Positions 1-48,591 of a stretch of 48,591 nucleotides of DNA are shown here, piece after piece. Source of the stretch: Parvibaculaceae bacterium (GTDB lineage Bacteria; Pseudomonadota; Alphaproteobacteria; Parvibaculales; Parvibaculaceae); NCBI GenBank assembly GCA_029209985.1, contig JARGNZ010000020.1, forward strand, positions 11,140 through 59,730, read 5' to 3'. Each line of letters begins with the position of its first letter. Within the stretch, counting starts at the first letter, position 1. Both the position numbers and the translations under genes were made by a program. The notes under the pieces are model-generated. The model had not been told where the DNA came from. It saw only the letters and a program-made list of their open reading frames with translations, and made no database searches.

Positions 1-363
1 GATTGGGATTGGGAAGAGGCAGAGCTGCCGGTGCTGGCACGCGGGGTATTTGGAGCAAGGGGAGTGGGGCGCGTGTCAGAACGGGAAGGCGGTTTGCCCG
101 CGCTTGTTGGGGTTTGGGTAGGCTCGGGTTTGGCAAGGTCGGTGAGTGGTTTGGTCGGTTTCGTCCGCGATGACTTCTTGAACATAAGGTGTCCTGCTCT
201 TCTGAAAGATCGCAAACAGTGCTGTCATTTGCGTTGAACAAAAGTCACATTCTAATAAGGCAGAGCTTGGTTCGGATTGTGGCGAAATAACGGAAATTAC
301 AAAAATAATCCGTATACGCAACATTATGGAAAATAGATTTTCTCAAAAACAGAGAGCGCCCTA
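1..363. other. Left-edge stretch without a convincing gene
   Basis: Frame 1 on the plus strand is open from the first base to a TGA at 235-237 (79 codons). It could be the tail of a gene cut by the window edge, but the translation is low in complexity (many Gly, Val, Arg), shows no motif I recognise, and ends in a Cys-rich tail. The first 170 bases are strongly G-rich on the plus strand. Bases 238-363 turn AT-rich and lie just beyond the stop of the minus-strand tag gene. I see no clear terminator hairpin. Confidence 0.3.
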
Positions 364-936
364 TTAACGTGCAAGGGCCGCGCATTTTGCACGGGCAGGG
401 CAATCAACAAGATGGTCGTTGATCATGCCAACGGCCTGCGCAAAAGCATACACAATAGTAGGGCCGCAAAATTTGAACCCTTTCTTTTTGAGTGCCTTTG
501 AAAGTCCCGTCGACATGTCGTTGAAGGCTGGCACCTCGTCCATGCTGGCAAAGGAATTTTGCACAGGCGTGCCATCTACAAAGTCCCAAAGGAAAGACGA
601 AAAGCTCGCCTCCTTTTCCATAATCTCAAGATAAGCTTGGGCGTTGCCAATCGTCGCCTCAATTTTTCCTCGGTGACGAATGATCCCGGCATTTTGCAAC
701 AACTGTTCAACCTGCTTGTCGTCGTAGCGTGCAATAAGCTCCGGGTTAAATCCATCAAAGGCCGCGCGAAAGTTGTCGCGTTTTTTAAGAATGGTGATCC
801 AAGAAAGCCCGGCTTGAAATCCATCTAAAATAAGTTTTTCGAACAAAGCTTGATCGTCATATTCCGGCACGCCCCATTCGGTGTCGTGATAGGCAACATA
901 AAGGGGGTCTTCTCCAGGCCAAGGGCAACGCGGCAT
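364..936 (-). CDS. tag: DNA-3-methyladenine glycosylase I
   Basis: Base-excision repair enzyme that removes 3-methyladenine from alkylated DNA. The 190-residue protein aligns end to end with E. coli Tag as I recall it. The four zinc-snap ligands fall at the same numbers, Cys4, His17, His175 and Cys179, and the blocks QAGLSWITILKKR and AGIIRHRGKI are intact. Trp46 of the base pocket is kept, but the position of E. coli Glu38 holds Asp38, a conservative change. An upstream TTG at 951 would add five residues, but the AAGGAG there is the ribosome site for the ATG at 936, six bases away, so 936 is chosen. It lies 54 bases downstream of ygfZ on the same strand and is probably co-transcribed with it. 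Confidence 0.95.
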   Translation of the reverse strand: MPRCPWPGEDPLYVAYHDTEWGVPEYDDQALFEKLILDGFQAGLSWITILKKRDNFRAAFDGFNPELIARYDDKQVEQLLQNAGIIRHRGKIEATIGNAQAYLEIMEKEASFSSFLWDFVDGTPVQNSFASMDEVPAFNDMSTGLSKALKKKGFKFCGPTIVYAFAQAVGMINDHLVDCPARAKCAALAR

Positions 937-990
937 ATCATTCTCCTTCAAGAAGTAAGAACGTATGAGGAACGTCAGGCCTTGGCAAGA

Positions 991-1806
991 TTAAAGCGCT
1001 GCGGTCAACCAAGCAGCGGGGTCTGCGCTCACTTTATGTCCGTCCACCGTAAGCTCGCTGCCCAATGCATCCAGCTTCATGAGCGCCATGCCGGATGTGC
1101 CTTCATGGGCCACGATGTGACCAACCGTTCGCTCATTTGCGACAACGGCGGTGTCTTTTTCTATCGGCGTCTCTGGAAGGCCCACCAATCGCACAATCCG
1201 TTTGCGCACGGTTCCGCGCCGTTTGGTGCGCGAGGCGACTTCTTGCCCGACGAAACACCCTTTTTGAAAATCGATCGCGCCCAAAAAGTCAAAGTTCGCC
1301 TCAATCGGAAAACTCTTTTCGGGTGTAAGCTCGGTGCCCGATACGACGGAAAGCCCAAGCCGATGGCGGCGCCACGCCGCACTGCCCCCAGCATTTTCCA
1401 CGTCAATCGGTTCATCGGCACGCACCAAGGCACGGCCCCCCAGCGCCGCTAAGCGGGGATCAGCGGCAAAACCGTCAGGGGTGCCTGTGCTGGCCCACAC
1501 ATGAAAAGTCTTGCTGGCATCCCCCACGTTGACGTCTGCGCGCAATTTATAAAACAGCAAGCGGCGCGCAAAATTCATCAACTGGTCTTTAGCAACATCG
1601 AGATAAATCACATCGCCGCCATCCCACACGAAAAAATCAAAAAGGAATTTTCCCTGCGGTGTGAGAAGGGCGCTGTAAAGCGGTCCGTCTGGGGTGAGGG
1701 TGTCGATGTTTTGCGTAATCAACCCCTGCAAAAAGGAACGGGCTTCCGAGCCACTCAGCTCAAGGACGCCTCTATCTTCTAATTGAAATGACCGTACTTC
1801 ATTCAT
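991..1806 (-). CDS. ygfZ: YgfZ/GcvT-fold iron-sulfur cluster maintenance protein
   Basis: Folate-binding protein of the GcvT fold that helps repair or assemble certain Fe-S enzymes, such as MiaB, in the cytoplasm. The 271-residue product carries the family signature KGCFVGQE at residues 182-189, with the essential Cys184. The N-terminal block ending in SGSEARSFLQGLITQNI and the segment around LLTPQGKFLFDFF are typical of the folate-binding half. The start at 1806 is preceded by GGAGG and AGGTAGGTG sequences. It is first in a likely two-gene unit with tag. The adjacent plus-strand glycosyltransferase is divergent, leaving about 140 bases for promoters. Confidence 0.9.
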   Translation of the reverse strand: MNEVRSFQLEDRGVLELSGSEARSFLQGLITQNIDTLTPDGPLYSALLTPQGKFLFDFFVWDGGDVIYLDVAKDQLMNFARRLLFYKLRADVNVGDASKTFHVWASTGTPDGFAADPRLAALGGRALVRADEPIDVENAGGSAAWRRHRLGLSVVSGTELTPEKSFPIEANFDFLGAIDFQKGCFVGQEVASRTKRRGTVRKRIVRLVGLPETPIEKDTAVVANERTVGHIVAHEGTSGMALMKLDALGSELTVDGHKVSADPAAWLTAAL

Positions 1807-1949
1807 GGATTTATCACCTACCTAGACCTCCTAGATGGCAGTCCTTATGGGGCTTGTCTAGGGCTGTTCCGCGTTTTGGCAGAAAAGCCGGTCTGTTGGG
1901 CACGCTCTTTCCTTGGCAGAAACGAACTATCTCCTTATAAGAGGGGCTT

Positions 1950-2888
1950 ATGCGTATACTTTTCATCACCTCCACACGAATTGGCGATGCCATTCTCTCA
2001 TGCGGTCTTTTAGCGCATTTGATCGAGAACATGCCAAATCCGGAAATCACCGTCGCCTGCGGTCCGCTTGCAGCTCCTTTATTTGTAGACGCTCCTCATG
2101 TGGTTGACGTGCATGTGATGAAGAAGGGCAAATATGCCGCCCATTGGCGCGGGTTGCTCAAAAAGGCAATGCCACAAAAATGGGATTTGGTGGTGGACTT
2201 ACGCGGTTCAGCAACCGCTTACTTGCTGCGCACCAAAAAGCGGGCGGTTCTTAAAAGCGGGCATACCTTGCACCGGGTAGAGCATATCGCCAGCGTACTC
2301 AACTTAAACCCAGCCCCCGCCCCCAAGCTGTGGCCTTCGGCTGCAGCCCGCGCCCGCGCTCAACATCAAATCAAGGACGGCGAGAAGGTTCTGGCCCTTG
2401 GGCCGACAGCCAATTGGGCCAAAAAAATGTGGCCGCTGGAATATTATGTCGAGTTGGTGCAACAGTTGCGGGCACCCGGTGGTTTACTGGAAGACGCAAA
2501 AGTGATTATTGCGGCAGGTCCTGGTGAAGAAGACCAAATTGGCGCATTGCTCGACAGCGTGCCAGAAGACAAATTGGTCCGCCAAATTGGCGGCGACTTA
2601 TTAGACGTCTATGCCCTTTTTGAGCGTGCAAACCTCTATATTGGCAATGATTCTGGCCTAACGCACCTAGCCGCTGCCGCAAGCGCCCCGACAATTGGTC
2701 TGTTTGGGCCGACCCCAGACGACCTGTATAGTCCTTGGGGGGTGAACGCCAGCTCTTTGCGCGGCCCTCGGTCTTGTGCAGAAATTTTGGCGGATCCTGA
2801 ATTTGATCACCACGATGGGCGCTCAGCCATGTATGATCTCACCGTGGAGGCTGTTTTGACCGCCGCGCGTCAAAAGCTCAGTTCTTAG
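1950..2888 (+). CDS. Glycosyltransferase family 9 (heptosyltransferase-like)
   Basis: GT-B fold transferase of the GT9 family, which moves heptose or a related sugar from an ADP-sugar to the lipopolysaccharide core at the inner face of the membrane. In the 312-residue protein the N-terminal motif TSTRIGDAIL (residues 7-16) and the C-terminal nucleotide-sugar motif IGNDSGLTHLAAA (231-243) followed by GLFGPT are clear. A purine-rich AGAGGGG lies three bases before the ATG. The acceptor and sugar cannot be told from sequence, and no other LPS core genes lie nearby, so it may be a lone modifying transferase. It is followed after 57 bases by the dihydroorotase gene on the same strand. Confidence 0.85.
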   Translation: MRILFITSTRIGDAILSCGLLAHLIENMPNPEITVACGPLAAPLFVDAPHVVDVHVMKKGKYAAHWRGLLKKAMPQKWDLVVDLRGSATAYLLRTKKRAVLKSGHTLHRVEHIASVLNLNPAPAPKLWPSAAARARAQHQIKDGEKVLALGPTANWAKKMWPLEYYVELVQQLRAPGGLLEDAKVIIAAGPGEEDQIGALLDSVPEDKLVRQIGGDLLDVYALFERANLYIGNDSGLTHLAAAASAPTIGLFGPTPDDLYSPWGVNASSLRGPRSCAEILADPEFDHHDGRSAMYDLTVEAVLTAARQKLSS

Positions 2889-2945
2889 AACGCCGCTCAA
2901 CACCCGGCCCAGATTTATAAAGCTCATTACCGTAAGGATGACCCC

Positions 2946-4289
2946 ATGACCGCACCAATATACGACCTGATCTTTCAAGGCGGCACGCTCGTCAACCACG
3001 ATGGAGAAGGCAAGGGAGATGTTGCCATTCTCAATGGTGAGATTGCAGCGATCGGAGACCTTTCGACCGCACAAGCTGGCGAGATTGTGGATGTCACCGG
3101 CTTGCATATTTTACCCGGTGTCATCGATACGCAAGTGCACCTGCGCGAACCGGGCAATGAGCACAAGGAAGATCTGGAAACCGGTGGACGCGCAGCAGTC
3201 ATGGGCGGCGTGACCAGCGTGTTTGAAATGCCAAACACAAATCCATCGACCACAACCGTCGAAGCCTTGGCCGATAAAGTCGCGCGGGGCACCAACCGCA
3301 TGTATTGCGACTTTGCATTTTATGCAGGGGCTGCCACGTCCAACATAGAAATTTTGCCAGACTTGGAGCGCCAACCGGGCTGCTGTGGCATCAAAATGTT
3401 CATGGGATCGTCAACCGGTTCCCTGCTTGTGCCAGACGACGAAAATGTACGGCGTGTGTTATCTGCCGTCACCCGCCGGGTGGCGGTTCATTCAGAAGAT
3501 GAATTCCGGTTGCGCGAGCGACGCCCCTTAGCAGAGTTCGGCAACGTCGAAACCCATCCTGTGTGGCGCGATCATGAGGCAGCTATTTTGTGCACGGAGC
3601 GCGTGTTGAAAATCGCACGGGAAGTGGGTGCGCGTTTGCACGTGCTGCACATTTCAACCGCCGAAGAAATGCCCATCCTTGCCCGCAATAAAGACATTGC
3701 GACCGTAGAGGTGACGCCGCAACACCTCACGCTTGTCGCGCCAGACTGCTACCGCGAGCTGGGAACACTGGCGCAAATGAATCCGCCCATTCGCGATCAG
3801 CGCCATCAGGACGGCCTGTGGTGGGGACTGGGTCAAGGCATCGTAGACGTCATCGGCTCTGACCATGCGCCCCATACGTTTGAAGAAAAACAGCAGCCAT
3901 ACCCCAAGTCACCGTCGGGTTTCCCTGGTGTGCAAACCTTAGTGCCGGTCATGCTCAACCACGTGAACGAAGGCCGCCTCAGCTTGCAACGTTTTGTCGA
4001 TCTCACAAGCCACGGTCCAAAACGAGTGTTCAACTTGGAGAAAAAAGGGCGCATGGCTGTTGGCTATGACGCCGATTTGACCATCGTTGACATGAAAGCC
4101 GAACGCACCATTTCCAAAGATTGGATTGAGAGCAAATGTGGGTGGACGCCGTATGACGGCAAAAAGGTAAAAGGCTGGCAGATCGGCACAGTTGTGCGAG
4201 GCAAACGCGCCATGTGGGAAGACCAGCTTGCCGACGTCGCCACGGGTCAGCCCATGCGCTTTGAAGAAAATATTCGTCACCGCAAATAA
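2946..4289 (+). CDS. pyrC: Dihydroorotase-family amidohydrolase (PRK09060-like)
   Basis: Member of the amidohydrolase superfamily annotated as dihydroorotase, which closes carbamoyl-aspartate to dihydroorotate in pyrimidine synthesis. The 447-residue protein has the metal motif as DTQVHLREPG (61-70), so the first of the usual His-x-His pair is Gln63 and only His65 remains. Further ligand candidates are His182 (VHSED), His235 (LHISTAE) and Asp306 (GSDHAPH). Lys150 lies in the KMFMGSSTG segment. This Gln form is, as I recall, standard for one alphaproteobacterial and Bacteroidetes clade and does not by itself show inactivity. No pyrB lies nearby, so the role as the main PyrC is inferred; a hydantoinase-like role is an alternative. 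Confidence 0.8.
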   Translation: MTAPIYDLIFQGGTLVNHDGEGKGDVAILNGEIAAIGDLSTAQAGEIVDVTGLHILPGVIDTQVHLREPGNEHKEDLETGGRAAVMGGVTSVFEMPNTNPSTTTVEALADKVARGTNRMYCDFAFYAGAATSNIEILPDLERQPGCCGIKMFMGSSTGSLLVPDDENVRRVLSAVTRRVAVHSEDEFRLRERRPLAEFGNVETHPVWRDHEAAILCTERVLKIAREVGARLHVLHISTAEEMPILARNKDIATVEVTPQHLTLVAPDCYRELGTLAQMNPPIRDQRHQDGLWWGLGQGIVDVIGSDHAPHTFEEKQQPYPKSPSGFPGVQTLVPVMLNHVNEGRLSLQRFVDLTSHGPKRVFNLEKKGRMAVGYDADLTIVDMKAERTISKDWIESKCGWTPYDGKKVKGWQIGTVVRGKRAMWEDQLADVATGQPMRFEENIRHRK

Positions 4290-4343
4290 GCGTGTGGCAC
4301 CTTACAATAATTGATAACAAAACATGCAAGACAGGGAAATCAG

Positions 4344-5330
4344 ATGAGTGAAACATTCCGCGCCCTCATGGTGCAAAAGGGCGATAAAGCCCCCATCATT
4401 GAATTTAACGACTTAACTGAAAATGATTTGATGGAGGGCGATGTCACCGTTGCTATCTCTCACTCTACGGTAAACTATAAAGACGGTTTGGCCCTCACCG
4501 GCGCGGCACCGGTTGTGCGCCAGTGGCCACTCATTCCCGGCATTGATTTTGTGGGCACGGTGACAAAATCTGATAACGCTGATTTTGCGCCGGGTGATCA
4601 GGTTGTGTTGAACGGTTGGGGTGTGGGCGAAGCGCACTTCGGCGGATACGCTGAGCGCGCCCGTGTGAAAGGTGACTGGTTGGTGCCTTTGCCAGATGGG
4701 ATCACCCCCGCACATGCAATGGCCATCGGTACAGCAGGCTACACCGCCATGTTGTGTGTTTTAGCGCTAGAAAAAGCTGGTATCACACCAGATAAAGGCG
4801 ACATTCTTGTGACCGGTGCAGCCGGTGGCGTGGGCTCCGTTGCCATCGCGTTGCTGGCTAAGCTGGGCTACCGGGTTGTGGCCTCAACGGGGCGTGTCTC
4901 TGAAGAAGCCTATCTCAAGTCATTGGGGGCGGCTGAGATCATTGACCGCAACGAGCTATCAAGTCCCGGACGCCCGTTGGGTAAAGAGCGTTGGGCTGCG
5001 GCTGTTGATGCGGTTGGCTCCCATACTTTGGCAAACGTGCTGTCACAAATAAAATACGACGGTGTTGTGGCTGCGTGCGGCCTTGCTCAAGGGCCAGACC
5101 TGCCTGCATCTGTAATGCCATTCATCTTGCGTGGGGTCACCTTGAAAGGGGTTGATTCGGTCATGCTGCCGAAAGAGCGGCGCATCGAAGCATGGAATCG
5201 TTTAGCCAAAGACCTCGACTTTGCCAAGCTAGATGCAATGATTGTAAACGCGTCTTTGGATGAAGTGCCTGCCTTGGGCCAAAGCATTATTGAAGGAAAA
5301 GTACGCGGCAGAGTGGTTGTAACCCTCTAA
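4344..5330 (+). CDS. acuI: Acrylyl-CoA reductase (NADPH), AcuI/YhdH type
   Basis: Medium-chain dehydrogenase/reductase that reduces acryloyl-CoA to propionyl-CoA with NADPH. It detoxifies acryloyl-CoA arising from DMSP, 3-hydroxypropionate or related routes. The 328-residue protein matches AcuI/YhdH along its length: [10 protein letters not shown] (44-53), [10 protein letters not shown] (64-73), the GAAGGVG nucleotide loop (158-164), and the conserved [18 protein letters not shown] block near the end. An in-frame start at 4311 would add eleven residues, but GGGAA lies just before the ATG at 4344, which also matches the family start. A strong terminator follows at 5359-5393. No DMSP lyase gene is adjacent. 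Confidence 0.93.
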
Positions 5331-5358
5331 ATCGGTGTAAATGACCGCAAAACTTCTC

Positions 5359-5393
5359 AAAAGGCGCTCTGTGGATCAACAGGGCGCCTTTTT
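5359..5393 (+). terminator. Rho-independent terminator after acuI
   Basis: Arms 5359-5371 and 5380-5392 form a 13-bp stem (AAAAGGCGC pairing with GCGCCTTTT, then four more pairs including one G-U). The loop is eight bases and the run ends TTTTT. It separates acuI from the next gene. Confidence 0.9.
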
Positions 5394-5524
5394 GCGTTGG
5401 CTCCTATCCAAGGCGGCCTGATGTGGTGAATGTCAGTTACTTTCCCTAACGGCACTCTTCGGTGTAAACTCCCTTCGAAATTCGGGCAAAAGATCCGAAC
5501 AAAATTTAATGGAGAGGATACGAC

Positions 5525-7384
5525 ATGACTGGGGAGGTCTTACCGCCATTCAGATCGGCCAACTTTCGCCCGCGCAAAGTAGAGATTACCAAGCAGGACG
5601 ATGGATCGATTATTTTGCGAAACCCATATCCGCTCGACGAGCGTCCCGCCAACTTGATTGAACCATTGCGCAAGTGGGCCGACGAAAAGCCTGAGCAAAC
5701 ATGGCTAGCCATGCGCGGCGCACCTGTTGGCGACCAACGGTATGGAGATTGGCAACGAGTTTCCTATGCCCAAGCAAATGCAACGGTAAATGCCATTGCA
5801 CAGGCTTTGCTTGATCGGGGTTTGAACCAAGAAAACCCATTGATGATTTTGTCAGGCAATTCAATTGAACATGCCTTGATGACCTATGGCGCCATTCTGG
5901 CCAATGCGCCTGCTGTTCCGGTGTCGCCATCCTACAGCCTTATGAGCACGGATTTTGAGAAGCTGAAATATGCGGTGGACCTGATCAAGCCAAAGGCCAT
6001 CTTTGTGCAAGAGAGCGCACCGTATGAAAAAGCATTCGCAGCACTGGACCTAACAGGAATTGAAATCATCTCTGCTGATGGGCAGCGGGGCACGTCATAT
6101 GCCGATATTGTGGCAACCGCGCCCACTCAAGATGTGGAAGACGCCTACGAGCGCCAGCATGATGATTTGGTCGCAAAGTACCTCTTCACCTCTGGCTCTA
6201 CCGGCATGCCAAAAGCCGTTATCACAACCCAAAAAATGATGTGCGTGAATGCCATCATGGGGGCCTCCCTCACCGATAAGCCCGACGATGCACCGGTGAC
6301 AACATTGCTCAATTGGTTGCCATGGAACCACTGCTTTGGCGGCAATGCGATCTTGAACAACCTGTTGGTATCTGGTGGCACGCTTTACATCGATGGCGGG
6401 CGTCCTGTACCGGGGCAATTTGATGAAACCCTGGCCAACTTGGCGGAGATAACCCCAACCGCATATTCCAATGTGCCAGCAGCATACACAATGCTAGTGC
6501 CCGCATTAGAAGACAATCCCGCATTGGCGAAAAACTTTTTCACACAATTAAGCGGCTTGGCATATGGGGGGGCGGCATTGGCGCAAGACCTATATGACCG
6601 TTTGCAAAAAGTGGCGATTGCCGTCACAGGCGAGCGGATTGTGTTGTCGTCTGGTTACGGGGCAACCGAAACCGCGCCCACCATCATGAATGTGCATTGG
6701 GAAACCACGCGCATGGGCTTGCTCGGCTTGCCACTGCCGGGCATTGAGCTAAAACTCGCACCGGTTGGGCAAAAAATGGAAGTGCGCGTGAAAGGTGATT
6801 GCATCACCACGGGCTATTTCAAAAACCCTGAGAAGACAGCCGCCGCCTATGATGAAGACGGCTTCTATTGTCTTGGGGACGGCGCAAAATTTGTCGACCC
6901 AGAGCACCCCGAAGAAGGCCTCGTGTTTGATGGCCGTGTCGTGGAGGACTTCAAACTTTCCACAGGCACATGGGTCAGTGCAGGGCGTTTGCGCGTGCAA
7001 GCTGTTGAAGCATCAAATGGCGTGCTGAACGATGCGTTGGTGGCGGGGCTTGACAAAGCCTATGTCGCCATTTTGGGCTTTCCAAATTTGGCCATGTGTC
7101 AAAAAATTGCAGGTGAGAAATTGCCGATGGAAGAGCTTATTCGCCATCCCGGTGTGTTGGAACATCTTTCCGATGGCCTGCGTGCGCATAACTCAACTCA
7201 CCCAGGTTCGTCTACCCGTGTGGAAAGAGCGTTGCTGATGGTCGAGCCTGCGAGTGTTGATGGGGGAGAGCTGACAGATAAAGGCTATATAAATCAGTCA
7301 ACAGCCCTTGCTCGTCGCGCTGATTTAGTAGACAAGCTGTTCATGGACCCGCCCGGAAATGATGTGGCGGTTATGAAAAAATAA
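5525..7384 (+). CDS. fcs: Feruloyl-CoA synthase family acyl-CoA ligase
   Basis: ATP-dependent ligase that activates hydroxycinnamic acids such as ferulate or p-coumarate to CoA thioesters through an acyl-adenylate. The 619-residue protein shows the phosphate-binding loop FTSGSTGMPKAV (221-232), the adenylate motif GYGATE (376-381), and a modified hinge region FDGRVVEDFKLSTGTWVSAG (467-486) that marks the feruloyl-CoA synthase branch rather than fatty-acid ligases. An AGAGGA site lies just before the ATG. The usual partners (feruloyl-CoA hydratase/lyase and vanillin dehydrogenase) are not in the window, so the true aromatic acid is unknown. A LysE-type exporter follows after 18 bases and is probably co-transcribed. 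Confidence 0.85.
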   Translation: MTGEVLPPFRSANFRPRKVEITKQDDGSIILRNPYPLDERPANLIEPLRKWADEKPEQTWLAMRGAPVGDQRYGDWQRVSYAQANATVNAIAQALLDRGLNQENPLMILSGNSIEHALMTYGAILANAPAVPVSPSYSLMSTDFEKLKYAVDLIKPKAIFVQESAPYEKAFAALDLTGIEIISADGQRGTSYADIVATAPTQDVEDAYERQHDDLVAKYLFTSGSTGMPKAVITTQKMMCVNAIMGASLTDKPDDAPVTTLLNWLPWNHCFGGNAILNNLLVSGGTLYIDGGRPVPGQFDETLANLAEITPTAYSNVPAAYTMLVPALEDNPALAKNFFTQLSGLAYGGAALAQDLYDRLQKVAIAVTGERIVLSSGYGATETAPTIMNVHWETTRMGLLGLPLPGIELKLAPVGQKMEVRVKGDCITTGYFKNPEKTAAAYDEDGFYCLGDGAKFVDPEHPEEGLVFDGRVVEDFKLSTGTWVSAGRLRVQAVEASNGVLNDALVAGLDKAYVAILGFPNLAMCQKIAGEKLPMEELIRHPGVLEHLSDGLRAHNSTHPGSSTRVERALLMVEPASVDGGELTDKGYINQSTALARRADLVDKLFMDPPGNDVAVMKK

Positions 7385-7402
7385 AGACGGCGGACGTCGA
7401 GT

Positions 7403-8071
7403 ATGGATTTTCTGACGCTCCTTGTGAGCGGCATATTAGTTGGGATCGCAGTAGCTGCGCCTATTGGTCCAGTGAACTTAATCTGTATTCGACGTGCCCT
7501 CCGGTATGGTTGGCTCAACGGCTTTTTAGCTGGATTGGGCGCAGCCGCCGGTGATGGCATATTTGCCATCATCGCCGCCTTCAGTGTTACGGCGGCATTG
7601 GATTTCATGCAGTCAAACGAGGTGTGGCTTCAATCCATCGGGGGGCTATTCCTCATTGGAATGGGCGCCAAAACGTGGTTTAGCCACCCTCATTTGGTCG
7701 ACGGTGAACCACAGGATCCCACCGAAAGGGCGAAGGATCACGATCTTGAAGGTTTGCTTGCGGGGGTCACCTCAAGCTTTTTCCTAACCATCACAAATCC
7801 CGCCACCATGTTGGGCTTTGTGGCCATTTTCGGCTCAATTGCAGGTTTCACATTAGGCGGCACAGATTATGTGCGCGCCACCGAATTGGTCATTGCAGTC
7901 ATTTTAGGGTCTGCCTTGTGGTGGGCAGCTTTGACCTCATTTGTCGCCTATTTCCGGCGGTATATGAACGACCGCGCACTGGAAAGAATTAACCGTGGCT
8001 CAGCCATCCTCATTGCTTTGCTTGGGTTAGGCATCCTCATGAAGCTCATCTACATGTTTGCCACTCAATAG
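7403..8071 (+). CDS. LysE family translocator
   Basis: Small inner-membrane exporter of the LysE/RhtB superfamily, whose members expel amino acids and related small molecules. The 222-residue protein begins with the hallmark VAAPIGPVNLICIRRAL (about 17-33) and has about six hydrophobic segments, with an acidic and basic loop near residues 100-120 that separates the two halves. A second conserved element, SSFFLTITNPATMLGF, starts near residue 125. It sits 18 bases after the feruloyl-CoA synthase gene; a role in exporting an aromatic or amino compound handled by that enzyme is possible but only inferred from position. The ribosome site is weak. Confidence 0.85.
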   Translation: MDFLTLLVSGILVGIAVAAPIGPVNLICIRRALRYGWLNGFLAGLGAAAGDGIFAIIAAFSVTAALDFMQSNEVWLQSIGGLFLIGMGAKTWFSHPHLVDGEPQDPTERAKDHDLEGLLAGVTSSFFLTITNPATMLGFVAIFGSIAGFTLGGTDYVRATELVIAVILGSALWWAALTSFVAYFRRYMNDRALERINRGSAILIALLGLGILMKLIYMFATQ

Positions 8072-8079
8072 CAGCGTAC

Positions 8080-8093
8080 AATGGGCATGCCCA
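8080..8093. promoter_or_regulatory. Perfect 14-bp palindrome upstream of the ABM gene
   Basis: ATGGGCATGCCCAT reads the same on both strands and lies 8 bases after the LysE stop and 42 bases before the next start. It could be an operator or the base of an RNA hairpin. There is no T-run, so a terminator is unlikely. Confidence 0.35.
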
Positions 8094-8135
8094 TGCTAAG
8101 GGCGAAGCGGTTTTATTAGAAAGTAACGGCAAGAC

Positions 8136-8438
8136 ATGATCATTGTAATTGGAAAAATTGAAGTCGCTGCAGCAGAGGACATCTTGTCGATTGAGACCGT
8201 GCTCGCGGACAGAATGGGGCGCACACGCGCCGAGCCGGGCAATATTGAGTATAGCTTTGCAGTGGAAGTTTCAAACCCCACCATTATGCACGTGATTGAA
8301 AAATGGGAAGATCAAGCAGCGTTAGACCTGCATTTGACGCTGCAAGACCCGGAATTTTCAGCCGCACTGGCAAAGGCAAATGTCACAAGTGCGACTGTGC
8401 GCGGGTATGATGCAAGTGGTGAGCGTGCATTGCGCTAG
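8136..8438 (+). CDS. Antibiotic biosynthesis monooxygenase (ABM) domain protein
   Basis: Small ferredoxin-fold protein of 100 residues from the ABM/YgiN family. Members are cofactor-free oxygenases acting on quinones or aromatic substrates, heme-degrading enzymes, or proteins of unknown role. The pattern of an N-terminal strand with Ile-Val-Ile-Gly, a helix, RAEPGNIEYSF (residues 32-42), VIEKWEDQAALDLHL (53-67), and a final strand is typical of single-domain ABM proteins. It is convergent with the TetR gene, leaving four bases between the stops. The substrate cannot be told. Proximity to an aromatic-acid ligase may hint at quinone handling. Confidence 0.8.
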   Translation: MIIVIGKIEVAAAEDILSIETVLADRMGRTRAEPGNIEYSFAVEVSNPTIMHVIEKWEDQAALDLHLTLQDPEFSAALAKANVTSATVRGYDASGERALR

Positions 8439-8442
8439 CATG

Positions 8443-9057
8443 TTACGCACGCCCATGAGCTGGAGCGAGTAACATAGGGGTGGCAAGGCGTGAGAGTTTA
8501 GCCGCTGCTGCTTCTGGTGTTGGGAGCGGGGCAGCCCACGTTAAATAGCGGAACATGGAACGCATTGAGAGAGCCGCCAACGCTTCTGTCAGGTCGTGCG
8601 CATCAATATCTTGGCGAACACTATCTTCCTTTTGGCCAAGGGTAATCAGCTCCTTAATAACCCCAAGCTGCGCAGACTGAATAAACTCAGGCTTTGACAC
8701 CAGATAGGCCGATGGAATGTTTAGAAACATGATCCGTGCGACAGCAATATTTTCAAAATAAAATTTGAAAAATGCGTGACTGACTGCTTCCAATTTATCG
8801 CTGAGTGTCGTTGCTGTGTGTGCGGCATGGGCCAGAGCTAAATTGAGGCGTTTCATATCCGGCGATATTGCGGAGATAAGCAGCGCATTTTTATTGCCAA
8901 AATGTTTGTATATCGTTTTTGGTGTCACGCCTGCACGTGCGCAAATGTCTCGAATTCCAACATCTTGATAAAGAGAATCTGCGAATAGGCCGATAATAAT
9001 CAGCCGAATCTCCTCTTTTTTTTCGTCCGACAACTGCCTTTTGTCCGGCTCCTTCAT
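8443..9057 (-). CDS. TetR/AcrR family transcriptional regulator
   Basis: One-component repressor of 204 residues. The N-terminal helix-turn-helix is at about 33-54 (VGIRDICARAGVTPKTIYKHFGNK). The rest is an all-helical ligand and dimer domain with no close match I can name. The reading frame continues upstream to 9204, but AAGGA stands seven bases before the ATG at 9057, and the longer start would run into the divergent dioxygenase gene, so 9057 is preferred. A perfect palindrome in the shared promoter (9106-9122) is a likely operator. The natural targets are the divergent TauD-like and TPP genes. The inducer is unknown. Confidence 0.9.
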   Translation of the reverse strand: MKEPDKRQLSDEKKEEIRLIIIGLFADSLYQDVGIRDICARAGVTPKTIYKHFGNKNALLISAISPDMKRLNLALAHAAHTATTLSDKLEAVSHAFFKFYFENIAVARIMFLNIPSAYLVSKPEFIQSAQLGVIKELITLGQKEDSVRQDIDAHDLTEALAALSMRSMFRYLTWAAPLPTPEAAAAKLSRLATPMLLAPAHGRA

Positions 9058-9105
9058 GGGTTTTTCCTTGCTGCTTCCATAGGGGCAGGATAGCTTATAA
9101 AAAAA

Positions 9106-9122
9106 GGAAAACAATGTTTTCC
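9106..9122. promoter_or_regulatory. Candidate TetR operator (17-bp palindrome)
   Basis: GGAAAAC, a three-base centre AAT, then GTTTTCC form perfect 7-bp arms flanked by A-runs. The site sits 19 bases before the dioxygenase start and 48 bases before the tetR start, and right after a TATAAA-like element at 9096-9101. A protein bound here could block both divergent genes. Confidence 0.65.
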
Positions 9123-9141
9123 AAAAAAATGGGAGAGGAAA

Positions 9142-10137
9142 ATGTCGCAAGAAGGATTTAGGTCGTTCGGAGAGCAGGCGCTGCACTATTTTGACCGTCC
9201 GCACACAAGGGTGCCGACAGGCCCGATAGACAGCCCCGCCGCATGGCTAGCCAAAATAATGCCGCCCCTCAGCACGTTGGCATATAGCTTGACCGCTACA
9301 GATGTTGCGGAGCTAGAGCAAGCGTTGAAAGTGGCACAAAAATCGCCAAAAAATCGCAAGGATCTCCTAGCCGAAGATTTTCCACTGCCTCATTTGTCTG
9401 CAAAGTTTGCTTCGTGGCGCCGTGAACTTTCGAAAGGTCTGGGCATTCAGATTATTCGGGGCGTCCCTGTCGATACATGGACACAAGATGAAGTTGAATT
9501 GTTTTTTTGGTGCTTTGGGCTGCATTTGGGGCGTCCGGGTGCCCAAAACCCTGAAGAGCATTTGCTTGGTCACGTCACGAACACCAATGCGGACAAGGCT
9601 GATCCAATGGTTCGACTATATCAAACAGCGGCTAACATAGACTACCACTGCGATGCGGCGGATGTTGTTGGTTTGCTGTGTCTCAGAAAAGCAAAGTCTG
9701 GGGGGAAAAGTCGGATTGTAAGTTCTGTTTCGGTGTTCAATGAATTGATGAAGCGGCGTCCAGAGCTTGTGAGCCGTCTATTTGAGCCCTTCTTCCTTGA
9801 TTCCAGAAATGAAAATAACGCGGCAGAATCAGGGTGCCTTCCAATCCCTCCGTGCAGGTATTCAGAAGGCGTTCTGCGCACATTTTATCATGCGGATTAC
9901 TTTCGTTCTGCACAACGTCATGCAGACGTGCCGCCCTTTACGGAGCAAGAGCAAGACCTACTCGATACGTATGAAGCAATCGCGGCTGAAAAAGGTATTT
10001 ATATGGACATGGATTTGCAGCCCGGCGATATTCAATTGCTGTCCAATCACACCAATTTGCATGCACGCACTGAATACGAAGACCATGAAGACATCGGAGA
10101 ACGTCGCCACTTGTTACGACTGTGGCTTTCGTTGTGA
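9142..10137 (+). CDS. TauD/TfdA-like Fe(II)/2-oxoglutarate-type dioxygenase
   Basis: Predicted non-heme iron oxygenase of 331 residues with a jelly-roll fold. The iron motif His-x-Asp is seen as YHCDAADVVGL (His169, Asp171). A distal His is likely His307 in NHTNLHART, and the co-substrate Arg is probably in RRHLLRLWLSL (Arg326). Family members hydroxylate sulfonates, phenoxyacids, carnitine precursors or peptide-bound residues, and this branch has no known substrate that I can name. It is controlled by the divergent TetR gene by position and is followed by a TPP enzyme 97 bases downstream, with three palindromes in between. GAGAGG lies before the start. Confidence 0.82.
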   Translation: MSQEGFRSFGEQALHYFDRPHTRVPTGPIDSPAAWLAKIMPPLSTLAYSLTATDVAELEQALKVAQKSPKNRKDLLAEDFPLPHLSAKFASWRRELSKGLGIQIIRGVPVDTWTQDEVELFFWCFGLHLGRPGAQNPEEHLLGHVTNTNADKADPMVRLYQTAANIDYHCDAADVVGLLCLRKAKSGGKSRIVSSVSVFNELMKRRPELVSRLFEPFFLDSRNENNAAESGCLPIPPCRYSEGVLRTFYHADYFRSAQRHADVPPFTEQEQDLLDTYEAIAAEKGIYMDMDLQPGDIQLLSNHTNLHARTEYEDHEDIGERRHLLRLWLSL

Positions 10138-10146
10138 AGCGATACT

Positions 10147-10213
10147 TCACTTGCCAAGTGATCCATGTATCATGGAAGAAAAATTGGGGCACTGAGGCAA
10201 TCTCAGTGGCCCC
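10147..10213. promoter_or_regulatory. Three successive palindromes between the TauD-like and TPP genes
   Basis: First, TCACTTG-C-CAAGTGA at 10147-10161. Second, TCCATG-TAT-CATGGA at 10162-10176. Third, a larger stem of GGGGCACTGAG (10186-10196) against CTCAGTGGCCCC (10202-10213) with one unpaired base. None is followed by a T-run. They could be mRNA-processing or stability hairpins, or protein sites upstream of the TPP gene start at 10235. Confidence 0.5.
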
Positions 10214-10234
10214 GTCATTTAAGGGAGAATGCGC

Positions 10235-11779
10235 ATGAATGGCGCCGAGAGCCTCGTAAAAACACTGGTCGCCTCAGGCGTTGAAGTGTGTTTCACCAAT
10301 CCAGGTACATCCGAAATGCACTTTGTCGCCGCACTGGACAAAGTAGATGGCATGCGCGCCATTTTGGGCCTTTTTGAAGGGGTCGTCACAGGCGCTGCGG
10401 ATGGCTATGGCCGGATGGCGGAAAAGCCTGCAGCAACCTTGCTCCACACAGGGCCGGGCTTGGCAAATGGACTTGCCAACTTGCACAATGCGCGCCGCGC
10501 GTCCACTCCCATCGTCAACATTGTGGGTGATCACGCGACCTATCACGCACAATATGATGCGCCGTTGGAATCAGACATCAAAGGTTTTGCGGATCCCGTT
10601 TCAGGCTGGATCCATTCAAGTACAAATGCCAAGACCGTCGCCTCAGACGGGGCGCGTGCGGTTGCCGCCTCTATGGAGGGGGAAGGGCAAATTGCAACGT
10701 TGATCTTGCCAGCCGACACCGCGTGGCTTGAGGCCGATCAAGCTGCAGCTCCGTTGGATAGCGTTGGCCTGTCAGCGGTAAATGGGGAAGCCATTGACCG
10801 TGTGGCCAAGCTTCTGGCCAACGGCAAAAAGACGGCCATTCTTATTCGCGGCACAGCCCTAAAAGAAGAAGGCTTGCGGGAAGCAGGACGGATTGCTGCC
10901 AAGTCTGGCGCGCGGTTGATGTGTGATACCTTCACCCCGCGCATTCAACGCGGTGCAGGGCGTGTTCTTGTCGACCGTCTGCCATATTTTGCAGAGCAAG
11001 CTGAGGACGATTTGAAAGGCACAGAGCAACTGATTCTCGTGGGCGCAAAACCACCTGTTTCTTTCTTTGCCTATCCAGATAAAGCCAGCTGGCTGTCTCC
11101 TAAAGACTGTGACATCACATATTTGGCGCATCCACATGAAGACGGCACCGCTGCGTTGGCAGCTCTCGCAGAGGCTATTGGTGCCCCCGCTGAACCCATC
11201 AATGTTGCCCCTTATGAAAAGCCAGACATGCCAACGGGGCCTTTAGATCAATTCACCATTGGTCAAGTGATCGGGCATCTGTTGCCAGACAATGCAATTA
11301 TCACAGATGAAGCCGCGACCAGCAGCTTAGGCCCGGCGATTGCAACCGCGACCGCAGCTCCGCACGACCACTTGTCGTTGACAGGCGGCGCAATCGGCAT
11401 GGGCTTGCCTGTGGCAACGGGGGCGGCTGTTGCAGCGCCAGACCGCAAAGTGGTGTGTTTGCATGGGGACGGGGGGGCGATGTACACCGTGCAAAGCCTG
11501 TGGACCCAAGCCCGCGAGAACTTGGATGTGACGACGGTCATTTTCGCCAATCATTCTTATGCGATTCTGAATGTGGAGCTGGCCCGTGTGGGGGCTATCG
11601 ATCCAGGGCCCAAGGCGTTGTCCTCACTGGATTTGCACAATCCAGAAATTAACTGGACACAGTTGGGCCAAAGCATGGGCGTGAACGCGATGCGGGCGGA
11701 GACAACAGAAGAGTTCGCCAAGTGCTTTGCAGCGTGCATGAACGAAAAAGGCCCGCATTTGATTGAAGCCATCATCTAA
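10235..11779 (+). CDS. Thiamine-diphosphate enzyme annotated as acetolactate synthase large subunit
   Basis: Member of the ThDP-dependent decarboxylase/synthase family with 514 residues, shorter than biosynthetic IlvB. The N-terminal half holds the proton-relay glutamate, Glu48 in GLFEGVVTGAADGYGRM. The C-terminal half holds the diphosphate and magnesium motif beginning HGDGGAMYTVQSLW near residue 410 and continuing to NHSYAILN. An ATG at 10229 sits only one base from AGGGAG, while the ATG at 10235 has a seven-base spacing, so 10235 is preferred. There is no adjacent ilvN regulatory subunit. True acetolactate synthesis is therefore doubtful; a 2-oxoacid decarboxylase or lyase acting with the upstream dioxygenase is an equal possibility. 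Confidence 0.82.
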   Translation: MNGAESLVKTLVASGVEVCFTNPGTSEMHFVAALDKVDGMRAILGLFEGVVTGAADGYGRMAEKPAATLLHTGPGLANGLANLHNARRASTPIVNIVGDHATYHAQYDAPLESDIKGFADPVSGWIHSSTNAKTVASDGARAVAASMEGEGQIATLILPADTAWLEADQAAAPLDSVGLSAVNGEAIDRVAKLLANGKKTAILIRGTALKEEGLREAGRIAAKSGARLMCDTFTPRIQRGAGRVLVDRLPYFAEQAEDDLKGTEQLILVGAKPPVSFFAYPDKASWLSPKDCDITYLAHPHEDGTAALAALAEAIGAPAEPINVAPYEKPDMPTGPLDQFTIGQVIGHLLPDNAIITDEAATSSLGPAIATATAAPHDHLSLTGGAIGMGLPVATGAAVAAPDRKVVCLHGDGGAMYTVQSLWTQARENLDVTTVIFANHSYAILNVELARVGAIDPGPKALSSLDLHNPEINWTQLGQSMGVNAMRAETTEEFAKCFAACMNEKGPHLIEAII

Positions 11780-11799
11780 GCGAAAAACCTACCCAAACA

Positions 11800-11834
11800 A
11801 AAGCCCCCGGCAGAAAAATCTGCGCGGGGGCTTT
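11800..11834. terminator. Bidirectional rho-independent terminator
   Basis: AAAGCCCCC (11800-11808) pairs with GGGGGCTTT (11826-11834). The inner GCAGA/TCTGC pairs extend the stem across one bulge. T-rich tails exist in both directions, fitting its place between convergent genes. Confidence 0.85.
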
Positions 11835-11866
11835 CTGTTGAGCGCCTGTAAAAACGGCGCTTAAAT

Positions 11867-12169
11867 TTAGTGTTGGGTGCGCTGGAGAGAAAACTCGCCG
11901 TATTGAACGCGTTTTTCCAAGCCACTGGCCAGTTCCGCGACTTCATCTTCGCCGTGGAAGTCCACCATATCAGACAGGGCAGCATGAATGGCGGTTTGCG
12001 CCATAATGTCAGGCTCCACGCCAACGCTCAGCGCTTCCTGCCAAGCTTCTAATAGAATATCGAAAGCAACCTGACGTTGATCATCCTCAGAAGGCAATAC
12101 AGCATCTGTAACTTCTTCTTCGGAGATATCTTCCAGCAGGCTAGGGCGATTATTACGGGTCTTAGACAT
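11867..12169 (-). CDS. Conserved acidic hypothetical protein
   Basis: A 100-residue cytoplasmic-looking protein that is rich in Glu and Asp with no membrane segment or signal peptide. The pattern DIMAQTAIHAALSDMVDFHG followed by ELASGLEKRVQYGEFSL resembles a small helical protein I recall from many alphaproteobacteria, without a known role. The frame extends to 12271, but the start MSKTRNNRP at 12169 follows an AAGGGA twelve bases away, and the upstream part is basic and looks non-coding. The convergent TPP gene shares its terminator. I cannot assign a function. Confidence 0.65.
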   Translation of the reverse strand: MSKTRNNRPSLLEDISEEEVTDAVLPSEDDQRQVAFDILLEAWQEALSVGVEPDIMAQTAIHAALSDMVDFHGEDEVAELASGLEKRVQYGEFSLQRTQH

Positions 12170-12393
12170 CGAGACGAACGGTCCCTTTAAGTTTGTATAT
12201 GCCATGCGGCAGACACAGAGGAGAAGACGTCGAGGGGGCTTGGTACGGGGGAGGGGTAAATGTGAACGCACTCATCCCACACCAATTTCGACGATGTTTC
12301 TCCTTTTACCACAAAATGCAGCTGAGTCTCGCGCCATGATCAAGATAGGTTAATCAACTTACATTTTTGAGGTGTTTATGGTGAATTAAAAGC

Positions 12394-12804
12394 CTATTGG
12401 CGGGCAGCGCGTGCCAATCGTCCGGCCACAGCGGCCCCTTCGTCAATGTAGGCATTCATTTCAGAAATCGTGCGCATGGAGCAGCGGCTGTGATTCACCC
12501 GCATTGCGTAATAGGATTTATTGAAGTGGTTCACCAGCATGTCGCGGTCTTTTTTGCTGCTGGCCTCAATATCGAGCATTTCTAGCATTTTCCGGCGCCA
12601 CATTTGGCCTTCCCGGCCTCCGCACCGTTCGCGCAGCAAATGCACCGCGCCCAAAACCTCTGCAAGGCGCACCATATCTGCCCGGTAGGAGGCTTGTTTT
12701 CCAGTGAGCAACGATGAGCCAGCCGCAGAAACACCTGAGCTGCTGATCAAAAGCATCAACATCGAGACGACGCAAAGCCGGAAATTTTGCCGTATTGTAG
12801 TCAT
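12394..12804 (-). CDS. TIGR02301/DUF2385-type exported protein
   Basis: A 136-residue protein with an N-terminal signal peptide (hydrophobic residues about 9-26, cleavage likely after VSAA). The rest matches the TIGR02301 pattern: LAEVLGAVHLLRERCGGREG (47-66), MWRRKMLEMLDIEA (68-81), then HFNKSYYAMRVNHSRCS (88-104). The two conserved cysteines, Cys61 and Cys103, probably form a periplasmic disulfide. The family is found in alphaproteobacteria and has no known biochemical role. It stands alone, with about 220 bases upstream of the acidic hypothetical gene that follows it on the same strand. Confidence 0.8.
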   Translation of the reverse strand: MTTIRQNFRLCVVSMLMLLISSSGVSAAGSSLLTGKQASYRADMVRLAEVLGAVHLLRERCGGREGQMWRRKMLEMLDIEASSKKDRDMLVNHFNKSYYAMRVNHSRCSMRTISEMNAYIDEGAAVAGRLARAARQ

Positions 12805-12954
12805 GAGGCCCCATTTTGCGCCGTTCAGCGCACCGTACCGGCCCAGTATGGCTTAGAGCTTGGTCACTTGAAAAGCTTTTGCATGCCCTATGGTTAATGC
12901 ACATCGCTTTGAAAAATGGGGAGGTGATCCGTTACCGTGGATCAGGCTGTTAAG

Positions 12955-13413
12955 TTAGGTCAGCATGTCAGTGGTCGGATCATCGGCGGCCTCATTCACT
13001 TGGTCGTCGATAATATAAGCAAGCTCGGAGAACGCGTTGAGCATGCTTTCTTCGTCACCTTTTACCAGATGGGTGGGGAGGTGACGGGCCAGTTCTTCCT
13101 CAAACTCTCTTTGTTTGCGCAAGCCCTTGTCGGTCAACCTCAGCTGAACACTACGTCCATCTTCCGCGTCTGGTTGGCGTTCAATCAATCCACGCTTTTC
13201 CATATCCGCAATCAATGCAGACGCGGTGGGCTTGCGGATGGACGATTGCACCGCCAATTCTCCTGCCCGCTTAGGGCCGCGCTTTAGGGCCAAAAAGAAG
13301 CGATATTGAGGGATTGTAATGTCAGTTTTACGCGCGATCAGTTCAAATTCACGGAACAAAACGACAATGGTGCGGGCCATAAGAATGAGACGGCGATCAA
13401 GTTTCTGTGTCAT
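12955..13413 (-). CDS. MarR family transcriptional regulator
   Basis: Winged-helix dimeric regulator of 152 residues. The recognition region SSIRKPTASALIADMEKRGL starts near residue 57 and the wing RQPDAEDGRSVQLRLTDKGL follows directly, as in the MarR family. The open frame reaches 13494, but MTQKLDRRL at 13413 is the more natural start; the ribosome site is weak. The upstream part of the longer frame overlaps a short 14-base tandem repeat, which argues against coding there. The ligand and targets are unknown. The SDR gene lies upstream on the same strand and may be a target. Confidence 0.85.
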   Translation of the reverse strand: MTQKLDRRLILMARTIVVLFREFELIARKTDITIPQYRFFLALKRGPKRAGELAVQSSIRKPTASALIADMEKRGLIERQPDAEDGRSVQLRLTDKGLRKQREFEEELARHLPTHLVKGDEESMLNAFSELAYIIDDQVNEAADDPTTDMLT

Positions 13414-13472
13414 AGGGTCCACATCACTCTTAAAAAGGGCAGGCGCTAAAAGCCAATATTGGTGGATCAAAG

Positions 13473-13514
13473 GCGGCCAAGAAATAGCGGCCAAGAAACC
13501 GCAACCAAGAAACA
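13473..13514. repeat. Three 14-base tandem repeats upstream of marR
   Basis: Units at 13473-13486, 13487-13500 and 13501-13514 all follow GCRRCCAAGAAA plus two variable bases. They lie 60-100 bases before the MarR start and might be repeated binding sites or a slippage product. Confidence 0.6.
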
Positions 13515-13603
13515 GTGCCTAGAATCAAATGAAGCGAGAACAAGGTTCCCGCTTCATCCAGTTCAAGAACGCTTCATTGTTTCATGAAAGCGACAGCCTT
13601 GCA

Positions 13604-14386
13604 TTAGAAGATTGAATAGCCGCCATCCACAATCATGGTCGTGCCGGAGTGGTAAGCAGACGCATCGGACGCGAGGTAGACAGCCATACCGCCAAAGTCA
13701 GCCGGTTCGCCCCAGCGGCGGATCGGAACACGGGGAATGACTTTTTCAGCAAACGCAGACCCTGCTTGTGCGCCAGCCGTCATATCAGTTGCAATCCAGC
13801 CCGGCAAAATCGCGTTGGCCCGCACTTTGTAACGACCATATTCGACAGCGCAGCCTTTAATCATGGAGATCACAGCGCCTTTGGTCGCCGCATAGGCTTG
13901 GTTACGTGCTGCTCCCTCAATCGCTGCCAAGCTTGCAACGCCGACCAATGAACCGCCAACATCCCCTTTGCCAGAACGTTCAACCATGTGGCGGGCGCTT
14001 TCCCGCAATGTCCAGAAAACACCATCAAGGTTGACCCCAAGGGTCTTGCGATATGTTTCTGTATCCATGTCGTGGAAAGATGGTGAACCGAAACCAACCC
14101 CGGCATTGGCGAATACAGAATCGACACGCCCTAGATTTTTAAGGGTTTCTCCCATGCCATCGACAACTTCTTGTTCGTTGGACACGTCAACCTTGCGCGT
14201 AAATACCTTTACGCCGGTATCTTTGAGTTGAGCAGCGGCTTGCGCATTGCGCTCTTCATTCGTGCCCCAAATGGCAACGTCTGCACCGGCCTGTGCGAGA
14301 GCTTCAACCATGCCATATCCGATGCCACGGTTACCGCCGGTTACCAGCGCTACTTTGCCAGAGAGATCAAAAGGTGTGTAAGTCAT
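13604..14386 (-). CDS. Short-chain dehydrogenase/reductase
   Basis: Classical SDR of 260 residues with a Rossmann fold. Cofactor motif TGGNRGIG (16-23), NAG motif (94-96), catalytic Ser152, Tyr165 and Lys169 (YAATK), and the C-terminal IVDGGYSIF typical of 3-oxoacyl-ACP-reductase-like members. It oxidises or reduces a hydroxyl or keto group with NAD(P)(H). The substrate is not told by sequence. A MarR-type regulator follows about 190 bases downstream on the same strand, a layout seen when regulator and enzyme are linked, though separate transcription is possible. Confidence 0.88.
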   Translation of the reverse strand: MTYTPFDLSGKVALVTGGNRGIGYGMVEALAQAGADVAIWGTNEERNAQAAAQLKDTGVKVFTRKVDVSNEQEVVDGMGETLKNLGRVDSVFANAGVGFGSPSFHDMDTETYRKTLGVNLDGVFWTLRESARHMVERSGKGDVGGSLVGVASLAAIEGAARNQAYAATKGAVISMIKGCAVEYGRYKVRANAILPGWIATDMTAGAQAGSAFAEKVIPRVPIRRWGEPADFGGMAVYLASDASAYHSGTTMIVDGGYSIF

Positions 14387-14543
14387 GAGGCCCTCCCGGA
14401 ACCATTGTTATATCCATGAGCTCACTATAACACCGGAATGCGCTGTTTTTTCAAGCAGAACCAGCCGCCAAATTCAGAGCTAAGCCTGACCCTGCGTTCT
14501 ATGAACAATGGTACGAAAGGGGGGAGGGAGAATAGAAGAGGAA

Positions 14544-15080
14544 TCAGAGGTCTTCAGCGAGCAGCGTCTCAATTTCATTTTCTTCAACGGTCATTGCATT
14601 GCCATTGATGATCGCCCCGGCCACATCACCCAAGCGGCGAAGACGGGGGCCAACTGAGGCGCAAATCACCTCAATTGTCTCAGTGTCATGGGCGTCAACG
14701 GCCGCAGATAGTTCTGACAAAGCATGAACCAACAAAGCGTCCATACGCCCCACAACTTGGTCAAACGGCTGGCGGTAGCGGGCCGGTGCATTGTAGTAGG
14801 CATGCACAGCAAGGTCTTTGTTCTGAAAATTGGTCTCGATGAAATGGGCTTGATAGGTTTTGGGTTTCCAATCCCGCATGTCTTCAAAGCAGTCAGGCAT
14901 GGAAGGAATGATTTCCAGCAGCATGATAATTTCATTGAAGTGATTGAGGTAATCAGTCGCCAGTAGAGAATCTTCTTGGATGTTTTTGCCAGGCACAAGC
15001 CGACGTGTCGTGCGCGGATACCCAATTCCCCCCAACGCACGGTCATCATCCACCTGGTCTATTTCTACATCCTGCGCCAC
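14544..15080 (-). CDS. Conserved alphaproteobacterial hypothetical protein
   Basis: A 178-residue soluble, helical and acidic protein with no signal peptide. It contains LLATDYLNHFNEIIMLLEII (39-58), then MPDCFEDMRDWKPKTYQAHF (61-80), a pattern I recall from uncharacterised proteins in several alphaproteobacteria. The start is GTG at 15080, with GGGAGAG six bases before it. No catalytic motif is visible. The mixture of conserved aromatic and acidic residues suggests a scaffold or regulatory role, but nothing in the context supports a specific one. Confidence 0.72.
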   Translation of the reverse strand: MAQDVEIDQVDDDRALGGIGYPRTTRRLVPGKNIQEDSLLATDYLNHFNEIIMLLEIIPSMPDCFEDMRDWKPKTYQAHFIETNFQNKDLAVHAYYNAPARYRQPFDQVVGRMDALLVHALSELSAAVDAHDTETIEVICASVGPRLRRLGDVAGAIINGNAMTVEENEIETLLAEDL

Positions 15081-15190
15081 AAAACTCTCCCGCTTTGGGT
15101 TTAATTCTAACTACTTTGCGTTAGAGATCCGTAAACGGCATTTATACGTTTGAAATTAAATTAGTCAGAAACCTGTCAAAAGTCAGTGTT

Positions 15191-15538
15191 TCACTCGCCT
15201 TTAGGGCGTATTTCCTGCAGGGCAGAACACGCGAAATAGGGGTGATAGCTCATTGTCTTTTGGTCAGGAACGATGGAGCAGGAGAAAACCGACGCGTCTT
15301 TTTGCAAGACCAATGAAGTGCCAAGCGTTGCCCGAATTTCGTACCCTTCCTCAAGCAAGTCAGACAGAAGCTTGTCTGTGAGAACAAACGGCCCTTTCCG
15401 TTCTGCATCGCTTTGGGGTGGGGGCGTTGGGGCTGCAACAGATGTGGCAGTGCTCAATGCCAGAAAAGACAAGGCCAAAAGTGGCCGCACGAATGCAGAT
15501 CCAAGTGAGTGTGTTCGACAAAAAGAGAGGAGCATCAT
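15191..15538 (-). CDS. Small exported hypothetical protein
   Basis: A 115-residue protein with a long signal peptide (hydrophobic core about 18-34, likely cleavage after SVAA), then a proline-rich linker. A short domain follows with GYEIRATLGTSLVLQKDASV (65-84) and two cysteines, Cys87 in VFSCSIV and Cys103 in FACSALQ, able to form a disulfide. AAGGAAA sits before the double ATG at 15538/15535. It is probably periplasmic. I do not recognise a named family. Confidence 0.7.
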   Translation of the reverse strand: MMLLSFCRTHSLGSAFVRPLLALSFLALSTATSVAAPTPPPQSDAERKGPFVLTDKLLSDLLEEGYEIRATLGTSLVLQKDASVFSCSIVPDQKTMSYHPYFACSALQEIRPKGE

Positions 15539-15629
15539 TACTTTCCTTCATCACGCCATGTCACGTGCCTGTGTCTAAAGAGTATGCAGCTTTAATCGAT
15601 AGGGTTAAGCAACCGTAAAGAGCGCCCTT

Positions 15630-16436
15630 CTAATCGAATCCTCTTCGTTTTGTCCCGATGAGCGGCACAATTTGTGCGCCCAGAAAAATAACAAGCGCGG
15701 CCACCACAATGGAAGGGCCGGTGGGCGTGTCATAGGAAATGGATCCCCACAACCCAGCCCCTACCGCGCAGACACCAACCACCACAGCGCCGAGCGCCAT
15801 CATCTCTGGCCCGGTGGCAAATCGGCGGGCGGCAGCGGCCGGAATAATCAGCAAGGCGGTAATCAGGAGCGCCCCCACAAGGCGCATCGCAACGGCCACA
15901 AGCACCGCCAGCATAAGCGCAAAGCCAATGCGTGAAAGCCGCGGAGATATGCCCTCGGCAGCAGCTATTTCTGGGTGAACTGACACCGCAACAAGAGAGC
16001 GCCACAGCAAAGCCAGAGACCCCAGCACCAGCACGGAAGCGGCGGCCATCGCCCAAAGGTCCGTGGGGCCAACAGCTAAGATGTCGCCAAATAGATAAGC
16101 GTTGAGGTCAAAGCGCAAACCGGGCATCAGGCTCAACACCACCATGCCAATGGCAAGCGCAGAGTGAGCCACAAGGCTGAGCAATGTATCCATCGCCAAT
16201 GACATACGTTCCTGCAAACTGGCAAATAAGAGCGCAAGCAAAACGACAGCGCCTAAGACCCCAACCAATGGGGCAATGGAAAGGAGAAATCCCAGTGCAA
16301 TGCCAAGCAAAGCCGAATGGGCGAGGGCGTCCCCAAAAAAGGCCATACGCCGCCACAGCACCAAACAGCCAAGAGGTCCGGCAATAGCGGCAACCATCAA
16401 CCCTGCCAACAAGGCCCGTACTAAAAAATCACTCAT
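15630..16436 (-). CDS. znuB: Zinc ABC transporter permease ZnuB
   Basis: Inner-membrane permease of the ABC-3 family, 268 residues, about eight or nine hydrophobic segments. The LWRRMAFFGDALAHSALLGI block near the start and the ALLIIPAAAARRFA segment are hallmarks of zinc and manganese permeases. Its ATG at 16436 overlaps the znuC stop as ATGA, and an AAGGA lies five bases before it, so the alternative ATG at 16442 is not chosen. It works with ZnuC; the binding protein ZnuA is not in the window. It is the last gene of the zur-znuC-znuB unit. Confidence 0.93.
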   Translation of the reverse strand: MSDFLVRALLAGLMVAAIAGPLGCLVLWRRMAFFGDALAHSALLGIALGFLLSIAPLVGVLGAVVLLALLFASLQERMSLAMDTLLSLVAHSALAIGMVVLSLMPGLRFDLNAYLFGDILAVGPTDLWAMAAASVLVLGSLALLWRSLVAVSVHPEIAAAEGISPRLSRIGFALMLAVLVAVAMRLVGALLITALLIIPAAAARRFATGPEMMALGAVVVGVCAVGAGLWGSISYDTPTGPSIVVAALVIFLGAQIVPLIGTKRRGFD

Positions 16437-17236
16437 GGGCATCCTTCGTGCGCTTTAGCGTCGTGCTCGTGTGGGTGCACATGCCCATCTAAATCATGAG
16501 CATGGTCATGTTGGTGGTGGTAGAGCGCTAAACTTTGCCCCGCTTCAATGCCAAACAATTCGCGGTAGGCAGGGTCATTTGAAATAGCATCTGGCGCCCC
16601 TGCGCAACACAGATGTGTGTTGAGGCAGAGAACGCGGTCGGTCGCAGCCATCACCACATGTAAGTCATGGGAAATCATCAGCACTGCAACACCCGTTTGG
16701 TGGCGCACATTGGAAATGAGATCGTAAAGTTGGGCCTGCCCAGAAAAGTCGATACCCGATGAGGGCTCGTCTAAAATAAGCAAATCCGGCTTGCCAAGCA
16801 GGGCGCGAGCCAGCAATACCCGTTGAAATTCTCCACCGGAAAGGTGCGTGATTTGCCGCCCAGATAAATGCGCCGCCCCCACCTGCTCAAGCGCATAGGC
16901 GATCTCTGCCTTTGAGGCCCGCTGAGTAAGCTGCATCAACCGATCAACAGATATAGGAAGCGTCGGGTCGATGGCAAACCGTTGCGGCACATACCCGGTT
17001 TTAAGGCCCGCGCGCCGTGTCACTGTGCCTCCATCTGGCTGCACGGTTCCAATAGCAACCCGCGCCAGCGTTGTTTTCCCAGCACCATTGGGGCCAATCA
17101 CTGTAATGATTTCACCCGGTGAAATTTCAAAAGAAACTTGGTCGAGTGCGCATGTGGTGCCCAATCGGACAGTGATATCTGACAGCTGCATAAGGGGGGC
17201 GCTGGAGGCGGGCGCAGAAGCGAGAGACGCGCTCAT
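16433..17236 (-). CDS. znuC: Zinc ABC transporter ATPase ZnuC with His-rich tail
   Basis: ATPase subunit of the zinc importer, 267 residues. Walker A GPNGAGKTT (48-56), signature LSGGE (132-136), Walker B LLILDEP (152-158) and the switch His190 are all present. The C-terminus (about 240-263) is packed with His and Asp residues, including HHQHDHAHD, and may bind zinc to sense or buffer it; ATPases of other systems usually lack this. The gene starts three bases after the zur stop and overlaps znuB by four bases, so the three genes are probably one transcript under Zur control. Confidence 0.94.
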   Translation of the reverse strand: MSASLASAPASSAPLMQLSDITVRLGTTCALDQVSFEISPGEIITVIGPNGAGKTTLARVAIGTVQPDGGTVTRRAGLKTGYVPQRFAIDPTLPISVDRLMQLTQRASKAEIAYALEQVGAAHLSGRQITHLSGGEFQRVLLARALLGKPDLLILDEPSSGIDFSGQAQLYDLISNVRHQTGVAVLMISHDLHVVMAATDRVLCLNTHLCCAGAPDAISNDPAYRELFGIEAGQSLALYHHQHDHAHDLDGHVHPHEHDAKAHEGCP

Positions 17237-17239
17237 AAG

Positions 17240-17719
17240 TTAAATATCCTGACAAGCGGCACATAGGCCTTTGATCTCAATAACGAAAGAGTGAATTTGA
17301 AAGCCTCGTGCCTGTGACGCATTTTTGAGCGCTGAGGAGACAACTTTTTCGTCAATTTCTTGGGCTGTGCCGCAGGCGGTGCAGATAAGGAATTGTCCGT
17401 GATGCTGCCCGCCAACGTGGGCGCATCCTAGAAAAGCATTCTGAGATTCGATCTTGTGGATCAATCCATTTTCCTGCAAGAAATCCAACGCGCGATAAAT
17501 CGTCGGGGGCTTGGCCGCTTGGTGCGTTGTGGCCAATTGCTCCAAAAGGTCGTAAGCCCCAACAGGCTTATGGTTTTGCCAAATCAAGCCGAGCACTTGT
17601 TCCCGAATAGGGGTCAGGCGCACGTTGCGGCGTTCGCAAATCAGGCGAGCTTGTGCCAACGCATCATCAATACATAAAGAATGATCGTGTGGTTGAGCAG
17701 GGCTGTCTGTAAGCGGCAT
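17240..17719 (-). CDS. zur: Zinc uptake regulator Zur (Fur family)
   Basis: Fur-family zinc-dependent repressor of 159 residues. The winged-helix part includes RNVRLTPIREQVLGLIW (31-47) and PPTIYRALDFLQENGLIHKI (71-90). Structural zinc cysteines are Cys113 and Cys116 (CTAC) with Cys153 and Cys156 (CAAC). Cys99 and His101 in LGCAH, and nearby histidines, fit the regulatory zinc site of Zur. GGAG lies seven bases before the ATG. It heads the zur-znuC-znuB unit, and a Zur-like box at 17756-17770 lies just upstream, so it probably represses its own unit when zinc is plentiful. Confidence 0.92.
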   Translation of the reverse strand: MPLTDSPAQPHDHSLCIDDALAQARLICERRNVRLTPIREQVLGLIWQNHKPVGAYDLLEQLATTHQAAKPPTIYRALDFLQENGLIHKIESQNAFLGCAHVGGQHHGQFLICTACGTAQEIDEKVVSSALKNASQARGFQIHSFVIEIKGLCAACQDI

Positions 17720-17742
17720 GGTAAGGCTCCAAGGGGGCGGGC

Positions 17743-17776
17743 GGGCAATGAATATTGTTATATCATATCATTGCCC
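17743..17776. promoter_or_regulatory. zur: Zur-like box inside a 34-base inverted repeat
   Basis: The inner 15 bases, 17756-17770, read TGATATGATATAACA on the minus strand, agreeing at 12 of 14 positions with the recalled Zur box TGTTATA-N-TATAACA. Outside it, GGGCAATGA (17743-17751) and TCATTGCCC (17768-17776) form perfect 9-bp arms. The site lies 24 bases before the zur start. Confidence 0.7.
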
Positions 17777-17815
17777 CAGCGCCAGTCTTCAAGCCCAATT
17801 CTCTTCGGAACCAGC

Positions 17816-18433
17816 CTAGCCCGCAGCGAGAATTGCGGCTTCAACCTGTCCAAGGCGTTCTTTGCCAAAGAAAAGCTCTTCGCCAACGTAAAAACTTGGA
17901 ATGCCAAACGCGCCCCGGTCCGCAGCCGCCTGTGTGTTGTTCATCAGCTTTGCTTTGACTTCCGGGTTCTGGGTTTCACTCAAAAGCGCTTGTCCGTCCA
18001 AACCTGCAGTATTTAGAACCTGCAGCACCACTTCTGGATCGCCCATATTTTGGTTATCTTCCCACATGGCTTTCACGACAACATCAATATATTTGTCTTT
18101 CACACCAGCGTTTTCAGCGGCAATCAAACCACGCATAATCAGCAAAGTATTGATTGGAAAATTTTCGTTGAAGGTGAATTTGCTCAACTTGTGTTCAGCG
18201 ATAAACCGCTTCGTTTCCAATTGCTCATAAGCCATTTTATTTGGAATGCCGCCAAAGGCGATCATCGGCGCTTGGTTGCCGGTGAGGTTGAACAATCCCC
18301 CCAGAAGGGTTGGCACATAGTGAAACGTCGTGCCTGTGCGTTCCGCAATTTTGGGCAGAACCTTGTGGCAGAGATAAGCATTCGGGCTGGCAAAATCGAA
18401 AATGAAATCCACTTGGGGCATGTTGAGATCCAT
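17816..18433 (-). CDS. 2-hydroxychromene-2-carboxylate isomerase family (DsbA-like) protein
   Basis: Thioredoxin-fold protein of the kappa-class GST-like isomerase family, 205 residues. The active-site serine is Ser16 in FDFASPNAYL (12-21), and the cis-proline loop is GAFGIPSFYVGEELFFG near residue 175. In naphthalene degraders the family isomerises 2-hydroxychromene-2-carboxylate using glutathione; many homologues act elsewhere and are uncharacterised. No other naphthalene genes are nearby, so the substrate is unknown. No clear ribosome site precedes the ATG at 18433; an ATG at 18421 is an alternative. Confidence 0.85.
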   Translation of the reverse strand: MDLNMPQVDFIFDFASPNAYLCHKVLPKIAERTGTTFHYVPTLLGGLFNLTGNQAPMIAFGGIPNKMAYEQLETKRFIAEHKLSKFTFNENFPINTLLIMRGLIAAENAGVKDKYIDVVVKAMWEDNQNMGDPEVVLQVLNTAGLDGQALLSETQNPEVKAKLMNNTQAAADRGAFGIPSFYVGEELFFGKERLGQVEAAILAAG

Positions 18434-18594
18434 AGGTTAGGTGTGAAGCCGGTGCTGACATGTCTGGTCAAGTCGAGGCGCATCAATTGGGTATCATTGT
18501 TAGTTCCTAATTAGAACCCGGTCAACCCTGAGGTCGTCTAGTGTCGGTCGTGCGCAAGATTGACTTGAAAGAAGGCCTTGCCGTAGGTTGAGCC

Positions 18595-19362
18595 ATGTGC
18601 GGTCGCTTTTCCATAACCTCCCCTCCCGAAGAAATGCGGACGTTGTTTAACTATGTTGAGCAACCCAATTTTCCCCCACGCTACAACATTGCGCCAACCC
18701 AGCCAGTGCCAATTGTGCGCATGGAAAACGGACAGCGTCATTTTGCCTTGGTGCGGTGGGGGCTGGTGCCCGGTTGGCAAAAGGAAGCGCCAAAGTCTCT
18801 GCTCTTTAATGCCCGCGCCGAAACCATCAACCAAAAACCTTCTTTCCGAGGGGCTTTTCGCCATCGCAGGGCATTGCTCCCGGCAGATGGGTTTTACGAA
18901 TGGAAAACTGTTGGACGAGGGGAGGACGCATTTAAGCAACCTTATTATGTCCGTAGGCGTGACCAGCAGCCCTTTGCGATGGCGGCCATTTGGGAAGATT
19001 GGTTGGCCGCAGATGGCAGCGAAACTGAAACCTGCGCCATCATCACAACACGGACCAATGATACCCTGAGGCCCTTACATGCGCGGATGCCGGTCATATT
19101 GGCACCAGAAGATTGGGAGCAATGGCTGGCAAGCGACGGCACCACGACTCATGCCGCTGAAGATCTATTACGCCCGGCCCCTGAAAGCCTCCTTGAGCTT
19201 TTTCCCGTCGATAGAGGCGTCAATAAAGCCACCGCTGACCATGCAGGCCTCAATGACCCTTTGCCCGATGAGGGCGGAATGTCATCGTCTCCCGCCAAAG
19301 CCGGGAGCAAACAAAAATCTGATAACAGGAAAGTGAGCAAAGACCAATTTGACCTCTTTTAG
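18595..19362 (+). CDS. yedK: SOS-response-associated abasic-site protein YedK/HMCES
   Basis: Protein of 255 residues that forms a stable thiazolidine crosslink with abasic sites in single-stranded DNA through its N-terminal cysteine, protecting replication. Cys2 (after removal of Met1), Asn31 in RYNIAPTQ, Glu102 in GFYEW and His162 in LHARMPV are the expected active-site residues. The C-terminus ends in QFDLF (251-255), after a low-complexity linker of about 25 residues. This resembles a beta-clamp-binding motif and would tether the protein to the replisome. A weak AGG-containing site precedes the ATG. It stands as a single gene. Confidence 0.93.
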   Translation: MCGRFSITSPPEEMRTLFNYVEQPNFPPRYNIAPTQPVPIVRMENGQRHFALVRWGLVPGWQKEAPKSLLFNARAETINQKPSFRGAFRHRRALLPADGFYEWKTVGRGEDAFKQPYYVRRRDQQPFAMAAIWEDWLAADGSETETCAIITTRTNDTLRPLHARMPVILAPEDWEQWLASDGTTTHAAEDLLRPAPESLLELFPVDRGVNKATADHAGLNDPLPDEGGMSSSPAKAGSKQKSDNRKVSKDQFDLF

Positions 19363-19524
19363 CGAAAATTCAACGATTTTGCGCGGAGGAGAGCCAATTT
19401 GGCCGACTTGAAAGATTATTTGGCACAGAAATGTTCTGGCTATGCTCTATACTGTGAATCGGTTCTATTGAGCTGCCCTGATGAAATGCTCGGCCGAGCT
19501 GTTGCAGGGATTTGAGGACATGAA

Positions 19525-20880
19525 ATGTTAGCCGATTCAATCATTCTGCTGGTGATGTTTGCACTGAATGGATTTTTCTCCCTGTCAGAAATGGCCGTGG
19601 TGTCTTCCCGGCGTAATCGCCTGCAAGTCATGTTGTCTAAGGCGCGCGATAATGGATCGCCCACCAGCGGCATCGAGACAGCGTTACGGTTGCAGGCCGA
19701 ACCCGGTCGTTTTCTATCAGCGGTTCAAGTTGGCATTACATTGATCGGCGTTTTAGCGGGTGCCTTCGGTGGGGCCACTTTGTCTGCTCCGCTTGCGGAA
19801 GTCATGATTGAGGTCCCAACCATTGGCCCCTATGCAGCACAAGGGTCTTTCGTTTTTGTTGTTGTCGTCATTACCTATCTTTCCCTCATCATTGGGGAGC
19901 TGGTCCCGAAGCGTATTGCATTGTCAAACCCAGAAGCGATCGCGACTTTCATTGCGCGGCCGATGAATGCTTTTGCCAAAGCCCTCTCGCCGGTTGTCAC
20001 CTTGGTCAATAAATCGACGGAAGGCGTGCTGTCGATTTATGGTTTCACTGGTGCGAATGTGCAGAAAGTAACAGAAGACGAAATCCGTCATTTGATTTCT
20101 GAAGGGGCAGCGTCTGGGGCCATTGAACAAGCTGAAGGGGAAATTGCCAATCGGGTGTTGAAGTTGGGGGACATGCGGATCAGCGAAATCATGACCCCGC
20201 GTATCAATATGGTGTGGTTAGATCGCGATGCCCCGATCGGCGAAACCCGCGAAATCATTTTCCTCACCCAAAACATGCGTTATCCCGTGCGGTGCCGTGA
20301 TACAGGCCGGGCAATTGGCATGGTGCGGATTGAAGACCTCTTTGTCGAAACAATGGACGCTGAGTCTATTTTTGAAAAAATGGTGGAACCCCTTTTCATT
20401 CCCCGCACAAGCTCCGTATTGAAGGCCATGTCGGTGCTTCAATCAGAGAACAAATTTATGGCGTTTGTCATTGATGAATACGGCGAAATTGACGGCACCG
20501 TTTCCATGTCGGAAATCTTCTTTGCCATCATTGGGGATGTCAGCGCCCATGCGCGGGCCGTCAACCCCGCCATTTTGAAACGGGAAGATGGCTCGTACCT
20601 GATTGATGGCGTTGTCTCCGTTGAAGAAGTGCGCCGCCTTCTTAAATTGAAAAACCTACCCGGCCACAGCTCCGGCGAAGTCAACACATTGGCCGGGGTG
20701 ATGTTGCATTCCTTTGACCGCCTCCCCAATGAAGGCGACTATTTTGCATGGAATGGCTATCGCTTCGAGGTGATAGATATGGATGGGCCACGCATCGATA
20801 AGGTGATGGTCGTCCCCGCACAGAACTTGCCCATTGGTGCTTTCTTGAGTGGGGCCGAAACAGGCCGGGCTGCCGAATAG
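19525..20880 (+). CDS. CNNM/CorC-type transporter-associated protein (hemolysin family)
   Basis: Membrane protein of 451 residues with a DUF21/CNNM transmembrane domain (about 1-150, including GFFSLSEMAVVSSRR and ITYLSLIIGELVPKRIAL), two CBS domains (about 210-335, with MTPRINMVWLD and FVIDEYGEIDGTVSMSEI) and a C-terminal CorC/HlyC domain. The family is linked with magnesium or cobalt efflux and adenosine-nucleotide sensing; the hemolysin name is historical. Its stop at 20880 is followed one base later by the stop of the convergent FAD oxidase gene. Confidence 0.88.
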   Translation: MLADSIILLVMFALNGFFSLSEMAVVSSRRNRLQVMLSKARDNGSPTSGIETALRLQAEPGRFLSAVQVGITLIGVLAGAFGGATLSAPLAEVMIEVPTIGPYAAQGSFVFVVVVITYLSLIIGELVPKRIALSNPEAIATFIARPMNAFAKALSPVVTLVNKSTEGVLSIYGFTGANVQKVTEDEIRHLISEGAASGAIEQAEGEIANRVLKLGDMRISEIMTPRINMVWLDRDAPIGETREIIFLTQNMRYPVRCRDTGRAIGMVRIEDLFVETMDAESIFEKMVEPLFIPRTSSVLKAMSVLQSENKFMAFVIDEYGEIDGTVSMSEIFFAIIGDVSAHARAVNPAILKREDGSYLIDGVVSVEEVRRLLKLKNLPGHSSGEVNTLAGVMLHSFDRLPNEGDYFAWNGYRFEVIDMDGPRIDKVMVVPAQNLPIGAFLSGAETGRAAE

Positions 20881-20881
20881 G

Positions 20882-22294
20882 TCAGATAATTTTTCCCGGA
20901 TTGAGCAGTCCCTTCGGATCGAGTGCGTGTTTGACGCTTCTCATCATCTCCATTTCGATCGGAGACTTAATCTGTGCCAGCTCATCGCGCTTGAGTTGGC
21001 CAATGCCATGTTCCGCACTGATCGATCCATTGAGGGAGAGGGCAATCCCATGCACAATGTCGTTAAACTCTCCCCACAAAGCTAAATAATCCTGCGTGTC
21101 CATATCAACCGGTTGGCTCAAGTTGAAATGCACATTGCCATCGCCGATATGGCCAAATGGCACCGGGCGGATGCCGGGTAGGCGACGAAGAACTGCCTGC
21201 GTCGCTTGTTCAATAAAAGTGCCCATCGCCGAAACCGGAACCGATATATCATGTTTGATGCTGCCGCCTTCCCGGCGCTGCACATCTGACAGGCTTTCGC
21301 GGAGGGCCCAAAAATCAGCACGCTGAGTGTCTGATTGTGCGACAGCGCCGTCCAGCACAAGTGCCTGTTCTATCCCTTGGGACAGAAGGGTGCCAAGTAA
21401 TTCATCTAAGACGGATTGAGTGCCCCCGGATGAAAGTTCAATCAAAACATACCACGCATGGGCCTGCGTGAGCGGATCCCGCGCCCCCTCTAAATGGCGG
21501 GTCACAAACTCAAGTCCAATCCGAGGCACCAATTCAAACCCCGTCACTTGCCCCCCAGATGCGGCCTCTGCTTGGCGCAGCAGGTGCACAGCCGCCTCAA
21601 CCGAAGGCACGGCCACAAAGGCGGTGGCTTGTGCTTTTGGCAGGGCAAACAGCTTCAGCGTTGCGGCGGTAATAATGCCGAGTGTACCTTCCGAGCCTAA
21701 AAAGAGATGCTTGAGGTCGTAGCCCGTATTGTCTTTGCGCAGGCCGCCAAGACTCGACCAAATGTCACCAGAGGCCAGCACAACTTCAAGGCCCAGCACC
21801 AAATCGCGGGCATTGCCGTAGCGCAGCACCTGCGTCCCGCCCGCGTTGGAGGCAAGATTGCCCCCAATTTGGCAGGTCCCCTCTGAGGCAAGGGAAAGAG
21901 GGAAGAGCCGCTCCATCTCCAATGCCCAATGTTGAACAGCATGGAGCGTGGCCCCGGCCTCAACGGTCATCGTATTGTTCGCCGCATCACGGGTGCGCAC
22001 TTGGTTCAGCCGACCTAAGGTGAGGAGCAGGCACGCATCATCCATGGGAATTTGCCCGCCCACGAGTCCTGTATTGCCCCCTTGCGGCACAACCTTTGCG
22101 CCGTGTTGTGTCGCAATTCTCATCACCGCTTGCACTTGCGCACTGTCTGCAGGACGCAGCATCGCCAAGGCTTTGCCCTGATACAAGCCACGCCGTTCAA
22201 CTAAATGTGGTGCAAGCTGTTCAGGTTCCGTCACCACATAGGCGTCCCCAAGTGCTGCGCGTAAATCTGCTAAAAGGGCGTCTTTATTCATCAT
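20882..22294 (-). CDS. FAD-linked D-2-hydroxyacid dehydrogenase (GlcD/D2HGDH type)
   Basis: Flavoenzyme of 470 residues of the vanillyl-alcohol-oxidase fold. The FAD-binding half contains VPQGGNTGLVGGQIP (69-83) and SEGTCQIGGNLASNAGGTQV (137-156). The C-terminal half has the metal and substrate motif HIGDGNVHFN, then SAEHGIGQLKRDEL, and ends NPGKII, as in D-2-hydroxyglutarate and D-lactate dehydrogenases. It oxidises a D-2-hydroxyacid, passing electrons to a quinone carrier or ETF. Its ATG overlaps the upstream serine-hydrolase stop as ATGA, with AGGAT before it, so translation is probably coupled. Confidence 0.85.
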   Translation of the reverse strand: MMNKDALLADLRAALGDAYVVTEPEQLAPHLVERRGLYQGKALAMLRPADSAQVQAVMRIATQHGAKVVPQGGNTGLVGGQIPMDDACLLLTLGRLNQVRTRDAANNTMTVEAGATLHAVQHWALEMERLFPLSLASEGTCQIGGNLASNAGGTQVLRYGNARDLVLGLEVVLASGDIWSSLGGLRKDNTGYDLKHLFLGSEGTLGIITAATLKLFALPKAQATAFVAVPSVEAAVHLLRQAEAASGGQVTGFELVPRIGLEFVTRHLEGARDPLTQAHAWYVLIELSSGGTQSVLDELLGTLLSQGIEQALVLDGAVAQSDTQRADFWALRESLSDVQRREGGSIKHDISVPVSAMGTFIEQATQAVLRRLPGIRPVPFGHIGDGNVHFNLSQPVDMDTQDYLALWGEFNDIVHGIALSLNGSISAEHGIGQLKRDELAQIKSPIEMEMMRSVKHALDPKGLLNPGKII

Positions 22295-23688
22295 CCATCC
22301 TGCCGTCTATAAGCTTGCACATTGGTATGAAGCACGCTGGGGCGCGTGTCGCCGTCCAATTTTAAGAAATGATAGGTCGCCGGTTCGCTCTGCCCGGGTT
22401 TCTGCGTCATGAACAAATCCTCGCGCACGGGCACAAGGCGAAGCGGTTCCCCCGGTGCCAACAGCGCAAAACCCGGTGCCGGCACATGCGTCACCTCAAG
22501 CGCCCCCTCTGTCGCCGTTACGGTCAGTGTCTCCGACGACTTGCCGTAGGTGCCGCAAAGTGCTGAAAGGTCAGGGGTGCAGTGTGGGTCTGGTTGAAGC
22601 GGTGGGGGAGGGGCAACACCGCATAGCGGTGGAAAGACGTGGTTCAACAATTTCCGCACCATGCCTTTGCCGTCACCACCATTGGTCAACAGCACAAAAA
22701 TAGTGCCCGATGGCTCATGCACCCGCAGCCAAGAAGCCTGCCCAATCGTGGCCCCGTCATGGCCCCATATATCTGGGTTTTGCGCCCAACCAGAAGTGCC
22801 CCAACTCCATTTCATAAACCCAAGGCCCAGCGCCTCCACACGTAAATCTGCCGGACAGGCAACCCGGACCTTTTGCATCTCCCGTGCACTGGCTTCTGAA
22901 AGAAGGCGCGTGCCATCCGAGCCCACCCCTAAAGCCAAATGCATACGTGCAAAGCTCACAACATCTTCCGCCCGCGCCATGGGGTAGGACCCCGCTGCGG
23001 CATTTGCCGGAGAGAGAAACGCCACAGGGCTGACCATCATTGTCTCGGCGCTTGTGCCTAAATGCCCAATCGTTGTGGCATACCGCATGGCTTGTTCCGG
23101 CAATGTCGAAAAGCTTTTGGTGCCAAGTCCCCGGATTAAGAACGTCCGTAGGGCTTTGTCCCACCCAAGTCCGCTGACCTGTTCAATCATCCGCGCCACA
23201 ACCACAAATGCGGCATTGGCATAGGAAAAGGGCGCGCCGTCGGGGGCTGTAAAAGGTAAAACAGACGGTGCGTCTGCCATGCCCGCCACGAATCGCGCAA
23301 ACCTGTCGTCACCACGTCCCGCATCAATATGCAGGTCGCCGTCCATCCCGCTGGTGTGGGAGAGCAAATGCGCTAACGTGATTTGATCTGACGCGTCTTT
23401 GTTGTTCAGCCGAAAATCAGGCAGAATATCAACGACGGGCTGGTCAAGCTGTAACAGCCCTTTGTCGACCATCTGCATCGCCAGCGTGGCGGTATAAAGT
23501 TTGGTGATGGACCCAATTTGAAACAACGTGTCCGCTGTAACAGGCAACCCACTATTGAGGTTGGCCACGCCCCCATGCACAATTTGGCAACGGTCCCCCT
23601 GTGCCACTGCCAACACCGCGCCGGGCACATGGTGCTGCTCGATCAAATCCGTAAGGCTTTCTGCGAGCCCTTTAATCAACTCTGGCAT
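22291..23688 (-). CDS. Class C beta-lactamase-like serine hydrolase
   Basis: Penicillin-binding-protein fold hydrolase of 465 residues. The nucleophile motif is SITK (Ser60, Lys63), the second motif YAN (156-158), and the third HDG (310-312) replaces the KTG of true beta-lactamases, as in esterases and D-aminopeptidases of this family. There is no clear signal peptide, so it may be cytoplasmic. About 100 C-terminal residues form an extra small beta domain. It is translationally coupled to a D-2-hydroxyacid oxidase gene, which might suggest that it releases a hydroxyacid from an ester or lactone. That link is an inference from gene order. Confidence 0.82.
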   Translation of the reverse strand: MPELIKGLAESLTDLIEQHHVPGAVLAVAQGDRCQIVHGGVANLNSGLPVTADTLFQIGSITKLYTATLAMQMVDKGLLQLDQPVVDILPDFRLNNKDASDQITLAHLLSHTSGMDGDLHIDAGRGDDRFARFVAGMADAPSVLPFTAPDGAPFSYANAAFVVVARMIEQVSGLGWDKALRTFLIRGLGTKSFSTLPEQAMRYATTIGHLGTSAETMMVSPVAFLSPANAAAGSYPMARAEDVVSFARMHLALGVGSDGTRLLSEASAREMQKVRVACPADLRVEALGLGFMKWSWGTSGWAQNPDIWGHDGATIGQASWLRVHEPSGTIFVLLTNGGDGKGMVRKLLNHVFPPLCGVAPPPPLQPDPHCTPDLSALCGTYGKSSETLTVTATEGALEVTHVPAPGFALLAPGEPLRLVPVREDLFMTQKPGQSEPATYHFLKLDGDTRPSVLHTNVQAYRRQDG

Positions 23689-23762
23689 TTTTGCGCCGTC
23701 CTCCCTAATCTCTCGTCAACCCTTGGAACCATCCTTAGCCCCCCCTTAGAAAAGAGACGGCC

Positions 23763-24644
23763 ATGACTTCTCCAGCCAGCATCGACACAATCAACCATAT
23801 CATGATTGCCGTGAAAGACCTTGCACAGGCAGAAGAAGAATATACCAAATTATTGGGGCGTGTCCCGTCGTGGCGGGCAACGCACGAAGGTATGGGTATC
23901 ACGCATATCATTTACCGCCTCGCCAATACCTATTTAGAGCTGATGACACCGCAAGGGGTGGGAGGTTTTGGGGAGAAAATCCAAACCCATTTGGACGAAA
24001 AAGGCGAAGGCATTTTTGGACTGGCTTTCGGCACCAACGATGTCGCCGGTGTGGCGTCTCGGTTGCAGGAAAAGGGCTTAACCGCAAGCGCACCTGCCCA
24101 ACGGGCGGGCACCAGTGATGAGGGGCTAGAGCGTACGTGGCATAATAGTTATCTGCCACAAGAAGAAACCCGAGGGCTTTTCTTGTTCATCACCCAGCCG
24201 GAAGACCGCTTGGCCATTCCCTATTCCCCGGTCGCCCCCGGTGTGTCAGGCCGCGCAGCAGTGGAAGCCATTGATCACATCGTTATCAATACCGCAGAGC
24301 CTGACGCCGCTATTTCTTTTTTCCGGGATGAGTTGGGCTTGCGTCTGGCGTTGGATCAAACAATTGAAAAATGGGATGTGCGCCAGCTCTTTTTCCGGGT
24401 TGGCAATGTCACCCTAGAAATTGTCACGCCGCAGAAGAAAAAACGCAGCTCCCACGAAGATGATTTCTTCTGGGGCTATGCCTTGTTATGCCCAGACATT
24501 CAGGCCCATAGCGCACGCTTCAGCGCAGAGGGAGGCACGGTCTCCGATGTGCGTTCAGGTCGCAAACCCGGCACTCTCGTGGCAACTGTAAAAAGTGGCA
24601 CCCTCAATATCCCCACTTTGTTGATCGGCACACAAAACGTCTAA
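23763..24644 (+). CDS. VOC family protein with two glyoxalase-like domains
   Basis: Protein of 293 residues made of two vicinal-oxygen-chelate modules. The first starts INHIMIAVKDLAQAEEEYTK (residue 10) and includes LANTYLELMTP; the second starts AIDHIVINTAEPDAAISFF (about residue 172) and includes VGNVTLEIVTP. The His and Glu residues of these strands could bind one divalent metal per half. Similar proteins are annotated as dioxygenases or lactoylglutathione-lyase-like. The substrate is unknown. It is divergent from the serine hydrolase gene and convergent with the Sua5 gene, seven bases from stop to stop. Confidence 0.8.
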   Translation: MTSPASIDTINHIMIAVKDLAQAEEEYTKLLGRVPSWRATHEGMGITHIIYRLANTYLELMTPQGVGGFGEKIQTHLDEKGEGIFGLAFGTNDVAGVASRLQEKGLTASAPAQRAGTSDEGLERTWHNSYLPQEETRGLFLFITQPEDRLAIPYSPVAPGVSGRAAVEAIDHIVINTAEPDAAISFFRDELGLRLALDQTIEKWDVRQLFFRVGNVTLEIVTPQKKKRSSHEDDFFWGYALLCPDIQAHSARFSAEGGTVSDVRSGRKPGTLVATVKSGTLNIPTLLIGTQNV

Positions 24645-24651
24645 CGCTCAA

Positions 24652-25650
24652 TTAGGGACGTGGGGCGGCGGCGCGTGTGAGGCGGTCATTGATTGCGGTC
24701 CCCAGTCCATCCATTGGAATGGGCATTACAGTAATGCGCTTGCCGTGGGCCACCGCGTCAAGCAACCGCAACATAGAAAATAAATGAGCCGCCGCTTCGC
24801 GCAAATTACCAGAGGGGCTTAAATTCAAGCTCCCCTTGGGCAGCGGGCAAGGTTCCGCTCCAAAGGCCAACACCACATCGTTTTCATCAAACTGGGTTGC
24901 ATTCAAAACAATTGGTGCGTCCGGTGCATAATGGCTGGCCAATTGCCCCGGTGAAGATCGCCCTTGGGTGCTGTCGTCGTTGGGCGTATGGGGCGCGGCT
25001 TTGGCAAGCGCATATCCCAACACGGCTTCCACATCTTCACCCGGCACCGCACCGGGCCGCAGCAAGGTTGCCGGGCCATCAAGTGGCAGCCCAATCACCG
25101 TGGATTCAAGCCCAATCGCGCATTCCCCGCCATCCAACACCATCGCAAGGTGCCCATGGCCCGTGCCCAAAGACGCCGCAACATGCGTCGCCTGCGTCGG
25201 ACTTAGCTTCCCTGAAGCATTGGCTGAGGGGGCCGCTAACGGACCCGCCCGCTCCAAAAGCGCGTGCGCAACAGGATGGGCAGGACATCGCACCGCCATC
25301 GTATCAAGCCCCGCGCTCACCAATAAGGAAATGGGCGTGTCTGGACGGCGGGGCAGGACCAACGTCAGCCCCCCCGGCCAAAAGGTATCGGCTAAGAGGC
25401 TGGCCCGTTCATCAAAAACAGTATGTTGCGCCGCTGTGGCGCTGTCGGGCACGTGCACGATGAGCGGATTAAAATGCGGGCGCCCCTTGGCTTCAAAAAT
25501 GGCGGCAACTGCCTCATCTATCATTGCCGACGCGCCCAGCCCATAAACCGTTTCCGTTGGAAAAGCGACAAGCCGCCCAGATGCAAGCGCCGCGCTGGCC
25601 TTGTCCAACGCATCGGGAAGGGGCTGAAGAATGTCTGCTTGCTCTGTCAT
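24652..25650 (-). CDS. L-threonylcarbamoyladenylate synthase (Sua5/YwlC)
   Basis: Enzyme that makes threonylcarbamoyl-AMP from threonine, bicarbonate and ATP, the first step of t6A37 formation in tRNAs reading ANN codons. The 332-residue protein has the YrdC domain (about 10-200) with FPTETVYGLGASA (29-41), KGRPHFNPLIVHV and PSANASGKLSPT, then a C-terminal Sua5 extension beginning after SSPGQLASHYAPDAP. That extension separates it from short TsaC forms. The frame reaches back to a GTG at 25689, but MTEQADILQP at 25650 fits the family start better; the ribosome site is weak. Confidence 0.92.
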   Translation of the reverse strand: MTEQADILQPLPDALDKASAALASGRLVAFPTETVYGLGASAMIDEAVAAIFEAKGRPHFNPLIVHVPDSATAAQHTVFDERASLLADTFWPGGLTLVLPRRPDTPISLLVSAGLDTMAVRCPAHPVAHALLERAGPLAAPSANASGKLSPTQATHVAASLGTGHGHLAMVLDGGECAIGLESTVIGLPLDGPATLLRPGAVPGEDVEAVLGYALAKAAPHTPNDDSTQGRSSPGQLASHYAPDAPIVLNATQFDENDVVLAFGAEPCPLPKGSLNLSPSGNLREAAAHLFSMLRLLDAVAHGKRITVMPIPMDGLGTAINDRLTRAAAPRP

Positions 25651-26030
25651 AGAAGGACCGCAATCAATGATGCGGGGCAAAGCCCGCACAGGGGATGAAA
25701 TTGAATGCGGCTATTGATAAAGCCCAGCTCAAGAAACGCAAGCTGCTTAAACCCGCAGAGGGCATTCTTACAGCGAATGAATGCTGATGGATTCCATTAA
25801 TTGAGGCAAAAGAGGGCAAGGTATCAGGCTGATTTCAAATTTTCCGTGAATACGTGTTCAACCCGTCAGATCGGCGAATTACGTCGTTTGAGAACGTAAA
25901 TTCCATGGGTGACAAAGTCAGTGTCTTGTCTTTCCAAATTTCTGCCATAAAACATGAGAGACCGTTGGCCGCGCGGGCAAAACTCTGCGCGATCCAGCAC
26001 ATATTAAAACCAATCATGTGGAGACTACCC
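25651..26030. promoter_or_regulatory. Divergent intergenic region between Sua5 and acyl-CoA dehydrogenase genes
   Basis: 380 bases with no supported gene, although the dehydrogenase frame stays open back to 25854. At 25879-25899 TTACGT and ACGTAA form 6-bp arms around nine bases; adding GAATT and AATTC on the outside gives a longer imperfect inverted repeat (25876-25902). A small TGAC-AAA-GTCA palindrome follows at 25910-25920. These could be operator sites for the dehydrogenase gene. Confidence 0.4.
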
Positions 26031-27821
26031 ATGGCATATCGCCCACCTGCAAAAGAAATGGCCTTCATTCTAGGTGAGATCGCTGGGTTGAATAAGTTGG
26101 TTGAAAGCGGCGCGTATCCAGACGCGACGCCCGACCTCGTGGAAGCTGTGCTTGAGGAAGCCGCTAAACTCTCCGCAGATGTTATTGCCCCACTGGCCAA
26201 CGCCAGCGACCTTGCTCACCCAACCGTGGCGGACGGGGCTGTTACCTCAAGCCCTGGCTTTGTGGCAGCCTATAAACAATGGGTAGAAGGCGGGTGGGGC
26301 GCCATCGCCGCCGCTCCAGAACATGGGGGCCAAGGGCTCCCCCTCGGGCTGGCCTCCTCGCTGTTGGAAATGTGGAACGGCTCATCTCTAGCATTCGGTC
26401 TCTGCCCCACCTTGTCACAAGGCACCATCGAAGCCATCACCGCCCACGGCACAGACGAGCAAAAAGCAACCTATTTGCCTAAGCTGATTTCAGGTGAATG
26501 GACAGGCACCATGAATTTGACAGAGCCGCAAGCAGGGTCAGACTTGAACGCGCTTAAAGCAAAAGCAGAACCTGTTGGCGACGGCACATATAAAATCACG
26601 GGCACCAAAATTTTCATCACATGGGGTGATCACGACATGGGCGAAAACATCGTCCACTTGGTCTTGGCGCGCTTGCCCGGCGCTCCTGCGGGAACCCGAG
26701 GCATTTCGCTTTTCATCGTGCCTAAATTTATGATCAATGAAGATGGCAGCTTGGGCGCGCGCAATGATGCGTATTGCATTGGCCTTGAGCACAAATTAGG
26801 CATTCACGGCAGCCCAACATGCGTCATGTCATATGGCGAAAACGAAGGGGCGCTTGGTTATCTCATTGGTGAAGAAAACCGTGGTCTTGCGTGCATGTTC
26901 ACCATGATGAACAACGCCCGTTTGTTGGTGGGCCTACAAGGCGTGGGATTGGCTGAAAACGCCTACCAACACGCGTTGGATTATACCCGTGACCGCAAAC
27001 AAGGCCGCGCACCAGACAGCACAGCCCCAGCCGGTGAGATGGACCCCATCATCGCGCATCCAGATGTACGCCGTATGCTGATGACCATGCGCTCAAAAAT
27101 TAATGCCGCCCGTGCCATTTGTTACACGACAGCGGTTGCAACCGATGTTGCCCATGGCGGCACAACACCAGAAGCCCGTGAGGCCGGCAAAGCCCGCGCG
27201 GATCTCTTGACGCCCATCGCCAAATCTTGGTCTACAGACATGGGCGTGGAAGTTGCGTCGCTCGGTGTGCAGATCCATGGGGGCATGGGTTTTGTTGAAG
27301 AAACCGGTGCGGCCCAATTCTACCGGGACGTGCGCATCACGCCGATCTATGAAGGCACAAATGGCATTCAGGCGATCGATCTTGTCGGGCGCAAGTTGCC
27401 GCTTGGGGGAGGCGATGTTGTAAAGGCCTACATTCAAGAACTGCAAGACATGTCAAACGAAGCACGGGGTGAAAACGATCCCGCTTTTGTGAAGCTCGCA
27501 GACGCATTGGATGCCGCCCTCGAAGATCTAAAAACGGGCACGGAGTGGATGTTGGCGAAGATGAAAGCAGGGGAGCAAAAAGAATGTTTGGCGGGTGCGA
27601 TGCCATACTTGAATTTGTTCGGCACCGCTGCGGGCGGGGCCTATTTGGTGCACACTGCAACAGTAAAACGGCGCAAGGATGGAGATAATTCCAAGACAGC
27701 TTTGGGGCTTGCACGCTTCTTTGCTGAAAATCATTTGCCCGAAACAAAGGGGCTCCTTTCCGCCGCGACCGCTGGGGCTGCAAGCCTATTTGAACTGGAT
27801 GAAGAAGCTCTGGCTGGCTGA
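26031..27821 (+). CDS. Acyl-CoA dehydrogenase of the 600-residue DmdC-like class
   Basis: FAD enzyme of 596 residues forming a 2,3-double bond in an acyl-CoA. The N-terminal block MAYRPPAKEMAFILGEI, the flavin-binding TMNLTEPQAGSDLNAL (about 163-178), the long insertion LEHKLGIHGSPTCVM, and the likely catalytic Glu441 in YEGTNGIQ followed by an extra C-terminal helical domain match the class that contains 3-methylmercaptopropionyl-CoA dehydrogenase DmdC. Many paralogues in this class have other or unknown substrates. The start at 26031 is chosen because TGGAGA lies six bases before it and upstream residues look unrelated. It is a single gene with a strong terminator at 27877. Confidence 0.88.
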   Translation: MAYRPPAKEMAFILGEIAGLNKLVESGAYPDATPDLVEAVLEEAAKLSADVIAPLANASDLAHPTVADGAVTSSPGFVAAYKQWVEGGWGAIAAAPEHGGQGLPLGLASSLLEMWNGSSLAFGLCPTLSQGTIEAITAHGTDEQKATYLPKLISGEWTGTMNLTEPQAGSDLNALKAKAEPVGDGTYKITGTKIFITWGDHDMGENIVHLVLARLPGAPAGTRGISLFIVPKFMINEDGSLGARNDAYCIGLEHKLGIHGSPTCVMSYGENEGALGYLIGEENRGLACMFTMMNNARLLVGLQGVGLAENAYQHALDYTRDRKQGRAPDSTAPAGEMDPIIAHPDVRRMLMTMRSKINAARAICYTTAVATDVAHGGTTPEAREAGKARADLLTPIAKSWSTDMGVEVASLGVQIHGGMGFVEETGAAQFYRDVRITPIYEGTNGIQAIDLVGRKLPLGGGDVVKAYIQELQDMSNEARGENDPAFVKLADALDAALEDLKTGTEWMLAKMKAGEQKECLAGAMPYLNLFGTAAGGAYLVHTATVKRRKDGDNSKTALGLARFFAENHLPETKGLLSAATAGAASLFELDEEALAG

Positions 27822-27876
27822 TCTCAGCAGGTCCCAAGGTTGACGTTTACGCTACTTGAGCCTATTTAATGGCCCG

Positions 27877-27903
27877 AAGCCGCTCCTACGGGGGCGGCTT
27901 TTT
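27877..27903 (+). terminator. Rho-independent terminator with UACG loop
   Basis: Arms 27877-27886 and 27891-27900 form a ten-pair stem with one G-U pair, closed by a stable C(TACG)G tetraloop, followed by TTTTT. It ends the acyl-CoA dehydrogenase transcript. Confidence 0.9.
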
Positions 27904-27926
27904 CTGTAACGACCATATGAGGCCAC

Positions 27927-29051
27927 ATGTCCGACGGGTTCAACGATCAAGAAAAGCACACATCAGATGCGAAAGTAAGCAGCGACCAAACTTCTTCGCA
28001 AGCCCACCCACAAGGGCGCCAAGGGGCACATGGTATGCGCTATCCCTTTGATGATATTCCTGAACCCGCTCACCTCAAAGAAGTCGCCCCCGGAATTTTT
28101 TGGGTACGCATGAAGTTGCCGTATACGTTGGACCACATCAATTTGTGGTTGATCGAAAACGGCGACGGATATGCCTTGGTTGATACCGGCGTTGCCAACG
28201 ATGAAACCAAAGCCACATGGCGCGAAATCATCGCCAAGCAGCTTGGCGGAAAACCCATTAACAAGCTGATTGTGACCCATCTTCATCCAGACCATGTTGG
28301 GTTGGCGGGCTGGTTCAGTCGTAAATTCCGTGTGCCCCTAGAAATGTCGCGTACGGACTATCTGATGTGTAAAAACTTGGCGGCTGATAGCGGCAGAGAG
28401 GCACCAGAAGAGGCGCTCGATTTTTACCGCGCCGCAGGGTTCGCACCAGAAGGGTTAGACCGATACCGTCAACGCTTCGGTGGGTTTGGGGATGGCATCT
28501 CAAGATTGCCCGACCAATTCATTCGCTTAAGAGACGGGGATACGTTTCAAATCGGCGCACATATGTGGCAGGCCGTAGAAGGTTCAGGCCATGCACCTGA
28601 GCATATCGCCCTTTATTGCCCTGAACTGAAAGTGCTCATTTCCGGAGATCAGGTGCTGCCGCGTATTTCGTCAAACGTCAGCCTTCATCCAACCGAGCCG
28701 AAAGGTAATCCCTTGCAGGATTGGATTGATTCCTGCGCAGCGATCAAGCAACGCTTGCCAAATGATCTTATGGTGCTTCCCGCCCACAACGAGCCTTTTT
28801 ATGGATTGCACGAGCGGTTGCAGTCTCTCATCGATGGCCACGAAAAAGGCCTAAGCCGTTTGCTAGATATTCTCGACGAGCCGAAACGGGCGGTGGATGT
28901 TTTTTCTGCCTTGTTTAAGCGCCGTATTGGTGCCGCCGTCTATTTTATGGCACCCGGGGAAAGTCTCGCGCATTTGGCCTGTTTGTGTGCGCGTGGGCAA
29001 ATTGCAGCGACGCGGGATGAAAACGGCGTGGACTGGTACCAAAAGATCTAA
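27927..29051 (+). CDS. Metallo-beta-lactamase-fold hydrolase
   Basis: Zinc hydrolase of 374 residues. The metal-binding motif is HLHPDH (118-123), with His227 or His231 in GSGHAPEH and an Asp in LISGDQVLP as further ligands. The C-terminal 70 residues form a winged-helix-like extension seen in LACTB2-type and related thioesterase-like members. The N-terminal 35 residues are polar and probably disordered; the ATG at 27927 has GAGG five bases before it. The substrate is unknown, but hydrolysis of a CoA or other thioester is plausible given the neighbouring acyl-CoA dehydrogenase gene. Confidence 0.87.
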   Translation: MSDGFNDQEKHTSDAKVSSDQTSSQAHPQGRQGAHGMRYPFDDIPEPAHLKEVAPGIFWVRMKLPYTLDHINLWLIENGDGYALVDTGVANDETKATWREIIAKQLGGKPINKLIVTHLHPDHVGLAGWFSRKFRVPLEMSRTDYLMCKNLAADSGREAPEEALDFYRAAGFAPEGLDRYRQRFGGFGDGISRLPDQFIRLRDGDTFQIGAHMWQAVEGSGHAPEHIALYCPELKVLISGDQVLPRISSNVSLHPTEPKGNPLQDWIDSCAAIKQRLPNDLMVLPAHNEPFYGLHERLQSLIDGHEKGLSRLLDILDEPKRAVDVFSALFKRRIGAAVYFMAPGESLAHLACLCARGQIAATRDENGVDWYQKI

Positions 29052-29172
29052 GCGGCTTTGAGCGCAATCTCATTGTCTCCAACGCCAATCGATTGTATGA
29101 CAGAGAACGCCTTTGCCCATGGGCGCACTGCAGGCGTGCACCGACTTGTACCATTTTGAGAGACGGAGAGAG

Positions 29173-29421
29173 ATGATGACCGATATTCCAGCCGATGTTG
29201 CAAAGCTGAGCTTTGAAAAAGCACTCGAAGAGCTTGAGCAGATTGTTGGGAAATTGGAATCTGGTAATGCCCCGCTGGAAGCGTCCATCGAACTTTATGA
29301 GCGCGGCAATGCGCTGAAAGCACACTGCGAAACGGCCCTTAAAGCAGCCCAAGCGAAAGTGGAAAAAATCACTTTGGCAGCAGATGGCTCCGTTAGCACG
29401 CAAGCGGCCAATATCGATTAA
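29173..29421 (+). CDS. xseB: Exodeoxyribonuclease VII small subunit
   Basis: Small subunit of exonuclease VII, which degrades single-stranded DNA in both directions during repair. The 82-residue helical protein carries the family pattern [20 protein letters not shown] (13-32) and [12 protein letters not shown]-like [20 protein letters not shown] (34-53). Two adjacent ATGs exist at 29173 and 29176; GGAG at 29165-29168 serves either. The large subunit xseA is not in the window. It starts a conserved run with ispA, dxs and tlyA. Confidence 0.93.
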
Positions 29422-29461
29422 CAGCGTTTCCAAATATCGAGCGGTACGATAGGGAGCTACG

Positions 29462-30349
29462 ATGTCAGATTTCGAACAAGTTCTTGATAAAAGCGCCAGC
29501 TTGGTAGAAGAGCAACTCAAGCGCATGTTGCCGCGCGTGGAGGGCCCCGAAGGGCGTCTTCATGAGGCCATGCGCTATGCTGCTTTGGCGGGGGGCAAAC
29601 GCTTTCGCCCCTTTTTAGCGCTTGAAAGTGCGAGCATGTTCGGCGTCAGCGAGGACCGCGCGTTGCGGGTGGCGGTCGCAATTGAATGCATCCACACCTA
29701 TTCGCTCATTCATGATGATTTGCCGTGCATGGATGATGATGATTTGCGCCGGGGCCAACCTTCCACACATAAAGCCTTTGATGAAGCGACCGCTGTGTTG
29801 GCGGGCGATGGCCTTCAAGCCTTTGCCTTTGAAGTGTTGGCCAAAGAAGAAACCCATGAAGACCCACATATTCGCGTAGAGCTTGTGCGTCAATTGGCAC
29901 ATGCCTCAGGTCCGCGCGGCATGGTCGGCGGGCAAATGATTGATCTAGCTTCCGAAGGTAAAACCCTCGATGTCGGCGCGCTCACCCGTTTGCACCAGCT
30001 TAAAACTGGTGCCTTGATCGCGTTCGCGTGTGACGCAGGGGCCATTTTAGGCAGGGCGTCTCCCGCATCCTGCCACGCATTACACGCTTATGCCCACGAT
30101 CTCGGCTTGGCCTATCAAGTTGCCGATGATGTGCTGGATGTAAAAGGGGATCGCGAAACACTAGGTAAAACCGCCGGTAAAGACGAAGAGGCGGGGAAAG
30201 CGACCTTTGTGTCCGTATTGGGGTTAGAACGTGCCCATGGGCAAGCGCAACTCTTGGCCAACCAAGCCGTACAGCATCTCGATATATTTGACGGGAGAGC
30301 GGACCGCCTACGCGAAGCAGCGCAATTTGTGGTAAACCGGCGCGCGTAA
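29462..30349 (+). CDS. ispA: Polyprenyl synthetase, farnesyl diphosphate synthase type
   Basis: Prenyltransferase of 295 residues that condenses isopentenyl diphosphate with dimethylallyl and geranyl diphosphate to give farnesyl diphosphate. The first Asp-rich motif is DDLPCMDDDD (85-94), the second DDVLD (222-226), and GGKRFRPFL (44-52) and KTGALI (181-186) are typical. AGGGAG lies five bases before the ATG. It lies 40 bases after xseB and upstream of dxs, so two steps of isoprenoid synthesis are grouped here. Confidence 0.94.
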   Translation: MSDFEQVLDKSASLVEEQLKRMLPRVEGPEGRLHEAMRYAALAGGKRFRPFLALESASMFGVSEDRALRVAVAIECIHTYSLIHDDLPCMDDDDLRRGQPSTHKAFDEATAVLAGDGLQAFAFEVLAKEETHEDPHIRVELVRQLAHASGPRGMVGGQMIDLASEGKTLDVGALTRLHQLKTGALIAFACDAGAILGRASPASCHALHAYAHDLGLAYQVADDVLDVKGDRETLGKTAGKDEEAGKATFVSVLGLERAHGQAQLLANQAVQHLDIFDGRADRLREAAQFVVNRRA

Positions 30350-30576
30350 CACGCCAAGCCCATTGAGGCGCCCCGACTCACCGATCGAAGGGCCAGTGTG
30401 TAATTGTTTGCAATCACCGCCTACTTCGCTATAAATCCGGTTAGAAAATCACCAAGTTTTCGCCAAATTTTGGCTGATTTCGGTAGATAGGCTCCTTGTG
30501 TAAGCCCTTGCGGCACTATGCCAAGGTGAAATCTTGCGTAAGTGGCTTAAGCTTGTAAGCATAGGTATAGTTCAAA

Positions 30577-30599
30577 GGCAGTTGGGCTTGCGAACTGCC
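30577..30599 (+). promoter_or_regulatory. Hairpin in the leader of dxs
   Basis: GGCAGTT (30577-30583) and AACTGCC (30593-30599) pair around a nine-base loop in the 282-base gap before dxs. A second short stem may form just before the AGGGG ribosome site. It could affect translation of dxs; no known riboswitch is recognised. The rest of the gap shows no gene. Confidence 0.35.
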
Positions 30600-30631
30600 G
30601 GACAGCCCACTGGGCCTAATAGGGGTGTTGC

Positions 30632-32656
30632 GTGACCACCGACAGCGACAAAAACAGCCAATCCAATCTTTCCGGCTCTGCTGCCAGTTCAGCGGGAGGC
30701 TCCTTGGCGAGTGTTGATCAAGCCACCAACCTCAGCAAAACGCCCTTGTTGGACAAGGTGAATGTCCCGGCTGATTTGCGCAAATTGCCCGAGAGTGATT
30801 TGCGGCAATTGGCTGACGAGTTGCGCTTGGAAATGATCGACGCCGTCTCCATTACAGGGGGGCACCTTGGCGCGGGGCTGGGTGTGGTTGAGCTGACGAC
30901 GGCTATTCATCATGTTTTCAATACGCCAGACGATAAGTTGATCTGGGATGTGGGCCACCAATGCTACCCCCACAAAATTTTAACAGGACGCAGAGATCGC
31001 ATTCGCACCATTCGTCAGGGAGACGGCCTTGCTGGCTTCACCAAACGAAAAGAGAGCGAATACGATCCATTCGGCGCGGGGCACTCCTCCACCTCCATTT
31101 CTGCAGGTCTTGGCATGGCGGTGGCCCGGGATCTGAAAAAAGAAAATAACAACGTCATTGCAGTCATTGGCGACGGTGCCATGAGCGCTGGCATGGCCTA
31201 TGAAGCCATGAACAACGCAGGCGCGATGGACAGCCGCCTCATTGTCATTCTAAATGACAATGATATGTCAATTGCCCCGCCAGTAGGCGCGATGAGTGCA
31301 TATCTTGCGCGTCTCATTTCCGGTGGCACCTACCGCACCTTGCGCTCAATCGCTAAGCATATTGTCGAAAAATTTCCCAAGCAGGTGGAAGAAACCGCAC
31401 GCCGCGCAGAAGAGTTCGCGCGCGGCATGGCAACCGGCGGCACCTTGTTTGAAGAGCTTGGCTTTTATTATGTCGGCCCGATCGATGGTCACAACCTCGA
31501 TCACTTGTTGCCGATCTTAAAAAATGTGCGCGATGCTCCAGAAGGTCCGATCCTCATTCATGTGGTTACGCAGAAGGGCAAAGGCTACGCACCTGCCGAA
31601 GCTTCAGCAGATAAATATCACGGTGTTTCTAAATTTGATGTTGTCACCGGCGCTCAAGCCAAAGCCACACCAAATGCACCAAGCTATACAAAGGTTTTTG
31701 CTCAACGCCTCATTCAAGAGGCGCGTTTGGATGATCGGATTGTCGCCATCTCTGCCGCCATGCCGTCCGGCACGGGGCTGGATATGTTCGGCACCGAGTT
31801 TCCAGACCGCACCTTTGATGTCGGCATTGCGGAGCAACACGCTGTCACCTTTGCGGCTGGCTTAGCAGCTGAAGGCATGAAGCCTTATGTCGCCATCTAT
31901 TCAACCTTCCTGCAACGGGCCTACGACCAAGTGGTCCACGATGTGGCCATTCAAGGCCTGCCTGTCCGCTTCGCAATTGACCGCGCCGGGCTTGTGGGCG
32001 CAGATGGTCCAACCCATGCGGGCGCATTTGATGTGGCTTATTTGGCCTGCCTGCCGGGCATGGTTGTTATGGCTGCGGCTGACGAAGCTGAACTGTGCCA
32101 CATGGTGCGCACCTCAGCCGCGATTGATGATCGCCCGAGCGCCTTTCGCTATCCACGCGGCGAAGGTGTTGGCATTGATATGCCAGAGCGCGGCGAAATT
32201 TTGGAATTGGGCAAAGGCCGGATCATCCGTGAAGGCACAAAAGTGGCCATTCTATCGTTTGGGACACGTTTGGCTGAAGCGTCTAAAGCGGCAGATGAAC
32301 TGGCCGCGCTGGGCATTTCTACAACCGTCGCCGATGCCCGGTTTGCAAAACCACTCGATGAAGATTTGGTCAGCCGCCTTGCGCGCGAACACGAAGTCTT
32401 GATCACCATAGAAGAAGGTTCTACCGGTGGCTTTGGCTCAATCGTCTTGCAGCATTTGGCCCAAACAGGTGCCTTTGACGCGGGCCTTAAAATTCGCCCC
32501 TTGGTCTTGCCAGATAATTACATCGATCAGAACAAGCCTGATGTGATGTATGAGCAAGCCGGTTTAACGGCGAAAGCGATTACACACACCGCGCTGGAAG
32601 CACTTGGCAATGCGCAGGCTATGGGCGAGTTTGAAAAAGCGCGCACGCTGGTCTAA
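30632..32656 (+). CDS. dxs: 1-deoxy-D-xylulose-5-phosphate synthase
   Basis: Thiamine-diphosphate transketolase-like enzyme joining pyruvate and glyceraldehyde 3-phosphate in the first step of the MEP isoprenoid route. The 674-residue protein has the ThDP motif [18 protein letters not shown] (from about 180), [16 protein letters not shown] near residue 110, and the [15 protein letters not shown] segment near 450. The start is GTG, seven bases after AGGGG. It gives a Ser-rich extension of about 37 residues before the usual [14 protein letters not shown] start; no in-frame ATG lies nearer. It follows ispA after 282 bases and precedes tlyA by 48. Confidence 0.95.
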
Positions 32657-32704
32657 CGTTCATTTCCCTCAACCGTCAAACCTATTCAGCAGAAAGCAAG
32701 AGGC

Positions 32705-33502
32705 ATGGCGCGCTCTTCGGCAACTCCTCCCACCGGTTCCTCCGAACACGGCGCAAAAATGCGTCTTGATCTGTTGCTCGTGGCTCAGGGTCTTGCCCCC
32801 ACACGGGCGCGCGCCCAAAGCCTCATTCGCGAAGGCAAGGTCTGTTTAGACGGGAAGGTGCTGACCAAAGCCTCCAGCGCGTTGGCTGAGGGCGCTGCTT
32901 TGGAGGTCACAGGCCACGACCATCCATGGGTGTCGCGGGCGGCGCTTAAACTGGTGCAGGGGTTAGATGCGTTTGATCTTTCTGTCTCCAACAAAACCTG
33001 CCTAGATGTGGGCGCCTCAACCGGGGGCTTTAGCCAAGTGATGCTTGCGCGAGGGGCGCGAAAGGTCTATTCGGTCGATGTGGGGCACGGACAATTGGCC
33101 CAGACGCTGCGAGACGACGCGCGCGTGGTTAATTTAGAAGGCCTGAACGCAAAAGATTTAAGCACAGAGCATATCACCGAACCGATCGACCTGATTGTCT
33201 CTGACGTGAGTTTCATCTCTCTTGAAAAGGCATTGCCGCAAGCACTTGCCTTATGTGGTCCCCAAGCGCATTTATGTGTATTGGTAAAGCCGCAATTTGA
33301 AGTGGGTAAAGGCAGAGTGGGCAAAGGCGGGATTGTTAAAGACCCTGCATTGCATGAAGAAGTCTGCACGCGCCTGTCAAATTGGCTTGCAGATCAGCCA
33401 GGCTGGCACGTGATAGGACTAACCGACAGTCCTATCACCGGCAGCGATGGCAATAAAGAATTTCTATTGGTCGGTCATAAACAGGAAGACCCACATGGCT
33501 GA
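32705..33502 (+). CDS. tlyA: TlyA family rRNA 2'-O-methyltransferase
   Basis: Protein of 265 residues combining an N-terminal S4 RNA-binding domain (about 19-80, RLDLLLVAQGLAPTRARAQS) with an FtsJ-type methyltransferase domain (about 85-255, CLDVGASTGGFSQVML and DVSFISLEKALP). TlyA proteins methylate cytidines of 16S and 23S rRNA at the 2'-hydroxyl; some were first named hemolysins. AAGAGGC precedes the ATG. Its last eight bases overlap the start of the next methyltransferase gene, so the two are translated together. Confidence 0.93.
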   Translation: MARSSATPPTGSSEHGAKMRLDLLLVAQGLAPTRARAQSLIREGKVCLDGKVLTKASSALAEGAALEVTGHDHPWVSRAALKLVQGLDAFDLSVSNKTCLDVGASTGGFSQVMLARGARKVYSVDVGHGQLAQTLRDDARVVNLEGLNAKDLSTEHITEPIDLIVSDVSFISLEKALPQALALCGPQAHLCVLVKPQFEVGKGRVGKGGIVKDPALHEEVCTRLSNWLADQPGWHVIGLTDSPITGSDGNKEFLLVGHKQEDPHG

Positions 33503-34745
33503 GCCACAAGAATACACCATCGAGAAGCTGGGCCATCAGGGCGATGGCATTGCCGTGACGGAGCAGGGGGAGGTATATATTCCCTACACCTTGCCCGGCG
33601 AGCGCGTGCTTATTACCCCGCCCCAAGGGGAAGGCACAGGCAAGCTGTCCATCCTCAAGCCATCTGACGACCGCGTAACGCCGCCCTGCAAGCATTTCAA
33701 AAAATGCGGCGGGTGCAGCTCTCAACATATGTCTGCATCCTTCTACACTGCCTGGAAGGAAAGCCTCGTTCGCACGGTGTTGGACGCCGAGAACCTCACA
33801 ACAGAGCTGAAACCCCTTATCTCAGCGGGAAGCGGAAACCGCCGCCGTGCAAGCTTTGCAGCGACCCGCACAAAACGAGGGGCGCAACTCGGATTCTACG
33901 GCAAGGCCACCCACACCATCATCCCGCTGGAAGAATGCCACATTCTCGCTCCAGAAATTGTTCAAGCCTTTTCCGCGATTGCTGATTTGGTCGGTCCCGG
34001 TTTGTCACGCAAAGGCCGCGCAAGCGTTGCCGTCACAGCGTCTGAAACCGGATTAGATATTGCGGTGGAAGGTGGCAAAGAAAATCCAGATTTGGTCATG
34101 CGCCAAACCCTTGCCGAGTGGGCAGATAAAACAGACATTGCCCGCCTCACATGGGACGGCGAAATGATTTCCGAGCGACGCTTGCCCGTGCTCACCCATG
34201 CCGGTGTGCCAACGCCCTTGCCTCCGGGCGGCTTTTTGCAAGCAAGTGCCGCCTCAGAAACGATCATGGTCGATCTTGTGCGAGACGCTGTTGCGGGCGC
34301 ACGCAATGTGGCCGACCTCTTCGCGGGTTCTGGCACCTTCACCTTTGCACTAAGTAAGTTTGCAAAAACTTTGGCAGTCGAACAAGACGAGCCAGCCTTG
34401 GGCGCTTTGGAGCGGGCGTTCAATCGCGAAGGCCCAAACCATAATTTGAAAACAGTAACACTGGAGAAACGAAATCTTTTCCGCCGTCCCCTGTTGCCCC
34501 ACGAATTAAAAAACTTCGACGCCGTTGTCTTTGACCCTCCACGGGCCGGGGCAAAAGCCCAAGCCGCTGAGCTGGCAAAAAGTAATGTGCCTGTCATCGT
34601 CGGCATCTCTTGCAACCCAGCCACCTTTGCCCGCGACGCCTCTCTGCTTGTCGCTGGCGGGTATGAATTGGTTTCCGTCACACCCGTTGACCAATTCATC
34701 TGGTCACCTCACATCGAAGTCGTCGGCATCTTCAAACGCCCCTAA
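33495..34745 (+). CDS. RumA/RlmD-like RNA (uracil-5-)-methyltransferase
   Basis: SAM-dependent enzyme of 416 residues making 5-methyluridine in RNA. A TRAM-like N-terminus is followed by iron-sulfur cysteines Cys65, Cys71, Cys74 and Cys148 (CX5CGGC then ECH), the SAM motif FAGSGTFTFALS (from about 279), and the catalytic Cys373 in ISCNPATFARD. The exact target uridine cannot be told. An in-frame start at 33447 exists, but the ATG at 33495 with AGGA nine bases before it and an eight-base overlap with tlyA is preferred. It ends the xseB-to-methyltransferase group; a repeat block follows. Confidence 0.9.
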   Translation: MAEPQEYTIEKLGHQGDGIAVTEQGEVYIPYTLPGERVLITPPQGEGTGKLSILKPSDDRVTPPCKHFKKCGGCSSQHMSASFYTAWKESLVRTVLDAENLTTELKPLISAGSGNRRRASFAATRTKRGAQLGFYGKATHTIIPLEECHILAPEIVQAFSAIADLVGPGLSRKGRASVAVTASETGLDIAVEGGKENPDLVMRQTLAEWADKTDIARLTWDGEMISERRLPVLTHAGVPTPLPPGGFLQASAASETIMVDLVRDAVAGARNVADLFAGSGTFTFALSKFAKTLAVEQDEPALGALERAFNREGPNHNLKTVTLEKRNLFRRPLLPHELKNFDAVVFDPPRAGAKAQAAELAKSNVPVIVGISCNPATFARDASLLVAGGYELVSVTPVDQFIWSPHIEVVGIFKRP

Positions 34746-34750
34746 ACCCG

Positions 34751-34907
34751 TCCCAACACCCACCCCCGTCGTCCTCGGATTTATTCCGGGGACCCATGTC
34801 TCAATGCATTCGGATAGGGAGAGGGAGAAAAGACGCCACCACACATTCCCAACATCCAAACCGAGCAAGCCGACAGCTGGATCCCCGGACCAAGTCCGAG
34901 GGTGACG
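34751..34907. repeat. Intergenic repeat, copy 1 (157 bp)
   Basis: First of two near-identical copies. Its 30-base ends, 34767-34796 and 34878-34907, are inverted repeats of each other at 24 of 30 positions by eye, each containing a CTCGGA...TCCGGGG hairpin. The core between them is purine-rich at its left side and has no coding sense. It begins five bases after the methyltransferase stop. Confidence 0.85.
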
Positions 34908-34951
34908 CCTGTTGTTACGGTCACCCAGCCGTTTATCACCCGCGCACATCG

Positions 34952-35109
34952 TTCCAACACCCACTCCCGTCGTCCTCGGATTTATTCCGGGGACCCATGT
35001 CTCAATGCATTCAGATAGGGGAGAGGGAGGAAAGACGCGGCCACACATTCCCAACATCCAAACCGAGCAAGCCGAGAGCTGGACCCCCGGACCAAGTCCG
35101 AGGGTGACG
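34952..35109. repeat. Intergenic repeat, copy 2 (158 bp)
   Basis: Direct copy of 34751-34907, shifted by 201-202 bases with one single-base indel and a handful of substitutions. Ends lie at 34968-34997 and 35080-35109. A 44-base unrelated spacer separates the copies. Together they fill most of the gap between two convergent genes. Confidence 0.85.
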
Positions 35110-35132
35110 TCTGTGACGTGGAGATGAGTGCT

Positions 35133-35166
35133 CAAGCCCGCAGGCGTAGCCCTAGGTGCGGGCTTG
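35133..35166. terminator. Perfect 10-bp hairpin at the 3' end of the membrane-protein gene
   Basis: CAAGCCCGCA (35133-35142) and TGCGGGCTTG (35157-35166) pair around 14 bases and include the last codons of the minus-strand gene. There is no T-run on either side, so it may protect the mRNA end rather than terminate by itself. Confidence 0.4.
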
Positions 35167-35640
35167 GATGGCGGAGAAAATTTCGTCCGGGGAGGCCCAG
35201 AGAGGTTCCATCTTGAAGGTGATGGAACCGGGCTTGGGCTGGCTCCAAATTTTATACATGTAATTACGCCATATGCTTTTTTGCGCCAAAGGCTCAAGCA
35301 CATTTTCCAAAGGACCGGTCAGTGTTAAGTGGATCTCAGCATTGCGGATGGAGCGAATGGCTTTGTCCACCATTTCTGCGTGCGCGACAACCACCCACGG
35401 CAGCACCCCAAGACCGTCCACAAACAAGCCATGCTCAGTAATCACAAGCGCAGGACGTTTGAGAACTTTGGGTAAATAGTAAAGCACGATCCCAAGGCAA
35501 AGGAGCGCGCCAATTAACATGCCAATGTGCCACCACGCCACAGCCAAAGACAGCATGAAGGCCGAAACCAATGCTCCGCCATAGACCGCCATTTCGCCGC
35601 CCTTAGGGTCAAACCGTACTGCCAAAGCTTGCTGCGTCAT
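35152..35640 (-). CDS. Small membrane protein of unknown function
   Basis: A 162-residue protein with two adjacent hydrophobic segments (about 18-37 and 39-58) and a cytoplasmic C-terminal domain of about 100 residues built of strands and a final helix. The hairpin of two membrane spans followed by LVITEHGLFVDGLGVLPW resembles bacterial PH-like membrane proteins, but I cannot place it in a named family. It lies 32 bases downstream of aroC and may share its transcript. The stop codon falls within a perfect hairpin. Confidence 0.7.
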   Translation of the reverse strand: MTQQALAVRFDPKGGEMAVYGGALVSAFMLSLAVAWWHIGMLIGALLCLGIVLYYLPKVLKRPALVITEHGLFVDGLGVLPWVVVAHAEMVDKAIRSIRNAEIHLTLTGPLENVLEPLAQKSIWRNYMYKIWSQPKPGSITFKMEPLWASPDEIFSAIQART

Positions 35641-35672
35641 GAGATGTCCTTAAAGGCAAAAGAGGAAAGGGG

Positions 35673-36758
35673 TTAGCCGACTTGGCCACGGTGTCGCAAG
35701 AATTGGTCAGCCAGAACGCAGGCCATCATCGCCTCGCCAACGGGCACGGCGCGAATGCCCACGCAGGGGTCATGGCGTCCTTTGGTGATGACATCGGCTT
35801 CTTCGCCTTGGCGTGTGACTGTTTTGCGGGGTGTCAAAATGGAAGAGGTTGGTTTAACCGCAAAGCGCACAACAACGTCTTGCCCGCTGGAAATACCGCC
35901 CAGCACACCGCCAGAATTGTTGGAGGTGAAGTGCGGCTTGCCGTCCACCATGCGCATTTCATCGGCATTTTCTTCGCCGGTCAGAGCGGCGGCATCAAAG
36001 CCATTGCCAATTTCAACGCCTTTGACAGCATTGATGCTCATCATGGCGGCGGCAAGTTCGGTGTCGAGCTTACTATAAATCGGCGCCCCCCATCCGGCAG
36101 GAACCCCTTGGGCGACAATTTCGATGACTGCGCCGCAGGATGACCCAGCTTTGCGCACACCGTCCAAATAGGTTTCCCATGTGGCAGCGGCTTCTCGGTC
36201 TGGGCACCAGAAGTCGTTTTCAGCGCAGGCATCCCAATCCCAATTATCCCGGTTGATTTTGTGCGGGCCAACTTGCACCAGCGCACCGCGAATGGTGACG
36301 CCGTCAACAACTTTGCGCGCGAGGGCCCCAGCGGCCACACGGGCCGCCGTTTCACGGGCAGACTGGCGCCCGCCGCCGCGATAATCGCGAATGCCATATT
36401 TTGCGTCATAAGAATAGTCAGCATGACCCGGCCGGAATTTATCTTTGATGTCGCCGTAGTCTTTGGACCGTTGATCAACATTCTCAATCATCAACGAAAT
36501 CGGCGTCCCCGTCGTGCGCAAACCACCCGTATCAGCATCTTCAAAAACACCTGATAGAATACGCACCTGATCAGGCTCACGGCGCTGGGTGGTAAAGCGG
36601 TTTTGGCCCGGTCGGCGTTTATCCATAAATGCCTGAATTTCTTCTTCGGTAATCGCAATGCGGGGTGGCATACCATCAACCACGCAGCCCAAAGCAGGCC
36701 CGTGGGATTCACCCCAAGTGGTTACGCGAAAAAGATGTCCATATGTATTGTGCGACAT
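35673..36758 (-). CDS. aroC: Chorismate synthase
   Basis: Last enzyme of the shikimate route, converting 5-enolpyruvylshikimate 3-phosphate to chorismate with reduced FMN. The 361-residue protein begins [20 protein letters not shown] and contains [18 protein letters not shown] (about 48-65), [15 protein letters not shown] and [18 protein letters not shown], all family blocks. The frame stays open to 36911, but the ATG at 36758 with AAGGG before it matches the family start. A terminator between it and fabI suggests partly separate transcription. Confidence 0.96.
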
Positions 36759-36875
36759 GGATAGGCCCTTGAAAGAGGATCGGCCGAAATGCGACCCTGT
36801 TAGTCTCAAACCCTGTTTGTAGTCGAGCAGGGGGCAGGCGTCAAACAACGCGCGGCTCAAGGCTATGACAGAATG

Positions 36876-36903
36876 AAAAAGCCCCGCGTGAGGCAGGGCT
36901 TTC
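36876..36903 (-). terminator. Rho-independent terminator after fabI
   Basis: On the minus strand AAAGCCC (36902-36896) pairs with GGGCTTT (36884-36878), with further inner pairs, and a TTTTT tail at 36880-36876. It ends fabI before the aroC start. Confidence 0.85.
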
Positions 36904-36932
36904 ATCATCAAATAGGTTTCAAGCGATAAAGC

Positions 36933-37745
36933 TTAAACGATGCTCATGTCTGGCGCGTCTTCCGCCTTCATGCCCACAACATGGTAACCCGCATCTACGT
37001 GGTGCAATTCACCCGTAACCGCAGTGCCCAGGTCAGACAGAAGGTAGAGGGCTGTATTGCCCACCTCGTCGATGGTCACTGTCCGCTTGAGCGGTGAATT
37101 CAACTCGTTCCACTTCAAGATATAGCGGAAATCGCCAATGCCAGCGGCCGCCAATGTTTTAATCGGGCCAGCAGAAATGGCATTGATGCGAATGTTTTGT
37201 TTGCCCAAATCAACCGCCAAATAGCGCACGCTTGCTTCAAGCGCTGCTTTGGCAACGCCCATCACATTGTAGTGGGGGATCACTTTTTCTGAGCCGTAAT
37301 ACGTGAGTGTCGCAATCGAGCCACCCTCAGTCATCAGCGGTTCTGCCCGTTGGCAAACAGCGGCTAGTGAATGGCAAGAAATCGAAAGGGCTTGGTTAAA
37401 GTCTTCCAGTGAGGTGTCGATGTACCGACCGTTCAGCGCGTCTTTGCCCGCATAGGCAATCGCGTGCACAAGAAAATCTAGCTGGCCCCATTCTTCTTTC
37501 AGCGTGGCAAAAGCAGCGTCCATGCTTGCAGGGTCGGTCACGTCGCATGGCAGAACCAATGATGAGCCTGTTTCAGCCGCTAAAGGGCCAACCCGCTTTT
37601 TCAATGCTTCGCCTTGGTAGGTATAGGCAAGCTCAGCACCTTGCGATGCGAGTGCCTTTGCAATCCCCCAAGCGATGGATCGATTATTTGCGAGTCCCAT
37701 GATGAGGCCACGCTTGCCTTTCATAAGATTGCCGTTTTCGCTCAT
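36933..37745 (-). CDS. fabI: Enoyl-[acyl-carrier-protein] reductase (NADH)
   Basis: SDR-type enoyl-ACP reductase of 270 residues for the last step of each fatty-acid elongation round. The N-terminal MGLANNRSIAWGIAKALA (16-33), and Tyr149, Tyr159 and Lys166 in TYYGSEKVIPHYNVMGVAK match the FabI active site (E. coli Tyr146, Tyr156, Lys163). The C-terminal half has ISAGPIKTLAAAGI and VGNTALYLLSDLG. An AGGA lies eleven bases before the ATG. It belongs to a conserved alphaproteobacterial group with aroC, the J-domain protein and pdxH. Confidence 0.95.
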   Translation of the reverse strand: MSENGNLMKGKRGLIMGLANNRSIAWGIAKALASQGAELAYTYQGEALKKRVGPLAAETGSSLVLPCDVTDPASMDAAFATLKEEWGQLDFLVHAIAYAGKDALNGRYIDTSLEDFNQALSISCHSLAAVCQRAEPLMTEGGSIATLTYYGSEKVIPHYNVMGVAKAALEASVRYLAVDLGKQNIRINAISAGPIKTLAAAGIGDFRYILKWNELNSPLKRTVTIDEVGNTALYLLSDLGTAVTGELHHVDAGYHVVGMKAEDAPDMSIV

Positions 37746-37889
37746 GACAAAAAGTTCCTAAAAGTCAAATCGGTTGAAACCGCGCGCATCCTACACGAAA
37801 GGGAAATGCGGTCTAGCGAAAAGGGCCCAGCTACGCTTGTTGATAAAGCTTATTGATAACAGCGACTTAGGGGGTAAATTGGTGCGACC

Positions 37890-38855
37890 TTAGGTTTTCC
37901 GGGGATTGTGGGCCCGGCCCGCCCGCCAACCGGCAACAAAGCGGCGCAAGCTGGGGTCTTCTTCATCGGGTAATTTGATCATGAGTGTGACGAAATGATC
38001 GCCTGCCCACAGGTTGCTATCACCCTGATTCTGTCCGTGTGCCGACTCACTCGCAGACGTTACGGAAAAGCGTTTGGTGATGCCCTTGCCTTTCAGCCGC
38101 AATTTGGTGCCGGAGTTGGAATGCGCGGGCACAACAATGCTCACCGCACCATGGATGGTGGGAATGGAAATTTTGGCCCCTTGCACCGCTTCGGTTAGCG
38201 AAATAGCCGCATCTGTATAAATGTCTAGGCCTTCGCGGTGGAAATGGTCATGGGGGCAAAGGTGCGCAATGAGATAAGCATCTCCCGCCTCGCCGCCAGA
38301 AAACCCGTTTTCCCCTTGGCCTTTCAGTCGAATGTGTTGGCCCTCTTGCACCCCGGCTGGAATATGCACATCGACTTTGCGTCCTGTCGGCAGACGGATT
38401 GCACGGGTTCCACCAACACAGGCTTCCATAAAGGTGACATCTAAATCCATCGTCACATCGCCGCCGCGTGTGCGAAAAAATGACCGGCCAAGGTCGCCAA
38501 CAGCGCCACTTGCTTTGCCCGCAAACCCTGTCAGTGTCTCGCTAAAAGCCGTGGCGGAAGCAGAATCTGCGCGCGCTGTAGGTTTGGGTTTAGAAGGGCG
38601 GTGCGAAGACTTTGGAGACGCTGTCTCTGCTGTTGGTTTTGTTGTGTTGTGAGCAGGGCCGCCCGCACGTGTCTGCGTGTCATGGCGCTGCAATTGTTCA
38701 TAGGCAGCACGAACAGCATGAAACCGTTCAGCAATTTTGGGATCGCTGCCCGCTCTGTCGGGATGGTAGTGTTTTGCAAGGCGGCGGTAAGCAGCTTTAA
38801 TCTCATCTGCATCAGCCCCTTGCGACACACCCAAAGTTTGATAGGGATCGTGCAC
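37890..38855 (-). CDS. J-domain co-chaperone without zinc finger (CbpA-like)
   Basis: DnaJ-family co-chaperone for DnaK, about 321 residues. The J domain (2-65) has YQTLGVSQGADADEIKAAYR and the HPD motif at 31-33. A long low-complexity Thr, Pro and Ser linker (about 65-115) is followed by the C-terminal substrate domain with MDLDVTFMEACVGGTRAI and GDAYLIAHLCPHDHFHREGLD. The cysteine-rich zinc domain of DnaJ is absent. The first possible codon is a TTG at 38900, but the GTG at 38855 with GAGG five bases before it begins right at the J domain and is preferred. Confidence 0.82.
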   Translation of the reverse strand: MHDPYQTLGVSQGADADEIKAAYRRLAKHYHPDRAGSDPKIAERFHAVRAAYEQLQRHDTQTRAGGPAHNTTKPTAETASPKSSHRPSKPKPTARADSASATAFSETLTGFAGKASGAVGDLGRSFFRTRGGDVTMDLDVTFMEACVGGTRAIRLPTGRKVDVHIPAGVQEGQHIRLKGQGENGFSGGEAGDAYLIAHLCPHDHFHREGLDIYTDAAISLTEAVQGAKISIPTIHGAVSIVVPAHSNSGTKLRLKGKGITKRFSVTSASESAHGQNQGDSNLWAGDHFVTLMIKLPDEEDPSLRRFVAGWRAGRAHNPRKT

Positions 38856-39008
38856 ACGCGCCTCAATTGTCGAACCATTGGCCCACCGTAAGGCGTGCAA
38901 TCATGGTTAATAAAGTCTGAGGCGAGTTTAGCCGCGCCCCGATACCAAAAGGTTAAGGCGTGCCCATAAAGAAGGGCATAAATGCGCAATCTACTAGGTA
39001 ATATTTGC

Positions 39009-40175
39009 CTACTGGGAAGCTGCGTTTGCCCGTGCCAGCAAGCCTGATGCCCCACGGTGCCCTCGGTCGGCGGCCTGCGTCAGCCAATGCACGGCTTGGG
39101 GGGTGTTTTGCGCCAGCCCTTGCCCCTGAAAATAGAGTTCACCTAAGCGAAACTGGGCTTCCACAACCCCTTCTTCAGCCAAGCTCTGCCACACACCAGC
39201 CGCATCAACATAGTGACCCGCATCATAAAGCTGGCTCCCTTCAACAAACCGACGTCCCTGACCCGGCGTGACCAATTGAATGCCCGAGGTAAGCTCAGCC
39301 CGCAGGGCGGGTTTGTGTTCCGGTGCTTGAGGAACGGGCAGCGTCTTGAGCGCGTTTTTAGATGCAGAAGGGGTAGGAAGGGTGAGAGATTGTCGCGGCT
39401 TTTTGGTTTTCTCAGTCTCTAGCTTTGGCACGGGGCTGATCTTGGGTAATGTTTTTTTCTGGGCAGAGATTAAGTCAGCCGCTTTCACTTCATTCAATTT
39501 TTGCACGGCCGGTGCGTAGCCCGTACCAGCTGAAAGCTCCAGATAGGCGCGGGCCTTGGCTGGGTTTTTCTCCACGCCCACGCCATTGGCCAGCATCAAG
39601 GAAACTTCATACAGCGCCACAGGGTGCTTGGATTGCACCCCAACCGCCAAATAGCGCAGGGCCGTCTCAGGATTAGCAGGTGTGCCTTCCCCTTTGAGGT
39701 GCATCAGGCCCGCATTCACTGCCGCAGGCACAAGCCTCCCTTCGGATGCGCGTTCATAGAAGTATAAAGCACGCGGTAAATCTTGCGGCGTGCCTTTTCC
39801 GTGGCGCAACAGATGGGCGACATTGCGTTGTGCTGCGATGTCATCACGTTGGGCGAGGGGCAGCCAAATGGCATAGGCCCCTGCAAAGTCATTGGCATCA
39901 TATAGGGCGACCCCAATGTCAAATTGGCGCGGCTTGTTGCCCACCTTTTTGTAGTCAGGGCCAATGTCATCTGGGGATGTTTTGTGGTTAGGAGTTCTCG
40001 TGCGCTCTTCTGCCTCTGCGCGGTAATCAGAGAGCGAGCGAGGGGCGCCCTCAGCACCAAGGGCGGGCGAGGAACCGAAAGCGCTCAAAAACAGCGCACC
40101 AAAATAAAGGCCAGCAAACGCCAGCCCAACTCCAGCACCAGAAAATCTCACCAGATGTAAGGCCCCCATGCGCAT
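39009..40175 (-). CDS. Sel1-repeat (TPR-like) exported or membrane protein
   Basis: Protein of about 388 residues. A signal peptide or anchor (about 10-32, cleavage possible at ALGA) leads to two blocks of Sel1-like repeats, with units such as AQRNVAHLLRHGKGTPQDLPRA-like 36-residue helical pairs near 110-230, and a second block at the C-terminus ending FRLGELYFQGQGLAQ and WLTQAADRGHRGASGLL. A proline and lysine-rich linker joins them. The frame extends to a GTG at 40268 directly after the upstream stop; the ATG pair at 40175/40169 gives a better signal peptide, but neither start has a clear ribosome site. The role is probably protein-protein contact in the periplasm. Confidence 0.72.
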   Translation of the reverse strand: MRMGALHLVRFSGAGVGLAFAGLYFGALFLSAFGSSPALGAEGAPRSLSDYRAEAEERTRTPNHKTSPDDIGPDYKKVGNKPRQFDIGVALYDANDFAGAYAIWLPLAQRDDIAAQRNVAHLLRHGKGTPQDLPRALYFYERASEGRLVPAAVNAGLMHLKGEGTPANPETALRYLAVGVQSKHPVALYEVSLMLANGVGVEKNPAKARAYLELSAGTGYAPAVQKLNEVKAADLISAQKKTLPKISPVPKLETEKTKKPRQSLTLPTPSASKNALKTLPVPQAPEHKPALRAELTSGIQLVTPGQGRRFVEGSQLYDAGHYVDAAGVWQSLAEEGVVEAQFRLGELYFQGQGLAQNTPQAVHWLTQAADRGHRGASGLLARANAASQ

Positions 40176-40268
40176 GCCCGCACCGTGGCCTGTTGTGACA
40201 GGCTCACCAAGGTGTGCAGGGCGCGCATGCGCGTGTGGAGCCAGAGCTTTTTGAAAGAACGGGCTCAC

Positions 40269-40763
40269 TTAAGATACGATTTGCCATGTGCCATCAGGCT
40301 GGCGGCACGCGGTGCCGTAAGCTTGCTCGCGTTTACCACCAATCGTAACCGTTTGTTGGAATTCGCGGCAATATTGCCCGGAGCCATTTTGATACGCAGG
40401 TTGCGGCGTGATGGTGCCGTAGTGCCCACTATCAGGATTGTTCCACGCAATGGCTTCCCCAGAGTTTTCATACTCAAGGGCACGTTGAGTTGTGTTGCTC
40501 ATATATTGTTGGTCTGCACGGTCGAGACTACGGCCAATTTCGCTGCCCGCAAGGCTGCCCAGCACAGCGCCAAGCCCCGTCGCAATCAAGCGGCCTTCGC
40601 CAGAACCAAACTGCGCCCCGGCAATACCGCCAAGGATAGCGCCGCCAATTGTGCCAAGCCCTTGTTTGGGGCCAGAATCTTGTGCGCAGGCGCTCAGCGA
40701 AAGCCCTAAGGCTGCGACCGCCATGAATTTGACGGCGCGGTTTTGAATGGATAAACGAGACAT
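40269..40763 (-). CDS. Glycine-zipper surface lipoprotein (RT0821/Lpp0805, 17-kDa antigen-like)
   Basis: Outer-membrane lipoprotein of 164 residues. The lipobox LSAC gives lipidated Cys26. A glycine-zipper segment follows, with GTIGGAILGGIAGAQFGSG and GLGAVLGSLAGSEIGRSL. The C-terminal domain contains YCREFQQTVTIGGKREQAYG and GTACRQPDGTWQIV, the shared tail of the rickettsial 17-kDa antigen family. AAGGAG lies eight bases before the ATG at 40763, so longer frames are rejected. It ends directly before the Sel1 gene. The precise role is unknown; envelope integrity is likely. Confidence 0.88.
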   Translation of the reverse strand: MSRLSIQNRAVKFMAVAALGLSLSACAQDSGPKQGLGTIGGAILGGIAGAQFGSGEGRLIATGLGAVLGSLAGSEIGRSLDRADQQYMSNTTQRALEYENSGEAIAWNNPDSGHYGTITPQPAYQNGSGQYCREFQQTVTIGGKREQAYGTACRQPDGTWQIVS

Positions 40764-41043
40764 AATATATTCTCCTTGTGACTGTTGCTCCTTAGCGAGA
40801 GCAAAGCGTGCGGTCAATGTACGCATAGTATGGGAAATTGCAAAATCATCCAAGTTTGACTGAGGCAATATGACCAGCAGATGAACCATGATTTTTCCTC
40901 AATTGGACCTATATAATCTTTGGGATCATGTCTAAATCAAGACAATGGGACAAAAAGCTCCTAATTGATGGAAAACGCTAAAAAGGCGAGTGTTTTCGCC
41001 CCTACATCCCGCCTAATTAATTGGAATTGAAGGACCAGCCGTT

Positions 41044-41658
41044 ATGACCTCTGCGCAAACCGATCCTGTCTTCACCACCCAAGATCCCTTTCGTCTGTTT
41101 GATGAATGGATGCAGTTGGCGCAGAAAAAAGAACTCAATGATGCAAATGCGATGGCGGTGGCAACTGTCGACGCTGACGGCATGCCAGACATTCGCATGG
41201 TACTGTTGAAGGGGTGGGACCCCACGGGATTTGTCTTTTATACAAACTTGGAAAGCGCCAAAGGGGAAGAGCTTTTAGGCCAGCCCAAAGCCGCTTATTG
41301 TTTCCATTGGAAAAGCCTGCGTCGTCAAATTCGTCTACGTGGCACCATTGTCCGCGTCAGCGATGCGGAAGCTGATGCTTACTTTCAGTCGCGGGCAAAG
41401 GACAGCCAAATCGGCGCATGGGCGTCTCGTCAGTCGCGGCCTCTCGAAAGCCGGTTTGAGCTGGAGAAAGAAGTCGCGCGTTACACGGCTAAATATGCGC
41501 TGGGAAAAGTGGAACGGCCTCCCCATTGGTCGGGCTTTCGGTTGCAGCCGCTCTCCATTGAATTTTGGCGCGACCGTCCTTTTCGCCTGCATGATCGCTT
41601 GGTTTTCAAGCGGGAGAACACGGACGCTGATTGGACAACCAGTCACCTTTTCCCGTAG
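41044..41658 (+). CDS. pdxH: Pyridoxine/pyridoxamine 5'-phosphate oxidase
   Basis: FMN enzyme of 204 residues that oxidises pyridoxine or pyridoxamine phosphate to pyridoxal 5'-phosphate. Family blocks seen are [23 protein letters not shown] in part, [15 protein letters not shown] (63-77), [15 protein letters not shown] (88-102), [16 protein letters not shown] (122-137) and [16 protein letters not shown] near the end. GAAGGA lies nine bases before the ATG. Two PLP-using enzymes could draw on it, including the aminotransferase in this window. A cation transporter gene starts nine bases after its stop. Confidence 0.95.
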
Positions 41659-41667
41659 AAGGGTGCC

Positions 41668-42600
41668 ATGACCAAAAGCCGTACACGCGAACACCACCTA
41701 AGCACTCACCAGGCGGGCGTACTCATGCGCCGCGCAACCTATGCGGCTGTCATGGTCGCAATCACTTTGATTGGGCTTAAAGCTGCCGCCTATCAAGCCA
41801 CGGGGTCGGTGTCGATGTTGGGCACATTGCTTGACAGTGTACTCGATGCGTCAGCTTCATTGGTCAATCTATTCGCCGTGCATTTTGCTCTGCAACCCGC
41901 AGATGAAGATCACCGCTTCGGGCACGGCAAAGCAGAGGCGCTTGCGGGGTTAGGGCAGGCCATTTTTGTGTTTGCGTCTGCGATGTTTATTCTGGCGCAA
42001 GCGGGCAGGCATTTTTTCAACCCAGAGCCGATCACCCAATCTCTCTTAGGTATTGGGGTGATCCTCACGACCATCATTTTGACCATTGGTCTTGTGCTGT
42101 TTCAGCGGTACGTCGTCGCGCGTACAAACTCCCTCGCCATCGAAGCGGATTCTCTGCACTACAAGGGAGACCTGTTGATGAATTTGACCGTCTTGGTGGC
42201 ATTCGTTTTGGCGGGCTATGCAGACCTGCCGTGGGCGGATGCGGTGTTCGCGCTCTTCATTGCGGGCTTCTTGGCGTTCAGCGCGTGGATGATTGTCAAA
42301 GGTGCCATGCATCAGTTGATGGATCAGGAAATTTCTGAGGATGACCGCGAGCGTATTAAGGAAATTGCCGTAACGTGGCCAGGCTCCAAAGGCATACACG
42401 ATCTACGCACTCGGGCCTCTGGTGCTGATCTGTTCATACAGTTTCATCTCGAATTAGACCCCACGCTCTCCTTGTTAGAAGCGCATAAAATTGCTGACGG
42501 CTTAGAGAAAAACCTGATGAAAACCTTTTCCGCGTCTGAAGTTTTGATCCATCAAGACCCTCTCGGCGTAGAAAAGATATCAGAGTTTGAGCGCAGTTAG
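41668..42600 (+). CDS. Cation diffusion facilitator (CDF) transporter
   Basis: Metal/proton antiporter of 310 residues in the inner membrane, FieF-like. Six membrane segments span about residues 18-205. The transport-site motifs are GTLLDSVLDASASLVNL (about 51-67) and DHRFGHGKAEALAGL (about 80-95), and a second His/Asp pair lies in EADSLHYKGDLLMN. A soluble C-terminal ferredoxin-like metal domain follows. The substrate is likely zinc or iron. It begins nine bases after pdxH with GAAGGG before the ATG, so the two are probably co-transcribed. Confidence 0.9.
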   Translation: MTKSRTREHHLSTHQAGVLMRRATYAAVMVAITLIGLKAAAYQATGSVSMLGTLLDSVLDASASLVNLFAVHFALQPADEDHRFGHGKAEALAGLGQAIFVFASAMFILAQAGRHFFNPEPITQSLLGIGVILTTIILTIGLVLFQRYVVARTNSLAIEADSLHYKGDLLMNLTVLVAFVLAGYADLPWADAVFALFIAGFLAFSAWMIVKGAMHQLMDQEISEDDRERIKEIAVTWPGSKGIHDLRTRASGADLFIQFHLELDPTLSLLEAHKIADGLEKNLMKTFSASEVLIHQDPLGVEKISEFERS

Positions 42601-42712
42601 GCCTGTCCACTCTCGCCAAAGTCAATTATTTGAGAACCACTCTTATCGGTGCTGGTGTAAGGCCCTGTCTTCGCCTAAACTGGTCTCCTCTCTTTGTGAA
42701 AGAAACGCCAGC

Positions 42713-43468
42713 ATGACTGAAATTCCCAATAGCGATCGTAAAACTCTGCTACTCACCGGCGCAAGTCGGGGAATTGGCCATGCAACGGTAAAACGCTTTT
42801 CCAGCGCCGGGTGGCGTGTTCTCACGTGCTCCCGCCATGGCTTTCCCGAAGATTGCCCGTGGGAAGCAGGAGAAGAAGATCACATTCAGCTAGACCTTGG
42901 CGATGCTGAAAAGACGGCTCAAGCCATTGCAACTGTGCGTGAGCGGCTGCAAGCGCAAGGCGGACGTCTCGACGCTTTGGTCAACAATGCAGCCATCTCT
43001 CCCAAAGGGGAGGGCGGTTCCCGCCTTGGCGTATTTGAAACAGACCTATCGGTGTGGCAGCAGGTTTTCCAAGTCAATTTTCTGGGGCCTATCATGCTTG
43101 CACGGGGCTTGGTAGACGAATTGAAAATGGCCCGTGGGTCGGTTGTCAACGTCACCTCCATTGCAGGCACGCGGGTGCATCCCTTTGCAGGCTCTGCCTA
43201 TGCATCCTCCAAAGCAGCCTTGGCTGCGGCAACCCGCGAAATGGCCGCAGATTTTGGCCCGCTTGGCATTCGCGTGAATGCCATTGCCCCCGGCGAAATC
43301 GATACGGCAATCCTGTCACCGGGCACAGAAAAAATCGTCGCAGAAATTCCAATGCGCCGCCTAGGCCGTCCCGAAGAGGTCGCCCGGACCATTTATTTTC
43401 TGTGTACAGACAGTTCTTCTTATGTGACAGGCGCCGAAATCCACATCAATGGCGGCCAACACGTCTAA
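42713..43468 (+). CDS. Short-chain dehydrogenase/reductase
   Basis: Classical SDR of 251 residues. TGASRGIG (15-22) binds the cofactor, NNAAIS marks the NAG site, and YASSK carries the catalytic Tyr and Lys; the tail TGAEIHINGGQHV is typical. The frame is open back to 42587, overlapping the CDF gene, but MTEIPNSDRK at 42713 fits the fold start; the ribosome site is weak. The substrate is unknown. A perfect 10-bp hairpin at 43507-43530 follows the stop. Confidence 0.86.
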   Translation: MTEIPNSDRKTLLLTGASRGIGHATVKRFSSAGWRVLTCSRHGFPEDCPWEAGEEDHIQLDLGDAEKTAQAIATVRERLQAQGGRLDALVNNAAISPKGEGGSRLGVFETDLSVWQQVFQVNFLGPIMLARGLVDELKMARGSVVNVTSIAGTRVHPFAGSAYASSKAALAAATREMAADFGPLGIRVNAIAPGEIDTAILSPGTEKIVAEIPMRRLGRPEEVARTIYFLCTDSSSYVTGAEIHINGGQHV

Positions 43469-43506
43469 CGCTGCGTTGCACAAGCCCTAACCCGCTCATC
43501 GAACAT

Positions 43507-43530
43507 CGCTCATGCACCCATGCATGAGCG
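43507..43530. terminator. Perfect hairpin after the SDR gene
   Basis: CGCTCATGCA and TGCATGAGCG form a 10-bp stem with a four-base loop, 38 bases after the SDR stop. There is no T-run, so it may act as an mRNA end or a weak terminator. Confidence 0.45.
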
Positions 43531-43605
43531 CCCCTCGCGTTACGCTCTATAGCGCCCTGCGTCATGTGCCTTCTGCCGCATCATGACCCACCCTTTTGGT
43601 CACGA

Positions 43606-43672
43606 CTTATTCTCTCTCGCATCATGACCTATTCCCTCTCGCGTCATTACCTATTCCCTCTCGCGTCATTAC
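43606..43672. repeat. 22-base tandem repeat
   Basis: Two exact 22-base units, CTATTCCCTCTCGCGTCATTAC, at 43629-43650 and 43651-43672, are preceded by a diverged 23-base unit at 43606-43628. There are no spacers, so it is not a CRISPR. The last unit runs into the palindromic repeat at 43664-43693. Confidence 0.8.
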
Positions 43673-43693
43673 CGGACTTGTTCCGGTAATCCA
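43664..43693. repeat. 30-base palindromic repeat related to the 34.8-35.1 kb repeat ends
   Basis: ATTACCGGA, CTTGT and TCCGGTAAT make a perfect 9-bp stem (43668-43690). The 30-base unit agrees at 23 positions by eye with the minus-strand copy at 34878-34907, so these belong to one family. The rest of 43694-43950 shows no gene; it turns AT-rich toward the next gene. Confidence 0.75.
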
Positions 43694-43955
43694 CCCAACG
43701 ACACGGGCAGGCTGACCTTTTCCACGGCATATCCGACGCGGCTTTCTGGCATGTCTCCGAAACTTTCCTTAAAACGCGCGCGCCGCAGCCTGTGGTCTGT
43801 GCATCAAATTTGCGTTCCCCGCCAAGCGGTTAGCTTTCGAAGGGAATTATTAAAACCTCGCAGAACCTACCTATAGTGTCTATTTTCCTAATTCTGTTAA
43901 TCATTAAGGATATATTGCCTTGTCTCTAAATAAAACCGTGACACCACCATTCGTG

Positions 43956-43975
43956 CTTATCTTAAAAAAGATAAG
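43956..43975 (+). promoter_or_regulatory. Stem-loop in the leader of the outer-membrane protein gene
   Basis: CTTATCTT and AAGATAAG form an 8-bp stem around AAAA, followed by GAGTTTTATT. It lies 28 bases before the ATG in an AT-rich stretch. It might act as an RNA control element or a protein site. Confidence 0.45.
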
Positions 43976-44002
43976 AGTTTTATTGAAAATTGAGGGTGTT
44001 CT

Positions 44003-44626
44003 ATGGGGGCGGATAAAATTTTACTAGCAGTTGCATCGTTGCTTCTTTCAACGACAGCTATTTCTTCTGCTCAAGCGGCAGAGGCTTCAAACATTGAAGC
44101 AGGGCTTGGCGCACAATGCTTGATCATGGAAACAGATGCAGACTTTGATGGTTTGTACGGGGATACCTTTTGTGGTGCAGAAGCATCGGCTACCTACTTC
44201 TTTGATGATGTAATTGGTGGCGATGTTGATTTGGGTTTCGGGATTGATGGCTTTGTGTCGCTCAACTCTCCGGACGGCGTAACAAACTCTGCTGTACCGA
44301 CAATCAGAACATCGACTGACCTGCAATATGCGGGTGCGCATGCAAAAGCGCGTATTCCAGTGTCAAATGGTGTCAGCCTAGACCTGTCAACGGGCTATTA
44401 CTTTTTGATGGGCTCTGTTGATTATGAAGTGGTTGGTGTCGGCACAACGTCTGAAGACATCGAAGGGACAATGTGGAAAGCCGGTGCTAATCTTGGGTGG
44501 GACCTAAGCGATGCAATGGTCTTGAATGCAGGGTATCAATATGGCGATGGGTCATTTGATCAGCTTGGTTTTGATATCGACTTCAGTGCTCATATCTTCA
44601 ACCTTGGCTTAGTGTATAAATTCTAA
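44003..44626 (+). CDS. Small outer-membrane beta-barrel protein
   Basis: A 207-residue exported protein with a signal peptide (hydrophobic 6-24, cleavage after SSAQA). The mature part alternates hydrophobic and polar residues in about eight to ten strands and ends in Tyr-Lys-Phe, the C-terminal phenylalanine expected for barrel assembly. The final LGLVYKF and the periodic Gly and aromatic residues support an OmpW/OmpA-like eight-strand barrel. Two Cys residues (39 and 57) may form a disulfide. It stands alone, with an AT-rich leader upstream and a strong terminator downstream, as often seen for abundant porin-like proteins. Confidence 0.82.
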   Translation: MGADKILLAVASLLLSTTAISSAQAAEASNIEAGLGAQCLIMETDADFDGLYGDTFCGAEASATYFFDDVIGGDVDLGFGIDGFVSLNSPDGVTNSAVPTIRTSTDLQYAGAHAKARIPVSNGVSLDLSTGYYFLMGSVDYEVVGVGTTSEDIEGTMWKAGANLGWDLSDAMVLNAGYQYGDGSFDQLGFDIDFSAHIFNLGLVYKF

Positions 44627-44646
44627 GCACTGTAAGTGTATTTGAT

Positions 44647-44678
44647 AAAAGGCGGCTCAAATGTTGGGCCGCCTTTTT
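44647..44678 (+). terminator. Rho-independent terminator after the barrel protein gene
   Basis: Arms 44647-44660 and 44664-44677 form a 14-bp stem, AAAAGGCGGC pairing with GCCGCCTTTT at its base, then TTTTT. The convergent barrel-fold gene ends 13 bases away. Confidence 0.92.
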
Positions 44679-44690
44679 GTATGAATATCT

Positions 44691-45089
44691 TCAAGGCAGA
44701 AAAATAATCGCTGCAATTGAATCCTCAACCACAGCCTCTTCGCTCACCGTAAAGTTGGACAGTAGCTGCCCCATCGCGGCGTCAAAGGCACCAGTGCCCC
44801 CGGTGATGTGCCAGCACACGCGGCCCAATTGCAGACCGTCAACAGGAGAGGGCACCAAGGTGCCGCTCCCATCGCTTTCAAAAAACACTTTGCCCGCCGC
44901 TAAATCAAGTTCACCGGTCTCCCGGAAACTGCTTTCGCTTTCCGTTTCTACCCGTCCTTGAAACCGAACCGCGCCCGCATAGGTGCCTTCCGTGATCAGG
45001 CCCATGCCGTCAACCAGCATCACCTCGCCCATGTCGTCTTCTGGCGTGGCTTTGCCTCTAAGGCTTAGTGTAAATCGTTCAACAGTCAT
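44691..45089 (-). CDS. Small AOC-barrel-like hypothetical protein
   Basis: A 132-residue beta-rich protein without signal peptide. The pattern MTVERFTLSLRGKATP, EGTYAGAVRFQGRVETESES and GGTGAFDAAMGQLLSNFTV resembles proteins of the allene-oxide-cyclase or DUF3224 barrel type, where the GTGxF segment repeats near the end. AGGAG lies six bases before the ATG at 45089. It begins 21 bases after the aminotransferase stop, so the two are probably co-transcribed. Its role is not known; a ligand-binding or small enzymatic barrel is possible. Confidence 0.7.
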   Translation of the reverse strand: MTVERFTLSLRGKATPEDDMGEVMLVDGMGLITEGTYAGAVRFQGRVETESESSFRETGELDLAAGKVFFESDGSGTLVPSPVDGLQLGRVCWHITGGTGAFDAAMGQLLSNFTVSEEAVVEDSIAAIIFLP

Positions 45090-45110
45090 AATTTCTCCTA
45101 CTCGCACACC

Positions 45111-46487
45111 TTAGTGGCCTTCTTTTGCAACCCAAGCAGCCGTATCATCAAGCGCCTTTTCAACGCGATCAAACATCTCGTTAATTTCCGCTTCGGTAAT
45201 GATGAGCGGTGGACAGAATGCAAGAATGTCGCCTGCCATGTTCCGCAAAATCACACCGTGTGCTTGGCACGCCGCCGCCAGTTTCACACCCACAGCCGCT
45301 GATGGATCAAAGGCTTCGCGTTTGGCAGGGTCTTTGGCAAGCTCGATTGCGCCGAGCAATCCCTTAGCCCGTGTATTGCCCACAAGTGGGTGATCGCCCA
45401 ATTTGGCAACCCGTGCTTCAAAGGTGGGTTGCACACCGCGCACCACATTGACAATGTCCATGCGCTCATAAATTTCAAGGGTCTTGGCGGCAACGGCAGA
45501 GGCAAGCGGGTGGGCTGTATAGGTGAAGCCGTGGCCAAATACGCCAATTTTGCGGCTTTGGTCTAGCATGGCTTGATACATATCTTCGCCAACGGTCACC
45601 GCGCCAATCGGCACGTAAGCCGAGGACAGCGCCTTAGCCACCGAGATGGTGTCAACCTCCATGCCGTAAGTTTGAGCGCCAAACATATTACCCGTCCGCC
45701 CAAAGCCACAAATCACTTCATCCGCAATCAGGTAAATGTCGTACTTCTTCAAAACCTTTTGGATTTTCTCAAAGTATCCCTCTGGTGGCATCACCACACC
45801 GCCAGCGCCCATCACAGGCTCCGCAATGAAGGCCGCAACGGTGTCCGGGCCTTCATCTAATATCATTTTTTCCAAATTGTCAGCGCAGCGCTGGGAAAAT
45901 TCTAATTCTGTTTCGCCGTCTTTCCCGTTTTTGTAATAGTGCGGGCTATCCGTATGCAGAATACCTGAAATGGGCAGATCAAAGTCTTTGTGGTTGGCAG
46001 GCAAGCCGGTCAAGCTGGCGGTGGCAACAGTGACACCGTGGTAGCCTTGATGGCGTGCAATGATTTTCTTTTTCTCAGGGCGGCCCTTGGCATTGTTGTA
46101 ATACCAAATCAATTTGATCTGCTGGTCATTGGCTTCAGAACCTGAGCCACAGAACAATACTTTGGACGCCTCATGGGGCGCGATCGCTTTAAGGCGCTCA
46201 GCAAGCTCAGCGGCTTTGGGGTGCGTCTTCCCCGAAAAAACATGGGTGAAGGGCAGGTTCGACATTTGCTCACGGGCCGTTTCAATCAGCTCTTCGTTTG
46301 AATAGCCAAGTGCTGTGCACCATAAGCCTGCCATGCCCTCAATGTATTGCTTGCCATCGCTGTCATAAACATAGATGCCCTCACCGCGTTCAATGATCAA
46401 CGGTCCGCTTTCACGAAACTGGTCAAGGTTGGTGTAAGGGTGAATAACGGTTTCAACATCGCGTTGCGCAGCATTGCTAAGGGGCAT
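45111..46487 (-). CDS. Class III omega-aminotransferase
   Basis: PLP-dependent aminotransferase of 458 residues moving an amino group from an amine or beta-alanine-like donor to pyruvate or another keto acid. FCGSGSEANDQQIKLIWYY (about 115-133) holds the cofactor phosphate, DEVICGFGRTG carries the conserved Asp, and SVAKALSSAYVPIGA contains the PLP-binding lysine. The frame is open back to 46799, but the ATG at 46487 with AGGAG eight bases before it is clear, and the extra part overlaps the amidase gene. The donor is unknown. It sits between an amidase and a small barrel gene on one strand, which suggests nitrogen recovery from amides and amines. Confidence 0.9.
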   Translation of the reverse strand: MPLSNAAQRDVETVIHPYTNLDQFRESGPLIIERGEGIYVYDSDGKQYIEGMAGLWCTALGYSNEELIETAREQMSNLPFTHVFSGKTHPKAAELAERLKAIAPHEASKVLFCGSGSEANDQQIKLIWYYNNAKGRPEKKKIIARHQGYHGVTVATASLTGLPANHKDFDLPISGILHTDSPHYYKNGKDGETELEFSQRCADNLEKMILDEGPDTVAAFIAEPVMGAGGVVMPPEGYFEKIQKVLKKYDIYLIADEVICGFGRTGNMFGAQTYGMEVDTISVAKALSSAYVPIGAVTVGEDMYQAMLDQSRKIGVFGHGFTYTAHPLASAVAAKTLEIYERMDIVNVVRGVQPTFEARVAKLGDHPLVGNTRAKGLLGAIELAKDPAKREAFDPSAAVGVKLAAACQAHGVILRNMAGDILAFCPPLIITEAEINEMFDRVEKALDDTAAWVAKEGH

Positions 46488-46612
46488 GATCGTTCTCCTA
46501 AAAGGTCTGTGTGTAGGTTTGGCAAAGCCGAGCAGGGAGCGCAAGGCGTGTTTTTCAAAAGAATGAAAATTTCGACGTGCGCTCACCCGGTGGGCTTGGG
46601 ACAAATAAGGCG

Positions 46613-48073
46613 TTAGCCAAAGCTGGGCGGTGTTTGAATACCCCCCAATCGGTCTTCCAACATTTCCGCCACAGCAATTGGCGTATAGTCTTCTAAGTGC
46701 GGCCCAATGATTTGCACATTCACCGGCAACCCGTCCGGCGTCATCCCAACCGGGGCAGAGGTCGCGGGCAGATAAGAAACCACAGCGGGGCCAGCCCAAA
46801 TGAGAATGTCCATATAGGACCGCTCTTTGCCGTTGACTGTCAGGGCGCGTTTTTCCCAGCTCTTTTCATGGTCATGCTTAAAGGCGGGCACCATCACAAC
46901 AGGGGCCAGCACCACATCATAAGATTGGAAGAATGTTTCCCATTTCGCACGAATGACTTCGCGTTTTTCCCACCACACGGGCGCTTGCCCAAGGCTGAGT
47001 GTGCCCCCGCGTGCCTGCATCGCTCCATGCGACTTGTCATCCGGTGCGGCTGTTTCCGCAGTCTGTTTCCATTTGTCCACAACTTTAGGCGGCATTCCCG
47101 CCCCGGTGGTGGCATGCAGCAACATAAAATACAGCTCAGAGATTTCTGCCAGCGTAAAATCGGGCCGCGCGTTTTCATCTACATGAGCGCCTGCGTCTTT
47201 GAGGGCTTGCGCCGCCTTATTCAATTGGGTCAGCGAGGCTTGATCGATTTCGCAATAGGGATCGTCATACCAAACCGCAACGCGCAGCTTCTTAGGGTCT
47301 TTCGTGCGTGCGTCTGGGAGGGACAATTGCCATCCCTTAGCATTCAAGCCGTGGGCACCTGCAATTAGGTCAAGCTCCATGGCAAGGTCGCCAGCAGTCC
47401 GCCCCAACGGCCCCATAACGGAGAGATCACTCTCGCGCAAGTCGCCGGGGGCAGGGGGCATGTGGCCTACTTTGGGTACAATGCCATAAGTGGGTTTGTG
47501 CCCATACACACCGCAAAAATGCGCGGGCGAGCGAATGGAACCGCCAATGTCAGAACCAAGTTCCATCGGTGTGAGGCCCGCAGCAATCGCCGCCGCTGCC
47601 CCGCCAGACGAGCCGCCGCATGTGCGGGTTGGGTCCCATGGATTGTTTGTGGTGCCATACACATCATTGTAGCTTTGAATGTCGCTGGAGAGAAATGGCA
47701 CGTTTGTTTTACCAAAAATAATCGCACCCGCATCCACCAACCGTTGCACAGCAATGGCGTGCTTTGTGGGCACATGGTCTTTCCACATAACCGCGCCTCC
47801 CGTGGTCGGCATGCCAGCCACTTCGATCGCATCTTTAATGGTCATCGGCAGCCCGTGAAGAGGTCCCCAGTTTTCACCGCGTGCCAAAGCCGCATCAGCT
47901 TCCGCCGCGCGTTTTTCAGCCGCTGGAAAGTCTGTGGCCACAATCGCATTGATCGCTGGGTTGAGGTTTTCCACGCGGGCTTTGTAGTGAGCCAATAGAT
48001 CGCGTGCGCTTATGTCGCCAGACCGTAGCCCTGCAAGCAGAGTCCGGGCACTTTGAAGATGGTAATCTGACAA
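46613..48073 (-). CDS. Amidase-signature family enzyme
   Basis: Amidase of 486 residues with the Ser-cisSer-Lys triad: Lys80 in MTIKDAIEV, Ser155 in CGGSSGGAA, and nucleophile Ser179 in GSDIGGSIRSPA. It hydrolyses a small amide to acid and ammonia; the substrate is not told. The start is TTG at 48073 with a full AAGGAGGAC site just before it, and no ATG in frame nearby. It lies 125 bases upstream of the aminotransferase gene on the same strand. It is divergent from an acyl-CoA ligase, and an 11-bp inverted repeat pair lies in the shared promoter. Confidence 0.9.
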   Translation of the reverse strand: MSDYHLQSARTLLAGLRSGDISARDLLAHYKARVENLNPAINAIVATDFPAAEKRAAEADAALARGENWGPLHGLPMTIKDAIEVAGMPTTGGAVMWKDHVPTKHAIAVQRLVDAGAIIFGKTNVPFLSSDIQSYNDVYGTTNNPWDPTRTCGGSSGGAAAAIAAGLTPMELGSDIGGSIRSPAHFCGVYGHKPTYGIVPKVGHMPPAPGDLRESDLSVMGPLGRTAGDLAMELDLIAGAHGLNAKGWQLSLPDARTKDPKKLRVAVWYDDPYCEIDQASLTQLNKAAQALKDAGAHVDENARPDFTLAEISELYFMLLHATTGAGMPPKVVDKWKQTAETAAPDDKSHGAMQARGGTLSLGQAPVWWEKREVIRAKWETFFQSYDVVLAPVVMVPAFKHDHEKSWEKRALTVNGKERSYMDILIWAGPAVVSYLPATSAPVGMTPDGLPVNVQIIGPHLEDYTPIAVAEMLEDRLGGIQTPPSFG

Positions 48074-48149
48074 TTTGTCCTCCTTTTTTGACTACTAGAC
48101 ACCGGGCTTTGACAAGATGCACGAGTTTTGTCGGCAAAATATGCGAATT

Positions 48150-48206
48150 TGAAAAGATTCAGAAGAAAGTACCCGGCGTACGCATTGTTCGATTTGAATC
48201 TTTTCA
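48150..48206. promoter_or_regulatory. Spaced 11-bp inverted repeats in a divergent promoter
   Basis: TGAAAAGATTC (48150-48160) and GAATCTTTTCA (48196-48206) are perfect inverted copies with centres 46 bases apart. Between them lies the palindrome GCGTACGC. Such a layout suits two regulator dimers or a DNA loop controlling the amidase and acyl-CoA ligase genes. Confidence 0.55.
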
Positions 48207-48296
48207 CTAAGATCGCCGCTAGGGAAATGGGGTGAACTCGCGCAAAAACGCAGCGGGCATCTCACATGCCAAAGTAATTATCCGGAGGGAATACCC

Positions 48297-48591
48297 ATGA
48301 AGGGTTTGATGCAAGATTGGCCACTAACGGTCACCACAATTATTGATCACGCGGCGCGCTTCCACGGCGAACGGGAAGTGGTAACACGGACCGTTGAGGG
48401 ACCGTTTCACACAACAAATTATAAAGAAATCCACCTCCGGGCGCGTAAAATTGCTCAAGCTCTCGAAAAGCTGGGTGGCAAGCAAGGCGACGTGATCGCC
48501 ACAATGGCGTGGAACACTCACCGCCACCTCGAAGCATGGTACGGCATTATGGGCATGGGCGCTGTGTGCCACACGCTCAACCCGCGCCTCT
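48297..48591 (+). CDS. Acyl-CoA ligase, N-terminal part (cut by window edge)
   Basis: The first 98 residues of an AMP-forming acyl-CoA synthetase; the frame runs off the right edge. It begins MKGLMQDWPLTVTTIIDHAA, and the blocks ARKIAQALEKLGGKQGDVIA, TMAWNTHRHLEAWYGIMGMG and VCHTLNPRL are those of the class holding the DMSP-pathway ligase DmdB and medium-chain ligases. GGAGG lies eight bases before the ATG. The adenylation motifs lie outside the window, so neither substrate nor integrity can be judged. Confidence 0.85.
   Translation, partial: MKGLMQDWPLTVTTIIDHAARFHGEREVVTRTVEGPFHTTNYKEIHLRARKIAQALEKLGGKQGDVIATMAWNTHRHLEAWYGIMGMGAVCHTLNPRL

Follow-up and report, generated by a model that had tools for sequence, protein, structure and literature searches.

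A YedK/HMCES-type protein of a Parvibaculaceae bacterium ends in a candidate clamp-binding motif widespread in alphaproteobacterial relatives

The SRAP gene and its C-terminal tail

The window, the 48,591-nucleotide stretch of a Parvibaculaceae bacterium genome (contig JARGNZ010000020.1, positions 11,140 to 59,730), contains a gene of the SRAP/YedK/HMCES family at 18595–19362 on the plus strand, which runs from ATG to TAG and encodes a protein of 255 amino acids starting with MCGRF. The folded SRAP core comprises residues 1–211 (18595–19227, plus strand) and matches the Pfam SRAP model (PF02586) over this span with 246.8 bits against a cut-off of 27.1, with high pLDDT values to about residue 220. 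Residues Cys2, Asn72, Glu102, and His162 align with the active-site positions of YedK, whose catalytic residues are Cys2, Asn75, Glu105, and His160 (PMC9436759, partial text), and in alignment A1 the cysteine, glutamate, and histidine are invariant and Asn72 is nearly so. By sequence, the ORF encodes a genuine YedK/HMCES-type protein with a complete core, a predicted abasic-site shield. No other SRAP match was found in its own 3.09-Mb genome at E values up to 0.001.

Escherichia coli YedK (PDB codes 6KCQ and 6NUA) belongs to the same family (phmmer E value of 4e-26 to 6kcq) and shares the catalytic Cys2/Asn/Glu/His set. Of the six YedK-type PDB chains among the matches listed, five are 226–229 residues long and one has 246 residues, with the matches ending at chain residues 220–240; unlike the protein in the window, these chains carry no clamp-motif tail, although the crystal constructs are perhaps not full length. 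Human HMCES is distant in sequence, with an E value of about 2e-16 over residues 24–119.

Beyond the core, the polypeptide continues into a linker predicted to be disordered (residues about 222–250; 19258–19344, plus strand), which varies in both sequence and length among close relatives, and it terminates in ...NRKVSKDQFDLF, followed by the TAG stop codon. The last five residues, QFDLF (residues 251–255; 19345–19359, plus strand), abut the stop and form a candidate β-clamp-binding motif on the basis of conservation and consensus. The AlphaFold2 model has mean pLDDT values of 88–98 for every ten-residue block as far as residue 220, followed by means of 72 for residues 221–230, 49 for 231–240, 51 for 241–250, and 46 for 251–255, with residues 229–234 and 252–255 lying below 50. 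Because of these low block means beyond residue 220, the tail is predicted to be disordered, and the motif sits in an accessible, disordered segment (block means of 46–51 over residues 231–255). The initial annotation had described a QFDLF end after a disordered tail, which both the ORF sequence and the model confirm.

In the published clamp-binding consensus, QL[S/D]LF or QxxLF, the most important positions are 1, 4, and 5 (PMC12309361, partial text), and QFDLF fits it with Q1, L4, and F5, in agreement with the earlier assignment of this terminus to the β-clamp motif pattern. According to the available part of the same source, Bacillus subtilis PolC carries QLSLF at its C terminus with a free carboxylate, which shows that a protein can terminate in a motif of this kind; PolC shares the terminal QxxLF-type motif with the window SRAP but is a replicative polymerase and not a lesion shield. 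The bacterium's own genome encodes a full-length DnaN, alignable over its entire length with clamps of solved structure, together with candidate clamp motifs in DnaE (QNSLF) and MutS (DLPLF). The latter is identical to the motif of Caulobacter MutS, which requires DLPLF for replisome foci and whose clamp motif, in the wording of a section title, serves recruitment and not activity (PMC8034640, partial text). Caulobacter MutS thus resembles the window SRAP as an alphaproteobacterial repair protein with a clamp motif near its C terminus, but acts in mismatch repair, belongs to another family, and has D and not Q as the first motif letter.

Distribution of the terminal motif

SRAP loci were fetched as the better-scoring matches of genome searches. 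From 285 collected loci, 266 were kept after removal of 14 partial rows (12 of which came from the phylum sample) and five identical rows, and L225, which ends in QGSLF and has no assigned class, was left out of both class counts. The strict motif was defined as QxxLF at the exact end of the protein and the relaxed motif as Qxx[LMFI][FLI]. As the rows of A1 had been chosen for carrying a tail, the invariance of Q251 in that alignment was not used as evidence; loci L206–L285 were found with A1 and are hence tail-biased, and the counts were made with and without them.

Among alphaproteobacterial SRAPs scoring at least 230, the strict motif was found in 110 of 206 and the relaxed motif in 142, with 149 having the motif within 8 residues of the end. 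The tail-blind rows, found from the Pfam core alone, gave 72, 93, and 99 of 159, respectively, and the alphaproteobacterial representatives at 65% identity gave 39/117 strict and 55/117 relaxed. At scores of 200–230 one of 10 alphaproteobacterial proteins had the strict motif and two the relaxed motif, and neither form was present in the two proteins below 200. Outside the class, the strict motif was found in 4 of 27 SRAPs scoring at least 200 and in none of the 20 below. The non-alphaproteobacterial proteins L149 and L158 (both QLSLF), L166 (QGSLF), and L167 (QGCLF) belong to the same phylum and to two families; their ends reflect either transfer or separate gain. SRAP itself was present in 103 of 190 sampled alphaproteobacteria and gave no match in the Caulobacter vibrioides control genome, so not all members of the class have it.

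From the bacterium's own family, 43 copies out of 50 matches were retrieved, with seven weaker or partial ones (from G001, G011, G016, G035, and G036) left out, and one genome, G026, gave no SRAP match. The relaxed motif is present in 37 of these 43; the six copies without it comprise five extra copies and the best copy of G036. The most frequent end in this family is QMGLF (13/43). QGSLF ends 35 rows, and Gly, not Leu, is common at position 2. Named taxa include Bradyrhizobium and Bosea (QGSLF), Ensifer and Sinorhizobium (QMSLF), Ochrobactrum (QLSMF), and a record of Agrobacterium vitis (QLSLF). No motif was found even within 8 residues of the end in 57 of the 206, many of which are tail-less. 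On sequence evidence, the clamp-type tail is a widespread alphaproteobacterial feature that occurs in many families and is not peculiar to this genome.

The presence of the motif follows that of the tail. In the 65% representatives, proteins extending fewer than 5 residues past the core model had the strict motif in 2/39 cases and the relaxed motif in 3/39, those with 5–11 residues in 10/34 and 15/34, and those with 12–79 residues in 28/44 and 38/44; near-tail-less SRAPs seldom have the motif, which thus accompanies the tail. When the motif, present in 59 of 127 representatives, was mapped on a quick tree, 25 changes were required, whereas 300 shuffles of the labels gave a mean of 42.6 and never fewer than 33. 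Of the 124 inner branches of this tree, 61 are open and many are weakly supported. The motif is thus inherited in clades, yet has been lost or gained repeatedly.

A chance origin of the motif was rejected by three controls. None of 1263 control ORFs of at least 150 codons from the same loci ended in a strict or relaxed motif, and in 45 representative SRAPs, where 28 strict motifs are observed, shuffled tails averaged 0.01 (maximum of 1 in 2000 shuffles). A DNA pattern encoding Q..[LF]F and a stop (or TGG) occurred 105 times in the bacterium's own genome, compared with 73 times for its backward version; 100 of the 105 were listed, and 78 regions were inspected, including, for TGG, the first 30 of the listed matches. 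Within these 78 regions, seven ORFs of at least 60 codons besides SRAP end in Q..[LF]F. Three of them are 100 codons or longer: a PA0069-family radical SAM protein (QMDLF), a protein that appears histidine-kinase-like by eye (QEALF), and a probably spurious ORF of 127 codons. A second match to QFDLF followed by a stop, at C42:9282, was discarded as it ends no ORF of more than 40 codons.

Genomic surroundings and similar tails elsewhere

The six neighbours scanned comprise DsbA-like, CNNM/CorC transporter, Fur-family regulator, and ABC-transporter genes, all of them unrelated to the SRAP gene, and operon evidence for its function was discarded accordingly. On the minus strand, 15630–17719 holds a permease-like ORF, an ABC ATPase, and a Fur-family regulator in a row; this cluster looks like a znuB-znuC-zur zinc uptake cluster, in which the permease and zinc names are presumptive.

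The standard alphaproteobacterial LexA box consists of direct repeats, GTTCN7GTTC or GAACN7GAAC. Direct repeats of this type were found within 200 nt upstream of the gene in only 5 of 206 relatives; one shuffle of each upstream region gave 0 of 206. SOS control of SRAP is consequently not supported. The sequence GTTCCTAATTAGAAC at 18503–18517, located between divergent genes about 80–90 bases upstream of the start, has an inverted GTTC-N7-GAAC arrangement and is distinct from the direct-repeat LexA box; the inverted spacing occurs within 200 bases upstream of 2 of the 206 SRAP genes.

Searches with PF00817 and PF14579 identified one Y-family polymerase, taken as DinB and lacking a terminal clamp motif, and one DnaE-type polymerase in the bacterium's own genome. 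No further match to either model that could represent ImuB or DnaE2 was found there, which suggests that the ImuB-DnaE2 mutasome is absent. SRAP-like proteins have been linked to UmuC-like polymerases (PMC12926913, partial text); with a DinB that lacks the clamp motif and no match for ImuB or DnaE2, this link does not obviously apply here.

A tail ending in QMDLF is also found on the PA0069-family radical SAM protein noted above, which is encoded outside the window (G000:C34, about 45366–46436, minus strand) and matches NF033668 with 473 bits over a 300-residue stretch. In 30 alphaproteobacterial rows of this family, which include the copy in the bacterium's own genome and relatives from L368–L397, the strict motif was present in 8 and the relaxed motif in 18. 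By eye, a further nine rows, L370, L371, L373, L383, L385, L387, L388, L394, and L396 carry the motif followed by 1–6 further residues, and L397 is apparently a broken gene. The terms "PA0069" and "radical SAM" were not found together in the literature searched; SplB-like radical SAM proteins have been linked to ImuB-C operons (PMC3765255, partial text).

SRAP matches were found in 2112 plasmid records and 71 phage records, and the C termini of four phage SRAPs were examined. Those of SPBc2 YoqW and of Pseudomonas phage Presto have no motif. The protein of Sinorhizobium phage phi2LM21 ends in QEGLLF, where the Q is shifted by one position; its gene adjoins that of an ATP-dependent DNA ligase. 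Agrobacterium phage Rivra encodes a short, divergent SRAP (L400, 1501–2160) with the clamp-like end QGSLL, a possible independent gain.

A candidate clamp tether for the abasic-site shield

A position profile anchored at the C terminus was built from 45 representatives with tails of at least 12 residues, which were not picked by motif. Q occupies position −5 in 38 of these, L position −2 in 36, and F or L position −1 in 41 (F in 32 and L in 9); position −3 is S or D in 32, and position −4 is one of G, L, M, and F in 35. Relative entropy amounts to 3.8–4.6 bits at −5, −2, and −1 and 1.8–2.0 bits at −3 and −4, and falls to 0.3–0.8 bits at −6 to −15, where the positions are nearly uninformative apart from Asp at −7 and −8 (17/45 each). 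In pairs of 50–60% core identity (2245 non-independent pairs), linker identity was 32% and motif positions 1–5 agreed in 97, 18, 22, 92, and 79%; at 30–40% core identity (741 non-independent pairs) the linker value was 24% and those of the motif 52, 16, 30, 49, and 42%, the most distant tails agreeing less at Q, L, and F. In the nearest relative, L030, the linker is rewritten and the KDQFDLF end is unchanged.

The motif is conserved beyond its flanks in orthologues, and retention of Q, L, and F while the rest of the tail changes needs continuing selection; on the whole, the pattern in these sequences is what selection on the three residues looks like. Conservation of the tail in relatives had been set beforehand as the refutation test for the initial annotation, which withstood it: the linker drifts and the terminal Q..L[F/L] stays. 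The interpretation given in that annotation, in which the motif would place the shield at the replication fork, is thereby supported in part. The protein is best read as a clamp-tethered abasic-site shield, in which a YedK/HMCES-type core would be held by a C-terminal clamp motif on a disordered tether, a reading to which a probability of roughly 0.75 can be attached.

The terminal hydrophobic residues could instead act as a C-terminal degradation signal, with ClpXP or Lon reading -LF or -LL, perhaps after crosslinking. The position of the motif at the very end in 142 of the 206 proteins, against 7 with residues after it, would suit such a signal, as would the 16 of 206 that keep a terminal hydrophobic pair without Q (for example, APRLL, EPKLL, and APTLF) and the fact that a crosslinked shield has to be removed eventually. 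It is nevertheless an unlikely explanation, given that the conservation of Q at −5 (38/45) roughly equals that of the final residues, that S or D is favoured at −3, and that the pattern is that of the clamp-binding consensus (PMC12309361, partial text). Moreover, six relatives have 1–8 residues beyond Q..[LMFI][FLI] (for example, QGDLFSP, LQMELFG, and QGNLFKYSNVDKS), as expected of a docking motif and not of a free-end signal. A seventh such candidate, L234, was set aside as it looks like a chance match.

Equally improbable is that the tail binds the clamp too weakly to matter now, being either vestigial or no more than a marginal contact. Despite its match to the consensus, QMGLF showed an affinity of only about 78 μM for B. 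subtilis DnaN (PMC12309361, partial text), so many SRAP motifs may be weak, and the repeated loss or gain seen in the tree (25 changes, with many branches weakly supported) would also be compatible with a dispensable contact. Against this, Q, L, and F are retained amid a rewritten tail, which points to continuing selection.

The single-stranded-DNA-binding protein SSB ends in DDDIPF, with Pro at −2 as its hallmark. That the SRAP tail mimics this acidic tip and docks on SSB-partner proteins and not on the clamp is very improbable: Asp enrichment at −7 and −8 (17/45 each) and a final F in 32 of the 45 tails would fit, but Pro is not among the five commonest letters at −2, where L stands in 36 of 45, Q at −5 is given no role, and the window tail is basic before the motif (RKVSKDQFDLF). 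The alternatives are thus the weaker readings because Q at −5 is conserved, six relatives extend past the motif, and −2 shows no Pro signature.

In a clamp-tethered shield, QFDLF would most probably dock in the hydrophobic pocket of DnaN, which is expected once per protomer and twice per ring, and the pocket in question would sit behind a polymerase stalled at an abasic site. The linker of roughly 30 residues would allow the SRAP core to reach single-stranded template immediately beyond the primer end, where Cys2 would cap the abasic site as a thiazolidine crosslink. The tether may compete with translesion polymerases for the clamp pocket, and a weak, exchangeable motif would permit hand-over after crosslink reversal. 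HMCES is reported to protect from breaks and to inhibit mutagenic translesion synthesis (PMC9436759, partial text), and a clamp pocket shared with translesion polymerases would have the same effect in this bacterium.

The clamp-tethered SRAP design appears to be mainly alphaproteobacterial. Human HMCES carries a C-terminal PCNA-binding PIP box, which gives it the same layout of a core plus a clamp peptide, and it differs from the window protein in that a PIP box for PCNA takes the place of QxxLF for DnaN. Whether clamp-tethered SRAPs arose more than once, in alphaproteobacteria and in animals, is about an even call; in alphaproteobacteria they would then belong to a broader group of maintenance proteins tethered to the clamp, with the PA0069-family radical SAM proteins and even the phage SRAP ending in QGSLL among its members. 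No description of a clamp-binding motif on YedK or SRAP was found in the literature searched, which covered few of the subscription papers. In the available part of PMC10366529 "YedK" and "sliding clamp" occur in the reference list only, and the available main text of PMC3765255, which presented SRAP, contains neither "clamp" nor "PCNA". The protein is accordingly regarded as a normal member of the SRAP family to which a putative clamp-binding tail, widespread and apparently undescribed, has been added.

A conserved clamp motif would offer a simple and testable answer to how bacterial YedK finds abasic sites at forks, and the existence of tail-bearing and tail-less copies, even inside one family, provides a natural experiment. 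The PA0069 radical SAM family is nominated as a second clamp client, and the tailed SRAP may represent a bacterial counterpart to HMCES at the replisome.
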